From Anaerolineaceae bacterium (GTDB taxonomy: Bacteria; Chloroflexota; Anaerolineae; Anaerolineales; Anaerolineaceae): DNA of 64,000 bases. A program made the position numbers and the translations under genes. Shown piece by piece: positions 1 through 64,000 of this stretch. The first letter of the stretch is position 1; every line of letters begins with the position of its first letter. The notes beneath the pieces were generated by a model, which was not told where the DNA came from, made no database searches, and was given only the letters and a program-made list of their open reading frames with translations. Where the stretch lies: positions 1 through 64,000 of the forward strand of contig PABH01000072.1 in assembly GCA_002702705.1 (NCBI GenBank), written 5' to 3'.

Positions 1-43
1 CGATTAGTTCTTGGGTTGCGGTAAAATTATCTTGGTAGGTCAT
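1..43 (-). CDS. IS256-family (mutator) transposase, N-terminal fragment cut by window edge
   Basis: Only the first 14 codons are inside the window, reading on the minus strand from the ATG at 43 and preceded by a strong AAAGGAG ribosome site. The peptide begins MTYQDNFTATQELI, which resembles the start of IS256-type DDE transposases (typical start MTY/MTQ-x-NFT-x-x-xEL). The rest lies to the left of the window. The identification rests on a very short peptide, so it is tentative; the terminal-repeat-like sequence just outside it (about 61-90) supports it. Confidence 0.45.
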   Translation of the reverse strand, partial: MTYQDNFTATQELI

Positions 44-100
44 TCGGTTCTCCTTTTTAGGTTTTCGCAAACTTTAGGATACCTGACCTACCTCTTTTTG
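1..100 (-). mobile_element. Right-hand end of an IS256-like insertion sequence
   Basis: The transposase start at 43 is followed outward by GCAAACTTTAGGATACCTGA (about 67-86), the kind of sequence found in terminal inverted repeats of mutator/IS256 elements that carry a CAAACTTT-GGATA core. The exact end and target duplication cannot be fixed without the other end. Confidence 0.35.
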
Positions 101-191
101 TTAAGGTCCATGAATTTACAGAAAGAATATTACACTACTATTTTTCCAACCATTGGCAAAAATAATCAATATATCAAATGACATCCATAAC

Positions 192-220
192 TTGACAAGC
201 TTATCTTGGATTGATACGAT
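192..220 (+). promoter_or_regulatory. Sigma-70-like promoter for the 250-783 gene
   Basis: TTGACA at 192-197 and TACGAT at 215-220 are separated by 17 bases. The start codon of the membrane protein gene follows 29 bases after the -10 box. Confidence 0.55.
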
Positions 221-249
221 TCAGTCTATCCCACCACCAAGAGAGACCT

Positions 250-783
250 ATGGAAACTTACATCAATTGGGTTGTAAACAACCCCCTCTTATCCGCTGCG
301 ATCCAATTCGCTATCTTAGGCACCTTGGGAGAAGTTATCTCCTTTAGTATCCAAATCAAAAGACCGGCTATCCCCTGCACCTGGTTGCAATTACTAGGCA
401 AGGTTTTTGCCTGGGCGTTGTTGGGAATCATCATTAAATATGGCTTTGCCGGGATGAAGGGTTTCACCCAGGCTTTGTTGGATCATCAATTGATCCCGAC
501 CATCTTTGGTGCTGGTATTGGTTGGGCTTTTGCCGTATCCGTCTTTACCAATATCCTATTCGGTCCGCAGATGATGGCCTTCCACCGATTGGAAGATAAC
601 CTGATTCTGGGTAATAAAGGTTTCCAGGGCATCACCAAGGCCTGGTGGACGTTGATCTGGTTTTGGATTCCCGCCCATACCATCACCTTTATGCTCCCAC
701 CCAACTTTCAAATCGGTCTGGCTGCAGCCTGGTCGCTGGTGCTTGGTCTGATTATGGGTTTTACGAAAAAGAAGACAATATAA
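250..783 (+). CDS. Integral membrane protein of unknown function
   Basis: A 177-residue protein starting METYINW. I chose the ATG at 250 rather than an upstream TTG because the hydrophobic core begins directly after it and the promoter at 192-220 leaves too little room for the earlier start. About five hydrophobic segments are visible (near residues 8-30, 45-65, 75-100, 125-145, 150-168), with a WFWIPAHT motif before the fourth loop and a basic KKK tail, so the C-terminus is probably cytoplasmic. I do not recognise the family with certainty; a distant Mpv17/PMP22-like protein is one possibility. It stands alone between an IS end and a bidirectional terminator. Confidence 0.6.
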   Translation: METYINWVVNNPLLSAAIQFAILGTLGEVISFSIQIKRPAIPCTWLQLLGKVFAWALLGIIIKYGFAGMKGFTQALLDHQLIPTIFGAGIGWAFAVSVFTNILFGPQMMAFHRLEDNLILGNKGFQGITKAWWTLIWFWIPAHTITFMLPPNFQIGLAAAWSLVLGLIMGFTKKKTI

Positions 784-823
784 AAACGGTTGGAACCATT
801 GATTTGGTTCCAACCGTTTTTTT
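783..823. terminator. Bidirectional intrinsic terminator
   Basis: A perfect stem AAAACGGTTGGAACC / GGTTCCAACCGTTTT with an 8-base loop, flanked by A and T runs. It separates the plus-strand membrane protein gene from the convergent minus-strand sugar operon. Confidence 0.85.
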
Positions 824-824
824 A

Positions 825-1817
825 TCATTCGATTTTTACCGGCTGTCCGGTTTTAACCGACTCATAAGCAGCCAAAACCACCTCTACTGCTTTAAATCCA
901 TCCAACCCAGTCACCCGTGACGAACGCCCTTCCTGAATTGATCCAATAAAATCCTCAATCATGCCCACATTGGGATCAGATCCCCAAAATGCCCAGCTTG
1001 GGCGCTGTAAAACATGGCTGTAAACAGTTAGGTTTTGTTTAAAGCCATCTACCAAAATCGCCCCACGGTCAGTGATCATTTCAAAATCCAAACCGCCCCA
1101 AGCAGGCCAATAATCCGGACGGCTCCAAGAGCAATCAATACTGGCATAAACCCCGTTATCAAAAGTCAGCATCACCATGCCGCCTGTTTCCACTTGCACT
1201 TCATCCGCATGAAAAATTTGGTTGGATTGTGCATAAACTTCAATCACTTCTGCCCCCAAATACCAGCGCATCACATCCACCAGATGTACAACATGATCAG
1301 CCAATGCTCCGCCGCCTGCCAATTCCGGGTCAACAAACCATTCCCGGTGTTTTTTGGGAAGTTCTCCTTGATTTGAGCCATTAAAACAATATACACGCCC
1401 CAATTCCCCGGAATCTAATCGCTGTTTCACTTCCATCAAAGGTGCGCTGTAGCGCATCGGAAAGGCGGTCATTAAGGGTACATTTTTCTCTTCACAAATA
1501 CGCAGAATTTCGCGTCCATCCGGCTGACTAGTCGCCAATGGTTTTTCACATAATATCGATACACCAGCATCGGCTGCAAGTTTTATCATCGGTAAATGAT
1601 TATTATTTTCAGAACAAATGATAACCCCATCCAGTTTTTGTTCAAGTAAGGCTTCGTAAGAGGTCCATAACTTTGTCTCAAATAATTTAGCAAATTTCTC
1701 TCCCCGTTGAGGATCATTATCAGCAAAGCCAACAAATTCAACACCCGGCAGGGTGCGACAAATTTGTAAATACCCTTCAGCGTGTAAATGGGCAAAACTC
1801 ATAATACCGATCTTCAT
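825..1817 (-). CDS. Gfo/Idh/MocA-family NAD(P)-dependent dehydrogenase
   Basis: A 330-residue cytoplasmic oxidoreductase, normal length for the family. The N-terminal Rossmann fold starts KIGIMSFAHLHAEGY, and the hallmark CEKPLATS (EKP motif) lies near residue 92; the C-terminal half has the alpha/beta substrate domain with DHVVHLVD supplying the usual His. These enzymes oxidise or epimerise sugars and inositols; substrate cannot be read from sequence. It is the last gene of a minus-strand sugar operon and its ATG overlaps the stop of the preceding dehydrogenase gene, so the two are translationally coupled. Confidence 0.85.
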   Translation of the reverse strand: MKIGIMSFAHLHAEGYLQICRTLPGVEFVGFADNDPQRGEKFAKLFETKLWTSYEALLEQKLDGVIICSENNNHLPMIKLAADAGVSILCEKPLATSQPDGREILRICEEKNVPLMTAFPMRYSAPLMEVKQRLDSGELGRVYCFNGSNQGELPKKHREWFVDPELAGGGALADHVVHLVDVMRWYLGAEVIEVYAQSNQIFHADEVQVETGGMVMLTFDNGVYASIDCSWSRPDYWPAWGGLDFEMITDRGAILVDGFKQNLTVYSHVLQRPSWAFWGSDPNVGMIEDFIGSIQEGRSSRVTGLDGFKAVEVVLAAYESVKTGQPVKIE

Positions 1818-2815
1818 GCCAGCACCTCCGTTGTGAGATTGACTGCCTTACCCGTTCGGGCGGATTCTAAAGCCGCCAATGCAATTTGTAAGGCTGCCAA
1901 ACCGTCCTCTGCATTTAAACGCACAGGGCTGTCTTTTTTGATACCCTCATAAAATTCCTTTATTTGTGTGGTGTAAGGACTTTCAATTACAGGGCTGGAA
2001 GGTAAACCAACATCCGGTGCTTCTCCGGGTTTACTCTGCAAATAATTTATGATTGGGGCAGTTGAATCCGAATCTGAATGGATCATCCCACCATCTCCTG
2101 AAATTTCCAAACCGGTACGAAATGTCGGCGGTGGATAAGCCCAGGCTCCACTAATATGCGAGATGGCTCCACTTTTATGAGTCAGAATCGCCATACCGTA
2201 ATCCAGAACTGCGGTTGGATTCATTGAGGAGATTTTTTTTGCGAAAACCTGTACTACATCTCCCGCTACCCAACGAGCATAATCAAAATCATGGATCATT
2301 AAGTCCAACATCATCCCACCTGATTTTTTTTCATCCAAAAACCAGTTACCGTTTGCTTTTTTAGGACGAAATCCCCCCCGCCGAAGCCGCATAGTCGCCA
2401 CTCGACCTATTGAGCCTTTTTGTACAGCTTGGTATGCACTGGCATATTCAGGAAAGTAACGTACCACATGCGCCACATAAAATTTAACATCAGCTTTTTT
2501 ACAAGCTGTTACCATCTCCTGCCCCTGTGCGATTGTTAACGCCAGGGGTTTTTCACATATGACATGCTTTCCCGCCTTTGCAGCAGCTAAAACCATCTCA
2601 TAATGCAAGTGAGTTGGTGTGCAAATATCCACAATATCCACATCAGGCAGCATCGCAGCCATGTTTTGGTAAACACTGCCACCAAACTGCTCCACCACTG
2701 GCCTTGCTTCCGCTTCGCTTTCAGCCGCAAAACCAACCAATTCAGCATCAGTTTTTTTCCAACCCATGGCGTGTGTCACGCCCATAAATCCTGTTCCTAA
2801 AATTCCTACACGCAT
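1814..2815 (-). CDS. Gfo/Idh/MocA-family dehydrogenase
   Basis: A 333-residue paralog of the next gene in the operon. GILGTGFMG forms the dinucleotide-binding loop, CEKPLALT is the EKP motif near residue 92, and MIHDFDYARW carries the conserved His-Asp of the substrate domain. It follows the ABC permease genes by 9 bases. Paired Gfo/Idh enzymes next to a sugar importer often carry out oxidation and reduction steps that remodel an imported glycoside or amino sugar; which sugar is unknown here. Confidence 0.85.
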   Translation of the reverse strand: MRVGILGTGFMGVTHAMGWKKTDAELVGFAAESEAEARPVVEQFGGSVYQNMAAMLPDVDIVDICTPTHLHYEMVLAAAKAGKHVICEKPLALTIAQGQEMVTACKKADVKFYVAHVVRYFPEYASAYQAVQKGSIGRVATMRLRRGGFRPKKANGNWFLDEKKSGGMMLDLMIHDFDYARWVAGDVVQVFAKKISSMNPTAVLDYGMAILTHKSGAISHISGAWAYPPPTFRTGLEISGDGGMIHSDSDSTAPIINYLQSKPGEAPDVGLPSSPVIESPYTTQIKEFYEGIKKDSPVRLNAEDGLAALQIALAALESARTGKAVNLTTEVLA

Positions 2816-2824
2816 AATACCTCT

Positions 2825-3679
2825 TTATTTAATCGCTCCAGCTGTAATACTCCGCACCATTTGTTTAGAGAAAAATAAATACAATATTAAGATCGGCACC
2901 ATCGCCATGGTTAACGAGGCTAATACTGCATTCCAGTCGCTGACAAACTGACCCAAAAACTGCTGTACACCCAGGGTAATCGTGGCTGTTTTGGTACCAG
3001 GGGCTAAAATGAGCGGGAACCATAAATCATTCCAGATAGGAATCATTGTAAAAATACCGATTGCACCCAGAGCTGGTCTTACTAGCGGAATAACCAGACC
3101 AAAGATCTGATATTCGCTGGCACCATCCAACCTTGCTGCCGACTTTAATTCCACAGGCACCTGCTGGAAAAAATTGGATAAGATAAAAATCGTCATCGGC
3201 AGGTTCATCGCCACATACACCAGAATTAAGGACAACAACTGGTTTACCAGGCCAAAACGCACCATTAGCTGCAAAATACCCACTGTACCCAACCGAATTG
3301 GGATCATAATCCCAATAGCCATGTAAATCGATAAAAATGTGCTGCCTTTGAATTTATACTCAGTCAGGGCATAAGCCGCAGCCGCCCCGATCAACAGAGT
3401 AAATAGAAGGGAAGCTAATGTCACGATACTGCTGTTGAGAAAATAACGTTCAAAATCAGCACGCCCAAACACGGTCTCAAATCCAACCAGGCTGAACGTC
3501 TCTGCATTGGGAAGCGAGAATGGGCTGTTAAAAATAGATGCCCTGTTTTTAAAGGAATTGATGAGGATCAGCAAAATTGGGAATAATGCGATCACCATGT
3601 AGGTTATTAAGATCAAATGCGGTACAATACGCCCACCCTGATGTTTAATCTTTTTTAGTGTTCTGTTAGCTTTGGACAT
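2825..3679 (-). CDS. Sugar ABC transporter permease (MalG/UgpE type)
   Basis: A 284-residue inner-membrane permease with six predicted helices. The cytoplasmic EAA loop is visible as DGASEYQIFGLVIPL near residue 195, which docks the ATPase. The start ATG follows GAGGTGAAGT. It lies between the other permease and the dehydrogenase genes. No ATPase gene is present in this operon, so it probably uses a shared MsmK/MalK-type ATPase encoded elsewhere. Confidence 0.9.
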   Translation of the reverse strand: MSKANRTLKKIKHQGGRIVPHLILITYMVIALFPILLILINSFKNRASIFNSPFSLPNAETFSLVGFETVFGRADFERYFLNSSIVTLASLLFTLLIGAAAAYALTEYKFKGSTFLSIYMAIGIMIPIRLGTVGILQLMVRFGLVNQLLSLILVYVAMNLPMTIFILSNFFQQVPVELKSAARLDGASEYQIFGLVIPLVRPALGAIGIFTMIPIWNDLWFPLILAPGTKTATITLGVQQFLGQFVSDWNAVLASLTMAMVPILILYLFFSKQMVRSITAGAIK

Positions 3680-3687
3680 ACTTCACC

Positions 3688-4611
3688 TCACATCTCATAA
3701 TTCTGTACGCGGCGCTGCCAGAAGAAGACGTAAAACAGAACACCGGTTAAAATGATCAAAAACATTACGGCAGCCACAGTAGCCCCCATATTAATATTGC
3801 CTAACTGCAATTGCTGTCCAAAGAAAGTTCTATAAAAAAGAGTCCCCAAAATATCGGTGGCAAATTCCGGTCCGGCATTTGCCCCCTTCATCGTGTAAAT
3901 CAAATCAAAGGCATTAAAATTTCCCACAAAGGTCAAAATCATCACCACTCCCACTGTCGGCAGCAGGAGCGGAAATTTAATCTTCCAAAAAGATTGCCAT
4001 CCATTAGCACCATCAACATTGGCTGCTTCCATCAGTTCCTCAGGAATGCCAATCAGAGAAGCATATAAAAGGATCATCGGTATGCCCATAAACTGCCACA
4101 CGGAGATGAGGGAAACTGTGATCAGGGCTGTATCCGGAAGACCTAACCACGGTTTAAATAGATACCCTAAATTGACTGCCTGTAATATAGACTCCGAGAC
4201 ACCCCATAACGGATTTAAGATCAAATTCCAAACAAAACCAATAATCACAAAAGATAAAACGGTTGGCATAAATATGACGGTTCGGTAAAAATTTCTTAAC
4301 CTTCCCTTAGACGCAACCAAAGCAGCCAGTAATAAAGCAATCGCATTTTGGATAACCAGATGGATCAAAGAAAAAATAACATTATTTTTTAATGCTCCTA
4401 AAATGCGCGGCATATAAAAGCTATCGGTGAATAAGGTAACATAATTACTGAATCCAGCAAAAACGTATTGATTATCCGAAGTTCTGGAAAAAAAGCTCAA
4501 ACCAAGCGATGCTAATAATGGGTAGATCATAATAATTGTATAAATGATAACGGCAGGGGCTAAAAAGACAACAATATAAAAGGGGAATTTTTTTCGCTGT
4601 TTGGTGACCAT
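3688..4611 (-). CDS. Sugar ABC transporter permease (MalF/UgpA type)
   Basis: A 307-residue permease. I start at the ATG at 4611 (MVTKQRKKF), eight bases after GAGGAGG, rather than at a TTG seven codons earlier that would place the ribosome site inside the gene. Six hydrophobic segments and the EAA loop DGANGWQSFWKIKFPLL (near residue 210) are visible. It forms a heterodimer with the permease encoded directly downstream. Confidence 0.9.
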   Translation of the reverse strand: MVTKQRKKFPFYIVVFLAPAVIIYTIIMIYPLLASLGLSFFSRTSDNQYVFAGFSNYVTLFTDSFYMPRILGALKNNVIFSLIHLVIQNAIALLLAALVASKGRLRNFYRTVIFMPTVLSFVIIGFVWNLILNPLWGVSESILQAVNLGYLFKPWLGLPDTALITVSLISVWQFMGIPMILLYASLIGIPEELMEAANVDGANGWQSFWKIKFPLLLPTVGVVMILTFVGNFNAFDLIYTMKGANAGPEFATDILGTLFYRTFFGQQLQLGNINMGATVAAVMFLIILTGVLFYVFFWQRRVQNYEM

Positions 4612-4685
4612 ACCATGAACCTCCTCGATCAAAAAAATTGATGAGGGGTAAACAATATACCCCTCATCCGGTTGGTTAATTTAAT

Positions 4686-5999
4686 TTATTTTGCAGGTTC
4701 GTACCAACTATCCAAACCAGCTTGAATTTCCGCGGCGGCTTCTTCAGGGGTCACAGAACCATTAATCACGGCAGCGCTTAAACGCCATAATTCATTTTCA
4801 AGGTTCGGTTCACCACGAGATAAAATCGCATAGGAATTACGGATGGTAGATTCACACTCATTTCGCCAGTTCATGAATTCCTGAGCCAAAGGATCGGTCA
4901 GACTGACATTGTGATCAGATAAAGTGAAGAACCCAGGCAAAGCATTACTGTAAAGGCTGGCAAATTCTTCGGTCGTCATCCATTCCAGGAAGGTTTTGAC
5001 GGCTTCAGGATGCTGCGTGGCAGCATTCATACCCATTGCAATATCGGTATGGTCACTGATATAACAGGTATCGCCTGCGTTTTCTACTGGTGGTTTAAAT
5101 ACACCCAATTCAAAGGATGCATCTTTTTCAAAGGTGAAAATTTCCCAGGAACCCGTCGGATAAATAGCGGCCTTACCCAGTGTAAATAACTGCTGAGCAT
5201 CGGGGTATTTCACAGCTTCAAAACCATCAGGCATAAAATCTCGCCACGCAGCAAGTTGTTTCCATGTTTCTACATAGGCATCATCTGTATACTTTTGATC
5301 ACCAGCGATTAAAGCTGTACGGCCTTCTTCACCCTTCCAATAGTTGGGGCCGATATTCTGGAAACCCATAGTGGCGGCTTCCCAGGTATCAGCTGTTCCC
5401 ATCGCCAACGGAATATAGGTGCCATCCGCTTTAATGGCTTCTAACACATCAAAGAACTCTTGAACAGTTTGCGGTTCTTCTACACCAACTTCATTAAATG
5501 CATCTTTGTTGTAGAAAAATCCATGAATCACAGATGCCATCGGTACACAAAATACTTCCTGTCCATCATCGGTTATCCAAGCACTTTTTGCCACATCACT
5601 GAAATTTGACAACCCTTCTATATCATTCAGATTTGCCAGGTATCCTTTTTCATACAGCGCTAATGATGCATCAAACGGACGGCAGGTAATCAAATCGCCC
5701 GCTGAGCCGCCTTCTAATTTGGTGTTTAACACGCCGTTATATTCCGCAGGGGTGCCGGGGGCAAATACGACATTGATGTTTGGATAGTGTGCTTCGAATG
5801 CCGGAATGATGGTATCCTGCCAAATGGTTAAGTCATCATTACGCCAACTTTCAATGGTGATCGTCACCTCTTCTCCAGCCGGAGCATCATCCATCGGGGC
5901 ATCTTCTGCCGGAGCATTTGCAGGTGTATTCGCCGGTGTACAGGCTGCAAAAGCCAAAACCAACACCAACATTAAAGCAAAAACTTTGTACTTTCTCAT
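4686..5999 (-). CDS. ABC sugar-binding lipoprotein (family 1 extracellular solute-binding protein)
   Basis: A 437-residue binding protein for the adjacent permeases. The start at 5999 gives MRKYKVFALM, a hydrophobic stretch and the lipobox LAFAAC, so the mature protein is lipid-anchored outside the membrane, followed by an Asn/Ala/Pro-rich linker. An upstream in-frame start would bury the signal peptide; AAGGAGAAGG sits just before the chosen ATG. The body has the usual two-lobed features, including WMTTEEFASLYS near the C-terminus. Ligand unknown, probably an oligosaccharide or amino sugar given the ROK and SIS neighbours. Confidence 0.9.
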   Translation of the reverse strand: MRKYKVFALMLVLVLAFAACTPANTPANAPAEDAPMDDAPAGEEVTITIESWRNDDLTIWQDTIIPAFEAHYPNINVVFAPGTPAEYNGVLNTKLEGGSAGDLITCRPFDASLALYEKGYLANLNDIEGLSNFSDVAKSAWITDDGQEVFCVPMASVIHGFFYNKDAFNEVGVEEPQTVQEFFDVLEAIKADGTYIPLAMGTADTWEAATMGFQNIGPNYWKGEEGRTALIAGDQKYTDDAYVETWKQLAAWRDFMPDGFEAVKYPDAQQLFTLGKAAIYPTGSWEIFTFEKDASFELGVFKPPVENAGDTCYISDHTDIAMGMNAATQHPEAVKTFLEWMTTEEFASLYSNALPGFFTLSDHNVSLTDPLAQEFMNWRNECESTIRNSYAILSRGEPNLENELWRLSAAVINGSVTPEEAAAEIQAGLDSWYEPAK

Positions 6000-6096
6000 T
6001 TCCTTCTCCTTATAAGAATCTGGTAAATTTGGTAAAACAATTTGTGTTATCACGTACTCTTTTTTGTTCTGCTCCACCTCCTATCATACAATTTTT

Positions 6097-7041
6097 TTAT
6101 GTGGAATGAAATACCAAACAGGCAGCCCCAACTGCGCTGGATGTAAGTAAGGAAGGAACAATCTCTAAATCTTCCATTTGATAGGTATGCAAACGTTGTT
6201 TTAATTTTTGAGTTAACAACGGTCTTAACACATTCAAACTGGCTAAACCAATCCCACCACCGATAATTAATGCCTCAGGGTTAAGCCAGGTAATTCCGCT
6301 TGCCAAAACATCCGCCAAGACATCGACCATCTGTTCAAACACCACCACCGCCACCGGATCGTTTTGTTGAAGGGCGTGGATAATCAGGTGTGAATCAATC
6401 GATTCATGGTATTCAAAATAGGATGATTGTGCTCCGGCTTCTAATTTTCCAGTGACCATATTCACCAAACCTGGTCCCGACACAATCATCTCCGGACAAT
6501 CCCGCAAACCACAGCTGCATAAAGCACCCATCGGATCCAAGGCATAATGACCAATAAAACCCACCAGACCATTTTTTCCTAAAACCAGTTGGCGATTGAC
6601 CACCACTCCCGCCCCAAGACCGGTTCCAATGGACACGTAAATAAAATCTTTATAAGCCTTACCTGCCCCAAAATACAATTCACCTAATGCACTTGCATTC
6701 GTATCAACCAATAAATGAACCGGCATTTGGCAATCCAATCGTTTTTTTATTTCAGCGGTCAAGGGGACATCATACCAACCCAGGTTTACGGCATGCCTAA
6801 CCATTCCAGAAGCGTACTTAATAAACCCTGGGGAACCAATACCAATCCCGGATACAGGCCGGTCAGTTGTTCGAATTAATTTGTTTATCTGCTCTACGAT
6901 ACGTTTTAAGACATCTTCTTGGCCATCTTCCGGGTTGGTATTTATCTTGTCGGCTTGAAGCACAGTGCCATTTTCCTGCACCAATGCCGTGGCAATTTTT
7001 GTTCCGCCCAGATCGACCCCTATCGCTAGTTTATCCATCAT
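6097..7041 (-). CDS. ROK-family sugar kinase
   Basis: A 314-residue cytoplasmic kinase. The phosphate-binding DLGGTK is at residues 10-15, and a zinc motif CSCGLRDC is near residue 145. The usual GCLE of the zinc loop reads DCPE, and the usual E of the NGxxGExGH motif reads F (VGFIGH), so this is a somewhat divergent member. It would phosphorylate a hexose or N-acetylhexosamine delivered by the ABC importer. Its ATG overlaps the stop codon of the SIS gene by one base. Confidence 0.8.
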   Translation of the reverse strand: MMDKLAIGVDLGGTKIATALVQENGTVLQADKINTNPEDGQEDVLKRIVEQINKLIRTTDRPVSGIGIGSPGFIKYASGMVRHAVNLGWYDVPLTAEIKKRLDCQMPVHLLVDTNASALGELYFGAGKAYKDFIYVSIGTGLGAGVVVNRQLVLGKNGLVGFIGHYALDPMGALCSCGLRDCPEMIVSGPGLVNMVTGKLEAGAQSSYFEYHESIDSHLIIHALQQNDPVAVVVFEQMVDVLADVLASGITWLNPEALIIGGGIGLASLNVLRPLLTQKLKQRLHTYQMEDLEIVPSLLTSSAVGAACLVFHST

Positions 7042-7796
7042 TAATCACCATATCCAAGATAGGGGTTAACATCTTTCCAAGATAAAAACAATTTTTCGTT
7101 GTGCTCTGCTGCCCCAGGCATGTTTAAACTGGCCAGAACAGGAACTTCCTCATCCATCGTTTTTTCAAGCTGGAGCGCGGTCTCTGCAACCAGTGCGTTC
7201 CAAATAATCGCGTTTACCACTGTAGAACTCGGGGCAACCTGCCAGGGTTGTTCTTTTAAGGAAATCAAGGCGTCACCTGGTTCACCACCATTATCGATCA
7301 CAAAGTCCGCAACTTCATATAATTTTTTTCCAATGGCATTCGTTGGTGCTTTTGCTGCGTATTTTTTGGATAAAACCGCGATGACGGTCAACCCTTTTTC
7401 TTTGGCTAATAATGCCATCTCTACCGGTAGTTGGTTTACACCGCTGTTGGAATATACAAAGATCATTTCACCCGGTTGAGGTTGATGAAATTCTAATAAA
7501 GGTGCGGCTAAACCCGGTGTACGCTCTAACTTACCACTCATGATCGGGTTTTCATGCAGCATCAATGCCGCAGAAAAAATAGGAACCACAGCAGTTAACC
7601 CACCGGCCCGGTAAAACCCTTCCTCCACCATCATGTGCGAATGACCAGTTCCAAACAAAAAAATTCGTTTGTGCTGTTGCACGGTGTTTACCATACAGCT
7701 TGATATTGTTAATAACAAATCGTTTTGGTCTAAAACGACCTGGTTTGTTAATAATTGAATTTTTTCAAAATATCGTTGAATCCCATTTTTATCCAA
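7041..7796 (-). CDS. SIS-domain protein (UPF0309-like)
   Basis: A 251-residue sugar-isomerase-fold protein. FLFGTGHSHMMVEEGFYRAG near residue 45 is typical of the UPF0309 group, and VYSNSGVNQLPVE forms the second phosphosugar-binding loop. It starts at a TTG preceded by GGGAGAAAAATC. The group binds phosphosugars but its reaction is not established. Placed between the ROK repressor and ROK kinase, it may process an amino-sugar phosphate. Confidence 0.8.
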   Translation of the reverse strand: MDKNGIQRYFEKIQLLTNQVVLDQNDLLLTISSCMVNTVQQHKRIFLFGTGHSHMMVEEGFYRAGGLTAVVPIFSAALMLHENPIMSGKLERTPGLAAPLLEFHQPQPGEMIFVYSNSGVNQLPVEMALLAKEKGLTVIAVLSKKYAAKAPTNAIGKKLYEVADFVIDNGGEPGDALISLKEQPWQVAPSSTVVNAIIWNALVAETALQLEKTMDEEVPVLASLNMPGAAEHNEKLFLSWKDVNPYLGYGD

Positions 7797-7814
7797 GATT
7801 TTTCTCCCTGGTTA

Positions 7815-9062
7815 TTAGTTTGATATTCCAAACACTTGCTGCAATGTCATCAGGCTGACACCCTTCAAGAAACTGTCATAACCCAATTGGGTCGGTACAA
7901 CATTGATGGCCGGGTCAAATTTTTGATAATAACGCAAATATTCTCGAATGGATTCCAAAAACAGAGGCCCTAAATCGATGGAAGCTTCACCCCCAATCAC
8001 GAAATTTTGAATGCCCATCGCCACACTGGTGTTTCGCATTGCAAATGCAAGATGATCAGCGGTCGTTCGGATCAATTCCATGGCAAAATTGCTGCCAGCC
8101 TCTGCCGCATGTGTAATATGTTGCAGGGATAAGGATCCCGAATCGCCATCAATTACTTCTTGTAAAATCGGATCGCGATTATTTTTCAGAATACGTTTGG
8201 CATTACTGATAATTGCGGGGCGATTGGCTACCGTCTCCAAACAACCGCGGTTTCCGCAAATACAAACTGGACCATTCCGGTCAACTATGATATGGCCGCT
8301 GCGGCCCGGTATACCGTTTTCTCCTTCATATAATTGCCCATTCAGATATATTCCAAACCCGATCCCATTGGAAACCAACAAATAAACAAAGCGATCAAAA
8401 TCTTGGGCTGAGCCATAATATTTTTCCGCAATCGCGGCAACCGAAGTATCAGTTTGTATATTTACCGGCAAATGATATTTTTCTTCCAATATAGCTTGAA
8501 GTGGATAGTTACTTAAATGCAAATTGTACGCTTCTAACACCACGCCATTTTTGGCATCGATTACACCAGGAGTGCTTACCCCAATCCCCAAAATTTTTTG
8601 TCCCTGCATGCCGGATTGGCTTTGTAAGGAATCCAGCATAGAAAAAATTTGATCCGTTAAGGGCCCTGATCCCAAATCAGTAAAAGGAATCTGTTCCACA
8701 AATATCTCTTGATTAAACGCATTAAATACACCACCTCGTAAGGAGCTGCTGCTTAAATCGATGCTTAAAACCACTCCTGCATTTGGATTTGGCATAATCA
8801 ATTTTGGCGTCCGCCCACCGGAAGATTTTCCCTTGCCCGCTTCAACAACCAAATCATTTTCTACCAATTGACGGATCAGACGTGTTACTGAAGAAACCGC
8901 CAAACCAGTCTTCTTTGCCAAATATGCTCGGCTGGTAGGTGCATTTTGCCAGATCGTCGATAATACAAGCGCCATATTGCTGCTGCGCAAACCAGCTAAA
9001 TCCTGCCCCTTTTTATAAGTCGGATTTATTGAAAGTGGGACGTTTTGGGTTTTATTTTTCAT
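7815..9062 (-). CDS. ROK-family transcriptional repressor (NagC/XylR type)
   Basis: A 415-residue regulator with an N-terminal winged helix-turn-helix (residues about 30-85, with SVTRLIRQLVENDLV as recognition region) and a ROK sugar-binding domain carrying the zinc motif CICGNRGCLE near residue 270. It is the first gene of the minus-strand sugar operon and most likely represses it in the absence of the imported sugar. Upstream bases 9063-9449 should hold its operator. Confidence 0.85.
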   Translation of the reverse strand: MKNKTQNVPLSINPTYKKGQDLAGLRSSNMALVLSTIWQNAPTSRAYLAKKTGLAVSSVTRLIRQLVENDLVVEAGKGKSSGGRTPKLIMPNPNAGVVLSIDLSSSSLRGGVFNAFNQEIFVEQIPFTDLGSGPLTDQIFSMLDSLQSQSGMQGQKILGIGVSTPGVIDAKNGVVLEAYNLHLSNYPLQAILEEKYHLPVNIQTDTSVAAIAEKYYGSAQDFDRFVYLLVSNGIGFGIYLNGQLYEGENGIPGRSGHIIVDRNGPVCICGNRGCLETVANRPAIISNAKRILKNNRDPILQEVIDGDSGSLSLQHITHAAEAGSNFAMELIRTTADHLAFAMRNTSVAMGIQNFVIGGEASIDLGPLFLESIREYLRYYQKFDPAINVVPTQLGYDSFLKGVSLMTLQQVFGISN

Positions 9063-9449
9063 AAAAACAACCTATGTAAAGATTAGTTAAAACCAAGCTG
9101 GATAAAAGATAATTCAATTATAGGAAATACCTGCATATTTTTCAAGTATCAGTTTTTATTTTTACTATATTTTCCGATACTTATTTCCAAACTGGTCTTA
9201 ACTTTAGTTTTTTTAATCATTTGTTAACTATTTGACATATGTTTTTTCTTATCCCCCGTTTTATTTCTTTTAATTTGATACACGTTTTTTCAATGCATAA
9301 TTAACCAATCGCAGTTAACTACACTTAATTAATAAATTAACAGGAACCAACCAATTTATCACAAGGGCAGGCATTTTTACAACGGTTATAATGCTTTTCT
9401 ATGCCCATATTCCGAAATTTAGAGTAATGTAATGAAGATATAACCGGAT
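9063..9449. promoter_or_regulatory. AT-rich intergenic region upstream of the ROK sugar operon
   Basis: No gene is visible in these 387 bases. An inverted repeat AAGTATC (9144-9150) / GATACTT (9176-9182) lies about 85-120 bases upstream of the ROK repressor start and is a possible operator. The rest is very AT-rich, without an evident structured RNA. Confidence 0.3.
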
Positions 9450-10157
9450 CTAGTTTTCTTCAGAATTCTCCAAAAACCAGCCGTGAATTTTGAACGCCAT
9501 CGGAGTGAGAAAAGCCGGTGCTTTTTCTTTGTTTGCTTTTCCTGTCATATCAAATTGATTGATCAATATATGGTTCTGGTCACATTCCATCGCTAATCCA
9601 CTCACTCCATTCAGCCGTTCGATAACTCGGGTTGATAAAACCTGTCTGACTTCATCTTCTTGATCACTTATCACCGTATAACGTTCTTCAAAGGCTTCAT
9701 CATTCCACTCTTTTATCACATTGCCAATTTTTGAGTAAACGGTTTCTAACAGGGTGTTGGTTAAATCACCCAATCGTCCTTGTAACGCCATTTTGGGGTA
9801 GATCGAAAACCTGGGTAAATTCATCTCACGAGAAACCAACAACACAGCGAGTTTGCCAAAAGGCATTTTTTCACTATCGGATCGATCAACAACATCTAAT
9901 AAATATAATTTCCCGTCCGGAAAAGCTTTTTCAAATAAATTTTCAATCCGGATCGAAGCCGAATCCGGATCACGGCTTAACCCGCGCACAATACCAGTCA
10001 CCAATTCCATATCACGTTCTGCACGAACAAAGCCCAATGCCGATAGAGTTTTTAATTGACTGATTTTGCGTAATTTTTGCTGGTTGATCAAAAAAAACAC
10101 AATGGTTACAAGTGCACCAATCAGAAAAATAATAAATAATAAAATCCAATCTTGCAT
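9450..10157 (-). CDS. Membrane-anchored protein of unknown function
   Basis: A 235-residue protein with a single N-terminal transmembrane helix (residues about 4-24, WILLFIIFLIGALVTIVFF) followed by a soluble cytoplasmic-type domain of mixed helices and strands. I recognise no family motif. It is monocistronic, divergent from the NAD-related cluster that starts at 10312. Confidence 0.55.
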   Translation of the reverse strand: MQDWILLFIIFLIGALVTIVFFLINQQKLRKISQLKTLSALGFVRAERDMELVTGIVRGLSRDPDSASIRIENLFEKAFPDGKLYLLDVVDRSDSEKMPFGKLAVLLVSREMNLPRFSIYPKMALQGRLGDLTNTLLETVYSKIGNVIKEWNDEAFEERYTVISDQEDEVRQVLSTRVIERLNGVSGLAMECDQNHILINQFDMTGKANKEKAPAFLTPMAFKIHGWFLENSEEN

Positions 10158-10296
10158 TGTTTACCTCATACCGGAAAAGGATGATTTCATTGTAACAAAT
10201 TTCAGCCAAATATCACCCCATCAACTTACACAAAACATACACTTCTCACCGCTAGATTTAATGTATTTATACTGAGGAGTTTTTTTACCTTTTCTG

Positions 10297-10302
10297 TATA
10301 AT
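10297..10302 (+). promoter_or_regulatory. -10 box very close to the start codon (possible leaderless mRNA)
   Basis: TATAAT at 10297-10302 lies 10 bases before the ATG at 10312, so transcription would begin within a few bases of the start codon. No ribosome site is seen at the ATG. No good -35 box is present. Confidence 0.35.
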
Positions 10303-10311
10303 TAATCCTAT

Positions 10312-10875
10312 ATGGAATCATTCTCACAGCCCAAAAAAGAATTTACCAAAATCGGTATGGTTGCCCGGTGGCAGCCAGTTCATTTAGGTCATTTTGCCAT
10401 TCTTCAGGCAATGATTCGCAAAAGCGAACATATAATTATCGGTATTGGCAGTTCAAATACATATAACTACCGTTGCCCTTTCACTTTGGCAGAGCGGCAA
10501 ACCATGTTGGAATTAGTCTTAAAACCCCACAAAAACTACACCATTATTCCGATACCCGATCTAAACGATGGACCACGCTGGAGAATAATGGTACGCCAAT
10601 TATTTGGTGAGTTAGACTATTTTATTACAGCAAATCCTTATGTCGCCAATTTGATGAAAAATGATTATGCCCTTCTTCACCCGGTAGAATTGTTAGAGAA
10701 TGAAGATAAAGTAAAAATTAATGGAGAGATGGTACGTAAAGCAATGGCGAAATGCGAAAAATGGGAAAACATGGTTCCAGAAGAAGTTCGTTTATTTATT
10801 CAGAATAACCACCTGGATGAACGATTTAGACTTACTTTCGGATTAGAAACCTTAGCATTAGACACAATTATTTAA
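10312..10875 (+). CDS. Nucleotidyltransferase, nicotinamide-mononucleotide adenylyltransferase-like
   Basis: A 187-residue cytidylyltransferase-superfamily protein. RWQPVHLGH (residues 19-27) is the nucleotide-binding HxGH motif and TYNYRCPFTLAER is the family loop for base and phosphate contacts; KINGEMVRKAMA near the C-terminus takes the place of the ISGTxIR motif. Length and motif order match archaeal-type NMN adenylyltransferases (NadM). It opens a cluster that ends with an NAD synthetase gene, which supports a role in NAD assembly. The exact substrate (NMN, NaMN or another nucleotide) is inferred. Confidence 0.7.
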   Translation: MESFSQPKKEFTKIGMVARWQPVHLGHFAILQAMIRKSEHIIIGIGSSNTYNYRCPFTLAERQTMLELVLKPHKNYTIIPIPDLNDGPRWRIMVRQLFGELDYFITANPYVANLMKNDYALLHPVELLENEDKVKINGEMVRKAMAKCEKWENMVPEEVRLFIQNNHLDERFRLTFGLETLALDTII

Positions 10876-10887
10876 AAGGAGTTGAAT

Positions 10888-11850
10888 ATGTATTCTTGGG
10901 ATAGTGATACCAGTGGATGGTATGGAAAAGCCGATTATGCCTATGGGAAAAAAGGTGAAGCAAAACGAGCAGCCGCAGCAGAAAGGGCTAAAAAACAAGG
11001 TCCTCGATCGTATGAAAAAAAATCAGCACCCAATGAAAAGATTATAAACCCGACCAAACATATCACGACATCATCAAAAAATCCCTTAATCATCGCTATT
11101 GACGTAACCGGTTCGATGGCAAGTTGGCCATTTGAGATTTTTGACCGTTTACCGCTGTTATACAATACACTCTCGCAGTATCGGGATGACCTTGAAATCT
11201 GTTTTGCAGCCATTGGAGATACAAAGGTCGATCGTTGGCCTTTGCAGGTTACTTCATTTGCAAATGGATTTGACTTAGAACAACAACTCGGCTCACTTTT
11301 TGGAGAAGGTGGAGGCGGTGATGCTGCCGAAAGTTATGGCATCTTTGCCCACTGGGTCAATACGCATATTACGATCCCAAATGCGGAAGAAAAGCCTTTT
11401 TTAATTGTTTTTGGTGATATTTATATGCATGAAACCACTTCAGCCTCGGAAATTAATCATTTTTTGGGAGACCGCTTGACCCACGATGTTAATTCTTTGC
11501 AGGCTTGGAAAGAGGTTAGCCAAAAATGGAATACATGGTTCCTTCGCCGACCTACCGGAGAAAGAGGGGACAAGGTTGATCAACAATGGGGTGACGCCAT
11601 TGGGGAACAAAAAATCTTTCATATTGAGGATGAACAACGGGCAGTTGACTATGCGATGGGTTTAATTGCACGTGCCTGGGGACACTTCGGTAATTTCCAG
11701 GATAATATGCGTGCCAGACAAAGCAGCGACAAAGTCGATCATGTCAGCAAGTTGGTGGAAATGATCTGCCCCAAATGCGGTGCACCAATCCCAGTTAATG
11801 CTGACGGCATGTTTACCTGTAAATATTGTGGAACAACCTTAAAAATTTAA
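10888..11850 (+). CDS. von Willebrand factor A-like protein with C-terminal zinc ribbon
   Basis: A 320-residue protein. I start at the ATG at 10888, six bases after AAAGGAG, instead of a TTG two codons earlier. A basic, Ala/Lys-rich N-terminal stretch (to about residue 55) precedes a VWA-like domain whose metal site reads DVTGSM instead of the usual DxSxS. The C-terminus holds a zinc ribbon, CPKCGAPIP and CKYCGTTLKI. No signal peptide, so cytoplasmic. It is 12 bases after the adenylyltransferase gene and 1 base before the pyruvate-kinase-like gene, so all are co-transcribed. Function unknown. Confidence 0.7.
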   Translation: MYSWDSDTSGWYGKADYAYGKKGEAKRAAAAERAKKQGPRSYEKKSAPNEKIINPTKHITTSSKNPLIIAIDVTGSMASWPFEIFDRLPLLYNTLSQYRDDLEICFAAIGDTKVDRWPLQVTSFANGFDLEQQLGSLFGEGGGGDAAESYGIFAHWVNTHITIPNAEEKPFLIVFGDIYMHETTSASEINHFLGDRLTHDVNSLQAWKEVSQKWNTWFLRRPTGERGDKVDQQWGDAIGEQKIFHIEDEQRAVDYAMGLIARAWGHFGNFQDNMRARQSSDKVDHVSKLVEMICPKCGAPIPVNADGMFTCKYCGTTLKI

Positions 11851-11851
11851 G

Positions 11852-12745
11852 ATGGAAATTAAAGCAATTGTTACCATTCCACCCTATACGGATTTTATTC
11901 GAGAGATAGCCGATCATCCATTGGTGGCTGGCTTTCGTTTAAATACCGTCATGCCAATTCACGAAACCCAGGTGGAAGTGCTTAAACGTATTAGCCAGTA
12001 TGGGAAACCGGTGTGGGTGGATTTAAAAAGCCGCCAACTGCGAGTGGTGGGTGCGGCTATTCCACCTTTCACCGACGTTGAATTAAGCCACAAGATTGAA
12101 GTCAACACGCCGGTTAATGCTTTTTTTTCTGATGGAAATGAATGTGTCCGAATTATGTCAGTTAATGGAAACCGAATCATCCTTGAAGACGGGCCAAAAC
12201 GATTAATCGGACCCGGAGAATCGGTTAATATTATTGATCCTTCATTAAAAATTGAAGGTACTTTAACCAGTACAGATCTTTCATATCTGGAAGCGATGCA
12301 AATAGCCGGATTAAATAAAATAATGTTATCCTATGTCGAATCGGCGGAGGATTTGCACCAAATCAAAAGATACTTACCTGATGCGCAGCTCATTCTTAAA
12401 ATAGAAACAATCCGTGGATTAGCCTTTGTTAAGAAACACAAAAATCAATTGGGGCAATTGATGGCTGCTAGAGGAGATTTGTACGTTGAAGTAGTTCGTC
12501 CTCATCGGATTATTCATGCATTAAATACCATCATACAAGCCGATCCACAAGCGTTTGTCGCCAGCCGAATTTTTGATTCACTTGTTCATAACCCGGTACC
12601 ATCCAGCGCAGATATAAGTGATGTCGCCTGGTTAATTTCAATGGGGTATCGCAACTTTTTATTTGGTGATTTGATATGCCTCCGAAAAGACACCATTCTG
12701 GAAGGGTTAAATCTATTAAATGCCGTCGCTGGTCAGGTTTTATGA
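11852..12745 (+). CDS. Pyruvate kinase-like TIM-barrel protein of unknown function
   Basis: A 297-residue protein with the landmarks of the pyruvate kinase barrel: LILKIETIRGL (KIE loop), AARGDLYVEV (the RGDL helix that binds phosphoenolpyruvate and metal) and a B-domain-like insert near residues 65-130. It is far shorter than pyruvate kinase (about 470 residues) and lacks the C-terminal allosteric domain. Its stop overlaps the start of the NAD synthetase gene (ATGA), so the two are coupled. The reaction is unknown. Confidence 0.6.
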   Translation: MEIKAIVTIPPYTDFIREIADHPLVAGFRLNTVMPIHETQVEVLKRISQYGKPVWVDLKSRQLRVVGAAIPPFTDVELSHKIEVNTPVNAFFSDGNECVRIMSVNGNRIILEDGPKRLIGPGESVNIIDPSLKIEGTLTSTDLSYLEAMQIAGLNKIMLSYVESAEDLHQIKRYLPDAQLILKIETIRGLAFVKKHKNQLGQLMAARGDLYVEVVRPHRIIHALNTIIQADPQAFVASRIFDSLVHNPVPSSADISDVAWLISMGYRNFLFGDLICLRKDTILEGLNLLNAVAGQVL

Positions 12746-14265
12746 AAATTGCCATTTGTCAGATTAATACGATTACTGCCGATTTGGAGGGAAATGTCCA
12801 GCGCTGTTTGGATGCAGTAAACCAAACAATCCGTGATAAACCGGATCTAATCGTACTCCCCGAAATGGCAGTCTGCGGTCCATTTGCAATGGATATTTTG
12901 TTAGATTCAAGCTTTGTGAGTGCTTTGCAAACTGCTAATTTGGATTTTGCCTGGTTGAATCGATTTAATCCGCCCATATTATTTGGCAGCCTGATCGCCT
13001 CAGAAAAATCAATATCCAATCATGGCAATTTATTAAATTCGGCCTTGTTAGCTTCCAATGGAACCAATGAGATTGTTGCACAACAAAAGGTTCTGTGGGA
13101 TTTTGATATTCATCACGATTCCCGTTGGTTCTGTTCAGGAGAGATATCAAAAATTATCCGAATCAATAATACAAATATCCGACCTTTAATTGGTAAAGAT
13201 GTAATGAACTATTCGGATCTGGTATTTCCGGAAAACGAAAAAGAACCCGATTTAATTATTGCTTTACACAATGCTGTTTTTGCAAACCAAGATATTCAAG
13301 AAAAAATCGAACACCTGATGAAAATCCCTTATCCAAGTATCGTGGTCAATCAGGTTGGCGGCCATGATGGTTTGATTTTTGAAGGCCAGAGTCTTTTTAT
13401 TAACCCTCAAAAACAAAAATGTTCGGCATTAAAAAAATTCCAGACGGATACAAATTTTTTATCGTTCCCCAATACTGATTTTTTGCCAATCCAAAAAAAT
13501 ACACAGGAAGCAGATTGGTTAGAAGCAATCTGCCTTGGCATCAGAGATTTTGTTCACAAAAACAACCTGAAACACGTTTATTTGGGTCTATCCGGAGGAA
13601 TTGACTCTGCTGTTACTACTGTTCTGGCATGTCAGGCTTTAGGGCCAGAAAATATGACGGTTTTAAGTTTACCAAGCCGATTTAATGACCCTCGTTCTAC
13701 CATTTCAAGCCAGGAGTTATGTAATACACTCAACATAAATTTTCTCGAAATCAGTATAGAACCATTTTTTAATCTTTTTGAACATGAACTAAACACCCTT
13801 GCAAAAAATGAAAACGTTTTAGAAAATATTCAAGCCCGTTTACGTGCTGTTATCTTGATGGCCCATGTTAATTTTTACGGGGGATTGTTATTAAATACAA
13901 GCAACAAAACAGAACTAAGCCTTGGGTACGGTACATTATATGGAGATATGGCAGGAACCCTTTCTCCAATCGGAGATCTTACCAAACCGGAAGTATATCA
14001 ATTGGCGAGGTGGATTAACCGCAGTCAGGAAATTATCCCGGAGTTTATTCTCAACCGAAAACCATCTGCGGAACTGCGATTAAACCAGGTTGATCCTTTT
14101 GATTATCCGATCATCAGTCCTCAGATCGAGAATTATGTTCAAAACAATCAAAGCCCTCCAAGCATGCGTGCATCCGAACATAAGCGGCACCAATTTGGTA
14201 CTATTCTCAAATTGAGTCAGAAAACATTCGGTAATGGGCGTTTCATTCCGATTACAAGAAGGTAA
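12742..14265 (+). CDS. nadE: NAD synthetase with degenerate nitrilase/glutaminase domain
   Basis: A 507-residue two-domain protein. The C-terminal synthetase domain is intact: SGGIDS (284-289) ATP pyrophosphatase loop, NTSNKTELSLGYGTLYGD and SAELR. It would amidate nicotinic acid adenine dinucleotide to NAD. The N-terminal nitrilase-like domain keeps the triad Glu (E41 in LPEMAVCG) and Lys (K116 in QQKVLWDFD), but where the nucleophile motif ICED is expected the sequence reads IGKD (G151), so the catalytic Cys is missing. The enzyme should therefore depend on free ammonia. Start chosen at 12742 because the nitrilase fold begins MKIAICQIN. Confidence 0.85.
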   Translation: MKIAICQINTITADLEGNVQRCLDAVNQTIRDKPDLIVLPEMAVCGPFAMDILLDSSFVSALQTANLDFAWLNRFNPPILFGSLIASEKSISNHGNLLNSALLASNGTNEIVAQQKVLWDFDIHHDSRWFCSGEISKIIRINNTNIRPLIGKDVMNYSDLVFPENEKEPDLIIALHNAVFANQDIQEKIEHLMKIPYPSIVVNQVGGHDGLIFEGQSLFINPQKQKCSALKKFQTDTNFLSFPNTDFLPIQKNTQEADWLEAICLGIRDFVHKNNLKHVYLGLSGGIDSAVTTVLACQALGPENMTVLSLPSRFNDPRSTISSQELCNTLNINFLEISIEPFFNLFEHELNTLAKNENVLENIQARLRAVILMAHVNFYGGLLLNTSNKTELSLGYGTLYGDMAGTLSPIGDLTKPEVYQLARWINRSQEIIPEFILNRKPSAELRLNQVDPFDYPIISPQIENYVQNNQSPPSMRASEHKRHQFGTILKLSQKTFGNGRFIPITRR

Positions 14266-14350
14266 ACAATATTCCCACCTAATGGGCAGTTGCATCAAAC
14301 TATAAACCCGATTAGAATTTAGAGTACAAACTATATTTTCGGAGTTTAAG

Positions 14351-16024
14351 ATGAGTGAAAATACTGCCCCAAGTAACTTTATTGAAGAAGCCATTAAAGA
14401 AGACTTAGAAAATGGCCGGTTTGATTCGGTGGTAACCCGTTTTCCACCTGAACCCAACGGTTATTTGCATATCGGTCACGCCAAAGCGATTTGTATCGAT
14501 TTTGGTACAGCAGAAGTATTTAATGGCAAATACAACCTGCGTTTTGACGATACCAACCCCGTCAAGGAAGAAACCGAATTTGTTGATTCGATCAAAGAAG
14601 ATATTCGGTGGTTAGGCTTTGATTGGGAAGATCGAGAATATTACGCATCCGATTATTTTGATCAACTTTACCAGTGGGCAGTTCAATTGATCCAACAAGG
14701 TGATGCGTATGTCGATGACCTCAGTCCTGATGAAATTCGGGAATACCGCGGAAGTTTAACCGAACCAGGCAAAAACAGCCCTTACCGTGACCGATCGGTT
14801 GAAGAAAATCTGGATTTGTTTGAAAAAATGAAAAATGGAGACTTTCCGGATGGCAGCCGAGTTTTACGAGCAAAGATTGATATGAGTTCCGGTAATATCA
14901 ACATGCGTGATCCGGTCATGTACCGCATTATGCATGCGCATCATCACCGCACTGGTGACAAATGGTGTATCTATCCCATGTATGATTATGCTCACGGCCA
15001 ATCCGACTCGTTGGAAGGTGTTACCCATTCCTTATGTGACCTTGCTTATGAAGCCCATCGTCCTCTTTACGATTGGTTTATCGAAAAATTAGGTATCTTC
15101 CACACGCGTCAAATCGAGTTCGCTCGCTTAAAACTATCTTATACCATCTTAAGTAAACGTTTCCTCAAACAACTGGTTCATGAAAAACACGTTAATGGTT
15201 GGGACGATCCCCGTATGCCAACCCTTTCCGGAATGCGCCGTCGAGGTTATCCACACCAGGCTGTGCGTGATTTTATTGACCGGGTAGGTGTGGCCAAAAA
15301 CGAAAGCATCGCAGATATTTCCCTACTGGAGTTCTGTGTGCGCGACATTTTAAACAAAGAAGCCAACCGGGTCATGGTCGTGCTTGATCCACTTAAATTG
15401 GTGATCACAAATTACCCTGAAGGAAAAACCGAAGAAATGGAAGCCGTTAATAATCCTGAGGATGAATCAGCAGGCACACGACTGGTACCATTTTCCCGCG
15501 AATTATATATTGAGCGAGAAGACTTTGAAGAAAACCCACCTCGCAAGTTTTTCCGACTCGCTCCCGGACAGGAAGTTCGTTTACGTTACGGCTATTATGT
15601 CAAATGTACGGATTTTGTTAAAGACGAAAACGGAACCATAACCGAAGTTCACTGCACTTACGACCCGGAAACCCGTGGCGGATATTCCCCGGATGGACGC
15701 AAAGTTAAGGGGACCATCCACTGGGTTTCCGCTGATCACGCTTTGACTGCCGAAATTCGGAATTATGACCGTTTGTTTAATGTCCCTGATCCGGGAAATG
15801 TACCTGAAGGTGAGACATTCCTACACCATATTAATCCAAATTCTTATGAGTTAAATTTGAATGCCAAATTAGAACCCAGCCTCAGAACCGCCAAACCAGG
15901 AGATCGTTTCCAGTTTGAAAGGAAAGGTTATTTTGCAGTTGATTCCGACAGCACACCGGACCATCTCGTGTTCAACCGTACCGTGACGCTCAGAGATACC
16001 TGGGAAAAAATGCAGAATAAGTAA
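14351..16024 (+). CDS. glnS: Glutaminyl-tRNA synthetase
   Basis: A 557-residue class I synthetase that charges tRNA-Gln. The HIGH motif is seen as [14 protein letters not shown] (near residue 36-49), the KMSKS equivalent as ILSKRFL, and the C-terminal anticodon-binding beta barrels follow from about residue 340. Length is normal. The ATG follows CGGAGTTTAAG. It lies 85 bases after nadE and ends before a hairpin terminator. Presence of GlnRS means direct Gln charging is available. Confidence 0.95.
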
Positions 16025-16057
16025 TATCACAAAACCAGAAGTTTTTCAGAAATAATA

Positions 16058-16096
16058 AAATTCACCGCATAGTTAACACTATACGGTGAATTTTTT
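16058..16096 (+). terminator. Intrinsic terminator after glnS
   Basis: Stem ATTCACCGCATAGT / ACTATACGGTGAAT with one mismatch and a TAAC loop, followed by a T run. Confidence 0.8.
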
Positions 16097-16273
16097 AATC
16101 TGGCTTATTACAAGCATAATTTATTAAACTTGAAAACTGTTACCGGGCATACAATTAATCATGACCAAAATTATGCCAAAAAATAATCTAAAGCCAAGGC
16201 TCAAATGCTATACTTTCCTCACACAAGGATTGTCTACGGATAATTTTTTAACACCCAAATAAGGACCTGAAAA

Positions 16274-17134
16274 ATGAAAATTATTACTGATACTGCATCC
16301 AATATTTCATTTGATGCAGCGAAAATATTAAATATTCATGTAGTGCCGTTCCACATTCACTTCATGGACCAAACCTATTTAGATGGCATTACTCTCACTC
16401 CCGATAAGTTATACCAACTCTACCAGGATAACCCCAACGAAATTTCGAAAACTTCACAACCATCGGTTGGAGATTTTGCTGATATTTACAATCAATATGA
16501 CGAGGAAATTTTATCCATCCATTTATCCTCCGGTTTAAGCGGAGCATATTCTTCAGCTGTGAATGCAGCCAAATTGGTGGATGAAAAAAGAATCACCGTT
16601 ATTGATACCAAAACGGTGGGACCCGCTTTGGGTTGGATTGTTGAAACAGCCGCGCGAGGGGTTCAGAAAAAATGGTCAAAAGAGAGAATACTTGAAGCAA
16701 TTGAAGAGGTTAGAAAAAACACAATCACCATGGTTTCGTTTTCAGACCTAAAATACCTTATCAACAGTGGTAGGATCAGCCACTTACAAGGAATAATGGC
16801 CTCGGTATTAAAGATCAAACCAATTATTGGAATGAATGAATCCGATGGAAGGTATAGCAATTTAGGAAAAGAAATAACTGTCCAAAAAACAATTAATAAA
16901 ATGAGCACCCTCGTAGCAAACCGGTTTGGCAATGTAAAAATCCGGATACAATTGATGCACGGGAACAATTTATCAAAAGCTGCTGATCTGCAAAAAACAA
17001 TGCTCAGCATGATTGATGGCTTTGAAAACAAATTAATGACCATCACACCGGTTTTAGGAGCTCATGCTGGACCAACTGTGATTGGTGTTGCAGCCATGCC
17101 AGAATCTGTTTATGCCACTTATTTAACGGACTAA
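16274..17134 (+). CDS. DegV-family fatty-acid-binding protein
   Basis: A 286-residue DegV/FakB-type protein. MKIITDTASNIS is the family start, TSQPSVGDF the lipid carboxylate loop, and SFSDLKYLINSGRIS and HAGPTVIGVA the conserved C-terminal signatures. Such proteins carry a fatty acid for phosphorylation by FakA, which is not encoded here. A ribosome site AAGGAC precedes the ATG. A second DegV gene lies at 18204. Confidence 0.9.
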   Translation: MKIITDTASNISFDAAKILNIHVVPFHIHFMDQTYLDGITLTPDKLYQLYQDNPNEISKTSQPSVGDFADIYNQYDEEILSIHLSSGLSGAYSSAVNAAKLVDEKRITVIDTKTVGPALGWIVETAARGVQKKWSKERILEAIEEVRKNTITMVSFSDLKYLINSGRISHLQGIMASVLKIKPIIGMNESDGRYSNLGKEITVQKTINKMSTLVANRFGNVKIRIQLMHGNNLSKAADLQKTMLSMIDGFENKLMTITPVLGAHAGPTVIGVAAMPESVYATYLTD

Positions 17135-17193
17135 TGTAAACGGTTTATCTGAATTTATTAAGTCAATTTGATAATAATAAATAATCCGGGCTT

Positions 17194-17970
17194 TTACTCT
17201 GCCTGTTTTTGATTTTGATAATACATACTTTTTAAACCCAACAAAGCCAGGTTGGGAACAATATCATCAACCACGCCAGTTTCCGGAGCAATTAATTTTG
17301 CTAACCCACCGGTAGCAACCACTTTGGGTAAGCCACCTAATTCCGCCTTCATTTTATTAACTACTTTTTCAACCAAACCCGCAAAACCAAATACAATCCC
17401 CGCTCGCATCGAATCCAACGTGTTTTTTCCAATGGATGTGGTGGGATGCGTTAACGCAACTTGTGGTAAGGCTGAAGCGGACTTAAACAAGGAATCTGAG
17501 CTGGAAACGACACCGGGTGCAATTGCCACACCTTCGAGGTCCCCCGCTGCTGATACAGCAACAAATGACGTGGCTGTTCCAAAACCAACGATGATGACAG
17601 GTGCACCATAAATTTCCCGGGCGGCATAGGCATTCATAATTAAATCATGACCAACTTCAGCTGGATAATCCGTATTAATCGATAAGCCAATATCTATTTT
17701 CGGATCAAACATAACTACATCGGTAGAAAAATATCTTTTAATTAAATCTTGGAATTCCTGAGTTAATGAAGGAACAACAGAAGATAAAGCACATCCTGTA
17801 ACAACTTCTGCCTTTAACCCCACAGAAGAAAACAAATCGAGAATCAACATGGCATATTCATCCGCTAACTTTGCACGTGCAGTAGAAAAACGCCAGAAAT
17901 GGATCATCTCGTCGCCATCAAATAATCCGATTTTAATATTTGTGTTGCCAATATCAATACATAAAAGCAT
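17194..17970 (-). CDS. coaX: Type III pantothenate kinase (CoaX)-like protein with altered active-site motifs
   Basis: A 258-residue ASKHA-fold protein of normal CoaX length. The ATP loop DIGNTNIKIGLF (D6) is intact and D109 of the GxDR motif is kept (VGHDL). However the DFGTATTFD motif reads GFGTATSFV, so the Asp before FGTA is Gly (G129) and the Asp after TxF is Val (V137), and GGxIxPG reads EGVAIAPG. In characterised CoaX enzymes these acidic residues contact pantothenate or the monovalent cation, so activity is doubtful or changed. Start follows CTGGAGAATGAC. It lies between two DegV genes on the opposite strand. Confidence 0.75.
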   Translation of the reverse strand: MLLCIDIGNTNIKIGLFDGDEMIHFWRFSTARAKLADEYAMLILDLFSSVGLKAEVVTGCALSSVVPSLTQEFQDLIKRYFSTDVVMFDPKIDIGLSINTDYPAEVGHDLIMNAYAAREIYGAPVIIVGFGTATSFVAVSAAGDLEGVAIAPGVVSSSDSLFKSASALPQVALTHPTTSIGKNTLDSMRAGIVFGFAGLVEKVVNKMKAELGGLPKVVATGGLAKLIAPETGVVDDIVPNLALLGLKSMYYQNQKQAE

Positions 17971-18203
17971 GTCATTCTCCAGAAAAGATTTTACCCAGAT
18001 TGGTTAATTTAGTTATACAAAAGTCTATCATATCTTGTATAACAACCCAAAATATCTGTTACAATCAGTTTTTAAATTACTGGTTTGATCTTATGACCGA
18101 GATATGACAATAATTGTGACAAAAGATACACCTGCATTTTTAAATCTGCTCTTATGCTAAAAAGAGAAGAATTAACAAACTTATTTAATTAAAGTGAGTG
18201 ACT

Positions 18204-19058
18204 ATGCCAGAAAAAATTGCAATCATAACCGACAGCACTTGTGATATTCCAGCCGAATGGCGGGAAAAATATGATATTTCGATCGTTCCATTAACCATCG
18301 TATGGGGTGAAGATCAATATTTGGAAGGGATTGATATAAGCCCTGAAGCCTTTTATGAACGACTGCCTAATGATCCGAACCATCCCACCACATCACAACC
18401 TACCCCAAAAGCTTTTTTGAATGCCTTTCAGGAAGCCGCTGATAAAGGGTATGATCAAATTCTAGCGATTGTCATTAGTGGGGCCATGAGTGGTACTATT
18501 CTTTCAGCCCAACAAGCAGCGGAGCAATCCCCAATCCCTACAACTATCGTTGATAGTAAAAATAATTCAATGGGTTTGGGGTGGCAGGTCATCGCAGCCG
18601 CTCGAGAAAGAGAGCAGGGAGGCAATTTGGAATCCATGTTAAAAGAGGTGGAAAATGTTCGCCAAAATGTCCACTACTTTATCTCACTTGATACGATGAA
18701 ATATCTTAACCGGGGGGGGCGCATTGGGGATGCAGTTAAATTTCTTAGTTCCGTGCTGAATATCAAACCACTGATTTATGTTAATCATGACAGCGGGACA
18801 GTAGGCGCGTCTATTCCTGGACGGTCACGATCCAGCGCAATTAATGGCATGTACAAACAGTTTTTCAAAAACATAGACACCACCAAACCCATGCATATCA
18901 CCGTTTTACACAATGCCGCATTGGAAGAAGCAAAGAATTTGGCAGAAAGAATTAAGCAGGAATATAATCCAAAAGAACTTTTTATTTCGATCGTTTCCCC
19001 CGTTTTAGGTGTTCACACCGGACCAAAAGCCATCGCGATTTGCGGCTATAACGAATAG
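18204..19058 (+). CDS. DegV-family fatty-acid-binding protein
   Basis: A 284-residue DegV paralog of the protein encoded at 16274. IAIITDSTCDIP is the family start, TSQPTPKAF the lipid-head loop, SLDTMKYLNRGGRIG and GVHTGPKAIAI the later signatures. I start at the ATG at 18204; a GTG two codons upstream is possible. Probably cytoplasmic fatty-acid delivery. The two DegV proteins may differ in preferred acyl chain. Confidence 0.9.
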   Translation: MPEKIAIITDSTCDIPAEWREKYDISIVPLTIVWGEDQYLEGIDISPEAFYERLPNDPNHPTTSQPTPKAFLNAFQEAADKGYDQILAIVISGAMSGTILSAQQAAEQSPIPTTIVDSKNNSMGLGWQVIAAAREREQGGNLESMLKEVENVRQNVHYFISLDTMKYLNRGGRIGDAVKFLSSVLNIKPLIYVNHDSGTVGASIPGRSRSSAINGMYKQFFKNIDTTKPMHITVLHNAALEEAKNLAERIKQEYNPKELFISIVSPVLGVHTGPKAIAICGYNE

Positions 19059-19087
19059 ATATTGTTTCAAATATGGTCTATTAACAT

Positions 19088-19120
19088 AAACGAATGGTGT
19101 TTTTGATCCGCCATTCGTTT
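19088..19120. terminator. Bidirectional intrinsic terminator
   Basis: Stem AAACGAATGG / CCATTCGTTT with a 13-base loop, between the convergent degV and tetR-type genes. Confidence 0.8.
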
Positions 19121-19122
19121 AT

Positions 19123-19743
19123 TTATTTAATTAATCCATTTTTCATAAGATCACCCAAATCTTGTATTAACTTTGGGTTATATTGGATTCTCTGTTGTAA
19201 TTGGGGATTTGTAAAAATATCCATAAATGCGAAAAAATATATTGTAAAAACCTCATCAGAAATATCAGATTTTATTTTTCCTTGGGCTTTCCCTTCTTGG
19301 ATCAAATCTATTATTATCTTAGTCATTCGTTTTTTGGCATTATCCTGGATTTGTTTAATTTCCCTGTCAGACTGAAGATCAATGCTGCTGGCAAACACAG
19401 AACGGTCCATATTGGGGTGATTTCTATCTTCAATGGCACCGGAAATAAATTGAATAATCGCTGTTATTTTTTCTTCAAAAGGAATGGGCGGAGCTAATAA
19501 ATTCTCAACATCGTTCACCAATTGATCTACTGTTGTTTTCACAAAATCACGGGTAAGTGCTTCTTTGCTTCCAAAATTATTATATATCGTTGCCTGAGAG
19601 ACGCCTGCTTTTTTTGCAATATCCGCAATACTTACCTTCTCTCCCCCAAATTGGCTAAAAAGCTCTGATGCGGCTTTTCGGATATTTTCTTTACTTTGTT
19701 CTTTTCGCCGCTCAAAACCATCCAAGTTCTTCATTGCCATCAT
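19123..19743 (-). CDS. TetR-family transcriptional repressor
   Basis: A 206-residue regulator. The N-terminal helix-turn-helix is clear: ASELFSQFGGEKVSIADIA then KKAGVSQATIYNNFGSKEAL (residues about 25-65). The C-terminal ligand domain is variable as usual. It is divergent from the PEP-utilising enzyme and MFS exporter genes and very probably represses them through the palindrome at 19825-19848. The ligand may be a drug or lipophilic compound. Confidence 0.9.
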   Translation of the reverse strand: MMAMKNLDGFERRKEQSKENIRKAASELFSQFGGEKVSIADIAKKAGVSQATIYNNFGSKEALTRDFVKTTVDQLVNDVENLLAPPIPFEEKITAIIQFISGAIEDRNHPNMDRSVFASSIDLQSDREIKQIQDNAKKRMTKIIIDLIQEGKAQGKIKSDISDEVFTIYFFAFMDIFTNPQLQQRIQYNPKLIQDLGDLMKNGLIK

Positions 19744-19802
19744 TTAATAATTCCTTATCCGATCACTAATCTTGGTGCTAATGAGAATTATACCCAAATC
19801 CA

Positions 19803-19848
19803 TTGACAATCACAAAATTTACCATATAATAATTTTGTAATTATTATA
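19803..19848 (+). promoter_or_regulatory. Consensus promoter overlapped by a perfect TetR-type operator
   Basis: TTGACA (19803-19808), 16 bases, TATAAT (19825-19830). The -10 box lies inside a perfect inverted repeat TATAATAATT (19825-19834) TTGT AATTATTATA (19839-19848). A dimeric repressor bound there would cover the -10 box of the 19890 operon, and the site also lies upstream of the divergent tetR gene, allowing autoregulation. Confidence 0.7.
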
Positions 19849-19889
19849 CTATTATTCTCTAAAATTTATAGTTTACATGGAGCATAGAC

Positions 19890-22868
19890 ATGAATTTAAT
19901 GGTCAATTTTTCATCGGAAGAGTCCCCTTCTGTAAAAGAGGTCGGCAGCAAGGCTTTTTCTTTAATTGAAATGCACAATAATGGTTTTCCTGTCCCTCCA
20001 GGTTTTGTTTTAACAATTTATTTTTTTGAACCTTGGATGGAAATTATAAAAACCAGGCCAGAATGGAAAGCTGTAATGAATGCAACCGAAGAAACATTAA
20101 ATCAATCAACCACAGCTCTCAAGACACTTTGTCTGTCGTTATCATTTCTTCCCGAGCAAAATGAAATAATTAAAAATGGACTGACGCTTCTAAATTATGC
20201 TCCCAATAGTCTATTTGCGGTTCGGTCTTCTTCTCCGGAAGAGGATTTAGAAGGTGCTTCTTTCGCAGGGGAATATGAGACTACCTTAGGTGTATCAGAC
20301 AATATATTGGAGGATGCAATCCGTCGCTCTTTTGCTTCAGCCTTTGACGAAAGAGTTTTTTTATATAAGATTGAACATGGAGTTCCAACGGAAAATCCAA
20401 AAATCGCAGTTATCGTTCAACAACAAATTGCATCAGATAGCGCCGGGGTGGCTTTTTCTGTAAACCCAATCAACAATTGTTATGATGAGGCGGTTATCAA
20501 TGCAAATTATGGATTAGGAGAATCCGTTGTATCCGGGGTGGTAGAACCTGATCTATTTGTGGTGAATAAACTTAACAAACAAATAATGGAATCAAAAATT
20601 GGCCAAAAAGAGGTCATGTTTCAACTTAAACCGGATGGAGGTGTAACCGAGTTCAAGCCTGATTTTAACCAGGATTTCAGCATAACCCCTGATCAAGTTA
20701 ATCAAATTACTGAGTTGTTGAGCAAAATCGAGAAAATCTATCAATATCCGGTAGACATTGAGTGGGCATTTTCAAATGAAAAATTATATTTACTGCAAGT
20801 CCGCCCCATTACAACCTACCTCCCACTTCCTGAAGAGATGATTACGTCTCCAGGTGAGCAAAAAACACTATACGCTGATTCCACACTCATTGAACAAGGA
20901 ATTCAAAAACCATTATCCGTATTGGGAACAGATTTTCTTGGATATATTTTGAATGAAATGACCCGACCAATGGAAGGAGAGGTTTCCGGAATGGATGGGG
21001 GCGCTTTCACAGCAGGCGGACGATATTATTTGAATTTATCTCAAACACTGAGGATGAATGGGATTGTTGGACCGTTGGCACCAGGCAGTATTGGAGATGA
21101 AAGTATTTTGGGTATTCTCGATCATATTGATCTTGGTCCATATCTCCCGAAAAAACCTTCACGAAATGAAATGGTCAAAAAACTCAAAGGTCCAATAAAA
21201 ATGATTCCTTTGATATTACCAGCACTTAAGGCGCTACGAAATCCGGATTGGATATTAAAGAAATATCATCAGGCCCTTCCGGAACAGATTCAGAAAATTG
21301 ATCAAGCAATCAATGATAAGTTATCGCTGCACCAACAAGCGGTGGAATTAACCGCTTTCCTCAATTTTTTCTTTTATAAATATGGGATCCCGCTCATATT
21401 TGCACCGCAAATAGCAATGATGCGAATTAAGAAAATATTTAAAGATGAAGAAAACATTAAAGAGCATCTTTTAGGACTTGGTATCTCTCTACCTGGAAAT
21501 AAAACAGCAGAAATGGGTGCAGCAATGGTTGAACTTGCATCAATGGATACGATAACTTCTTGTTCATCGGTGGAAGAATTTATGAAAAAATTTGAGGAAA
21601 ACAAACTTCATCCGGAATTTTTGATGAAATGGAAAACGTTTGTTACTGAGTTTGGTTCCAGGTGTCCTCGAGAAATTGACGTAGCAACACCACGAATCAA
21701 TGAATCTCCTGCATTGTTATATGAGCAGCTTAAAAACATGGCAACAGAGAATGTTTTAACTTTTGAGTTGGCAAAACAAAAACGTGAAGCAGCTTATAAA
21801 ACCCTTTATCAAATAGCCTTACAAAAGGGAGAGCGCCATGCTAACACCTTTAAAAAACTGTACAATACATGGCTCACACTGGGTGGTTATCGTGAAACAC
21901 CCAAACATTATGTTATTAAAATCGTAGATTTGTACCGAAAAAGAGTGTTAAGGGTTGCTGAATCGTTTGTAAAAGACGGCCGCCTCGACGATCCAAATCA
22001 AATCTTCGATCTGACCATTAAAGATATTGATTATGCCCTAACCGACTTGTCACTGGATTTACGATCACTGGCAGTGGAGCGAACGGCTTTGATTAATAAA
22101 ATAAATCGAAGCCATTTGGTTGCTCGGGTTATTGATTCACGTGGAAAAATCTTTTATCCCCCCCGCAAAGAGGCAGCCGATGGTGAATTTGCCGGATTCC
22201 CAATCTCACCAGGTATCGTGCAAGGGAGAGTCAAAGTTTTTCAAACCGCAAATGAAAAGAAATTGCTGCCAGGGGAGATTCTAGTAACGAGAGCAACTGA
22301 CCCGGGATGGACACCATTGTTTATTAATGCCGGTGGAATCATCCTGGAAATTGGAGGTGCTTTGCAACACGGCGCAGTCGTAGCTAGAGAGTATGGAATT
22401 CCTTGTGTATCCGGAGTAGAAAACGCCACAAATTACCTCAAAGATGGCCAATTGGTTGAGGTAGACGGTATCAATGGTATTGTTCGGGTGTTAGACGAAG
22501 AAAAACCAAAATCCAAATCTCCATCTAAAGCGGAAATAAAAAAACAGCATGAGATAACCAGCCGTAAGGAATCCTCAAAATCAAAACAAAGCGAAATCCA
22601 AAAGCTTTTGCGTATTTTACCGCTATTGATAATTCCATTTTTGGCAATTTTTCTTGTTGCCTTTGGTTATATGATTGTTAAATTAATAATGGGTAATTCT
22701 TTAGAACAGGCAACCAATCAGCTTTTAAACCTTTGGGATATCAGCAGCCCCTACTTAATTGCATCCACCCAAATTATTGCTGTACCTATAGTCCTGACAG
22801 TCCTGTGGAAAAACCGGAAAGGGTTAAAAAACAAATTGCAAAACCTAGTCATAAAAATCAAAAAGTAG
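19890..22868 (+). CDS. PEP/pyruvate-binding phosphotransferase (rifampin phosphotransferase/PEP synthase-like) with C-terminal membrane anchor
   Basis: A 992-residue multi-domain protein. Residues 1-310 form the PPDK-type ATP-grasp domain (VGSKAFSLIEM, AVRSSSPEEDLEGASFAG, LLQVRPIT at the end). The middle (about 320-770) is a large helical domain like that of rifampin phosphotransferase. Residues about 780-870 form the swivelling phosphohistidine domain with GGALQHGAVVAREYGIPCVS, the His being the phosphate carrier. Unusually, a Lys/Ser-rich linker and one or two hydrophobic helices (about 915-940 and 955-975) follow. TetR-type control and the downstream exporter suggest a role in modifying a drug or lipophilic metabolite; substrate unknown. 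Confidence 0.75.
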   Translation: MNLMVNFSSEESPSVKEVGSKAFSLIEMHNNGFPVPPGFVLTIYFFEPWMEIIKTRPEWKAVMNATEETLNQSTTALKTLCLSLSFLPEQNEIIKNGLTLLNYAPNSLFAVRSSSPEEDLEGASFAGEYETTLGVSDNILEDAIRRSFASAFDERVFLYKIEHGVPTENPKIAVIVQQQIASDSAGVAFSVNPINNCYDEAVINANYGLGESVVSGVVEPDLFVVNKLNKQIMESKIGQKEVMFQLKPDGGVTEFKPDFNQDFSITPDQVNQITELLSKIEKIYQYPVDIEWAFSNEKLYLLQVRPITTYLPLPEEMITSPGEQKTLYADSTLIEQGIQKPLSVLGTDFLGYILNEMTRPMEGEVSGMDGGAFTAGGRYYLNLSQTLRMNGIVGPLAPGSIGDESILGILDHIDLGPYLPKKPSRNEMVKKLKGPIKMIPLILPALKALRNPDWILKKYHQALPEQIQKIDQAINDKLSLHQQAVELTAFLNFFFYKYGIPLIFAPQIAMMRIKKIFKDEENIKEHLLGLGISLPGNKTAEMGAAMVELASMDTITSCSSVEEFMKKFEENKLHPEFLMKWKTFVTEFGSRCPREIDVATPRINESPALLYEQLKNMATENVLTFELAKQKREAAYKTLYQIALQKGERHANTFKKLYNTWLTLGGYRETPKHYVIKIVDLYRKRVLRVAESFVKDGRLDDPNQIFDLTIKDIDYALTDLSLDLRSLAVERTALINKINRSHLVARVIDSRGKIFYPPRKEAADGEFAGFPISPGIVQGRVKVFQTANEKKLLPGEILVTRATDPGWTPLFINAGGIILEIGGALQHGAVVAREYGIPCVSGVENATNYLKDGQLVEVDGINGIVRVLDEEKPKSKSPSKAEIKKQHEITSRKESSKSKQSEIQKLLRILPLLIIPFLAIFLVAFGYMIVKLIMGNSLEQATNQLLNLWDISSPYLIASTQIIAVPIVLTVLWKNRKGLKNKLQNLVIKIKK

Positions 22869-22909
22869 TCAGAGTTTAAGGACAATAGATAAACAAGGTC
22901 GGAGGCAGC

Positions 22910-24244
22910 ATGAGGTTTTCACAACACTTCAAAGGTTTAGAAGCATTTTATGCCATGCTTATAGGCCAATTAATCTCTACTATTGGCTCAGGCATGACCA
23001 GATTTGGATTAGGAGTTTGGGTATTATCCGAAACAGGGAATACAACAGACTATACAACCATGCTTTTTTTCGCAGTCTTTCCAGCGGGTATAGGGTCTTT
23101 ATTTTCTGGACCGTTCATTGACCGGTGGGACCGCAAAAAAGTAATGATATTCGCAAATATTATTGCCAGCTTAAGCACCCTATTGATTGTGATCCTTTAT
23201 TTCATGGATATCTTATTAATCTGGCATCTCTACATTGCTTTATCTGTAAACGGCATTGCAAATGCGTTCATTTCCCCTTCCCTCCAATCAAGTACCCGTC
23301 TCCTTGTTCCAAAAAACCAATTAAATAAAGCCTCAGGGTTAGCCCAATTGTTACGTCCAATGGAAACAATTATCGCCCCCGGCTTAGCAGGTTTCATAGT
23401 TGGCGTTTTTGGTTTAGGTGTGATTTTCATCATCGACTTTGTGACGTTTGTTGTAAGTGTCAGTTTGTTGCTGATGACAATCATTCCTCTGCCAAAACGG
23501 TCAGATGATTTTTCCGGGAAAATGAATTTCTGGTCAGAGTTCATCTCAGGAATTCGCTATATAAAAGAACGGCCGGCTTTCATTTTCTTGATGGTGCTTT
23601 TTACAGTTACAATGTTCCTCTTACCCGGAATGGCTTACTCGCTGGTTACTCCGATGGTTCTAAGTTTTCAAACTGAAAGGGTATTGGGGTTGATATTATC
23701 AGCCTATGGGCTTGGTTCGATCATTGGAGGTGTTTTATTAACATTGTGGAGTGAAACACGCTCTAGAATGAGTGGTATTTTAACAGCCATGACTTTTTCA
23801 GGAATTGCAGCAATCATTATAGGTCTTTGGGAAAATCCTTGGACAATTGGTTTTGGCTTTTTCCTCACCGGGATGAGTTTTATTTTTGTTATTGGGCTCA
23901 ATCGCGTCATCTGGCAAATAAAAAGTGCACCTGAAGTCCAAGGTCGCATTTTTTCTCTTATGACGACACTGGGTGTCGCTGGGCAAGCGTTAGGGATCTT
24001 AGCCGCAGGACCTTTGGTCAGTAGAGTATTTGGACCGATGTTGGAAACTGGTGGAAAATTAACAAACTCTGTGGGATTATTGATCGGAGTCGGACCCAGC
24101 CGCGGAATGGCTTTACTCTTCATACTTCTGGGTTTTCTTGTTTTGGGCATTGTGCTCATTTCGAGCGTTATTCCTTCATTTCGGAATCTAGAAAGCCATA
24201 TTCCCGATTATGACGCAATAAATCCAAACACCAATGGATTGTAA
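22910..24244 (+). CDS. MFS-family exporter
   Basis: A 444-residue major facilitator protein with 12 predicted helices. The loop between helices 2 and 3 carries GPFIDRWDRKKVM, the D-R-x-x-R/K-K motif A of drug exporters. It follows the PEP-utilising enzyme gene by 41 bases with GGAGGCAGC before its ATG, so it is in the same TetR-controlled operon. Resembles macrolide/tetracycline-type exporters (MFS_3). Substrate is inferred to be the same compound sensed by TetR. Confidence 0.85.
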   Translation: MRFSQHFKGLEAFYAMLIGQLISTIGSGMTRFGLGVWVLSETGNTTDYTTMLFFAVFPAGIGSLFSGPFIDRWDRKKVMIFANIIASLSTLLIVILYFMDILLIWHLYIALSVNGIANAFISPSLQSSTRLLVPKNQLNKASGLAQLLRPMETIIAPGLAGFIVGVFGLGVIFIIDFVTFVVSVSLLLMTIIPLPKRSDDFSGKMNFWSEFISGIRYIKERPAFIFLMVLFTVTMFLLPGMAYSLVTPMVLSFQTERVLGLILSAYGLGSIIGGVLLTLWSETRSRMSGILTAMTFSGIAAIIIGLWENPWTIGFGFFLTGMSFIFVIGLNRVIWQIKSAPEVQGRIFSLMTTLGVAGQALGILAAGPLVSRVFGPMLETGGKLTNSVGLLIGVGPSRGMALLFILLGFLVLGIVLISSVIPSFRNLESHIPDYDAINPNTNGL

Positions 24245-24257
24245 TCTCCCATTGTTT

Positions 24258-25214
24258 TTAAACTTTTTGTGGAACGATCAAAGGCACTTTTTGTTTTGTC
24301 ACACCAAATAGTCTCATCGACAAAACAGCGCAGATAATAATCAAGCTGCCCAACATTTGGGGGCCATTCAACATTTCACCCAAGAAAAAATAGGCTGTGA
24401 TCACAGTAAACACTGGTTCCATAGTCGCGACCAGATTCGCGATGCTGGAGGGAAGGTACTGCATACTGGCATTATATAAACCAAAACCAAGCACAGTTGG
24501 GATAGCACCTAAAGAGAATAGAACGAGCCATCCAGTTAAGGAGTCGCCTAACCATAAATAACCTGATAAAGTAGGCACGGTACCTGGCAAAATATCTCCA
24601 CCGATAAAATTAAACATGAATAAATAAACGGAAGCACATCCAAACGTATATAACATAGATGTCCAGATATTTACTTTTCGGTTTGCAAAACTTCTACCGA
24701 CCAGACTGTACACAGCATATCCCAAGCCGGAAGCCAATCCCATTAGAATTCCAAAACCGGACTGATTCCACATTCTGAGTTCATACGCCCCTGAAACCAA
24801 GACACAGCCTATTAAACTTGCAATAACTGCTAAAATTTTAATAATACTGAGCGATTCTTTTAATAATATCCAACCCAGAACAGCTGTAAACGCCGCTGAG
24901 GTATAAACCAAAACGGTTGCAACAGAAGCCCCATTTTGTTCCACTGAAAACGTCCAAAAAATATTAAACCCAGCCAAAACCAACCCATAATATAAATATT
25001 TAGGCAGTTCGCCCTTTGTTGCTTTTAATAGGGATCGGTTGGTAATGGATAAAACAACAAATAAAGTAACTACTACAAAAATATCTCTCCAAAAAGCCAA
25101 AACAAATGCCGGAATTTGAAAATTTACAGTTAAGTAACGGATAAATATTGCCGTAGTAGCCAAAAAAAATGTACTGATAAAAGCCAATAAATAACCACGT
25201 GAAGTTGACTGCAT
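24258..25214 (-). CDS. EamA/DMT-family permease
   Basis: A 318-residue transporter with ten predicted helices in two EamA repeats (the second begins near residue 165). The start at 25214 (MQSTSRGYLL) lies six bases after GGAGG; further upstream in-frame starts would overlap the divergent regulator gene. These carriers export amino acids or other metabolites. Its divergent neighbour encodes a MocR-type regulator, a frequent pairing in which the regulator controls the carrier. Confidence 0.85.
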   Translation of the reverse strand: MQSTSRGYLLAFISTFFLATTAIFIRYLTVNFQIPAFVLAFWRDIFVVVTLFVVLSITNRSLLKATKGELPKYLYYGLVLAGFNIFWTFSVEQNGASVATVLVYTSAAFTAVLGWILLKESLSIIKILAVIASLIGCVLVSGAYELRMWNQSGFGILMGLASGLGYAVYSLVGRSFANRKVNIWTSMLYTFGCASVYLFMFNFIGGDILPGTVPTLSGYLWLGDSLTGWLVLFSLGAIPTVLGFGLYNASMQYLPSSIANLVATMEPVFTVITAYFFLGEMLNGPQMLGSLIIICAVLSMRLFGVTKQKVPLIVPQKV

Positions 25215-25338
25215 TTCTACCTCCATACTGGAATAATTGTATTGTATAATAACAATGGCATACTGAAAAGATCCGATTCCATCAATTTTTATATAGGCCA
25301 ATTTTCCCTCAAGATTAATAGAAAGAGAAGCAAGATTA
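25215..25338. promoter_or_regulatory. Divergent promoter region between EamA permease and MocR regulator genes
   Basis: The 124 bases contain ATTGTATTGTATAATAACAA (25235-25254): a TATAAT box plus short ATTGT / ACAAT inverted arms, a possible regulator site. Confidence 0.35.
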
Positions 25339-26811
25339 ATGCGCTTAAATCTAAACAAAAAAACGAACATCCCTATTTACAAACAAATTGTGAATTTTTA
25401 TAAAAAAGCGATCCAATCCGGACAAATCCCACCTGGAACACAACTTCCAGCAACACGGCGTTTAGCCAACGAATTGGGAATTAATCGATTAACCGTTGAT
25501 CATGCATATGAAAATCTCAAAATTGATGGCTTAATTGAAACGATTATTGGCAGTGGTACATTTACCTTAACTCCACCTGCCGAACAGAGCACATGCACAT
25601 CAAATCAGATTTTCCACGAATGGAATAATGATTTACAAAATCAGAATCATTTATACAATTTAACATCCTATCCTCCGTTTGATGGGATTAACTTTTCAAG
25701 CGGCAGCGGTGATCCCGCGTTATTTCCCTACGAGAGTTTCCGGAAAACACTTCAAACATTAATGCGAAAACAAGGATACGAACCATTAACCTACGGGGAC
25801 CCACAAGGATATTTGCCATTACGCCAATCGATTGGGCAAATTCTTACCAGCCAGGGGATTAGCACGGAACCGAACAAAATTCTGATTACTTCGGGTTCAC
25901 AACAAGCAATAGCCCTATGTGCTCAGGTTTATCTTCAACCAGGTGACACAGTCTTTGTCGAAAGGCCTACCTATGCAGCTGCTTTAAACCTATTTCAAAG
26001 TATGTCCTTAAATATTGAGTCCATAAAAATGGATGCGGAAGGTATGGTCGTAGATGAATTAGAAGAAAAAATAAAAATTAAACTTCCAAAATTGATTTAC
26101 ACAGTCCCTACCTACCACAATCCAACCGGTACATGTTTATCTACTGTTAGAAGGTATCAATTAATTAATCTGGCAGCTCACTATAATATACCGATTATCG
26201 AAGATGATTATGTAGGAGATTTACATTATGATGGTCACACACGACCTACCTTAAAATCATTAGACCAGCATGAATTGGTTATTTTTATTGGCACATTTTC
26301 CAAAATGTTAATGCCAGGTATCCGAGTTGGTTATGTAACCGGGCACGAAAATTTAATAAAAAAATTAACCAGACAAAAATATCTTACCGACCTGGCCAGT
26401 AACAATCTCCTACAACATGCCCTGTATGCCTACGTAACAATTGGACGCTACCAGCAGCATCTCAATCGTGCCTGCCGAGTATACAAAAAACGCCGGGACA
26501 TAATCCACTTTTCTCTTAAACAACACCTTGCCAACGAATGTGAATGGGTTTTTCCAAATGGTGGGTTTTATATTTGGTTAAAAATCCCATCCGAATTGAA
26601 CACGCAGCACTTATTATCACAATGCAAACAAAATGGTCTAAATTTTGCCCCTGGTTATTTGTTTTTTGATCAAGCGCTGTCAGAACAATCCTATATTCGG
26701 TTAAATTTTGCAGCGGTCCATGAAGATGATATTCCAAATGGAATTCAAAAATTAGCAGAATTAATCAAAAACCACAAACCTAACCTTAACACCAGGGCTT
26801 TTTCCGGTTGA
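25339..26811 (+). CDS. MocR/PdxR-type regulator (GntR helix-turn-helix fused to aminotransferase-like domain)
   Basis: A 490-residue protein. The N-terminal winged helix-turn-helix reads YKQIVNFYKKAIQSGQIPPG, then LANELGINRLTVDHAYENL (residues 14-62). The fold type I aminotransferase domain has the PLP lysine in GTFSKMLMPG (near residue 320), so it should bind PLP. MocR proteins regulate PLP, GABA, taurine or transporter genes. Probable target: the divergent EamA permease gene and its own. Confidence 0.9.
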   Translation: MRLNLNKKTNIPIYKQIVNFYKKAIQSGQIPPGTQLPATRRLANELGINRLTVDHAYENLKIDGLIETIIGSGTFTLTPPAEQSTCTSNQIFHEWNNDLQNQNHLYNLTSYPPFDGINFSSGSGDPALFPYESFRKTLQTLMRKQGYEPLTYGDPQGYLPLRQSIGQILTSQGISTEPNKILITSGSQQAIALCAQVYLQPGDTVFVERPTYAAALNLFQSMSLNIESIKMDAEGMVVDELEEKIKIKLPKLIYTVPTYHNPTGTCLSTVRRYQLINLAAHYNIPIIEDDYVGDLHYDGHTRPTLKSLDQHELVIFIGTFSKMLMPGIRVGYVTGHENLIKKLTRQKYLTDLASNNLLQHALYAYVTIGRYQQHLNRACRVYKKRRDIIHFSLKQHLANECEWVFPNGGFYIWLKIPSELNTQHLLSQCKQNGLNFAPGYLFFDQALSEQSYIRLNFAAVHEDDIPNGIQKLAELIKNHKPNLNTRAFSG

Positions 26812-26850
26812 TTATTTGTTGTTTTCAGGGTAAAATAAGATTATCATTTG

Positions 26851-26870
26851 TACAATCATGAACGATTGTA
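26851..26870 (+). promoter_or_regulatory. Candidate operator upstream of the aldolase gene
   Basis: Inverted repeat TACAATC ATGAAC GATTGTA with 7-base arms. Its right part, TGAACGATTGTA (26859-26870), differs by two bases from the TGAACAATTGTT element found twice upstream of the ABC importer (35299, 35403). Probable site for the SorC-type regulator encoded two genes on. Confidence 0.45.
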
Positions 26871-26915
26871 ATACCCTATGTAATTTTACAAAAAATTTAA
26901 TAACCAGGATGTATC

Positions 26916-27863
26916 ATGCCAAAAATATTTATAACGGATCGTGACATTGAAAACCAAGCCAATCAGGGTATTACAACCATAACCATTGATGAAAATACCG
27001 TTATCACAGATCTCGCTTATGAAAAAGCATACAAACTGGGCGTAAAATTGATCCAACCCGGAACAGACAAACCACCTGCAGCACCGGAAAGACCATACCT
27101 AAGTTCTATCCTTAAAGATTCCCTTAAAAAAGAAATCGAAGATCACATTAACCAGCCTGAAACCACCTTCGAAAACCGGGATATTTTGGATTTTGATCAA
27201 GAAACCGATGAAAACAGTTTACGAGCTGCAATCATCGAAGTTGGCAGACTCCTTTATCAACAAGGTTTAATGATGTCCAATGACGGCAATATCTCCGTCC
27301 GAATGAAAAATGGCAATATCTTAATCACCCCATCTGGTGTAGGTAAAGGTAGAATTTCCACAGATGATTTATTGTTGATTGATATTAATGGAAACATTAT
27401 TAAATCTGCCAAAAACCCCTCTTTAAAACCCACATCCGAACAGCCCATGCATCTTGAAGTCTATCGTAAAAGACCGGATATTTTTGCAATCATCCACACC
27501 CATTTAATTTATGCCAATGCATTAGCAATATCTCACGGCAAAGTGCGGATGGACATCATTCCCGAAGCAGCTATTGCCTTTGGTGAAATACCGATTACCG
27601 AGTTTTCAATGCCTTCATCCCCCCAAAATGCGGAAGCCATTCGCAATTTAATTGAACATCATGATGTTTTGCTCATTCGTAATCACGGCAGTTTAACAAT
27701 TGGCAAAAACTTAAACGAAGCCCTCATTAATTTGGAAAGGCTTGAACATGTTTCCAAAACGTTAACCTTTGCCGAGTTGTTAGGTGATCCGAATAAAATA
27801 CCCCAAGATATGCTGGATGCCATCGCAGAATTGGTTAAAAAAGATCCTAAAAAAACTCAGTAG
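26916..27863 (+). CDS. Class II (FucA/Ald2-like) sugar-phosphate aldolase with N-terminal BMC-associated domain
   Basis: A 315-residue protein, about 95 residues longer than FucA-type aldolases. The core has NDGNISVR, TPSGVGKG, catalytic-type E175 (PTSEQPMH), zinc ligands H194 and H196 (IIHTHLIYA) and H257 (IRNHGSL). The first 63 residues match, at 33 identical positions, the start of the probable scaffold protein encoded at 40375, including PPAAPxRPYLS, so this extra part is likely a microcompartment targeting or assembly module. With MtnK and MtnA encoded nearby, the expected substrate is a 5-deoxy- or 5-methylthio-ribulose 1-phosphate, giving DHAP and an aldehyde. An MtnB-type dehydratase is the main alternative, since it belongs to the same fold. 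Confidence 0.8.
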   Translation: MPKIFITDRDIENQANQGITTITIDENTVITDLAYEKAYKLGVKLIQPGTDKPPAAPERPYLSSILKDSLKKEIEDHINQPETTFENRDILDFDQETDENSLRAAIIEVGRLLYQQGLMMSNDGNISVRMKNGNILITPSGVGKGRISTDDLLLIDINGNIIKSAKNPSLKPTSEQPMHLEVYRKRPDIFAIIHTHLIYANALAISHGKVRMDIIPEAAIAFGEIPITEFSMPSSPQNAEAIRNLIEHHDVLLIRNHGSLTIGKNLNEALINLERLEHVSKTLTFAELLGDPNKIPQDMLDAIAELVKKDPKKTQ

Positions 27864-27941
27864 AAAATAAATGAACATTTAAATTAAGTTATAATATTTA
27901 AGTTATTAATAATTAATCACCCAGGAGAATTAAATAGCAGA

Positions 27942-28877
27942 ATGGCAGATAACAACCAAGATGATTTAATGGTCATTGCTTCATGGCTATATTACCAAGA
28001 ACGGTTAACCCACGAAGAAATTGCCGAACGCTTACAAATGTCCCGGGTTAGCATCACACGTTTATTACAAAGAGCAAGAGCTGAAGGGATTGTTCAGTTT
28101 ACCATCACAAAGCCCCTTCCGGAACAATATAAGCTTGAAAATAGAATTAAAGAAAAATTTGGAATAAAATCTGTCACAATCTCAAAAACAATGGCCGACC
28201 CAATCGACACCATCCGAGAGGTTTGCCGATCTGCAGCTTTTTCCTTAAATAAATTATTATTTCCTGGTTGCCGTTTAGGGCTGGCATTCAGTTCCACACT
28301 CAGTTATATCGTTGATTTTTTAGACAGCACATCGGCACCCAAAAATATCATCATCCAAGAGTTAGCAGGCACTTATTTATCCCCAAATGCTCCTTATGGA
28401 ATCAGCTGGCGCATCGCTGAAAAACTTAATGCCCACATTAACTCTTTGCCGGTTCCCGTTGTAGTACAAAGTGAAGAAATGCGAAACGGTTTGCTAAATG
28501 AACCCAGTATCCGGGAAGCTATGCAGGGAATACCACTGGTAGATTTAGCTATGGTCGGTTTAGGTCGTATTGGACATGATTCAACACTGGTTAAAACGGG
28601 GCATTTCACACCAGAGATTATGAAATCATTAAAAGAAAAGGGAGCTGTCGGTGACATCCTGCTCCATTTTTACGACCAGGATGGTAACTATGTCAGCAAT
28701 CCAATTGAGAATCGAATGATCATCTTAAAATGGGATGAAGTGGTCCGTATTCCAAATGTAATCGGTGTCGCAACGGGTCAGAATAAAGTGGAAGCTATCA
28801 AAGGTGCTTTACGTACCGGAACTATTCATCATCTGGTAACGGATATGGATACAGCCCTTGGTGTCGTACAAGATTAA
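27942..28877 (+). CDS. SorC/DeoR-type sugar-responsive transcriptional regulator
   Basis: A 311-residue regulator. The N-terminal helix-turn-helix is LTHEEIAERLQMSRVSITRLL (split here as residues 21-41) and the rest is the NagB-fold sugar-phosphate sensing domain (GLAFSSTLSY, MVGLGRIG, GVATGQNKVEAI, the C-terminal G-x-x-K effector loop). It follows the aldolase gene by 78 bases. SorC proteins sense phosphorylated sugars, so the MtnK or MtnA product is a natural effector. Expected sites are the TGAACAATTGTT-like elements of this cluster. GGAG lies 14 bases before the ATG, further than usual. Confidence 0.85.
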   Translation: MADNNQDDLMVIASWLYYQERLTHEEIAERLQMSRVSITRLLQRARAEGIVQFTITKPLPEQYKLENRIKEKFGIKSVTISKTMADPIDTIREVCRSAAFSLNKLLFPGCRLGLAFSSTLSYIVDFLDSTSAPKNIIIQELAGTYLSPNAPYGISWRIAEKLNAHINSLPVPVVVQSEEMRNGLLNEPSIREAMQGIPLVDLAMVGLGRIGHDSTLVKTGHFTPEIMKSLKEKGAVGDILLHFYDQDGNYVSNPIENRMIILKWDEVVRIPNVIGVATGQNKVEAIKGALRTGTIHHLVTDMDTALGVVQD

Positions 28878-28922
28878 TAAACAAACCATTTTTACATTTA
28901 TTCGTTATTGATAAATTTACTA

Positions 28923-28955
28923 AAAAACACCGGCCTTTTCAAGACCGGTGTTTTT
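28923..28955. terminator. Bidirectional intrinsic terminator
   Basis: Stem AAAAACACCGG / CCGGTGTTTTT with an 11-base loop, between the convergent regulator gene and the mtnA-type gene. Confidence 0.9.
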
Positions 28956-28990
28956 AAGGAGAATTGAAAACCAATAAAAAGAAATGCTGA

Positions 28991-30079
28991 TTAAGCGTTT
29001 TCTTGCGCTTTTTTATCCATTATTTGTTTTAAAGTAATATCAAACGGGGGTCTCGCAATTCCAAACTCCGTAATAATGGCAGTGACGTACTTGGCATCCG
29101 AAACATCAAAGGCTGGATTGAAGAATTTAACCCCTTCTTCCGGCGCCATTGGTTTGGCATACCATTTTTTATAAACTTCCTCCGGATTTCTTTGTTCAAT
29201 TTCAATATCCGCTCCGGTTGGGCAGTTCATATCAATGGTTGAGGTGGGAGCACATACATAAAAAGGAATGCCATATTCATGCGCTAAGATGGCAACCCCT
29301 GATGTACCTATTTTATTGGCTACATCACCATTAGCAGCTACGCGATCACAACCAACGAACACCGCCTGCACCCAACCATTTTTCATCACGGTGGATGCCA
29401 TATTGTCGGCGATTAATGTGACATCAATTCCTGCCTGTGCTAATTCAAAGGTTGTAATCCGTGCCCCCTGCAATAGTGGCCGGGTTTCATCTGCAAACAC
29501 TTTAAAGTTATAACCACGTTCATGCCCCAAATACATTGGTGCTGTGGCAGTACCATATTTTCCGGTTGCCAATGAACCAGCATTACAATGGGTTAATAAT
29601 CCGGTATTTGGCTGCACCAAAGAGAGACCATATTCACCAATTGCTTTGTTGGTACGAACATCTTCGGCTTTAATTTCTTCGGATTGCTGGTGTAATGCTT
29701 CAATGATTTCAGGAATACTTCTATTTTTGTTCTTTTTTACACAGGCGTCCATCTTATCTAATGCCCAGAATAAATTAACTGCGGTCGGGCGAGAGGAAGC
29801 CAGATAGTCTTTAACTTTCTTAAATTCTTGATAAAAACTTTCGTAATCTTGTGCTTTGGAAGCTTTCACACCAAGATATGCGCCATATCCAGCTGTTATT
29901 CCAATAGCCGGTGCACCCCGCACACGAAGTTCATAAATTGCTTCCCAGATATCTTCCTGCTCGGTGAGATGCAAATACTTCACTTCGATAGGAATAAGTG
30001 TCTGATCAATTATAACCAGTGCATTGTTTTCATCATCGAGGTAGACGGTTTCTAAATCAAATGTTTTTTTATTATCCAT
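28991..30079 (-). CDS. mtnA: S-methyl-5-thioribose-1-phosphate isomerase (or 5-deoxyribose-1-phosphate isomerase)
   Basis: A 362-residue MtnA/eIF2B-like isomerase. RGAPAIGITAGYG (near residue 47), the Cys of THCNAGSLATGKYGTA (catalytic Cys, near 160), and the Asp in FVGCDRVAANGDVANKIGT (near 240) are all present. It interconverts the aldose 1-phosphate made by MtnK and the ribulose 1-phosphate. The ATG at 30079 follows AAGGATAAAAA; a GTG six codons earlier overlaps the kinase gene. It is the last gene of the importer operon. No nucleosidase or phosphorylase gene is nearby, so the pentose probably comes from outside. Confidence 0.9.
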   Translation of the reverse strand: MDNKKTFDLETVYLDDENNALVIIDQTLIPIEVKYLHLTEQEDIWEAIYELRVRGAPAIGITAGYGAYLGVKASKAQDYESFYQEFKKVKDYLASSRPTAVNLFWALDKMDACVKKNKNRSIPEIIEALHQQSEEIKAEDVRTNKAIGEYGLSLVQPNTGLLTHCNAGSLATGKYGTATAPMYLGHERGYNFKVFADETRPLLQGARITTFELAQAGIDVTLIADNMASTVMKNGWVQAVFVGCDRVAANGDVANKIGTSGVAILAHEYGIPFYVCAPTSTIDMNCPTGADIEIEQRNPEEVYKKWYAKPMAPEEGVKFFNPAFDVSDAKYVTAIITEFGIARPPFDITLKQIMDKKAQENA

Positions 30080-30089
30080 TTTTTTATCC

Positions 30090-31322
30090 TTAATCACGCG
30101 GAAAAGCCGTTACAGCGTCCTTTAGGGTCTGTAAGAAATCAGAACCCGTTTGATAAGTTTCACGGTTCTTGATAAACTTTTTAGCAGCGGTTAAACAAAT
30201 TCTCTCTGCACGTAAACGTGCTTTTTCATCGGCAATCGTAGTAAGATCTTTTACCTGCGCCAAACCAACCGTTCGACGAGAAAGTTCCAAGCCTGTCACA
30301 CCCGCTGTATCTCGTAGTACGGTACCTAAATACCATTCTTTAAAACCAGGCTGTTTTGCTAAAATTTCTGTCACGTGCTGGTCCCATGCCACGCTGAATT
30401 TTTCATTAAACAGATCAATCACTTCCACGATCGTTTTTTCAACCCAACTACAATAGGCTTCTCGTTCACCTAAATCTTTTATTTCAGCATCCCCATTCGC
30501 CCAAGCAAAAATCAAATTTGCAATCACATTGCCAATGTCATAACCCATCGGGCCAAAAAATGCAAATTCGGGATCAATTACTTTGGTGGACTCTTGCGTA
30601 ATAAATATCGAACCGGTATGCAAATCCCCATGTAGCAGTGCCTGGGCATTGGTTAAAAATTCAAATTTCAGCTTTCCAACTTCCAATAATAAATCGGGAT
30701 CATTATAAAGTTCTTTTGTGACCCACTCTAAATTAGGAGGAAAAACCAGATTACGCCCGTTGTAATCATTAAAAGGTTCAGTATAAACCAGATCCTCTGT
30801 GATCTCACATAATTCAGGATTGATAAAACTTTTCACCATTGCCTTTTTCTGTTTATGTTCAAGAACAACATCGGTGGTTAATAACAGGGTATTCACCATA
30901 AATGTTGAGATATGGTCCGCAAACAGAGGGAAGGTTTCATGTTTTAAAAGCGCTGTGCGCATAATGGTATGATCTGAAAGATCCTCCATTGAACACGTAT
31001 TCATCACATCATCGTACTTATAAACAACAGGCACTAAGCCTGGAGCCAGGTCATATTCCATCTGTAAAATTTCAGCTTCAATGCGGGTTCGATCCGTTGA
31101 TAAAACAAAATCCTCGGAGATTCTTGCCGTTGGACCAGCTTGTTTTACAATGACAGATTTGTCACTGTTTTTATCCCAAACTTTGAAAATATAATTAATA
31201 TTTCCATCACCGATTTCTTTACACTCTAAAGCTGCACCATTATCAAATATGTCCAACTTTTCTTTTACATATTCCGCTACTTCTGCGGGTTTCATCAGGA
31301 AATAGGTATCAAACTTAGACAT
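30090..31322 (-). CDS. mtnK: 5-methylthioribose kinase family protein
   Basis: A 410-residue kinase of usual MtnK length. [10 protein letters not shown] (from residue 231) is the catalytic loop, [16 protein letters not shown] (from 249) the metal loop that distinguishes MtnK from other aminoglycoside-kinase-fold proteins, and LSRRTVGLA carries the substrate-phosphate Arg pair. It phosphorylates C1 of 5-methylthioribose; homologs also accept 5-deoxyribose. It follows the ABC permease gene by 26 bases and is directly upstream of mtnA, so import and activation are one unit. Confidence 0.9.
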
Positions 31323-31348
31323 GTAGGCTAACCTCCAACTAGAATTTG

Positions 31349-32350
31349 TTATTTTTTCTTAAAATATGTCAAAGCAAGTGCCAAAATTAATACAGAGCCT
31401 TTTACAATATTCATGGAGTAATACGGAACGGACATCATCACCAATCCATTTTCCAAAAGACCCACCAATACAGCGCCTGCAAATGTGCCAATAGCGTTCG
31501 GTCGGCCAGCGCCAGCCACGGAAAGCCCAATAAACGCAGCCGCAACTGCCGGCATCAAATATCCAGCACCCGCATTAATTTGGGCTGAGCCGATCCGCGA
31601 TGCCAGCATAATGCCACCAATCGTTGCCAATGTGGCTGATAATAAATATGCCAAAGCGCGGTATCGTTCAACGGGAATACCAGACAAACGAGCTGCTTCT
31701 TTGTTCCCACCTACCACGTACATATAACGGCCGTATTTTGTGTAATTAAGGAAGATGTGTACCAATGCAACAACAATCACCATAATAATAATGATATACG
31801 GAGCTGAACCAATCAATTTAAAGAATGGTGGAATTACACCAAAGGTTGGTGTACCATCCAAACGAGGCATTCCCTGGCTGATCGAACCACCACCGGCATA
31901 TGTCATGGCGACACCTTCAAAGATAAACAAACCTGAAAGGGTAACCAACATATCCGGAATTCTCACTTTGACAATTAAAAACGCATTAAATGCACCCACC
32001 AATAAAGCCACAGCCAGAGTGACTAAAATAGCAGGTAATGTGGGCAAACTATGCCAAACAAACATGGAAATGACCAATGTATCTGCAAATGTTGCCATCG
32101 AGCCAACCGAAAGATCAAATCCATCCACTGTTAATGATACGGTAATACCAATTGCAATCACGGTAACAATGGAAATACTTCGCAAAATGGAGATCATGTT
32201 GGAAGTCGTTAAAAATATATCTGGCATTCGTAAAGAGAAAAACGCGAATATGATAAAAATTGCCAGAACACTTCCCCATTTCGTCACAAAATTCATACTT
32301 TGTGTTCCAAACTTAGCTTTTTTGGTTTTAGCTGGTATAGAAACCTGCAT
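31349..32350 (-). CDS. Ribose-type ABC transporter permease (RbsC-like)
   Basis: A 333-residue permease with 8-10 hydrophobic segments. [17 protein letters not shown] near residue 75 is the classic RbsC/XylH signature, and [18 protein letters not shown] is the ATPase-docking loop. Start ATG follows GGAGGTAAG. A single permease, working as a homodimer, with the fused ATPase encoded just upstream. Imports a pentose-like sugar, inferred to be the MtnK substrate. Confidence 0.9.
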
Positions 32351-32353
32351 GGA

Positions 32354-33874
32354 TTACTTACCTCCGGTTGAATAAAAAAGTAATTGTTCTTCTGTAATAT
32401 TCTTTGTTTCCAGTTCTTGCACGATCGTCCCATCATACATGACGTAGGTGCGATCCGTAATTCCTAAAATTTCTGTGAATTCACAAGAGGCATAAATTAC
32501 ACCCTTGCCTTGCTCTGCTAACCGTCCAATTAATTCAAAGATGTCATGTTTTGCACCGACATCCACCCCTTTTGTCGGTTCATCAAAAATATAAATATCG
32601 GCATCTGCAATTAACCATTTACCAACGGCAACTTTTTGTTGGTTTCCTCCAGAAAGAAAAGCCACTTTTTGAGCATCGTGTGGTGTTTTAATTCCGAGGT
32701 CTGTTATCACCTTTTTCGCATTCAATCGTTCCGCAGCTGCTTTGATAAAACCTAACGGAGTACTGAATTTTGATAAGGTAGCAGAAGATAAATTGGAGTA
32801 AACAGGCTCTTCAACCAATACCCCTTCTCTACGCCGTTCTTCCGGAACCAAAGCTAAACCCTGAGTCACAGCAGAATAAGGAGAGGTCACCTTAAGCTTC
32901 TTTCCTTTTAATACAACCTCACCATCAATCGTTTTAAGTGCACCAAATAGAGTTTTACAGAACTCTGTTTTTCCAGCGCCAACCAGTCCGGCAATACCCA
33001 CAATTTCACCAGCACGAACATTCATATTGGCGTGATGGACCAATCCTTCTTCTTCCGTTAAATTGTTTACTTCCAGCAAAACATCACCAAGGTGAACATG
33101 TCTTTTGGGAAAGGTTTCAGACAATTTCTGACCCAGCATATGCTCAACGACTTTATTAACGGTAAGTCCTTCCAATGTTTGGTTTGTAACAACTTTACCA
33201 TCTTTCATAATGGTAATATCTTCACAGATTTCAAAAACTTCTGGAAGACGATGTGAAATAAAAACCACACCAACCTGATGGTTCTTCACCAAATCACGTA
33301 CCAGGCGGAAAAGCTCATCTGTTTCGGTATTACTTAATGGGGCAGTCGGTTCATCCAGAATTAAAAAACGGCAATCTTCAGCGATTGCTCGAGCAATTAA
33401 AACCATCTGTTTTTGCGCCAATTTCAGCTCATCAACAATCGTGTTTGTATCCAATTCAATATTCAAACGACTGAGAATTTGACGGGCAGCCTTATGAATT
33501 TGTGGCCAACGGACAAAAACCTTTTTATCCATTTTATTTACCAGCACATTTAACATAATATTTTCAGCTACAGTCAAATAGGGTACTAGTGCCGTATCAA
33601 CTTCCTGGTAAACAATTTCTATACCCAAATTTTTTGCATCACGGGGTGTTCTGATAGAAACTTCTTCACCATTAAAGTAAATACTTCCCGTGTAATGATC
33701 ATACGCCCCTGCCATAACTTTCATCAATGTTGATTTTCCAGCGCCATTCGCACCAACCAAAGCGTACACTTTACCGCTTTCGACTTGAAAATCCACATTT
33801 GAAAGCGCTTTTACCCCAGGGAATTCAATTGAGATATCTCTCATTTCAAACTTCTGCGTATTTTGTGTGATGAT
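32354..33874 (-). CDS. Ribose-type ABC transporter ATPase (two fused ATPase domains), AUC start inferred
   Basis: About 506 residues with two ATPase domains: GANGAGKST, LDEPTAPLS, then the degenerate second site GLVGAGKTE, LSGGNQQKV and FDEPTKGVD. The first ATG is at 33844, but it has no ribosome site and would remove the usual 8-10 residues before MRDISIEFPGV. A full GGAGG (33885-33881) lies six bases before ATC at 33874, giving an N-terminus ITQNTQKFEMRDI that fits the family. No ATG, GTG or TTG exists in that frame upstream of 33844, so AUC initiation is proposed; 33844 remains the conservative choice. Confidence 0.85.
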   Translation of the reverse strand: MITQNTQKFEMRDISIEFPGVKALSNVDFQVESGKVYALVGANGAGKSTLMKVMAGAYDHYTGSIYFNGEEVSIRTPRDAKNLGIEIVYQEVDTALVPYLTVAENIMLNVLVNKMDKKVFVRWPQIHKAARQILSRLNIELDTNTIVDELKLAQKQMVLIARAIAEDCRFLILDEPTAPLSNTETDELFRLVRDLVKNHQVGVVFISHRLPEVFEICEDITIMKDGKVVTNQTLEGLTVNKVVEHMLGQKLSETFPKRHVHLGDVLLEVNNLTEEEGLVHHANMNVRAGEIVGIAGLVGAGKTEFCKTLFGALKTIDGEVVLKGKKLKVTSPYSAVTQGLALVPEERRREGVLVEEPVYSNLSSATLSKFSTPLGFIKAAAERLNAKKVITDLGIKTPHDAQKVAFLSGGNQQKVAVGKWLIADADIYIFDEPTKGVDVGAKHDIFELIGRLAEQGKGVIYASCEFTEILGITDRTYVMYDGTIVQELETKNITEEQLLFYSTGGK

Positions 33875-33960
33875 GACACACCTCCATGCCGATGGTAAAA
33901 AAATATAATAATACCAAATAATTACTTAATTTATGAATTTTCTGATTAGATTACCATTAA

Positions 33961-34013
33961 CCTGCCTGGAAAAAAACGGTGCGAAGAATTTTTGAATGTT
34001 GTTCCCAGGCAGG
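33961..34013 (-). other. Long stem-loop between binding-protein and ATPase genes
   Basis: Arms CCTGCCTGG (33961-33969) and CCAGGCAGG (34003-34012 region) with a loop of about 35 bases. On the minus strand there is no T run after the stem, so it is more likely an mRNA-stabilising or attenuating structure that keeps the binding-protein message more abundant than the downstream genes. The surrounding 33885-34084 holds no gene. Confidence 0.45.
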
Positions 34014-34084
34014 TTTTTTTACTTATTTCGAGGGTGGAAAATTTTACACAACCAATTAATTAAATGTTTTTCAAAAAGGAAGAA

Positions 34085-35188
34085 CTATTTTGCGTAGTAG
34101 GCTCGCAGGGTATCCATCCAAGCTTCATTAAAGGCATCGGATTTTCCCCAGCCATCAATAACGTCTTTGAGGGTTTCCATGTTTGTGTCAGCTTTGAGAT
34201 CAGTTTTCTTGATCAATTTAGCTTCTAAGTCATAATTTGCCGGGACTTCTTCACCAGCGAATTTTTTGGCTAACAAACGCATGTCAACAATACCAATCAA
34301 ACGTGGGTCTACAGCTGCGGTGGAATACCAAACGCTGTTTTCTTCACGCATCAGGTTCATATCTTGATTGGAAATATCGATAGAAATCAATGCAATGTCG
34401 GTACGACCAGCATCAACTAAAGCGCGATAAGCACCTTTTGCCATTTCATCCCAGGAACCCCAGATTGCATCCACGGTACCTTCAGGGTATTTGGCTAAAA
34501 TTGCGGAAACTTTGTTAGCGATGTCACCTTGTACATCCTGGAAGTTGCTTGGTCCAATGGTTTCCAAAGTTTCAAGTTTGCCTGCTGCTAAGAAATCTTG
34601 ATAAATGGTTTCGCGGCGATCCAACGGAGGAACACCAGGACCCCACCACAATTTAATGACTTTGGCAGGTGTACCCTCGGGGGTGAGGGCAGCAATCTCG
34701 GTTAAGGAAAGTTCGGCTAAAGCAAAATCATCCTGGAAGGTTGTCGTAATCTCAGGTAAATTCGCGCCGTCTTTATCAATGACGGTGTCAAAGGTCACAA
34801 CTTTGATGCCTTTGTCAACTGCTGGTTTCAGCATATCGTATGAATAATCTGCTTTACCATGGGAAATGATTAAGCCATCATAACCTTTTTGAATGGCCTG
34901 ATCGACCAATTCCTGGAATTTTGCATCGTCATTATCTGCAATGAAGGTATCAACGACGAAACCAAAGGATTCACCTTCAGTCCGAGCGCCATCCAAGAAT
35001 TGTTTGGTATGGTCGTCTGATGGCAGGTTACGAATAACAGCAATCTTCAAACCAGGTGTAATACCTTCCGGAACACCCTCGAGACTAGTTTCTGCCGGCG
35101 CATCGACCGGAGCTGCCGGCGTTGCAGCGGAACTACAAGCGCTCAGTAAAAATACAGCAACGAGGATTAAGCCAAAGATCTTTCTCAT
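34085..35188 (-). CDS. Ribose-type ABC sugar-binding lipoprotein
   Basis: A 367-residue periplasmic-binding-protein family protein (peripla_BP_4/RbsB type). The start at 35188 gives MRKIFGLILVAVFLLSAC with a clear lipobox, then an Ala/Pro linker; an earlier in-frame start would hide the signal. ISHGKADYSYDMLKPAVDKG and SWDEMAKGAYRALVDAGR are typical of the fold. First gene of the importer-mtnK-mtnA operon. Ligand inferred: a 5-modified or free pentose. Confidence 0.9.
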   Translation of the reverse strand: MRKIFGLILVAVFLLSACSSAATPAAPVDAPAETSLEGVPEGITPGLKIAVIRNLPSDDHTKQFLDGARTEGESFGFVVDTFIADNDDAKFQELVDQAIQKGYDGLIISHGKADYSYDMLKPAVDKGIKVVTFDTVIDKDGANLPEITTTFQDDFALAELSLTEIAALTPEGTPAKVIKLWWGPGVPPLDRRETIYQDFLAAGKLETLETIGPSNFQDVQGDIANKVSAILAKYPEGTVDAIWGSWDEMAKGAYRALVDAGRTDIALISIDISNQDMNLMREENSVWYSTAAVDPRLIGIVDMRLLAKKFAGEEVPANYDLEAKLIKKTDLKADTNMETLKDVIDGWGKSDAFNEAWMDTLRAYYAK

Positions 35189-35267
35189 CTTCACACTCCT
35201 ATTTTGTGTTTGTTTGGGGAAATTAGAGAGACTTGATGTATTGTGGTTGTGCTTCCACTCGAAGATC

Positions 35268-35310
35268 ATTATAAACGAAAACAAAAAAAGTTCAATGGTG
35301 AACAATTGTT
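35268..35310 (-). promoter_or_regulatory. Promoter and operator A of the importer-mtnK-mtnA operon
   Basis: On the minus strand TTGAAC (35295-35290), 16 bases, TATAAT (35273-35268). Four bases upstream of the -35 box is TGAACAATTGTT (35299-35310 on the plus strand), containing the perfect palindrome AACAATTGTT. Confidence 0.6.
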
Positions 35311-35387
35311 AATCAACTGAGTACAATGCTTTTTTCGCTTCGTTCACAAGTGATCCAATCAGTTGGAAACATTATAGACTATTTTTT

Positions 35388-35414
35388 ATAATTGTTCAAG
35401 ACTGAACAATTGTT
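35388..35414. promoter_or_regulatory. Operator B (double site) between the importer operon and the UbiB-like gene
   Basis: AATTGTTCA (35390-35398) AGAC TGAACAATT (35403-35411) is a perfect 9-base inverted repeat, and TGAACAATTGTT (35403-35414) repeats operator A exactly. The two 12-base copies start 104 bases apart, close to ten helical turns, which would suit DNA looping. Confidence 0.5.
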
Positions 35415-35474
35415 TTTAATATTAATATTTACACTTTACGTAGTGCCTCATACCTGCAGTGATATAATTTCTTT

Positions 35475-37142
35475 ATGTATCAAAAAAGGTACCGCCATAT
35501 TTTATGGTTTTTTGCGAAGATCATTCTCTCATTTATTTGGTGGGAATTAATCCTTTCCCGAATCGGTTTTCGCAAGTTTGTTTCATTATCCAGAGAAAAA
35601 CGCTTTCGTGCCTATGCGATCAAATTCAGGCAAGAAGCCATAAAAATGGGTGGGGTAATGATCAAAGTCGGGCAGTTTCTATCCGCAAGATTGGATGTAC
35701 TGCCCTCTTTTATTACAGATGAACTATCAGGATTACAAGATGAAGTATTACCTGAAAAGTTTGAAGACCTGTTAAAAGTAGCCCAGGCCGAATTTGATTT
35801 ACCATTTAATGAAAAATTTGAATATGTTGATCCTACCCCTCTTGCGGCTGCCTCAATTGGTCAAGTGCACCTCGCCCGCTTGCAAAAATCTTCATGCGCT
35901 GAAGAAAATGACTTTTGTGATGTAATCGTAAAAATCCAACGCCCTAATATTGAAGAAATTGTTAATACCGATCTCTCTGCCTTAGCCATCGTCGCACGTT
36001 GGTTAATGATCTATCCTCCCATTCGAAAACGTGCAAATATTCCGGATTTATTAAACGAATTACGACAATCTACTCTGGAAGAATTAGATTATCTTCGGGA
36101 AGGCAAAAACGCAGAACAGTTTTCTGAAAATTTTGCCACTGATCCGATCATCCTTGTACCCAAAGTAGTATGGAGCCACACATCACGCCATGTGCTGACA
36201 TTAGAATATATCAATGCAATCAAAATTATCGATTACAAAAAATTGGATCAGGCTGAAATTAATCGAGCTGCTGTAGCCGATAAATTATTCGATACCTATT
36301 TGCAGCAGATCTTTGAGGATCGCTTTTTTCATGCAGACCCGCATCCGGGCAATTTGTTTGTTTTACCATTAGATGAACAGGAAGCAGCCAAAATTGGACA
36401 AAATTGGCGATTAGTGTTTATTGATTTTGGTATGACGGGTTCCATATCTGAAAAATTAATGTATTCCTTAAGAGAAATTCTTATCGCAGTCGGAACCCAG
36501 GATGCAAGAAGAATTATTGAAGCCTATAAAACCTTAGGCGTTTTACTGCCCAGTGCGGATGTTGATTTACTGGAAAGAGCCACCAACAAAGTATTTGAGA
36601 GATTTTGGGGTAAGACTGCTCCTGAATTGCGAGATATGCACCAAAGTGAGGCAGTTGCCTTTGTTCAAGAATTTGGTTCATTAATCTACGAAATGCCCTT
36701 TCAAATCCCGCAAAATATTATGCTGTTAGCCCGCTCATTAGGTATCCTGTCTGGAATCTGTACCGGATTATATGAACCTTTTAATGTTTGGGAAAATATC
36801 ACACCTTATGTCCAAAAATTGGTCACAGCAGAAGATGACGGCGGATGGCAATTTTGGTTAAAAGAAATTGGCAACATCGTTACGCTGATTGCCGGTTTAC
36901 CCAGAAAAACAGATACCCTCCTCAATCGAATTGAGCAGGGGAAATTAATTTTTCGTGTCCCCGAAACGGATCAAAAGATTACAGCCCTTAATTTAAGTAT
37001 TAAAAAACTAACGGCAGCCGTACTTTTAACTGGTTTCCTGATGGTTGCTGCACAATTATTTAATAATCAAGAGCTTGTTATTGCAGCGGTTTTTACAGGT
37101 GCTGCAATGATATCGTTAGGTTATATCCTTCTTGCACGATAA
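35475..37142 (+). CDS. ABC1/UbiB-family atypical kinase
   Basis: A 555-residue membrane-associated protein kinase-like protein. GGVMIKVGQFLSARLDVLP holds the family KxGQ motif, PLAAASIGQVHLARL the Ala-rich loop replacing the glycine loop, and FFHADPHPGNLFV plus VFIDFGMTG the catalytic and metal loops. Two C-terminal hydrophobic helices end the protein. Family members support quinone or lipid metabolism. A TATAAT box (35463-35468) ends six bases before the ATG, so the message may be leaderless. Its place between the importer and the microcompartment operon may be chance. Confidence 0.85.
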   Translation: MYQKRYRHILWFFAKIILSFIWWELILSRIGFRKFVSLSREKRFRAYAIKFRQEAIKMGGVMIKVGQFLSARLDVLPSFITDELSGLQDEVLPEKFEDLLKVAQAEFDLPFNEKFEYVDPTPLAAASIGQVHLARLQKSSCAEENDFCDVIVKIQRPNIEEIVNTDLSALAIVARWLMIYPPIRKRANIPDLLNELRQSTLEELDYLREGKNAEQFSENFATDPIILVPKVVWSHTSRHVLTLEYINAIKIIDYKKLDQAEINRAAVADKLFDTYLQQIFEDRFFHADPHPGNLFVLPLDEQEAAKIGQNWRLVFIDFGMTGSISEKLMYSLREILIAVGTQDARRIIEAYKTLGVLLPSADVDLLERATNKVFERFWGKTAPELRDMHQSEAVAFVQEFGSLIYEMPFQIPQNIMLLARSLGILSGICTGLYEPFNVWENITPYVQKLVTAEDDGGWQFWLKEIGNIVTLIAGLPRKTDTLLNRIEQGKLIFRVPETDQKITALNLSIKKLTAAVLLTGFLMVAAQLFNNQELVIAAVFTGAAMISLGYILLAR

Positions 37143-37148
37143 AAAGAC

Positions 37149-37361
37149 TTAATCTTTTTTTTCAACATGTTCTATGGCAGCATCCACCATTTTCCGCATT
37201 CCCATTAAAAATTCTTTCTGAGCGGAGCGTTGATTTTCGCGTACCCCTTCCGGGATGATTGCCTCCACAGTTTTGTACATTGCTTTTCGGGCTGCTTTAA
37301 AATGTTCACGAGCTTCGTGAATATTGGGATTTTTTGTTTTTTCTTGTGTATTTTCTGACAT
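37149..37361 (-). CDS. Small charged helical protein, unknown function
   Basis: 70 residues, almost all helical and rich in Lys, Glu and Ala (HEAREHFKAARKAMYKTVE), no signal or membrane segment. The ATG follows CTGGAGGTTTTTA. It converges on the UbiB-like gene. I recognise no family; plausible as a conserved small Anaerolineae protein. Confidence 0.5.
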   Translation of the reverse strand: MSENTQEKTKNPNIHEAREHFKAARKAMYKTVEAIIPEGVRENQRSAQKEFLMGMRKMVDAAIEHVEKKD

Positions 37362-37439
37362 TAAAAACCTCCAGTGATTAATATCATTATAGAGAGTCTA
37401 AAGTAACACGTCAATCAGAATTCTCATCTTAGATTTCAG

Positions 37440-37468
37440 TTGACTTTTTTATCAGGGATGGTTACAAT
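37440..37468 (+). promoter_or_regulatory. Promoter of the microcompartment operon
   Basis: TTGACT (37440-37445), 17 bases, TACAAT (37463-37468). The gene start at 37559 leaves a leader of about 84 bases. A weak partial match to the cluster operator core (ACAATT) overlaps the -10 box. Confidence 0.5.
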
Positions 37469-37558
37469 TTGAATAAATGTACATTCTTGTACTTTTGTAT
37501 CACGACTTCAAGGCATTTCCGCACCAAATTTTCTAATACTATTCATCTGGAGAATTTT

Positions 37559-37852
37559 ATGCTCATCGCAAAAGTTATCGGAACAACCGTTTCCACGATA
37601 AAAGATGAAAAACTCGTGGGTTATAAATTATTGATCGTACGCCAAACCGATGAGTTAGGCCAGGTGTTTGGCAAGCCATTTGTCGCCGTGGACACTGTCG
37701 ATGCCGGAATCGGAGATTTGGTGCTTACGTGTTCCGGTTCTTCTGCACGCCAAACAGAACAAACCAAAGATAAACCGGTTGATGCGGTAATTATGTCTAT
37801 TATTGATTCTTTGGATGTTGAAGGTAAAACCGTTTTTCAAAAAACTGCTTAA
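37559..37852 (+). CDS. BMC-P vertex pentamer protein (EutN/CcmL family)
   Basis: 97 residues starting MLIAKVIGTTVSTIKDEKL, the standard EutN/CcmL beginning, with GYKLLIVRQTD and AGIGDLVLTCSGSSAR as the later family motifs. I start at the ATG at 37559 after CTGGAGAATTTT; a longer frame upstream is not conserved in character. Pentamers of this protein cap shell vertices. First gene of the shell operon and one of three BMC-P genes. Confidence 0.92.
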   Translation: MLIAKVIGTTVSTIKDEKLVGYKLLIVRQTDELGQVFGKPFVAVDTVDAGIGDLVLTCSGSSARQTEQTKDKPVDAVIMSIIDSLDVEGKTVFQKTA

Positions 37853-37877
37853 CAATTGAGAAAGAAAGTATATACGT

Positions 37878-39326
37878 ATGGACAAAGATCTCGCCTCTGT
37901 GCAAGAAGCTCGTGAACGCATTTCAAAAGCCCATGAAGCCTGGCAAATTTGGAGTAAAGCCACTCAGGCTGAAGTGGATCGGGTTTGTGAAGCAATGGCT
38001 GATGCCGCATTTCAAGCATCAGAGCGTCTGGGTTTAATGGCACATGAAGAAACTGGTTACGGTGTCCCTGAACACAAAAAACTAAAAAATGTTGTTGGCT
38101 CAAAAATGGTATGGGAAAGCATCCGCGCAGAAAAAACCGTTGGCGTTATCAACTTTGACAGAGAAAAACGCATCAGTGAGATCGCCTGGCCAATGGGCGT
38201 CATTGTGGCACTTGTCCCATCAACCAATCCAACTTCAACTGCTTTCTTTAAATCATTAATTTCAGTAAAAGCGAGAAACGCAATTGTCGTTTCACCTCAC
38301 CCTTCGGCTGCCCGCTGCACGTATGAAGCAGTTTTTGTTATGGCTCAGGCTGCTGAAAAAGCAGGCGCACCTCAAGGACTGATCAGCTGTATGCAGCAAG
38401 TTTCATTAGAAGGCACGAACGAACTAATGTCCCATCGCAAAACAGCATTAATTTTGGCAACGGGTGGAACACCAATGGTACGTGCAGCACATTCAACCGG
38501 AAAACCGGCTTACGGAGTTGGACCGGGAAATGTGCCTGTTTATGTCGACCGCTCAGCGGATCTTCAAAAAGCTGCCAAATATATTGTTGCCAGCAAAGCA
38601 TTTGATTGCTCCACCATTTGTGCTACGGAACAAGCCGTCGTAGCAGACCGCCCAATCGCAAAACAATTGGCTGATCTGATGTATTCAGAAGGTGCTTATT
38701 TTTGTAATGAAAAAGAAACTGATCTCTTAAGAAAAACTGTTTTTAATCCGAACGGCAGCATGAATGTAAATGTTGTAGGGAAACCAGCTCAATTTGTTGC
38801 ATCCTTTGCTGGTTTTTCCGTTCCGGATACAGCCAGAATTCTGGTAACTCCGCTGGTGGATATCGGTCGAAACGAACCTCTTTCCCACGAAAAATTAACT
38901 ACGGTTTTAGGCTGGTATGAAGTTGATGGCTGGGAACAAGGCTGTGACGTCTCGATGGCATTAATCGCATCCGGTGGAACGGGTCACACTCAAATTATCC
39001 ATGCCCAAAATGAGGATGTAATTTTAAAATTTGGTCTTGAAAAACCAGTATTTCGAATATTGGTAAACACAATGGGAACCGTCGGTGCAGTGGGTTTAAC
39101 TTCTGGTCTGACACCTTCCTTTACTCTTGGTTCTGGCGGAATTGGTGGAGCCATTACCGGTGATAACATAACTGCCCGGCATTTAATTAACATAAAACGG
39201 CTGGCTTATGAATTATATGAACCACCTGCTGAAATACTAACTCCGGTATCAATTCCAAATTTAACATCATTAAGTGAATTAGAACCTTTTGTGGAAAAAA
39301 CCTTGCAAGAAATATTAAATCTGTAA
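37878..39326 (+). CDS. CoA-acylating aldehyde dehydrogenase, microcompartment cargo (PduP/EutE-like)
   Basis: A 482-residue dehydrogenase of the EutE/PduP/AdhE-N group. AWPMGVIVALVPSTNPTST is the cofactor-side motif, and catalytic C248 lies in STICATEQAVV, a context typical of acylating enzymes. GSGGIGGAITGDNI near residue 420 is also typical. After a Pro-containing linker the last 20 or so residues (SLSELEPFVEKTLQEIL) look like an amphipathic encapsulation helix. It would turn the aldehyde released by the aldolase into acyl-CoA with NAD reduction inside the shell. Confidence 0.92.
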   Translation: MDKDLASVQEARERISKAHEAWQIWSKATQAEVDRVCEAMADAAFQASERLGLMAHEETGYGVPEHKKLKNVVGSKMVWESIRAEKTVGVINFDREKRISEIAWPMGVIVALVPSTNPTSTAFFKSLISVKARNAIVVSPHPSAARCTYEAVFVMAQAAEKAGAPQGLISCMQQVSLEGTNELMSHRKTALILATGGTPMVRAAHSTGKPAYGVGPGNVPVYVDRSADLQKAAKYIVASKAFDCSTICATEQAVVADRPIAKQLADLMYSEGAYFCNEKETDLLRKTVFNPNGSMNVNVVGKPAQFVASFAGFSVPDTARILVTPLVDIGRNEPLSHEKLTTVLGWYEVDGWEQGCDVSMALIASGGTGHTQIIHAQNEDVILKFGLEKPVFRILVNTMGTVGAVGLTSGLTPSFTLGSGGIGGAITGDNITARHLINIKRLAYELYEPPAEILTPVSIPNLTSLSELEPFVEKTLQEILNL

Positions 39327-39328
39327 AT

Positions 39329-39378
39329 AACCATCGAAACTGGATGGTTTTTTAACCTAAATTCAAACGTGTTATAAC
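39329..39378 (+). promoter_or_regulatory. Terminator-like hairpin followed by an internal promoter
   Basis: AACCATC GAAACTG GATGGTT followed by T residues (39329-39353) resembles a weak intrinsic terminator. TTTAAC (39351-39356), 16 bases, TATAAC (39373-39378) just after it could restart transcription ahead of the shell genes. Confidence 0.4.
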
Positions 39379-39398
39379 GAACAGAAAGGAAAGTAACG

Positions 39399-39713
39399 TT
39401 GGATACTTCATTAATCGCTTTAGGAATGGTCGAAACCCAGGGTCTGGTTGGTGCAATTGAAGCCGCAGATGCCATGGTGAAAGCTGCCAATGTTGAGTTA
39501 ATCGGCTCAGAATATATTGGTGGAGGCTTCGTAACCGTAATGGTGCGTGGTGATGTTGGTGCAGTTAAAGCAGCTACAGATGCCGGTGCAGCTGCTGCGA
39601 AACGCGTTGGCGAATTAGCCTCAGTCCATGTTATTCCCCGCCCCCATTCAGATATCGAAATGATCCTTCCACAACGCTCTAAGGGTCAGTTCGGTGGACG
39701 TGGAAAAGAGTAA
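39399..39713 (+). CDS. BMC-H hexameric shell protein
   Basis: 104 residues with one BMC domain. It starts at a TTG preceded by [30 protein letters not shown] is the canonical opening and [12 protein letters not shown] the canonical end of the domain. The pore-region sequence is [19 protein letters not shown]. It forms the facets of the shell and is the only BMC-H in the window, followed after 9 bases by BMC-T. Confidence 0.95.
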
Positions 39714-39722
39714 TAAATCATA

Positions 39723-40349
39723 ATGGCTCAGGATTTTTCACTTCGCTGTTATTGCTATATAGACCGGATGCAAGCGCAATATGCTGCTTTTGTTGGCTCA
39801 GTCACCCAAGGTGACCTGCCCACAGAGGGTATGGCGGCTCTGTATGTTGAAATGGCGCCAGGAAACGAAGTGTTTCGGATCGTTGATGTTGCAGTAAAAG
39901 CAACCGAAGCCCGCCCTGGTGCACAAATTGTGGAACGTGAGTTTGGCATGTTTGAAATTCACTCCACAAGTCAATCTGCTGTTTTGGAAGCTGGTCAGGT
40001 CGTTTTAGACCGATTAGGTTTATCCATCAATGATCGCATTCGCCCAAGTGTTGTTTCCACTCAAGTCATCACTCGCATTGACCCGTACCAGTCTCAATTG
40101 ATTAACCGCTTCCGAAGAGGAAGTATGTTGGTACCAGGTGAAACTTTACTTGTCTTGGAATGTGCGCCAGCAGCTTATATTAATTATGCTGTTAACGAAG
40201 CGGAAAAATCAGCCAGCATCAAGGTCATTCATGTTTCTTCCGTTGGACGATTTGGCAGAATGTGGTTAAGTGGTTCTGAGTCAGAAATTATCACTGCCCG
40301 AGATGCCGCCATTCGTGCGATGGAAAGTTTAGAAGGCCAGCCAGAATAG
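39723..40349 (+). CDS. BMC-T trimeric shell protein (tandem BMC domains)
   Basis: 208 residues formed by two BMC domains in tandem (about 15-100 and 110-200). MAALYVEMAPGNEVFRIVDV and ARPGAQIVEREFGMFEIH belong to the first; LVLECAPAAYINYAVNEAEK and VHVSSVGRFGRMWLSG to the second. Trimers act as pseudohexameric facet tiles with a larger, often gated pore for metabolites or cofactors. It lies between the BMC-H gene and the scaffold gene. Confidence 0.92.
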   Translation: MAQDFSLRCYCYIDRMQAQYAAFVGSVTQGDLPTEGMAALYVEMAPGNEVFRIVDVAVKATEARPGAQIVEREFGMFEIHSTSQSAVLEAGQVVLDRLGLSINDRIRPSVVSTQVITRIDPYQSQLINRFRRGSMLVPGETLLVLECAPAAYINYAVNEAEKSASIKVIHVSSVGRFGRMWLSGSESEIITARDAAIRAMESLEGQPE

Positions 40350-40374
40350 GTAACGTCGATTTCGGAGGTGTTTC

Positions 40375-40905
40375 ATCGGTAAAACATTTTATACAGATCA
40401 CGATATTGAAGATTTGGTTAAACGCGGCACGATGTCTCTCACATTAAATGACAATATCGTCCTGACCGATCTTGCCTATGAAAAAGCAAGGCTGCTGGGA
40501 ATGAGTTTGATTACAGCCAAATACAACAGCCCACCTGCTGCACCAGTACGTCCTTATCTCTCAAAAGAGCAAAACAACAAATCTTTGCCTTTAAAACCCG
40601 CTGGAGCGCTTCCCTTTTTTTCTGGCGAGTCAATTAGTTATTCTCCAAATCAAGTTGTTTACAATACCAAACCAACTGCCCCAATAGAAAATCTCCAACC
40701 CGGGTTAACCCCATTAGCAAAAACAACGTCCGTAGCAGATGGTTTTCCACCCGGATATCCAGTTGCGTTTTCAGGTCACAAACCAGATAAAAACCAAATT
40801 CGCCAGCAAATAATTGAAAAAGTAAATCTTCGTTACGGAAAAATTGATCAAAATTTATTAGACAAGATCATTCAAAGAGCACTCTCCAATGCAGGGATAG
40901 AATAA
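40375..40905 (+). CDS. Probable microcompartment scaffold/cargo-linker protein, AUC start inferred
   Basis: About 176 residues. N-terminal domain (1-63) shares 33 identical residues with the extra domain of the aldolase, including DLAYEKA and PPAAPxRPYLS. A low-complexity, Pro-rich linker (about 64-135) leads to a C-terminal helical segment (about 138-176, QQIIEKVNLRYGKIDQNLL). The first standard start, TTG at 40414, would cut off 13 conserved residues. Instead GGAGG (40364-40368) lies six bases before ATC at 40375, exactly where the aldolase has its ATG, and an in-frame TAA at 40351 limits anything earlier. No enzyme motif is seen; a domain that brings cargo and shell together is the likeliest role. 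Confidence 0.75.
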   Translation: MGKTFYTDHDIEDLVKRGTMSLTLNDNIVLTDLAYEKARLLGMSLITAKYNSPPAAPVRPYLSKEQNNKSLPLKPAGALPFFSGESISYSPNQVVYNTKPTAPIENLQPGLTPLAKTTSVADGFPPGYPVAFSGHKPDKNQIRQQIIEKVNLRYGKIDQNLLDKIIQRALSNAGIE

Positions 40906-40906
40906 A

Positions 40907-41227
40907 ATGTTGCTTGGAATTGTAAAAGGAAATGCTGTTTGCACCATCAAATACCCCGGTATGGAAGGGTTAAAACTATTGGTAGTCCAACCGGTAAACC
41001 GCCATTTGGAATCGGTTGGACTACTGCAAGTTGCTGCTGATGCAACCTTTGCAGGTGAGGGAGATTTATGTGTTATGGTGCGTTCCAGAGAAGCCACATT
41101 GGCCTTACATGAACCGAGACCTTTACCGGTTGATTTGGCATTGGTCGGCATCGTAGATCAATTATTTGTAAAACCTGACGAAGAATTTGATCTCATCCTA
41201 AAAAAAGGGTTTAACCCCTATTCGTAA
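40907..41227 (+). CDS. BMC-P vertex pentamer protein (EutN/CcmL family)
   Basis: 106 residues: MLLGIVKGNAVCTIKYPGMEGLKLL... has the family layout with a short first loop, followed by AGEGDLCVMVRSREA and VDLALVGIVDQL. A second pentamer paralog, starting one base after the scaffold stop. A slightly longer C-terminal tail than the other two. Multiple BMC-P genes in one cluster may form distinct vertices. Confidence 0.9.
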   Translation: MLLGIVKGNAVCTIKYPGMEGLKLLVVQPVNRHLESVGLLQVAADATFAGEGDLCVMVRSREATLALHEPRPLPVDLALVGIVDQLFVKPDEEFDLILKKGFNPYS

Positions 41228-41239
41228 ACCAGGAGTTTT

Positions 41240-41518
41240 ATGGAGTTAGGCAAAGTAGTTGGTACAGTGGTAACCAGCGTGGGTCACGACCATTATAAAA
41301 ACCGGCGGATATTAATAGTTCGCCCATTATCCTTACAATCGGAATCTACTTCGGATGATTTTATTGCTTTGGATAATTCGCAGGCTGGTATCGGTGACAC
41401 CGTTTTGGTTTTACGCGAGGGAACTGGCGCCCGGCAAGTTTTGGAAAACCCTCAAGGAAGCATTATTTCTGTCATCGTAGGCATTATCGATTCCGTATAT
41501 CTGGAATCAATCGATTAA
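41240..41518 (+). CDS. BMC-P vertex pentamer protein (EutN/CcmL family)
   Basis: 92 residues: MELGKVVGTVVTSVGHDHYK, RRILIVRPLSL, QAGIGDTVLVLREGTGARQ and ISVIVGIIDSVYLE follow the EutN order closely. The ATG comes after AGGAG. Third pentamer gene and last gene of the shell operon. Confidence 0.92.
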   Translation: MELGKVVGTVVTSVGHDHYKNRRILIVRPLSLQSESTSDDFIALDNSQAGIGDTVLVLREGTGARQVLENPQGSIISVIVGIIDSVYLESID

Positions 41519-41801
41519 CCAATTTTTTTCTCTGTTCATCTTTTAAATTAGTCAACCCAGCAGATGGGTAACTTTCATAAAAATTGCTACTTGAAACGAG
41601 CAAAACGAAATAGGTTTGACAATCAAGTAACCTTCTAAGATTTTTTGTTTGCTTGCCATTGTTTAATAAAGTTGTTAGCAAATAACCATTATCCATTTTT
41701 AATTAATTGACTAGGTTTAATAAACATGTTATTATCTGAACTAAAGTTCTTAATGATACAATTGTTCTTAAATTATTTTTTCGTAAATGGAGTAAATGAT
41801 T
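41519..41801 (+). promoter_or_regulatory. Intergenic control region before the transketolase/RuBisCO-like operon
   Basis: No gene is seen in 283 bases. Near its end are a palindrome GAACT AA AGTTC (41738-41749) and ACAATTGTTC (41758-41767), which shares eight to nine bases with the TGAACAATTGTT operator core in reverse. These lie 35-65 bases before the first start codon, so this second operon is probably under the same regulator. Confidence 0.45.
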
Positions 41802-42746
41802 ATGTCCCTTGATGCTAAAACTGATACACACTCCACCTGGCAAAAAGAAACCCAAAAAATTGCAGACAATATTCGTTTACGGGTTCTTGAACACACCTTA
41901 AACAATAATGGTGGGTATATGAGTCAGGCATGTTCTTCAGCTGAATTATTCGCGGCTTTATATACAAAAATATTAAATATTGGTCCGAGTGAAGCACCGA
42001 TGGTTCCCCCACCCTTTTTAGGGGTTCCAGCAAATGACAACCCCCACTACCAAACCGGACGAGGTTATAACGGTCCCATTCAGCCGGATTTAGACCGTTT
42101 CATCTTTTCCCCTGCTCACTATGCATTGGTTTTATACACTGCTTTAATAGAAGTCGGCCGTATGTCACCGGAAGGATTAAAACAATTTAATCAAGATGGC
42201 AGCTCCGTAGAAATGATTGGCGCAGAACATTCACCAGGATGTGAATTAACCAACGGTTCATTAGCACAAGCTGTCAGCCAGGCTGTAGGCATTGCGTTAG
42301 CACGTCGATTTAAAGGTGATACGGGACGGGTTGTTGTAATGATGTCCGATGGAGAATTTCATGAGGGTCAGGTTTGGGAAGCCGTTGAATCCATGTCTTT
42401 TTATAAACTTGATTCGATGATTGTTTACGTGGATGTAAATGGGCAATGTTGTGATGGAAAAATGTGTGATGTAATGGATGTTGAGCCCCTCCAATCTCGA
42501 TTAGAAGCATTTGGTGCTCGTGTTTTCAGCGTGGATGCCCACGATTTGGATGCCCTTTTAGCTCCTTCCCAGGTCGAACCTGATGGACGGCCAATTTTTG
42601 TTTTATGTTATTCCAACCCAACCAAAGGCCTCGACCTGTTGGAAACTCGGGCTCCTAAATTGCATTACCTTCGATTTACAAGTGAAGAGGAACGAGAAAC
42701 CTACCGGTTAGAATATCAAAAAATGCTAAAAGAGCGTGCCAATTAG
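41802..42746 (+). CDS. Split transketolase, N-terminal (TPP pyrophosphate-binding) subunit
   Basis: A 314-residue protein equal to the first domain of transketolase. The TPP/metal motif is MMSDGEFHEGQVWEA followed by VDVNGQ at the usual distance. MIGAEHSPGCELTNGSLAQA is the phosphosugar/cofactor loop. I start at the ATG at 41802, nine bases after GGAG, not at the one two codons earlier. It works with the next gene product. Split transketolases of this type are known for apulose 4-phosphate as well as for pentose phosphates, so the substrate cannot be assigned by sequence. Confidence 0.85.
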   Translation: MSLDAKTDTHSTWQKETQKIADNIRLRVLEHTLNNNGGYMSQACSSAELFAALYTKILNIGPSEAPMVPPPFLGVPANDNPHYQTGRGYNGPIQPDLDRFIFSPAHYALVLYTALIEVGRMSPEGLKQFNQDGSSVEMIGAEHSPGCELTNGSLAQAVSQAVGIALARRFKGDTGRVVVMMSDGEFHEGQVWEAVESMSFYKLDSMIVYVDVNGQCCDGKMCDVMDVEPLQSRLEAFGARVFSVDAHDLDALLAPSQVEPDGRPIFVLCYSNPTKGLDLLETRAPKLHYLRFTSEEERETYRLEYQKMLKERAN

Positions 42747-42767
42747 CGCAGGAAGGATCGCAAAATA

Positions 42768-43775
42768 ATGGAAATATTAACAAAAGTACATGCACACAAT
42801 TTGGTAGCTTGGGCAAAAGACAAACCACAAGTGTTGGCCTTATCCGCCGATCTAACCAGCTCTACCGAGATTGATTTATTCAAAAATGTCTATCCGGAAA
42901 GATTTATTTCATTTGGTTTGGCAGAACAAAACATGATGAGTGCTGCAGGAGGCTTGGCAAGAGAAGGCTTTTTACCCTTTATCCACACCTTTGCCGTTTT
43001 CATTTACAGGCGCGCTTTTGACCAATTGATTGATTCCGTTGCTTATCCCAATCTGCCCGTCCGGATGGTTGGTTTTTTGCCTGGCATCACCACCCCAGGC
43101 GGCATCACCCACCAGGCCATTGAAGATGTCGCTTTATTACGAGCGGTTCCTAATATGACCATTTTGGAAGTAGGGGATGTCACAGATATTGAAAGCGTTT
43201 TAAAGGTATCTGAAAACATTCCAGGACCAATCTATTTCCGTATGCTGCGTGGAGAAGTCCCCCGATTATTTGCTAAAGACGAACCATTTATTTTTAACCA
43301 GGCACGTGTCCTTTGTGAAGGAACCGATATTACCTTGATTTCTAGCGGCATCTGTACCGAAGAAGCGATCCGTGCCACCGCTGTTTTGAAACGTATGGGT
43401 GTTTCCATTCAGCATATGCATGTTTCCACTTTAAAACCCTTTACTGATCCACAAATCCCAGCTGCTTGTGCCAAAGCAAAAATTGGCGTCATAACGATGG
43501 AAAATCACACCATCGTGGGTGGTGTTGGTTCCGCTGTAGCAGAGATCATGGCGGAAAATGCAATTGCTAAACCACTGAAACGAATTGGATTAAAAGATAC
43601 CTTTGCCCATGGAGCAAGCCGTCCTTATTTAATGCGCGAATACGAACTCGATGCCCTGGCGTTGGTTAAAACAGTCGAAAAATTGCTGGGACACGAACTT
43701 GATATCACCGAAACAGACTTAAAAGCCGTACGCTTGGAAGCCGTGCACAGTACCGCAAAAGCGGAGGCACTCTAA
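42768..43775 (+). CDS. Split transketolase, C-terminal (pyrimidine-binding) subunit
   Basis: A 335-residue protein with the transketolase Pyr and C-terminal domains. The cofactor-activating Glu lies in GLAEQNMMSAAGGLA (near residue 53), and GGITHQAIEDVALLRAVPNM is the family signature. Partner of the subunit encoded 21 bases upstream. Its stop codon overlaps the ATG of the RuBisCO-like gene by one base, so the two are translationally coupled and probably act in one pathway. Confidence 0.87.
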   Translation: MEILTKVHAHNLVAWAKDKPQVLALSADLTSSTEIDLFKNVYPERFISFGLAEQNMMSAAGGLAREGFLPFIHTFAVFIYRRAFDQLIDSVAYPNLPVRMVGFLPGITTPGGITHQAIEDVALLRAVPNMTILEVGDVTDIESVLKVSENIPGPIYFRMLRGEVPRLFAKDEPFIFNQARVLCEGTDITLISSGICTEEAIRATAVLKRMGVSIQHMHVSTLKPFTDPQIPAACAKAKIGVITMENHTIVGGVGSAVAEIMAENAIAKPLKRIGLKDTFAHGASRPYLMREYELDALALVKTVEKLLGHELDITETDLKAVRLEAVHSTAKAEAL

Positions 43776-44914
43776 TGTACACCATTTCTCCAAAGTTATC
43801 GGGAGAACGTTTCCAGGTCACCTACCGGTTTACCAGCACAAAACAGGAAGCTGAACAAAAAGCAATGGATGCTTGCCTGGAACAGACCGTTGAATTTCCA
43901 GCTGATTTATTACCTCCTGGTGATATTCCCGATTTTATTGTTGGTCAAGTTGAAAGTTTTTCATCTTCATCCGATTCAACACACCTGGTCACGCTCAGTT
44001 ATCCTGTCGAAAACGCAGGATTTGACCTAGTTCAATTATTAAATATGATTTTTGGTAATTCCAGTATCAAACCGGGTGTTCGGGTTGAAAAATTAGACTT
44101 ACCTCAAAGCATATTAGGTCAATTTAAAGGTCCCCGCTTCGGTCAAAACGGTTTACGAGAGCGATTAGATGCCCCGATCCGCCCCATGTTGTGCAGCGCG
44201 ATCAAACCTATGGGTATGTCCCCAAAAGATCTGGCAAATCAGGCTTATCAATTTGCATTGGGGGGAATTGATATCATTAAAGATGATCACGGTCTTGCTG
44301 ATCAGGTTTTTTCTCCATTTGAAGAACGGGTGGCATTATGCGCTGAAGCCGTAGCCAAGGCTAATGCTCAAACGGGTTACAAATCAATTTACATGCCCAG
44401 TTTAGGCGCTAGAGCCGATCAAATTCAAGAGAAAGCCCATTATGCAAAACAAAATGGGGCTGGTGGCTTTCTGGTACCCCCGGGTTTGGTTGGTTTTGAT
44501 ATGATGCGGCTTTTAGCAGAGGACGATACGCTTGCTTTACCCATTATGGCTCATCCAGCTTTCATTGGCAGTTTTGTTACCAGTCCAGATAATGGGGTTT
44601 CGCATTATGCCTTGTTTGGTCAAATTACACGCCTTTCTGGCGCGGATGCAACCGTCTTTCCAAATTGGGGTGGTCGGTTTTCATTCAGCAAGGAAGAGTG
44701 TATCTCCATCATGGAAGGCGCTGAAGTATCAATGGGGCATATAAAACCAATTTTCCCCACACCAGGTGGCGGTATGACAATTGATCGTATTCCGGAAATG
44801 TTAGAAGTTTATGGACGTGATTTGATCTTCTTGATGGGTGGCGGTTTACACCGCATAAAACCTACGCTTGTTGAAAGCAGTCAATATTTCCGTGATTTAG
44901 TGGAGAAAATGTGA
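43775..44914 (+). CDS. RuBisCO-like protein (form IV)
   Basis: A 379-residue RuBisCO-superfamily protein, shorter than true RuBisCO. K144 (SAIKPMGMSP) matches K175 of RuBisCO and K169 (IDIIKDDHG) the carbamylated K201, but the following metal-binding Glu is replaced by H172. In the loop 6 region (PNWGGRFSFS) an Arg, R301, sits where K334 is expected, so it should not fix CO2. PGGGMT and LMGGGLHR bind phosphate. Known relatives act as a diketo-methylthiopentyl-phosphate enolase (MtnW), a methylthioribulose-phosphate isomerase, or 3-oxo-isoapionate-phosphate decarboxylase. MtnK/MtnA encoded nearby favour a 5-modified ribulose phosphate. Confidence 0.85.
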   Translation: MYTISPKLSGERFQVTYRFTSTKQEAEQKAMDACLEQTVEFPADLLPPGDIPDFIVGQVESFSSSSDSTHLVTLSYPVENAGFDLVQLLNMIFGNSSIKPGVRVEKLDLPQSILGQFKGPRFGQNGLRERLDAPIRPMLCSAIKPMGMSPKDLANQAYQFALGGIDIIKDDHGLADQVFSPFEERVALCAEAVAKANAQTGYKSIYMPSLGARADQIQEKAHYAKQNGAGGFLVPPGLVGFDMMRLLAEDDTLALPIMAHPAFIGSFVTSPDNGVSHYALFGQITRLSGADATVFPNWGGRFSFSKEECISIMEGAEVSMGHIKPIFPTPGGGMTIDRIPEMLEVYGRDLIFLMGGGLHRIKPTLVESSQYFRDLVEKM

Positions 44915-46050
44915 TGAAAAATAGAATCATTGGTCCTGATGATCCAGCGCTTGCTGTCCTTCAGCAGCAGTTACTCGATCATCCTGAATGGGAAACCGAA
45001 TTAATCATCTTTCCTTGGGCAGAATATCAGCCCATGATGGAGTCATCATTAAAGGAAGAGACTAGCTCTTATCAAGCTGTATGTGTACCAGGACATATCT
45101 GGCTGCCTGGTTTGGTAAGCAATAACTGGTTGGCTGATTTTGACACATTACTACCTGAACTCGACCCTATCGCGCGCCAAACATATCAACCAGAAGACAT
45201 CATTTTGTCCGTAGCAAACGAATGTAAGCTTAATGGCAAACAATATATCCTGCCTTTGTTTACCGATGGGCACTTGGTTTTTTATCGAAAAGACCTGTTA
45301 AATTTAACCAGTGCGGTTGATGTGCCGATCATTAATCCACTTGACCTGCCGCAAATCTTGGAAAAAAGTACAAAAAATGATGATATATTCCCTTTTGCAT
45401 TAAAAGCTCATCCCAGTGAAATACTTTTAGATTGGCTCCCTTATTTATGGGCTGCAGGTGGAAAAGTTTGGGATTCACAAAAACAACAACCCTTGTTTAA
45501 CAGTCCGGAAGCGGTTAAGGCTCTCGAATTTTATGTCTCTTTAAAATCATTTTGCCCGGAGAATACGCATACTTTTGGCAATCAAGAAATTAGCGATCTT
45601 CTAAAATCTGGTAAAGTAATGATGGCAACAAGTTGGGGTGGTCAAGCAGCTCTAATTTTGGATGATGGAAACCCTTATCGGGATTTATTTGGCACTGCCT
45701 TATTTACATCACCTTGGAATGCTACCTGGGGTATCAGCATCCCGCAGAACCAAGCCATGGAACGAAAAGTAGAAATCTTATCCACCTTATTTAAAGCGGC
45801 TTCTCCACAACAAGACCGGGAAGTAACTCGTGTGGCGGGAAGTCCTGTTCGTTATAGTAGCTATTCCGACAATCAATTATCACGTTATTCCTGGCTTGAA
45901 GCCCAACAACAAATGTTGAACCGATGCCAGATGCTGCCAACAGACCCGAAATTCAGTAAATATTTAGGGCCTCTATATGAAGCTGTGTATCAGGTCTTTA
46001 TGGGTGAAATTACCCCAACAGAGGCCCTCGAGAAGGCAGCACAGTCTTAA
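44914..46050 (+). CDS. Solute-binding-protein fold (ABC family 1) without signal peptide
   Basis: About 378 residues. The sequence has the two-lobe fold of family 1 sugar-binding proteins (LPLFTDGHLVFYRKDLL, LPYLWAAGGKVWDS, MMATSWGGQAALI), but starts MKNRIIGPDDPALAV with no hydrophobic signal or lipobox, so it should stay in the cytoplasm. Its ATG shares a base with the RuBisCO-like stop codon (TGATG); a GTG one codon earlier is also possible. No permease genes accompany it. It may bind a sugar phosphate as a sensor, carrier or subunit of the same pathway. Function unknown. Confidence 0.7.
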   Translation: MKNRIIGPDDPALAVLQQQLLDHPEWETELIIFPWAEYQPMMESSLKEETSSYQAVCVPGHIWLPGLVSNNWLADFDTLLPELDPIARQTYQPEDIILSVANECKLNGKQYILPLFTDGHLVFYRKDLLNLTSAVDVPIINPLDLPQILEKSTKNDDIFPFALKAHPSEILLDWLPYLWAAGGKVWDSQKQQPLFNSPEAVKALEFYVSLKSFCPENTHTFGNQEISDLLKSGKVMMATSWGGQAALILDDGNPYRDLFGTALFTSPWNATWGISIPQNQAMERKVEILSTLFKAASPQQDREVTRVAGSPVRYSSYSDNQLSRYSWLEAQQQMLNRCQMLPTDPKFSKYLGPLYEAVYQVFMGEITPTEALEKAAQS

Positions 46051-46072
46051 TCAAATCCGATCTCTCCCCCGG

Positions 46073-46106
46073 AAAAAGCCCTGGTGATTATTATCCAGGG
46101 CTTTTT
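46073..46106. terminator. Bidirectional intrinsic terminator
   Basis: Stem AAAAAGCCCTGG / CCAGGGCTTTTT with a 10-base loop, at the end of the RuBisCO-like operon and the convergent surface-protein gene. Confidence 0.92.
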
Positions 46107-46125
46107 AGAATTATCGTTCACTCAC

Positions 46126-49100
46126 TTACGGGAATGGCGAATTATTTAAGATAATAATTAACAAAGTTCTGTAAAACACAAACACATCCGAAACTTCATG
46201 GTAGACAGAACTTATTGGACTATCACTGCGAATCTCTGGTTCTACACTGGCATAATGCCCAGGAGAAACAGGTGGTAATTTTACTTCAATTATTAGATTA
46301 CATTCCTCGCCAGATGGAATGGTTATCCCTTCAGCATAAAGACTTGTATTCCCATAAACGGAAGATCCGACTCCGCAAATATCATCTTGCCGATCACTTA
46401 CCATTTGTAAACCAGGAATAATTTTGTTTAAGTCTAATTGCAAATCAAAATTTATCTCATTTGGTGTAATATTTCGCATTCGATAATTAAATTGAATCGG
46501 ATCAAAAACATCAATTGGATTACCTGTAAATTCAATAACGAGTCCATAAACTTCAAATGAATCGGTTACATCAGTCTGATTGAATTCATAACCGTCAATA
46601 ATTCCGCGAATTGTGGTTGTTGCACTCTCAATAAGCGTATTACTTCCAATGTCGCTGGGTATATGAATAGACAAAGAAAATGTACAGCTATCCCCAGGAA
46701 GAAGCGATCCTCCCGAAAGGTAAATCTGGTTTTCATTTTCGATAAGGAACGAACCTCCGCCACATACGCCAGAAGATGGAAAACTCTCAATAGACAGACC
46801 ACTTAATGCATCATCAAAATCTTCATCAAATCGGATATCGGTTAAAACTTTTGATGGATGATTATTCGAGATTGTATAACGAACCTCAATCGTGCTGTCC
46901 GGAGCAGTTATCTCTGACAAAAATTGTTTTGTTAGTGTAAATGGGAAACCGATAGAAATGTTTTCCGATAAAGGAAGCAACTGGAGGTTTACTCCATTGA
47001 GCAAAAAAGAAAAAGCTGAGGAAGATCCATTATAGTCACTTATAGCAGCATTTATTGGAATCGACAGTGGAATTAAAAACTCACAAGCCTCCCCACTTTG
47101 TAATGAAATTCCCGATACCTCCAATTCATCTTCATCATCACCGCTAAGAATGACTTGTGACCCAATACCACACATATCAGCGATTGGTAATCCAACAGGT
47201 TGTAAACCACTTATCCAGTTATTTATATTGATAGAAAACGAGCCATTCGTCATGCTATATTGGGTATTATTCTGAAAAGAAAAAGAAAGATCAATGGTAT
47301 CACCAGGGTAAACCGCTGAAGATGAAATATTCATCTCATAACTAATTCCACCCACCTTTAATCCAGCACCATCTATTTTGTCAGAAAGTGTGCGGTTATC
47401 CACCTGAAAATTTACATTTGTAATTAACAATCTACCATACTCACCTGGGTAAGCTGAATCGGGGATTTTAAGATATACACTGAATTGGCAAGATTCTCCT
47501 GGTGCCAATGAACCATTCTCAAAAAGAACGTTGTTTGTGCCTGAAATTCTGGAACTGCCGCCGCAAATTCCTTCCTGTTGTGGGATAGATGAAATAACCA
47601 AGCCATCGATGAAAGAAGTTAAATTTTCATTAAAATTTATTGAATCAACGTCCACCCCACTCCCAGGATTCTCACCTGTTAAACTTTCGTTTGAAATTCG
47701 ATAAACAACCTCTACGATATCTCCGGGAATTTTGTTTTCATCCAAAAAATCTCTGGATACATTTAGAGGTAAGGATTGTATCTGTAAAGTGTCAATCGCT
47801 GTAGATCCAACGTAATTATTTTCGTTAAATGTGTATATTAAATTTCCGCTTTCACTGACATAATTCGTACTGGAAATTCCTGAAGGCACGGTAAAATTAA
47901 TTGAAAATTCGCAAACCCCGCCGGGTTCGATGGAAATATTCATAAATTCCAAAGTGGTCGTACCGCCTATTATATAGCTAATAGACAATGAACCAGCACC
48001 ACAATAATTTGAATTCGGGAGAGTTATCGAGTTATCTCCAAGAAACTCCGACAAATTATCAGTAAATTCAATATTTGAAAGCGAATCAATACTCGAAAAA
48101 TTTTCAATACGGTAAATTAACTCAACTTGATCACCAGGATAAATTGGTTCAGCATCGGCTTGAAAAGTTTTTGTAAATATCGGAACAGGCTCAATAAACA
48201 ATCTTAAATAATTCGGCAAGCCATCATAACGAACCCCATTGATTTCCCAAGATATATTGCTAGAAATAAACTCGTAATCGCCATAATCTGCATCATTTGG
48301 GATGGATAGAGAAATAATAAATTCACAAGACGATTCCGCTTGTAAGTTGCCACCAGAAAAATATATCGTGTCATTTCCCGTAACAGTAAGTTCTGAACCA
48401 ACTCCACATACATCTTGGGTTAATAAATTGGTAACAACAACTCCCGGTAGTAACACACCGAAATTTTCATGAAATTCGATATTTTTCATTTCCTCATCAC
48501 GAGATAGGTTCTGAATACGATAATGAATGTCGACCATATCCCCAGGACGAGCCCAATAATTTTCCGTATTTTTTTCAAAAGAGATAGCTGTATCAAAATC
48601 TACGGTTAAAGCAGTGTTTGCTTTTCCGGCTGAGATATTAAAACCTATGCCTGGTGATGAAAACAACAATTCACTTTGATTAATTATAAAATCTTCTCTA
48701 GCCACAGCTTTTACATCAACTTCTACCGTACATGAAGTTCCAGCGTTTAGGAGTTGGCTGGAACCAACATTTGTAAAATTAATAATACTCCCATTCGGTA
48801 CTGCGTTAATTTGACCACCTGGACATGTCGTACTGGCATTCGGGTTATCTGCAACAACAAGGCCGTTAGGAAGAATATTATTGAACTGCATGTTATAGAT
48901 ATTTGTAGAATTATTTGTATTATCAATTGTATAGGTAACCCTGGCAGTCTGGTTGATAACTACTCCTGACGGGAAAATTTCCATTAAAAAACCCGGGAAA
49001 CCCGAAGAAATCGTTAAATCCGGGATGGTTAAGAAGTTATTTCCATTAGCATAGGTGACAAGGATATTATCGGTGAAGGAATAAACACCAACTTCCGAAG

Positions 49101-49518
49101 AAGAAACATCAATCTCAATCATACAACTACTATCACGATTAACCAGCCCTTGAGAGAAAGTTATTTCACGACCACCATAAGCTGCATCGACTACCCCAAT
49201 TTCACAGGTTGTTCGATTGATCGATGGATTCATCACATAAACATTCTCAGGCAGTGTGAAATTAAATGAAATTTGATCAACCACATAATCGTTTAAATTC
49301 TCCATATTTATCCGCAGTGTGGATACAGAACCGGGTCCAATTCTAGAAGGCGACCAAGAGGCAATTAGATTTAGTGGAAGATCAGCACTTTGTGCTGCTG
49401 AAAGAACTGGAGTGATTTGTAATGGTGAAAATAAACCAATGAATAAAATAATTATTAATATTGTCACATGGAAAATTGTTTTTACTCTTTTATAATAATT
49501 GGCGATTTGATTGATCAT
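46126..49518 (-). CDS. Large secreted protein with eight DUF11-like/Ig-fold repeats
   Basis: About 1130 residues. I start at the ATG at 49518, six bases after GAAAGGTG, which leaves a signal peptide (IFHVTILIIILFIGLF, then LSAAQS). Eight repeats of roughly 125-145 residues follow, each with PGD-type turn, a Y-x-I-x-N strand, a C-G-x-G-S motif and PGxSCxF, i.e. two Cys per repeat that could form a disulfide. No transmembrane anchor, LPxTG or dockerin follows the last repeat, which ends in VFVFYRTLLIIIL and a short tail. It should be exported; a surface-layer, adhesive or matrix role is a guess. Confidence 0.8.
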   Translation of the reverse strand: MINQIANYYKRVKTIFHVTILIIILFIGLFSPLQITPVLSAAQSADLPLNLIASWSPSRIGPGSVSTLRINMENLNDYVVDQISFNFTLPENVYVMNPSINRTTCEIGVVDAAYGGREITFSQGLVNRDSSCMIEIDVSSSEVGVYSFTDNILVTYANGNNFLTIPDLTISSGFPGFLMEIFPSGVVINQTARVTYTIDNTNNSTNIYNMQFNNILPNGLVVADNPNASTTCPGGQINAVPNGSIINFTNVGSSQLLNAGTSCTVEVDVKAVAREDFIINQSELLFSSPGIGFNISAGKANTALTVDFDTAISFEKNTENYWARPGDMVDIHYRIQNLSRDEEMKNIEFHENFGVLLPGVVVTNLLTQDVCGVGSELTVTGNDTIYFSGGNLQAESSCEFIISLSIPNDADYGDYEFISSNISWEINGVRYDGLPNYLRLFIEPVPIFTKTFQADAEPIYPGDQVELIYRIENFSSIDSLSNIEFTDNLSEFLGDNSITLPNSNYCGAGSLSISYIIGGTTTLEFMNISIEPGGVCEFSINFTVPSGISSTNYVSESGNLIYTFNENNYVGSTAIDTLQIQSLPLNVSRDFLDENKIPGDIVEVVYRISNESLTGENPGSGVDVDSINFNENLTSFIDGLVISSIPQQEGICGGSSRISGTNNVLFENGSLAPGESCQFSVYLKIPDSAYPGEYGRLLITNVNFQVDNRTLSDKIDGAGLKVGGISYEMNISSSAVYPGDTIDLSFSFQNNTQYSMTNGSFSININNWISGLQPVGLPIADMCGIGSQVILSGDDEDELEVSGISLQSGEACEFLIPLSIPINAAISDYNGSSSAFSFLLNGVNLQLLPLSENISIGFPFTLTKQFLSEITAPDSTIEVRYTISNNHPSKVLTDIRFDEDFDDALSGLSIESFPSSGVCGGGSFLIENENQIYLSGGSLLPGDSCTFSLSIHIPSDIGSNTLIESATTTIRGIIDGYEFNQTDVTDSFEVYGLVIEFTGNPIDVFDPIQFNYRMRNITPNEINFDLQLDLNKIIPGLQMVSDRQDDICGVGSSVYGNTSLYAEGITIPSGEECNLIIEVKLPPVSPGHYASVEPEIRSDSPISSVYHEVSDVFVFYRTLLIIILNNSPFP

Positions 49519-49805
49519 GAAATACACCTTTCTTACCACAATCTAAAAATGAAATATTCTCGAATTTTTCAATATATTGGCATTATGAAATTATAAACAA
49601 TCATGAAATTTATTATGTTCATAAATACATTAAATTCAAGTAAAATAATTCGACTTGTTTTTTGAAACATTAACCTTACAAAGTTAGAAATTTTACAAGC
49701 AGTTCAATTAAACTACCTTGAGAACAAAGCAATAAACCATTATAATTCAGTGGCTGAATATTATATGTAGCAAAAATTTGCTGTTCTTCCTGAAAGGTTA
49801 TTCAT
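49519..49805. promoter_or_regulatory. AT-rich divergent region
   Basis: 287 bases without a gene between divergent genes. ATTCAG TGG CTGAAT (49745-49759) is a short perfect inverted repeat near the plus-strand gene. No other structure was recognised. Confidence 0.3.
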
Positions 49806-51239
49806 TTGAAAACAATTTTTATTTATCTCGATCATGGACTTGGGGTTAGTTATTTTTTTGAGACCGGACTATTGGAAAAGTTGTTAAACCAAGATCTTCG
49901 TTTGGTATTCCTTTTACAAAAAGCTGAATTGGAAAGAAAAAAATCTGAAATTTCCCATCCGAACGTTGTTTTTGAATCAATGCGGGAGGATGAAACCCTA
50001 AAGTACCAAAAATCCTATTATGCTGGGATTCAGGAATTGTTTGAATACGTTCGTCGAACAGTTGCCTCACCCAAAATCCCGTTAACTTATGTGAATACAC
50101 GACAGCGAAACAAAGAATTTGAAGCCAAGGGTCGTCGAAAATTAGTTCTTAAATTATTAAGACCTCTCATTTCCACCTTGCGTCATACAAAATTAGGCAG
50201 AACTTTATTCAGAAAACTTCAGGCGAGTTTATTTACACCAAACATCTACCCTGATCTTTTTGACAAATATAAACCATCCTTAATTATTTCCTGTGCTGCA
50301 GGCTGGCGGCTTGATCAATATCTTCTTCGAGAAGCAAAACAGCGGAATATTCGAACGGCTACCACAATTATAGGTTGGGATAACCCTGGTTCAGCTGGTC
50401 TACCTGGTGCAGATATGGATTATGTAAATGTATGGTCAAAAACCCATGAATGGGAAATCGCAGAAGGTGTAGACTGGAACCGAAAAAATATTTATATTGG
50501 CGGCATGCCACTTTATGATCGTTATCTCAACAAAACCTGGTTACTGCCACGCGAAGAATATTTTTCTCAACATCATTTGGATCCTGATAAAAAACTAATC
50601 TCCTTTGCCGCAACTGCATTAAGCGCAACCCCTAACCTACCAACAATAAAAATATTAGCTGATATTGTAAACAACCAAGAATTAAACCAACCAGTTCAAC
50701 TTTTAGTACGGCTTCATCCCACCCACTTTAAATCCGATCCTGCTTATAAAGAAGAGGCGGATCAAATATTTGAACTTGTTGAACAATGCCAAAATGTACA
50801 TATCGTTGAGCCGAAAGAAGCACCAGAAGGTTTGGAACGGTATTCAGGCGAAGATTTCCCAGAAAAAGCCAGTATGCTCGAATACTCCGATATCCTAGTC
50901 ACCATTTATTCTACAATGGTAGTAGAAGGTGCGCTGCATGATACCCCGTGCATAAACACGGTTATTCCCAATGAAAATGGTTGGAAAAACAAGTTTTGGG
51001 TACCTATGGAGGAAATTCCAAGTTGGCCTACACCAGTTCGAATTGATGGATTTAACGCCGGAAAACGCGTTACCAGTAAACACGAGTTGATACAAGCCTT
51101 AAATGAATACTTGGATAACCCAGCTTTGGACAAGGAAGGTAGACGGGCACTTGCTGAAAGCGAAGTTACCTTCTTAGATGGAACAGCTACCCAAAGAACT
51201 GCTGAAAATTTAATTAACATCATAAATCTTTGTTCTTAA
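49806..51239 (+). CDS. GT-B-like glycosyl/glycerophosphotransferase-like protein
   Basis: A 477-residue cytoplasmic protein. It starts at TTG (LKTIFIYLDHGLGVSYFFET) after GAAAGGTT. The central part has the donor-binding half of CDP-glycerol glycerophosphotransferase/GT-B folds: VRLHPTHFKSDPAYKEE and LEYSDILVTIYSTMVVEGAL. These act in synthesis of cell-surface polymers. It is followed 50 bases later by a large membrane protein, and both may build a surface glycan. Family assignment is moderately sure. Confidence 0.6.
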   Translation: MKTIFIYLDHGLGVSYFFETGLLEKLLNQDLRLVFLLQKAELERKKSEISHPNVVFESMREDETLKYQKSYYAGIQELFEYVRRTVASPKIPLTYVNTRQRNKEFEAKGRRKLVLKLLRPLISTLRHTKLGRTLFRKLQASLFTPNIYPDLFDKYKPSLIISCAAGWRLDQYLLREAKQRNIRTATTIIGWDNPGSAGLPGADMDYVNVWSKTHEWEIAEGVDWNRKNIYIGGMPLYDRYLNKTWLLPREEYFSQHHLDPDKKLISFAATALSATPNLPTIKILADIVNNQELNQPVQLLVRLHPTHFKSDPAYKEEADQIFELVEQCQNVHIVEPKEAPEGLERYSGEDFPEKASMLEYSDILVTIYSTMVVEGALHDTPCINTVIPNENGWKNKFWVPMEEIPSWPTPVRIDGFNAGKRVTSKHELIQALNEYLDNPALDKEGRRALAESEVTFLDGTATQRTAENLINIINLCS

Positions 51240-51289
51240 TTTAAAAACACGACAAATAAAATAACACCGTATGTTTAAAGAGGCTCCTT

Positions 51290-53305
51290 ATGTTTTTGTG
51301 GATGCGTAAGAATCAAAACGTAATTAATATTATTGTATTGATTGTAATCGCTTTGATTTGTTTTTTGCCATTAAGCAACCAAACAGGCTATTATTTAAAT
51401 GATTGGCATCCATTAGCAGGGAAACTAACGAATAAAAGCGTATATAGTTTGTGGTCGTTTGAAAGAAAAGGGGTAGGTTTCCTGTTTTCAATTACCTACC
51501 CAATCATACAAGATAACCATTTTATGTGGCAATTGTTTACAATTTCTTTGAGGCTATTGGGAGCAATAGGATTTTACTGGTTATTAAATTTGGTCTGGAA
51601 AAAAAATTCCTACTTTAATTTATCTGCAGCCATAATCTTTCTGGTTTATCCAGGCTTTATGCAGCAACCGATTGCCCTTACTTTTTCAAACCATTATATA
51701 GGATATGATCTTGCAATTTTTTCGCTTATATTCTCAATATTAGCTATTAAATCTCGTCCTTTACTCATCAAAATCATATTGATCGTCGTGGCTCTATTTT
51801 TACAACTGGGCTATTTATTCGATTACGAATATATGTTGGGGTTTGAAATCGTTCGATTAGTGCTGTTTTTATTTTTATTTGATTCTCCACGGTTACTCGC
51901 AATAAAGAACTTAAAAAAAGTTTTGCTAAATGGAGCTTTATATATTATTGGTCTATGTGCCTTTTTGTATTGGCGATTGTTTATTTTTGTTAGCTCTCGT
52001 CCTGCGACGAATATTGATTTACTCAAGGATAGATACATCAATAGTCCCATTGATATGGGAATTAAAATCAGTATAGAAATTATTCGTGACTTTATAGAAA
52101 CAGTTTGGCAAAGTTGGAGTGTACCATTTTACCAAACAGCCTCAAACACAGATCCTAAACATTTTATTATCTCCGTGTCGTTAGCCGTTGTGGCTGTAAT
52201 TATTTTTATTTTAACAATTAAATTTCTTAACCTTGAAAACAATAGTTCACCGATTACTGCAAATGAAAATAATAAAATACACTATAACGAATTTATTTGG
52301 GTTGGATTAATTGCGATTTTTGCAGCAATAATACCGGTAATTTTATCGAATCGAGAAGTAAAGTACAACTTACAAATGGACCGGTATACGCTACACGCAA
52401 CATTGGGGGTAGCGTTATTCATTACGGGATTGATTTTTAAATGGATTAACTTACACTCAAGAAAATATATTTTATTATTCTTATTGTTTCTTTCCGTAAT
52501 TTCTCATTACAACAATTCCCTAACATATGTTGAATGGTGGGAAAATCAAAGGACACTTTGGTGGCAATTATCTTGGCGAGCGCCGGACATAAAGGATGGT
52601 ACTCAAATTTTACCCTTATTACCTTTTGGAAGTCGGCTTCAAGAAGGCGCTGAAGCATGGGCACCGGTTAATGCAATATATAATCCCGAACCTTCGGAGG
52701 TTCCATTAATTACTGCAGATGTATTAAACGCCGAAAACATGGTTAATATCTATTTAAAAAACAAATCCATCGTCACATTTCGCGGTATTCAATATACCAA
52801 TGATTTTTCTTTACCTTTGTTAATTTCATACCCAGCAGGCGGTTCTTGTGCACATATTATTGATGGTGACCGAATGGAACTTTCCTATTATGATGAGGAA
52901 ATCATTTACCGCGCAGCTCCTTTTTCTCAAATCCAGAGAATTGATGTAAGTGCTTCACCACACATACCTCCTGCTAGCATTTTTGGAAAAGAACCGGAAC
53001 ATGACTGGTGTTATTATTATCAGAAAGCCAGTTTACTTCGCCAACAGGAAAACTGGACAGAAGCAAGCCAACTAGGTGATTATGTTCTTGAGCAAAACAT
53101 CTTTCCCGTTGATCAATCAGAATGGTTGCCATTCCTGGAAACCTATCTCATATTGAATAATGCAGAAAAAGCAGATCTGATCATCGCAAAAATAAAATCT
53201 GACACACCCACACTAGAAAATTTATGTGGTGTATGGAAGTATGAAAAACCTCACCTTAACCCTGATGTGATGAATAGTCTATGTGCAGAATTACCTAATT
53301 ATTAA
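51290..53305 (+). CDS. Polytopic membrane protein with soluble C-terminal domain (possible GT-C glycosyltransferase)
   Basis: 671 residues. About ten to twelve hydrophobic helices occupy residues 10-400 (first one NVINIIVLIVIALICFLPL), with an acidic extracytoplasmic first loop that includes YLNDWHPLAG. From about residue 410 a soluble part follows, with a TPR-like end (ASLLRQQENWTEASQLGDY, TYLILNNAEKADLIIAKIK). The overall shape resembles GT-C glycosyltransferases of the PMT type but I see no decisive motif. It may act with the upstream transferase. Confidence 0.55.
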   Translation: MFLWMRKNQNVINIIVLIVIALICFLPLSNQTGYYLNDWHPLAGKLTNKSVYSLWSFERKGVGFLFSITYPIIQDNHFMWQLFTISLRLLGAIGFYWLLNLVWKKNSYFNLSAAIIFLVYPGFMQQPIALTFSNHYIGYDLAIFSLIFSILAIKSRPLLIKIILIVVALFLQLGYLFDYEYMLGFEIVRLVLFLFLFDSPRLLAIKNLKKVLLNGALYIIGLCAFLYWRLFIFVSSRPATNIDLLKDRYINSPIDMGIKISIEIIRDFIETVWQSWSVPFYQTASNTDPKHFIISVSLAVVAVIIFILTIKFLNLENNSSPITANENNKIHYNEFIWVGLIAIFAAIIPVILSNREVKYNLQMDRYTLHATLGVALFITGLIFKWINLHSRKYILLFLLFLSVISHYNNSLTYVEWWENQRTLWWQLSWRAPDIKDGTQILPLLPFGSRLQEGAEAWAPVNAIYNPEPSEVPLITADVLNAENMVNIYLKNKSIVTFRGIQYTNDFSLPLLISYPAGGSCAHIIDGDRMELSYYDEEIIYRAAPFSQIQRIDVSASPHIPPASIFGKEPEHDWCYYYQKASLLRQQENWTEASQLGDYVLEQNIFPVDQSEWLPFLETYLILNNAEKADLIIAKIKSDTPTLENLCGVWKYEKPHLNPDVMNSLCAELPNY

Positions 53306-53445
53306 TCAAGGTTATATTTAAAGTGGATATACAAAAAATTACTATTCACAGCTCATAAAAAATAATTTATAACCGCTACGCCGTCTTTCATTAATACTTA
53401 GCAGGAAACTCTGAATTATTATTATCAACTAGACAGATTCACCTC

Positions 53446-53485
53446 AAAAAGTGTATACTTGTTTGGTAATATCTATACACTTTTT
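53446..53485. repeat. Perfect 12-base inverted repeat upstream of the ECF-associated lipoprotein gene
   Basis: AAAAAGTGTATA (53446-53457), 16-base spacer, TATACACTTTTT (53474-53485), ending 18 bases before the lipoprotein ATG. It may be an operator, or a weak AT-rich terminator for the membrane protein gene upstream. The bases 53306-53503 hold no other feature. Confidence 0.5.
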
Positions 53486-53503
53486 AATATAAATGGAGAG
53501 ATT

Positions 53504-54079
53504 ATGTCGAAAAAAATTCTTGTTTGTATTAGTATTTTAGTCCTATCTGTATTAATTTTTTCAGCTTGTACACCTACCACTGCTGTGGTTAACGAGCCCG
53601 AAGTTGTGGTTGATGAACCAGTCATTAACGATGGAGGAAATGGTTCTGGTGGTGGAAACGGATCAGGAAATGGTAATGGTTCGGGTGACGAAGTTGCAGA
53701 AGAAACCATGACCGCTGAAAAGGAAAATGCCGCTTTAAGTGTAACTGGAAATGTTGAAAATGAACTTAGTTGGTCAGAAGAAGATGTTAAAGCGTTAAAC
53801 ACGTTGGATGTGGAATCAACCAATAGCAAAGGGGAGACAGAAACTTATACTGGTGTTCTTATTTCTGACCTTTTAAGTTTGGCTGCTCTAAAACCAGACG
53901 CAGAAACACTGGTATTTGTGGCAGATGACGGTTATACTGCTGAAATCGCATTGGCTGACATTATGGATTGTGATAATTGTATACTCTCCTTCCGCTCAAA
54001 AGGTGGCTTCAGTTCTGTAATTCCGGGTGCGGAAAAAAATCTTCAGGTAAAAGGCGTTGTTGAACTTCAAGTAAAATAA
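53504..54079 (+). CDS. Lipoprotein with sulfite-oxidase/molybdopterin-domain-like fold
   Basis: 191 residues. The ATG at 53504 gives MSKKILVCISILVLSVLIFS followed by the lipobox Cys (ACTP). A Gly/Asn/Ser-rich linker (about 50-75) precedes a C-terminal domain with LSWSEEDVKAL, GVLISDLLSLAALKPDAE and TAEIALADI, resembling the small domains found next to molybdopterin oxidoreductases and seen in uptake systems. A similar domain occurs in the protein encoded at 56946, so both probably serve the ECF importer downstream as extracytoplasmic components. Function unproven. Confidence 0.6.
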   Translation: MSKKILVCISILVLSVLIFSACTPTTAVVNEPEVVVDEPVINDGGNGSGGGNGSGNGNGSGDEVAEETMTAEKENAALSVTGNVENELSWSEEDVKALNTLDVESTNSKGETETYTGVLISDLLSLAALKPDAETLVFVADDGYTAEIALADIMDCDNCILSFRSKGGFSSVIPGAEKNLQVKGVVELQVK

Positions 54080-54102
54080 ATAATAGCTAGGATCGAATAA
54101 AA

Positions 54103-54792
54103 ATGATTGTTTATATTGGTATTGATGACACAGATAATAAGACTTCAAGAGGCACCGGTCATTTAGCAAGAAAGATTGCTGAACATTTATCGGCTAATTA
54201 TCATCTTGAAGGTATTACCCGACATCAACTATTATTCGATCCGCGGGTACCATATACTGCAAAAAACAGTTGTGCTGCCATCATCCTAAAATCACAAAAT
54301 GAACCTAATCTATATGATTTATTTCGTCATGTGGAAAATCTGATGATGGCAGACTTTCAACAAGGTAGTGATCCCGGACTTTGTGTTACCTCATATGTAC
54401 CTGATTCTATTATTGACTTTGGCAATAAGGTAAAAAAAGATTTAGTAAGTCAAACAGAAGCCCGGGGTTTAGCAGAAAAACACAAGATTTTATTAACCGG
54501 TTTAGGGGGAACACAAGATGGTGTCATTGGTGCTTTGGCTGCTGTGGGATTGGTTCATTCCGGAAATGACGGCCGGTATGTACAGATAGGCCAGATTAGG
54601 GAAATAAGCGGTTTACAACCTTTTCAAACAATAATAAACGCTGGCGTAAAACAAATTCGAACAATGGAAAATGATCCAATAACAGAAGGTTTGATTCAGG
54701 CTGATAAATTACGTCCGGCTCGTCGGGAAAGCCAACCCATTTTATATGTAAATTATGATAACGGTTATTGGTTACCACAAAAACTCGATTAA
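54103..54792 (+). CDS. TiaS-like protein (tRNA-Ile2 agmatinylcytidine synthase N-terminal domain homolog)
   Basis: 229 residues. YIGIDDTDNKTSRGTGHLAR matches the opening of archaeal TiaS (GIDDTDxxxxGTG), and LTGLGGTQDGVIGALAAVGL the second conserved block. The full archaeal enzyme is about 400 residues with an OB fold and zinc ribbon, which are absent here, so tRNA modification is unlikely. It is 23 bases after the lipoprotein gene and 15 before the ECF ATPase gene. It probably has a small-molecule role linked to the transported compound. Confidence 0.65.
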   Translation: MIVYIGIDDTDNKTSRGTGHLARKIAEHLSANYHLEGITRHQLLFDPRVPYTAKNSCAAIILKSQNEPNLYDLFRHVENLMMADFQQGSDPGLCVTSYVPDSIIDFGNKVKKDLVSQTEARGLAEKHKILLTGLGGTQDGVIGALAAVGLVHSGNDGRYVQIGQIREISGLQPFQTIINAGVKQIRTMENDPITEGLIQADKLRPARRESQPILYVNYDNGYWLPQKLD

Positions 54793-54807
54793 TCCAACCA
54801 CCAATTC

Positions 54808-56223
54808 ATGTTAACCACTCTTCAAGCAAATCAAGTAGCCTTCAATTATCCTCAAAACAATTGTGGTCTGGAACCTGTAACTTTAACTTTAAAAAAAAAC
54901 CAGGGGTTATTTATCAGTGGCGATTCTGGAAGCGGAAAAAGCACACTCACAAGGTGTTTATCTGGCCTAATACCACATTTATATCGGGGTGAATTTTATG
55001 GCGAGATTTTAATTGATAAAACCTCCACCAGAGATTTATCCATGTGGGAGATCGCTAATAAAGTGGGTTTAGTATTTCAAAATCCAGCACATCAAATTCT
55101 AGCACCAACCGTGGAAAGTGAAATACTTTTCGGACTGGAAAATTTAGGACTTTCCCGCTCTGATATGAAATTCCGCTTAGAAAACACACTGACGCAGTTT
55201 GAGCTGATTCAGTTCAGAAACCGATCCCCTCATACCTTATCTGGTGGTGAACAACAAAAACTAGCACTCGCTTCCATAACCGCCCGTCAACCTCAGACTT
55301 ATATTTTTGATGAACCACTTTCAATGCTGGACACAACTTCAGCTGTGGAGTTTGTCAAATTGCTAGAAAAATTAATTACACAAGGAAACGCAGCCATTAT
55401 TTGCGAACACCGAGAAAAATATCTGCAACAGTCCAAAAATATCTCTAAATTCTTACTGCATGGAAAACACCGAAATATCATTCACATCCCTGAAAAATAT
55501 CAAACATACCCTTCCACTAACGATCCATTTTTATTACAAGTGAGCAACTTATCCGTTGAAAAGAGCGGAAAAAAGATCATTCAAAACATAAATTTCGAGC
55601 TGCAAGCAGGACAAATCGTTGCTATTGTAGGCAGAAATGGGGCGGGTAAAACTACTTTACTTCGCTCATTAGCCGGACTGCAAAAATTTTCTGGAAAAAC
55701 TGTGATCCATGATGGCAAGTGCAATCAAAAACCTTTATTTAATATGGTGTTTCAAAACCCAGATATCCAATTATTTAACCCATCTGTAAAAGAAGAAATT
55801 TTGTATCATATTGAAAATCCAGACTTTGATCGGTATCGTTGGTTAATGGATATGCTTGATCTACAACGTTATGAAGATACGCCGCCACTTTTGTTAAGCG
55901 AAGGAGAAAAAAGGAGGGTTGCATTAGCGACTGCTTTAATGCGTTATTCCTCACACGGCATATTATTAGACGAACCTGCTTTAGGACAGGACGAGTCACA
56001 TAAACAAATTTTAGTTCGTTTAATGAAAAAATTAGCCGATGCTGGTTTCTTAATTATATATACAACTCATGATCTTGAATTAGCTGCTCATGCGGACCAA
56101 TTAATTTTGTTAAATAAAAACGGAATTGTTTCTCAAGGAAAAACCAGCGATGTAATTAACCTTGAAGCTGCCTGGCATAAAATTGGCTTGATTAAACCTG
56201 AATGGATGGCATTAAATGTTTAA
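54808..56223 (+). CDS. ECF transporter ATPase, two fused ATPase domains
   Basis: A 471-residue protein with both energising ATPases. Domain 1: SGDSGSGKSTL Walker A, LSGGEQQKLALA signature, YIFDEPLSMLD Walker B. Domain 2: GRNGAGKTTLLRS, LSEGEKRRVALA and ILLDEPALGQDE. This matches the CbiO/EcfA-A' fusions of ECF importers for vitamins and metals. Its 3' end overlaps the EcfT gene by eight bases. Confidence 0.9.
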   Translation: MLTTLQANQVAFNYPQNNCGLEPVTLTLKKNQGLFISGDSGSGKSTLTRCLSGLIPHLYRGEFYGEILIDKTSTRDLSMWEIANKVGLVFQNPAHQILAPTVESEILFGLENLGLSRSDMKFRLENTLTQFELIQFRNRSPHTLSGGEQQKLALASITARQPQTYIFDEPLSMLDTTSAVEFVKLLEKLITQGNAAIICEHREKYLQQSKNISKFLLHGKHRNIIHIPEKYQTYPSTNDPFLLQVSNLSVEKSGKKIIQNINFELQAGQIVAIVGRNGAGKTTLLRSLAGLQKFSGKTVIHDGKCNQKPLFNMVFQNPDIQLFNPSVKEEILYHIENPDFDRYRWLMDMLDLQRYEDTPPLLLSEGEKRRVALATALMRYSSHGILLDEPALGQDESHKQILVRLMKKLADAGFLIIYTTHDLELAAHADQLILLNKNGIVSQGKTSDVINLEAAWHKIGLIKPEWMALNV

Positions 56224-56944
56224 CTTAAGCCAAAGTGGAAAAACAAAAACCATTCAACTAAATCAAAGTTCACCATTAAGGAATTTGGATCCTCGTACTA
56301 AACTATGGATGTGTCTCACCATTTCATTAGCGGTAATGGTGCCTTTAGATCGATTGACTCTATTTTTTTCTGGTTACATTTTGTTTGTTCTTTGGGCAAG
56401 ATTGTTGCCAGAAATGGTACGGCAGGTTTGGCGGTTAAAATGGATCCTCATCGTCTTATTTTTTGTTGATTGGTGGTTGGTCAGTTTAGAGCTCGCCATC
56501 ATTATTACCTTGCGTTTAACTTTATTATCAGGAGTGTTTGCCTTGTTTTTTTCTACCACAGCAACAACTGAATTAGGCCTGGCACTCGAAAGCCTTGGAA
56601 TCCCTTATCGGTACGCTTTCTCTATTAATCTGGCTTTTCAGAGTATTGGCTTACTTCAGGAAGAATGGCATGCGATTCGGGAAGCTCAGCAAAGCCGTGG
56701 AATTTTTATAAAGTTTGAAGGAATACGACAATTAGTCAAACAATTAAATGATCTGATTGCATTAACGGTTCCGGCAATTGTTTTGACTACCCGTCGCGCT
56801 TGGGCTATTACGGAAGCAGCATACACTCGTGGATTTGATTCACCGAATAGACAGTCATACAACGAAATAAAAATGAAGGCTCTCGATTGGTTTGTGATCG
56901 TGTCTTTTCTGGTTGTGATTAGCCTTTTTATTTTTTGGAGGTAA
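56216..56944 (+). CDS. ECF transporter transmembrane component (EcfT/CbiQ)
   Basis: A 242-residue membrane protein with about five helices. LRNLDPRTKLWMCLTISLAV is the canonical EcfT opening. The cytoplasmic coupling helices are seen in ALESLGIPYRYAFSINLAF, EWHAIREAQQSRGI and ITEAAYTRGF (the two x-R-G motifs that contact the ATPases). It couples ATP hydrolysis to movement of the S component. Confidence 0.9.
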   Translation: MFNLSQSGKTKTIQLNQSSPLRNLDPRTKLWMCLTISLAVMVPLDRLTLFFSGYILFVLWARLLPEMVRQVWRLKWILIVLFFVDWWLVSLELAIIITLRLTLLSGVFALFFSTTATTELGLALESLGIPYRYAFSINLAFQSIGLLQEEWHAIREAQQSRGIFIKFEGIRQLVKQLNDLIALTVPAIVLTTRRAWAITEAAYTRGFDSPNRQSYNEIKMKALDWFVIVSFLVVISLFIFWR

Positions 56945-56945
56945 T

Positions 56946-57443
56946 ATGAGTCAAAAAAATCGAATTTTTGTCGCTATAGGTTTATTAATTTTATTAATCT
57001 TGTCAGTAATTGGGATTGAATACTTCAGGGGGAAAAGTCTTGCGAAGCAAATTGATGCATCTCTTGAACCAGGCGATATTCCGGTTTACTGGAACGGGAC
57101 GCTAAAGGGTGCCTTTTCTCCATTGGATCTCGAATCATTAACCACCACCACATTCATCGATGCAGAAGAAGGCAAAACCCAAGAAGGTTGGTTATTAAAA
57201 GACGCATTGTTAACACAATTTAACCAGAATTTATTTTCGGACAATACAATCATAAAAATCATCAGCACAAGTAGAGAAAAATCCATCGAGCTTACATGGG
57301 CAGAAGTAAAATATCCTGATAATATGGTAATGTTTGATCTATCCGGCAGAGGAACATTAAAATTAGTTTCTCTTTTAGAACAGTTGGATATCCGTGATGA
57401 ATGGATTCAAGACGTTGATAAGATTGAGATCAAAACCCGATGA
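56946..57443 (+). CDS. Membrane-anchored accessory protein of the ECF importer
   Basis: 165 residues, one N-terminal membrane helix (FVAIGLLILLILSVIGIEY) and an outside domain. WLLKDALL and ELTWAEVKYP resemble the small molybdopterin-type domain of the lipoprotein at 53504. It starts 2 bases after ecfT and overlaps the S component start (ATGA), so it is tightly built into the transporter operon. Probably a substrate-capturing or docking subunit, as with the extra small membrane proteins of metal ECF systems. Function unproven. Confidence 0.55.
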   Translation: MSQKNRIFVAIGLLILLILSVIGIEYFRGKSLAKQIDASLEPGDIPVYWNGTLKGAFSPLDLESLTTTTFIDAEEGKTQEGWLLKDALLTQFNQNLFSDNTIIKIISTSREKSIELTWAEVKYPDNMVMFDLSGRGTLKLVSLLEQLDIRDEWIQDVDKIEIKTR

Positions 57444-57985
57444 AAGAACGATATTTTTCAACCTTTCAATTATTTTTGTTAACCTTATTTGCTGTTTTGA
57501 TTGTGGTTGCTAAAATTGCACTACGATTACCACTACAACTTTCCGGACATTCTGGTGTATTTTAGATGGCGATTATCATTGTAGCGTCAAAAGTTGTACC
57601 CAAACGAGGTTCAGCCAGCCTCGTAGGATTATTGTCAGGTGTAATTGCTGCTTTTATGGGGTTGGGAGATTTCGGAGCGCTTAATACGTTTATTTCTTAT
57701 ACAATTATAGGCATTGGGACCGATTTGGCCTTGTTTCTTCTGGGTAATCCTGAAAACTTATTTGTTGCAGGATTTGTGGGAGCCTTCGGACATTTTTGTA
57801 AGTTTTTAGTAAAGTGGGCTTTTGGCGCAATCACTGGAGCTCCAGTAGGTTTTGTGGCTTTGGGGTTAGCCAAAGCCATTGTAGGTTACCTTATTTTTGG
57901 AGCGATTGGGGGTGTTTTGGGCGGATTAACATTAAGAGCATTAAAAAAAGCCGGATATTTTAAATATCTGGCAGAGAAAAAATAA
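57440..57985 (+). CDS. ECF transporter S component, interrupted by one in-frame amber codon
   Basis: The frame from the ATG at 57440 encodes 41 residues ending LSGHSGVF, then TAG (57563-57565), then continues in the same frame with MAIIIVASKVVPKRGSASLV for 139 residues. The two parts read as one membrane protein of 181 residues with about five to six helices, and in similar S components the stretch GHSGxFW is followed by a membrane helix, so TAG probably replaces a Trp TGG. Options are a recent nonsense mutation, a sequencing error, readthrough, or restart at 57566. The ligand is unknown. Last gene of the ECF operon. Confidence 0.65.
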
Positions 57986-57989
57986 ATTG

Positions 57990-58427
57990 TTATTGAAGTG
58001 TATTTTGTAGACCTTTTATTAAAGTCTGTTTCTCCGCTTCTGTCAAATTCGCTTCTGGATGTAAAGGGAGGTAAAATGGAGGTGGCATCTCTCCTTCTTG
58101 AATTACCTCATAAATTTCGTCTGTCTCCCTAAGTTGTTCACTCCCATTTACCCACTCAGAAAAATTCAGTTTTGACCGACCTTCCATTGTGTCACGTTGA
58201 ACTAACCAGGATACCGGAGCAATATTGCTGTACCAAGGCCAAACAGTTTCATTACTATGACAATCAAAACATGCACGTTTCGCAAGATCACGGGTGGTTT
58301 GACTATCCCAGTTTGGTTCTTGCATAACAGGTGGGTTGGAATGATTACGTCCATAAGGAACAAGCTGGATTAATAAAGCCAAGGCAACAGCAACCCCAAT
58401 CACAAAAAATATTATTTTTTTATTCAT
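57990..58427 (-). CDS. Membrane-anchored heme-binding domain protein
   Basis: 145 residues starting MNKKIIFFVIGVAVALALLI, an uncleaved anchor or signal, after GGGAGAGGTA. The mature part has CFDCHSNETVWPWYSNIAPVS, the CxxCH heme-attachment motif in the context of the Haem_bd family, and MPPPFYLPLHPEA as possible second ligand region. It should be a c-type cytochrome-like protein outside the membrane. Monocistronic, convergent with the ECF operon. Confidence 0.85.
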   Translation of the reverse strand: MNKKIIFFVIGVAVALALLIQLVPYGRNHSNPPVMQEPNWDSQTTRDLAKRACFDCHSNETVWPWYSNIAPVSWLVQRDTMEGRSKLNFSEWVNGSEQLRETDEIYEVIQEGEMPPPFYLPLHPEANLTEAEKQTLIKGLQNTLQ

Positions 58428-58719
58428 TACCTCTCCCATTCAACAAATTGACACAACTTCACTAATTAATTGGATCAAAAAACACTTTTATATCTTAACT
58501 TTTGTAATTCTTTTTTGCATCTCCTTGTCAATACTTACTTAAAATGTACACTTGTTTAGGATTTCAATCTATTAATAAACAAAGCATCTTCAAAGAAGGG
58601 AGAAACAGGGTATTTTGATTTTATAAAAAATCTTGTTTATGGGCTTTGTATCTTTGCTTTTCCTGCTATAGTTAATTAAATTGAATTTTTACAACTTTTT
58701 CAATTTTTTGGAGGTTTAT
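58428..58719. other. Intergenic region without recognised gene
   Basis: About 290 AT-rich bases. TATAGT near 58665 may be the -10 box of the following gene. ACAAAGC (about 58578) and GCTTTGT (about 58643) could pair over a long loop, a weak hint of a structured leader. TGTACACTTGTTTAGG near 58546 resembles TGTATACTTGTTTGG at 53453. Confidence 0.25.
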
Positions 58720-59151
58720 ATGCCATTTAGCCTAGGAGAAACAGCAGATATGAATGAAATCGAATGCCCTCGCTGTGGTGAGATATTTCATTTCGATTAT
58801 TCACGATGCCCAAATTGTGGTTTAAACCTTTACGAACCCAATTCAGAATTTGAACCATTGGAAAAAATAGAGTCAAACTTCTTATCACCAAAAAAACTCA
58901 GCTTTTTCTCTCGCCTTAAAAACTATTTAAAACAAATAACAGGTCAAAAATACACAGCGGAAGAAGTATTTGGAGCATCGTTGGATCAGGCTTTTTTATT
59001 TAATGATTTATTACAAAGAGTTGGGGGAGATCGTCAAACAGTTAATCGGTTAATTCAATATGAATACAGCCTGAAACCGAAAGCCACCCGACGTCAATGT
59101 ATTCAATCGGCAATTGAACGATTAGAACAGGACCAACGCTCTAACAAATAA
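58720..59151 (+). CDS. Zinc-ribbon protein of unknown function
   Basis: 143 residues; the ATG at 58720 follows GGAGGTTTAT. Two Cys pairs, ECPRCGEIFHF and RCPNCGLNLY (residues 15-45), form a zinc ribbon. The rest is a basic linker and a helical C-terminal domain (EEVFGASLDQAFLFNDLL...). No membrane part. No clear link to neighbours. Confidence 0.65.
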   Translation: MPFSLGETADMNEIECPRCGEIFHFDYSRCPNCGLNLYEPNSEFEPLEKIESNFLSPKKLSFFSRLKNYLKQITGQKYTAEEVFGASLDQAFLFNDLLQRVGGDRQTVNRLIQYEYSLKPKATRRQCIQSAIERLEQDQRSNK

Positions 59152-59170
59152 TCAGTAAAATTGTTTCTAA

Positions 59171-60817
59171 TTATTCGCCAGCATCCACAAATGATTCACT
59201 AACAATTTCTTGGGCTTCAGCCTGAATTTTCCTAAGATGTTCCATTCCAAGGAAGCTTTCAGCATAAATTTTATAAATATCTTCCGTGCCAGAGGGGCGC
59301 GCAGCAAACCATCCATTTTTGGTAGTCACTTTCAAACCACCAATATCTGCTCCATTTCCTGGTGCACGTGTTAATTTCGCTGTGATTTTTTCACCAGCTA
59401 AGTTTTGCGTTTTTATACTCTCTGGATTGAGTTGTTTTAATATCTTTTTTTGCCGGTCATTTGCCGGGGCGTCTACACGTTGATAAATTGGATCGCCATG
59501 TTTGGTTACCAATTCTTGATAAATCTCTCCTGGGTTTTTGCCAGTTTTTGCCAAAATCTCCGCAGCTAACAAATTCAAGATAATACCATCTTTATCGGTG
59601 GTCCATACTGTACCATCAAACCGTAAAAATGAGGCACCCGCACTTTCTTCTCCACCAAATCCAAACGCTCCAGAAAGCAAGCCATCCACAAACCATTTAA
59701 ACCCAACTGGCACTTCGACCAACTTTCGCCCTAAATCTGATGCTACTCGGTCAATCATTGAACTGGAAACTAAAGTCTTACCAATGCCAGTTGTATCAGG
59801 CCAGCCAGGACGATGTTGGAACAGATAATAAATAGCAACAGCTAAATAGTGATTCGGGTTCATCAGACCGCTTGTTCTGGTAACAATTCCATGCCGGTCA
59901 ACATCCGGATCATTACCAAAAGCAATATCGAACTTATCCTTCAATTGGATCAAGTTTGCCATCGCATACGGTGAAGAACAATCCATTCTGATTTTTCCAT
60001 CATGATCTGCAGTCATAAATGAGAACGTCGGATCCACCACTTTATTCACAACCGTAATGTCCAAACCATACATTTTTGCGATTTCTTCCCAATAATATAC
60101 TGCTGCGCCACCCATTGGGTCAATACCGATCTTAATCCCCGCTTCTTTAATTCGTTTCAGATCAACCACATTGTTAAGGTCATGAATGTATGGCTGCATA
60201 AAATCGTACGCTTTTACATTTTCCAGTTTTAGTGCGTGCTCAAATGGAACTCGTTTTACATCAAACAATCCATTTAATAGTATCTCATTTGCCCGAGCTT
60301 GAATTATATTGGTAATCTCTGTCCCGGCGGGACCACCACTCGGTGGATTGTACTTAAAACCACCATCTTGAGGTGGGTTGTGCGAAGGAGTGATAACAAT
60401 CCCATCCGCCAGATCCGTTTTTTTATCTTTGTTTCTTGTTAAAATAGCGTGAGAGATCACCGGGGTTGGTGTAAATGTTAAATTGGACTGATAAAAAACA
60501 GTCACCTGATTGGCAGCCAATACCTCAATTGCTGTTTTTAAGGCTGGTAAGGACAAGGCATGGGTATCCATCCCTATAAACAGCGTACCGGTAATCCCCT
60601 TATCTTTCCGATACTCACATAAAGCCTGGGTTACAGCCAAAATATGATCTTCATTAAAACTACGATCAAGTGATGTACCGCGATGACCAGATGTACCGAA
60701 GTTAATTAGTTGGCTTTTTATCTTTGGATCAGGTTTCTGAAAATATTCACTGATTAATTTTTTCACATCAACCAATTGATCTTTGGTCGCAGGTTTTCCA
60801 GCATTTGGGTCTATCAT
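59171..60817 (-). CDS. pgm: Phosphoglucomutase (alpha-D-glucose-phosphate specific)
   Basis: 548 residues of the large phosphohexomutase family. TSGHRG near the N-terminus, the active serine in [11 protein letters not shown], the metal loop [10 protein letters not shown], the sugar loop [12 protein letters not shown] and the phosphate loop [13 protein letters not shown] are all intact. I start at 60817 ([15 protein letters not shown]) after GAGGTGAGG. It converts glucose 1-phosphate and 6-phosphate, feeding glycogen, trehalose or surface sugars. Monocistronic. Confidence 0.93.
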
Positions 60818-61086
60818 GATCCTCACCTCATTTTCTAAGTACTTTAACTTAATTATAGACGATGTTTCCAAGAAAAAAAGTTTAACCTGTTCCTCATCAA
60901 AGAGATTCTAGGGTAATTCCCTATACCAAAATCCATCGTTAACCATTGACAAGAACCAACAAATGTCTGAAAATCGATTATAGACGCTTCTGCTATCGGG
61001 GAAATTATAGGAATAGAAACCTCGTCCCCACAACAAAATTCAATAGCAGATTTATTGAGTACTGTTTTCTTAAAAAGGAGAACCTG

Positions 61087-61776
61087 ATGAAAATCAATAA
61101 ATTAATAATCATTTCTATTTTAGGAATAACCATTTTAGCAGCTTGCTCATCTCCGGCGGTACCAACCCCCGAAGTAATTATTGCCACAGATAATCCTGCC
61201 GAACAAACCGCTGTATTTGAAAGGCTTAAAGAAGAAGCCATTCAAACTGTTCAGGCAGAACAAACAATGGAAGCACTGGCAAATCCGACTGCTACCCCCA
61301 CTACTGAGGTTATTGTTGTTGAACCAACTGCTACTACAGCGGTAGCAACGGCAATTCCGACCATTGCACAGCCCACGACTGCTCCAACAGTTGTAAATAC
61401 AACCGCTCCAGTCATCACAAACACCCCAACGGTAGTTGTTAATGCCGATTACAACTGTAAAATTGAATCCACTTCCCCACAACTTGGACAGAAATATCCG
61501 CCAGCCGGTGATTTTGATGGTCATTGGGTTGTTTCTAATACAGGGAACAAAAGTTGGGATTTAGGAAGTGTAGATTTTATTTATATCAGCGGTGAAAAGA
61601 TGCACACCGGTGCTGATAGCCAAGACATTTCCAAAACAGTTGCCAAAGGCGAAAAAATTGATTTAATTCTGGATATGCTTGCTCCTAGGAATGCAGGTAC
61701 ATACCAAACCACTTGGGCACTAAAATCCGGGAATGTAACCTATTGTTACGTATCCGTATCCATTGTGGTTGAATAA
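61087..61776 (+). CDS. Lipoprotein with Thr/Pro-rich linker and NBR1-like Ig domain
   Basis: 229 residues. The ATG at 61087 (after AAAAGGAGAACCTG) gives MKINKLIIISILGITILAAC with a lipobox, so it is anchored outside the membrane. Residues about 25-120 are Thr/Pro/Ala-rich. The C-terminal 105 residues form an NBR1-type Ig-like domain: HWVVSNTGNKSWDLGSVDF and GTYQTTWALKSGNVTYCY. Such lipoproteins are frequent in Chloroflexota. Role unknown. Confidence 0.8.
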   Translation: MKINKLIIISILGITILAACSSPAVPTPEVIIATDNPAEQTAVFERLKEEAIQTVQAEQTMEALANPTATPTTEVIVVEPTATTAVATAIPTIAQPTTAPTVVNTTAPVITNTPTVVVNADYNCKIESTSPQLGQKYPPAGDFDGHWVVSNTGNKSWDLGSVDFIYISGEKMHTGADSQDISKTVAKGEKIDLILDMLAPRNAGTYQTTWALKSGNVTYCYVSVSIVVE

Positions 61777-61793
61777 TTTAATACCTTATTTTC

Positions 61794-61825
61794 AAAAAAA
61801 GCCTCCGAAATTGGAGGCTTTTTTT
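61794..61825. terminator. Bidirectional intrinsic terminator
   Basis: AAAAAAAGCCTCC GAAATT GGAGGCTTTTTTT, between the lipoprotein gene and the convergent acetyltransferase-like gene. Confidence 0.92.
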
Positions 61826-61828
61826 GAA

Positions 61829-62953
61829 TCACAATGTCTTTATAAAACAGCGACGACGTTTATGTTGTCGTTTTTCATAATATTTCCACTGACCCTGAAC
61901 ATCGGTGTTCGTTTCTAATTCTGCATTCGTCTCAACAATTGTTATGCCTTTATTAATAAAAACTTGATTAATCTTATCCATCAAAACCGCATTGATCCCC
62001 TTCCCCTGATACTCGGATTTAACTGCAATCAAGTACAAATCTGCTCGATCATTCTTTTTTAAAGCACGTAATAAATAATACCACCCTAAGGGAAACAACT
62101 TCCCTTTTGATTTTTGAAGAGCAATTGATAATGAAGGCATCACGATCCCAAAAGCAATCATCTTATTATTTTCGTCTAAAACAACAGGTACAAATTCTGG
62201 TGAAATAAAACCAAAATACTGGTTAATATATGTTTCCATTTGTTTTTCAGATAGCGGTACAGTCCCAAACAAATGGCTATATTCATCATCTAGTAAATAA
62301 AATAATTCCTTGGAATATCTTAATAAATCTTTTTTATGATTAACTTCCAAAATATGTAAATTGTTTCTTTTTAAAACAATTTCAGCAGCCTTACTAATTT
62401 TTTCAATCGGCTTTTCGGGCACATGAATTTCATATTCCAGCCAGTCAATCTCTTTTTCATAACCAAGCTTCTTTAGATGTTCTGGATAGTATTCATAATT
62501 ATAAATCAATGCCAAAGTGCCCAACTCTTCAAAACCTTCAATAAGCATACCTTCCGGATCAAGATCAGTGAATCCCAAAGGACCATGAACAGCCTCCATA
62601 TTCAATGTGCGTGCCCAATCCTCAACTGTTTTTAATAAAGCTGCAGATACTTCTTCATCATTAATAAAATCAATCCAACCAAACCGAACATTTTTTTTAC
62701 CCCATTTTTGAACATATTTTGGATTATAAATACCTGCAATCCTACCAACAACTTGATTTCCACGATACGCAAGCCAATACCGTGCTTGAGCATCTTCAAA
62801 GGCGGGGTTTTTATCCCAATCTAATGTATTAAGTTCATCAAAATATAGGGGTGGCACCCAATATGGATTTTTATCATAAAGTTTTAGCGAAAAATCAATG
62901 AAAGTTCTTAATTGTTTCTTAGTGGTTACTTCTCTTATAATTACTGCCATCAT
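61829..62953 (-). CDS. GNAT-fold N-acetyltransferase-like protein
   Basis: 374 residues. The N-terminal half has FIDFSLKLYDKNPYWVPPL and VGRIAGIYN; the C-terminal GNAT-like half has FGIVMPSLSIAL and LIAVKSEYQGKGINAVLMDK, the Q-x-x-G-x-G/A acetyl-CoA loop. The double-length architecture is that of a family of uncharacterised bacterial GNAT proteins. Substrate unknown. Divergent from the OsmC gene. Confidence 0.75.
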   Translation of the reverse strand: MMAVIIREVTTKKQLRTFIDFSLKLYDKNPYWVPPLYFDELNTLDWDKNPAFEDAQARYWLAYRGNQVVGRIAGIYNPKYVQKWGKKNVRFGWIDFINDEEVSAALLKTVEDWARTLNMEAVHGPLGFTDLDPEGMLIEGFEELGTLALIYNYEYYPEHLKKLGYEKEIDWLEYEIHVPEKPIEKISKAAEIVLKRNNLHILEVNHKKDLLRYSKELFYLLDDEYSHLFGTVPLSEKQMETYINQYFGFISPEFVPVVLDENNKMIAFGIVMPSLSIALQKSKGKLFPLGWYYLLRALKKNDRADLYLIAVKSEYQGKGINAVLMDKINQVFINKGITIVETNAELETNTDVQGQWKYYEKRQHKRRRCFIKTL

Positions 62954-63028
62954 GGTAACCTTTCAAAAAATGGGGTCAAAAGTTCAGTCCCTTATTATAG
63001 CAGTCTTCCAAGGATTTATTAAATCCGC

Positions 63029-63057
63029 TTGAATTCATCTGCTCCTTTTGTTATAGT
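63029..63057 (+). promoter_or_regulatory. Promoter of the OsmC-family gene
   Basis: TTGAAT (63029-63034), 17 bases, TATAGT (63052-63057), followed by AAAGGAG (63069-63075) and the ATG at 63081. Confidence 0.55.
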
Positions 63058-63080
63058 TACCCAATACAAAAGGAGAAAAA

Positions 63081-63575
63081 ATGGCAAAAGATAAACCATT
63101 GGGTTTCCGTGGAATTGAAGTACAAGCAGAAGCAAGCTCGCTTGAAAAATGGAAAAAATTAGTTATGGCAGGGCAACCAGAAACAGGTCAGGTTTTTTCG
63201 CTGGTAAGTGACGAGGGCGCTTACATGCCCGGTGGTGAGGGCACAGCGCCTACGCCGTTAACTTATTTTGTATCCGGAATGGCCCTTTGACTAATCTCTC
63301 ATCTTTCGCAGGTAGCGAAAAAAAGGAAATTATCCATTCAAAATGAAAAAGTATTGGTTAAAGCTCGTTTTCACGAAAAAGGTTCTGTATTAAAAGGAGA
63401 TGCGGAAGGTTTCTGTGATGGTTTTGAAATTCAAATTTATATTGATTCTGAAGAAGAACAATCTGCGATTTCAGAATTGATTCGGTTAGCCAGACAGATG
63501 TGTTTTACTGAAAAAGCACTTTTGGGAAACACACCAGTTGAAGTAAACGAGTTTATCAATCAGGGAAAGGATTAA
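63081..63575 (+). CDS. OsmC-family protein, candidate selenoprotein (Sec at codon 70, in-frame UGA)
   Basis: One open frame of 165 codons if the TGA at 63288-63290 is read through. Upstream: PTPLTYFVSGMAL; then UGA; downstream in the same frame LISHLSQVAKKRKLSIQNEK and VKARFHEKGSVLKG, which together form a complete OsmC/Ohr-fold protein of about 164 residues. In relatives this position holds the conserved redox Cys (SGMAxC). A hairpin with an AGGT apical loop lies 19 bases after the UGA, as expected for a bacterial SECIS. OsmC-like selenoproteins are known from marine metagenomes. Expected role: peroxide or thiol redox chemistry. Confidence 0.8.
63304..63320 (+). promoter_or_regulatory. SECIS-like hairpin for selenocysteine insertion
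   Basis: TTTCGC (63304-63309) AGGTA GCGAAA (63315-63320): a perfect six-base stem whose apical loop starts AGGU, the same as in E. coli fdhF (GCAGGUCUGC). It begins 13 bases after the UGA with the loop at +20, inside the usual spacing. The hairpin lies inside the coding frame. Confidence 0.7.
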
Positions 63576-63577
63576 AT

Positions 63578-64000
63578 TTAATAAGCCCTTTCATAATATT
63601 TTGAAACCTGAATTGAGGATCCTAATTTTTTAGCAGCCTTTATTGGCCAATATGGATTTCGCAACAGTTCTCTTCCTAATAGAACCATATCCGCCTGCCC
63701 TAATCGAATAATGGTATCAGCTTGTGCTGGAGCGGTAATTAAACCTACGGCAGCTGTTTTTATTTTTGCTTCAGCTTTCACCTTGTCAGATATAAACACT
63801 TGAAACCCTGAACCAACCGGAATATCTGCTTTGGGAACCATACCACCGGAAGAACAATCAATTAAATCTACACCTGCTTCTTTTAATGTTATTGCAAGTT
63901 GAACAGAATCAAAAACAGTCCACCCACCTTCCACCCAATCAGTCCCGGAAATACGGACTGTTAATGGCAAATTTTCTGGCCAGACAATTTTTATTGATTC
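63578..64000 (-). CDS. Old-yellow-enzyme family NADH:flavin oxidoreductase (YqjM-like), C-terminal part
   Basis: At least 140 C-terminal residues; the N-terminal part is beyond the right edge. RISGTDWVEGGW, LKEAGVDLIDCSSGGMVP and GQADMVLLGRELLRNPYWP are the FMN-binding strands of YqjM/xenobiotic reductase-type enzymes, with the Arg of GRELLRNP near the FMN phosphate. These reduce alpha,beta-unsaturated carbonyls. Its stop lies 2 bases from the convergent OsmC stop. Confidence 0.85.
   Translation of the reverse strand, partial: ESIKIVWPENLPLTVRISGTDWVEGGWTVFDSVQLAITLKEAGVDLIDCSSGGMVPKADIPVGSGFQVFISDKVKAEAKIKTAAVGLITAPAQADTIIRLGQADMVLLGRELLRNPYWPIKAAKKLGSSIQVSKYYERAY

Follow-up and report, generated by a model that had tools for sequence, protein, structure and literature searches.

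The DNA analyzed here, referred to as the window, is a stretch of 64,000 nucleotides on contig PABH01000072.1 of an Anaerolineaceae bacterium. Toward its end lies a frame of 164 residues that is read through one TGA taken as selenocysteine (Sec), the sole in-frame TGA between its ATG and its TAA (Table 1). An annotation program would cut the gene at this stop; here, it is read as a full selenoprotein gene. The encoded protein matched the Pfam family PF02566 (OsmC) with 48.2 bits against a gathering cut-off of 27.5, and the NCBIfam model NF041052 (OsmC_like_Se) over nearly its whole length with 126.3 bits against a curated cut-off of 95. In the six-frame search of the genome, the same gene scored 117.1 bits with NF041052. 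A previous reading of the letters alone (the sequence-only reading) had placed an in-frame UGA at the conserved redox Cys of an OsmC-type frame. The PF02566 match and the position of the UGA at codon 70 bear this out, as does the alignment with Cys homologues that it had proposed, in which family relatives without the TGA have a Cys codon (TGC or TGT) at this place. The motif at Sec70 is ULIS, and the fourth residue of the motif is Ser in 33 and Thr in 23 of the 56 distinct UGA genes described below.

Table 1. Coordinates of the predicted selenoprotein gene and its elements in the window
Feature	Coordinates	Strand	Basis
AGGAG resembling a ribosome-binding site, 5 nt upstream of the ATG	63071..63075	+	Sequence
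Predicted OsmC-type selenoprotein gene, from ATG to the end of TAA	63081..63575	+	One in-frame TGA, TAA stop; Pfam and NF041052 scores
D44–E45 codons, conserved acidic pair	63210..63215	+	Alignment A1 (E45 in 54/54 rows, D44 in 53/54 rows)
In-frame UGA (predicted Sec), codon and residue 70, central helix 59–81 of the model	63288..63290	+	
SECIS hairpin uuucgc-AGGUA-gcgaaa, arms 63304–63309 and 63315–63320, apical loop AGGUA 63310–63314	63304..63320	+	
C141 codon, second of the invariant redox residues (presumably the resolving Cys)	63501..63503	+	Alignment

The hairpin behind the UGA has a stem of six perfect pairs, a loop of five bases with G at the second position, a UGA-to-loop spacing of 19 nt, and a predicted folding energy of −9.0 kcal/mol. 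These values fall within the bacterial SECIS model, namely a loop of 3–9 nt, a stem of 4–16 bp, a G at loop position 1 or 2, 16–37 nt from the UGA to the loop, and an MFE of at most −7.5 (PMC13188914). The six-base stem and the bacterial spacing named in the sequence-only reading were thus correct, and its loop AGGU needs to be extended by one base to AGGUA. As evidence for a SECIS element, the folding of this hairpin alone is weak (z = −1.42, with 18 of 200 shuffles folding at least as well), and single-sequence folding was rejected as proof for this reason. When the peptide was recoded synonymously with the combined codon usage of the 56 UGA genes, all six pairs arose in the register of the window in about 1% of cases. 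A search at the Rfam gathering thresholds gave no match in the window, and Rfam may hold no bacterial SECIS family. Both strands of the window were also scanned for TGA-interrupted frames with at least 20 open codons before and at least 50 after the TGA and a hairpin whose stem had 5 bp or more and whose loop had an early G. The scan yielded the site at 63288 and one weak candidate at 13022 on the reverse strand. At the latter, the TGA is preceded by 29 and followed by 86 open codons and the 5-bp hairpin has the loop GGCGA; this candidate is probably a chance occurrence.

The conservation of the hairpin was analyzed in 92 related genes, which were reduced to 68 distinct ones (56 TGA and 12 Cys) by dropping identical 180-base stretches around the codon. 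The window gene (L009) and the paralogues and distant Cys homologues L010, L011, L012, L046, L047, and L048 had been kept out of this set beforehand. All five core pairs were present in one register in 46 of the 56 UGA genes but in only 1 of the 12 Cys genes, whereas in 300 rounds of synonymous resampling in the fixed register, five core pairs arose in 2.0 of 56 genes on average and in 7 at most. The hairpin is therefore conserved far beyond chance. The earlier judgment that UGA and hairpin together are unlikely by chance holds through these relatives, but not by folding alone. With a free register, five core pairs were found in 56/56 UGA genes, a less discriminating count because 2/12 Cys genes also have them. 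GCG encodes Ala at residue +9 in 35 of the 43 TGA genes with this residue and in none of the 9 such Cys genes; among the other Ala codons of the TGA genes, its share is 270 of 890. A covariation table was made from the 53 genes sharing the register, with L021, L022, and L034 excluded for their other register. The pair at nt 16–28 after the UGA is kept in all 53 genes with five pair types, indicating covariation, and the pair at nt 17–27 in 52 genes with four pair types; the loop G at nt 21 is likewise found in 52. The pair at nt 14–30, which is the outermost of the window stem, is formed in only 16 of these genes and the pair at nt 13–31 in only 7, and in this alignment the conservation is carried by the inner five pairs. 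Within the near clade (the window and 35 named loci), the split was complete, with the hairpin in 26/26 genes after the UGA and 0/10 after a Cys codon; the Fisher values for this split are purely descriptive because related genomes are not independent.

The genome containing the window (G000; 5.9 Mb in 74 contigs) has the full Sec decoding machinery, whose presence the sequence-only reading had named as a check on its claim. The tRNA-Sec scored 72.4 bits (cut-off 47) and was also called by ARAGORN, and SelA, SelB, and SelD were found with 536.6, 377.2, and 361.8 bits, respectively. The SelD gene (L018, 1501–2499 on the reverse strand of G000:C22) has one in-frame TGA in the motif CAGU, and SelD is probably itself a selenoprotein, a second such gene in this genome. 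Among the family genomes carrying the OsmC-type gene, tRNA-Sec was found at E ≤ 1e-9 in 23 of 27 with the TGA form and in 0 of 5 with the Cys form. The four TGA genomes that have no clear tRNA-Sec (G532, G430, G452, and G515) all have SelA. In a more sensitive tRNA search, they gave 41–47 bits, which is the background level as judged from the second match in G000 (46.8 bits), with G430 just at the cut-off. Their tRNA-Sec may be either absent from the assemblies or diverged, and these genomes are counted against the explanation favored here. Four Cys genomes (G516, G519, G526, and G529; 84–98% complete) have neither SelA nor a tRNA-Sec over the cut-off, whereas the Cys genome G446 has SelA and a borderline tRNA match of 47.1 bits, and G293, outside the family, combines the Cys form with SelA and a tRNA-Sec of 64.8 bits. 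The Cys form is thus found in genomes that have the Sec machinery as well as in genomes that lack it.

A match over the NF041052 cut-off was found in 32 of 147 Anaerolineaceae genomes; 27 of these have one TGA, and 5 have Cys (TGC or TGT) at the codon. In the Anaerolineaceae genomes that have this OsmC protein, it usually occurs with Sec. In a phylum sample of 400 genomes, 27 were over the cut-off, 26 with exactly one TGA and one (L024) with Cys, a count that omits three below-cut-off matches with one TGA (G183 and G215, both partial, and G284). OsmC-like selenoproteins had been described in the sequence-only reading as known but rare; they are known, and "rare" has to be softened in view of the UGA in 26 of these 27 members. 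Named genomes were scanned with the close alignment A2, the first alignment of 54 sequences being too diverse for scanning. The scan gave 35 loci (25 TGA and 10 Cys), of which 32 carry the label Chloroflexi or that of one of its subgroups, two that of Spirochaetes, and one that of Syntrophomonadaceae. Each of the 36 sequences in alignment A3 matches NF041052 at E ≤ 0.001. Bellilinea caldifistulae GOMI-1 (L100), which has the UGA form, is a named strain in which the protein and its substrate are directly testable. Three further OsmC-type genes in the window genome (L010, L011, and L012) are Cys-type without an internal stop and lie below the NF041052 cut-off. The plasmid collection gave three distant matches (27–28% identity), all annotated as OsmC family protein.

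Nothing was found that separates the window protein from the family NF041052, "OsmC-related (seleno)protein." As here, two surveys describe OsmC/COG1765 or pfam02566 proteins with Sec: three OsmC-like selenoproteins from the Sargasso Sea in 2005, for which a predicted bacterial SECIS was shown (PMC1088965), and five from the GOS survey (PMC2398784). Those proteins come from marine metagenomes and have the motif UxxT (PMC1088965, PMC2398784); the window protein differs from them in its ULIS. The gene is not new in kind, since NF041052 exists and OsmC selenoproteins have been in print since 2005 (PMC1088965). Among open-licence papers, no experimental study of OsmC selenoproteins was found, and none on Anaerolineaceae; the previous statement that none is characterized in this group stands within that literature, and NCBI already has a curated family model.

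The AlphaFold2 model of the window protein has an OsmC fold (mean pLDDT 84, pTM 0.80), with C141 where two later helices meet. The best match among solved folds was the OsmC-like protein 3cje from Jannaschia sp. CCS1 (Z 17.1, rmsd 2.1 Å over 134 residues), which is also the closest solved protein by sequence (2e-17). Both redox positions align between the two proteins, but 3cje has Cys where the window protein has Sec, and their identity is 21–24%. Another fold match was 1ml8 (Z 10.6), which we take to be Escherichia coli YhfA (COG1765). Matches to the S-adenosylmethionine synthetase fold (Z about 9) were rejected as shared topology only. The rmsd values from Foldseek (9–16 Å among the matches listed) were set aside and the VIA alignment was used instead, because residues 46–55 of the monomer model form a loose loop (pLDDT under 50). 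Only E45, P59, Sec/Cys70, and C141 are invariant over the 54 relatives in alignment A1, which excludes L039–L041 and in which most rows start after residue 10. Sec70 and C141 align with both Cys residues of three solved chains, one OsmC-like and two Ohr.

From these features, the following catalytic cycle is proposed. SelB acting on the hairpin just behind the UGA would deliver Sec-tRNA-Sec, made with SelD and SelA, and Sec would be inserted at position 70. The selenolate of Sec70 would then attack an oxidized substrate, most likely an organic hydroperoxide, to give a selenenic acid, which C141 would resolve as a selenenylsulfide. This bond would finally be reduced by a dithiol of the cell, for example dihydrolipoyl or thioredoxin. 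The two-residue redox cycle is likely and is well supported because Sec/Cys70 and C141 are both invariant. Hydroperoxidase activity is plausible by analogy with the superfamily, and the chances that a hydroperoxide is the true substrate appear evenly balanced.

The protein may instead be a selenoprotein but no hydroperoxidase, acting as a Sec/Cys reductase of another substrate (a persulfide, a disulfide, or a selenium/sulfur species) at a site unlike that of Ohr or OsmC. Ohr requires Arg19 and Glu51, and the Arg of OsmC sits in a Gly-rich loop (PMC5962072). In two aligned Ohr chains (6mjn and 3eer), the Glu of the NPEQ motif, which corresponds to Glu51 of Xylella fastidiosa Ohr because it lies ten residues before the Cys, is matched by L60 of the window protein. 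Residues 46–58, taken as the Gly-rich loop from the PGGEG motif, contain no Arg, so that the catalytic Arg of OsmC proper has no counterpart there. In the columns that A1 covers (54 rows, most beginning after residue 10), no Arg is kept in at least 85% of the rows, and none is among the four invariant residues. The scores with two Ohr models are far below their cut-offs (35.4 against 240 and 30.6 against 88.85 bits). The Leu at the Glu position and the absence of Arg from residues 46–58 weaken the hydroperoxidase part of the proposal. On the other hand, the window protein has the fold and the two redox positions in common with Ohr (1zb8/1zb9, 6mjn, and 3eer). The near clade also keeps R10 in 35/36 and Arg or Lys at position 25 in 36/36 members (K25 in the window protein), in an N-terminal part that lies outside the Ohr alignments, and an N-terminal Arg could serve catalysis. 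Reduction of a substrate other than a hydroperoxide is a real but less probable alternative. We have high confidence in the explanation of the locus as a gene for a selenoprotein of the OsmC/Ohr/YhfA superfamily.

The remaining alternatives concern the UGA itself. A plain premature stop, either in a broken Cys gene or through a TGC or TGT misread as TGA, would suit the rather long branch of the window protein, the longest (0.52) of its nine-row Sec group and a point against the favored explanation. However, TGA occupies the same codon in 26 other genomes of the family, which makes a sequencing error very unlikely; the hairpin is kept, and the genome has the machinery to decode it. Protein constraint also continues past the UGA: in comparison with six relatives, pN was 0.14–0.19 before the UGA and 0.22–0.30 after the SECIS, with a pS of 0.69–0.93 that is near saturation, and both halves of the gene are therefore under constraint. 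Comparison with the relatives thus refutes a premature stop in practice, and we regard it as very improbable. A general sense codon (e.g., Trp) without selenium is scarcely credible, as nothing beyond the open frame favors it and it is refuted by the 7 of 45 window ORFs of at least 200 amino acids that end at TGA, by Cys rather than Trp in the relatives without TGA, and by the tRNA-Sec. The UGA and its hairpin, the Sec machinery, and the conservation of these features together can each be read from the genomes themselves, and the gene is almost certainly a selenoprotein gene.

A tree was built without the Sec/Cys residue and rooted at the midpoint. The Sec/Cys label requires six changes on it (5–6 over the bootstraps), and the midpoint root leaves the direction of the deeper changes unsettled. 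One Cys gene (L051, genome G446) has TGT at the codon and an intact hairpin with 5/5 core pairs. It is sister to a TGA gene (98/91) within a clade of six TGA genes and L051 (100/99), and it probably reflects either a Sec recently replaced by Cys or an error of assembly; the hairpin is thus not always paired with a UGA. For other proteins, SECIS-like remnants downstream of Cys codons have been described before (PMC1794560). The Cys genes L092–L095 are nested in a 24-row group that is otherwise TGA (100/95), and no SECIS, SelA, or clear tRNA-Sec accompanies their Cys codon. This set of closely related Sec and Cys genes, in some of which the hairpin is retained and in others lost, is naturally suited to testing SECIS models and to studying how Sec is converted to Cys. 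We tentatively suggest that the Chloroflexota genes may form a Sec-dominated OsmC branch without the Arg and Glu of Ohr/OsmC but with the Sec70–C141 pair and the acidic D44–E45, in which reversions would be traceable stepwise (L051; L092–L095), although this broader picture is rather doubtful. Two placements on the tree cross phylum labels. L097, labeled Syntrophomonadaceae, is a UGA gene on a 3.9-kb contig that falls among Chloroflexota genes, through either mis-binning or transfer. L110 and L113, from Spirochaetota records, are Cys members with long branches inside an otherwise Chloroflexota clade, a position that suggests transfer.

The gene neighborhood was analyzed by searching the 35 related loci for matches to 23 ORFs from around the gene, at a threshold of 1e-15. 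Neither adjacent gene, a GNAT (61829–62953) and an FMN oxidoreductase (63578–64645 in contig coordinates, running past the window end), had a match in these loci at this threshold. Two other neighbor ORFs matched 2 loci and 1 locus of the 35, respectively, and the largest clusters of shared neighbors among the related loci span 6/35. Because these clusters are small, no partner gene was assigned, and no conserved neighbor in the 35 loci points to a substrate or a reductant. Elsewhere in the window, the 671-residue ORF at 51290–53302 on the forward strand had no Pfam match at 1e-5, and a phosphoglucomutase gene is present whole at 59171–60871.
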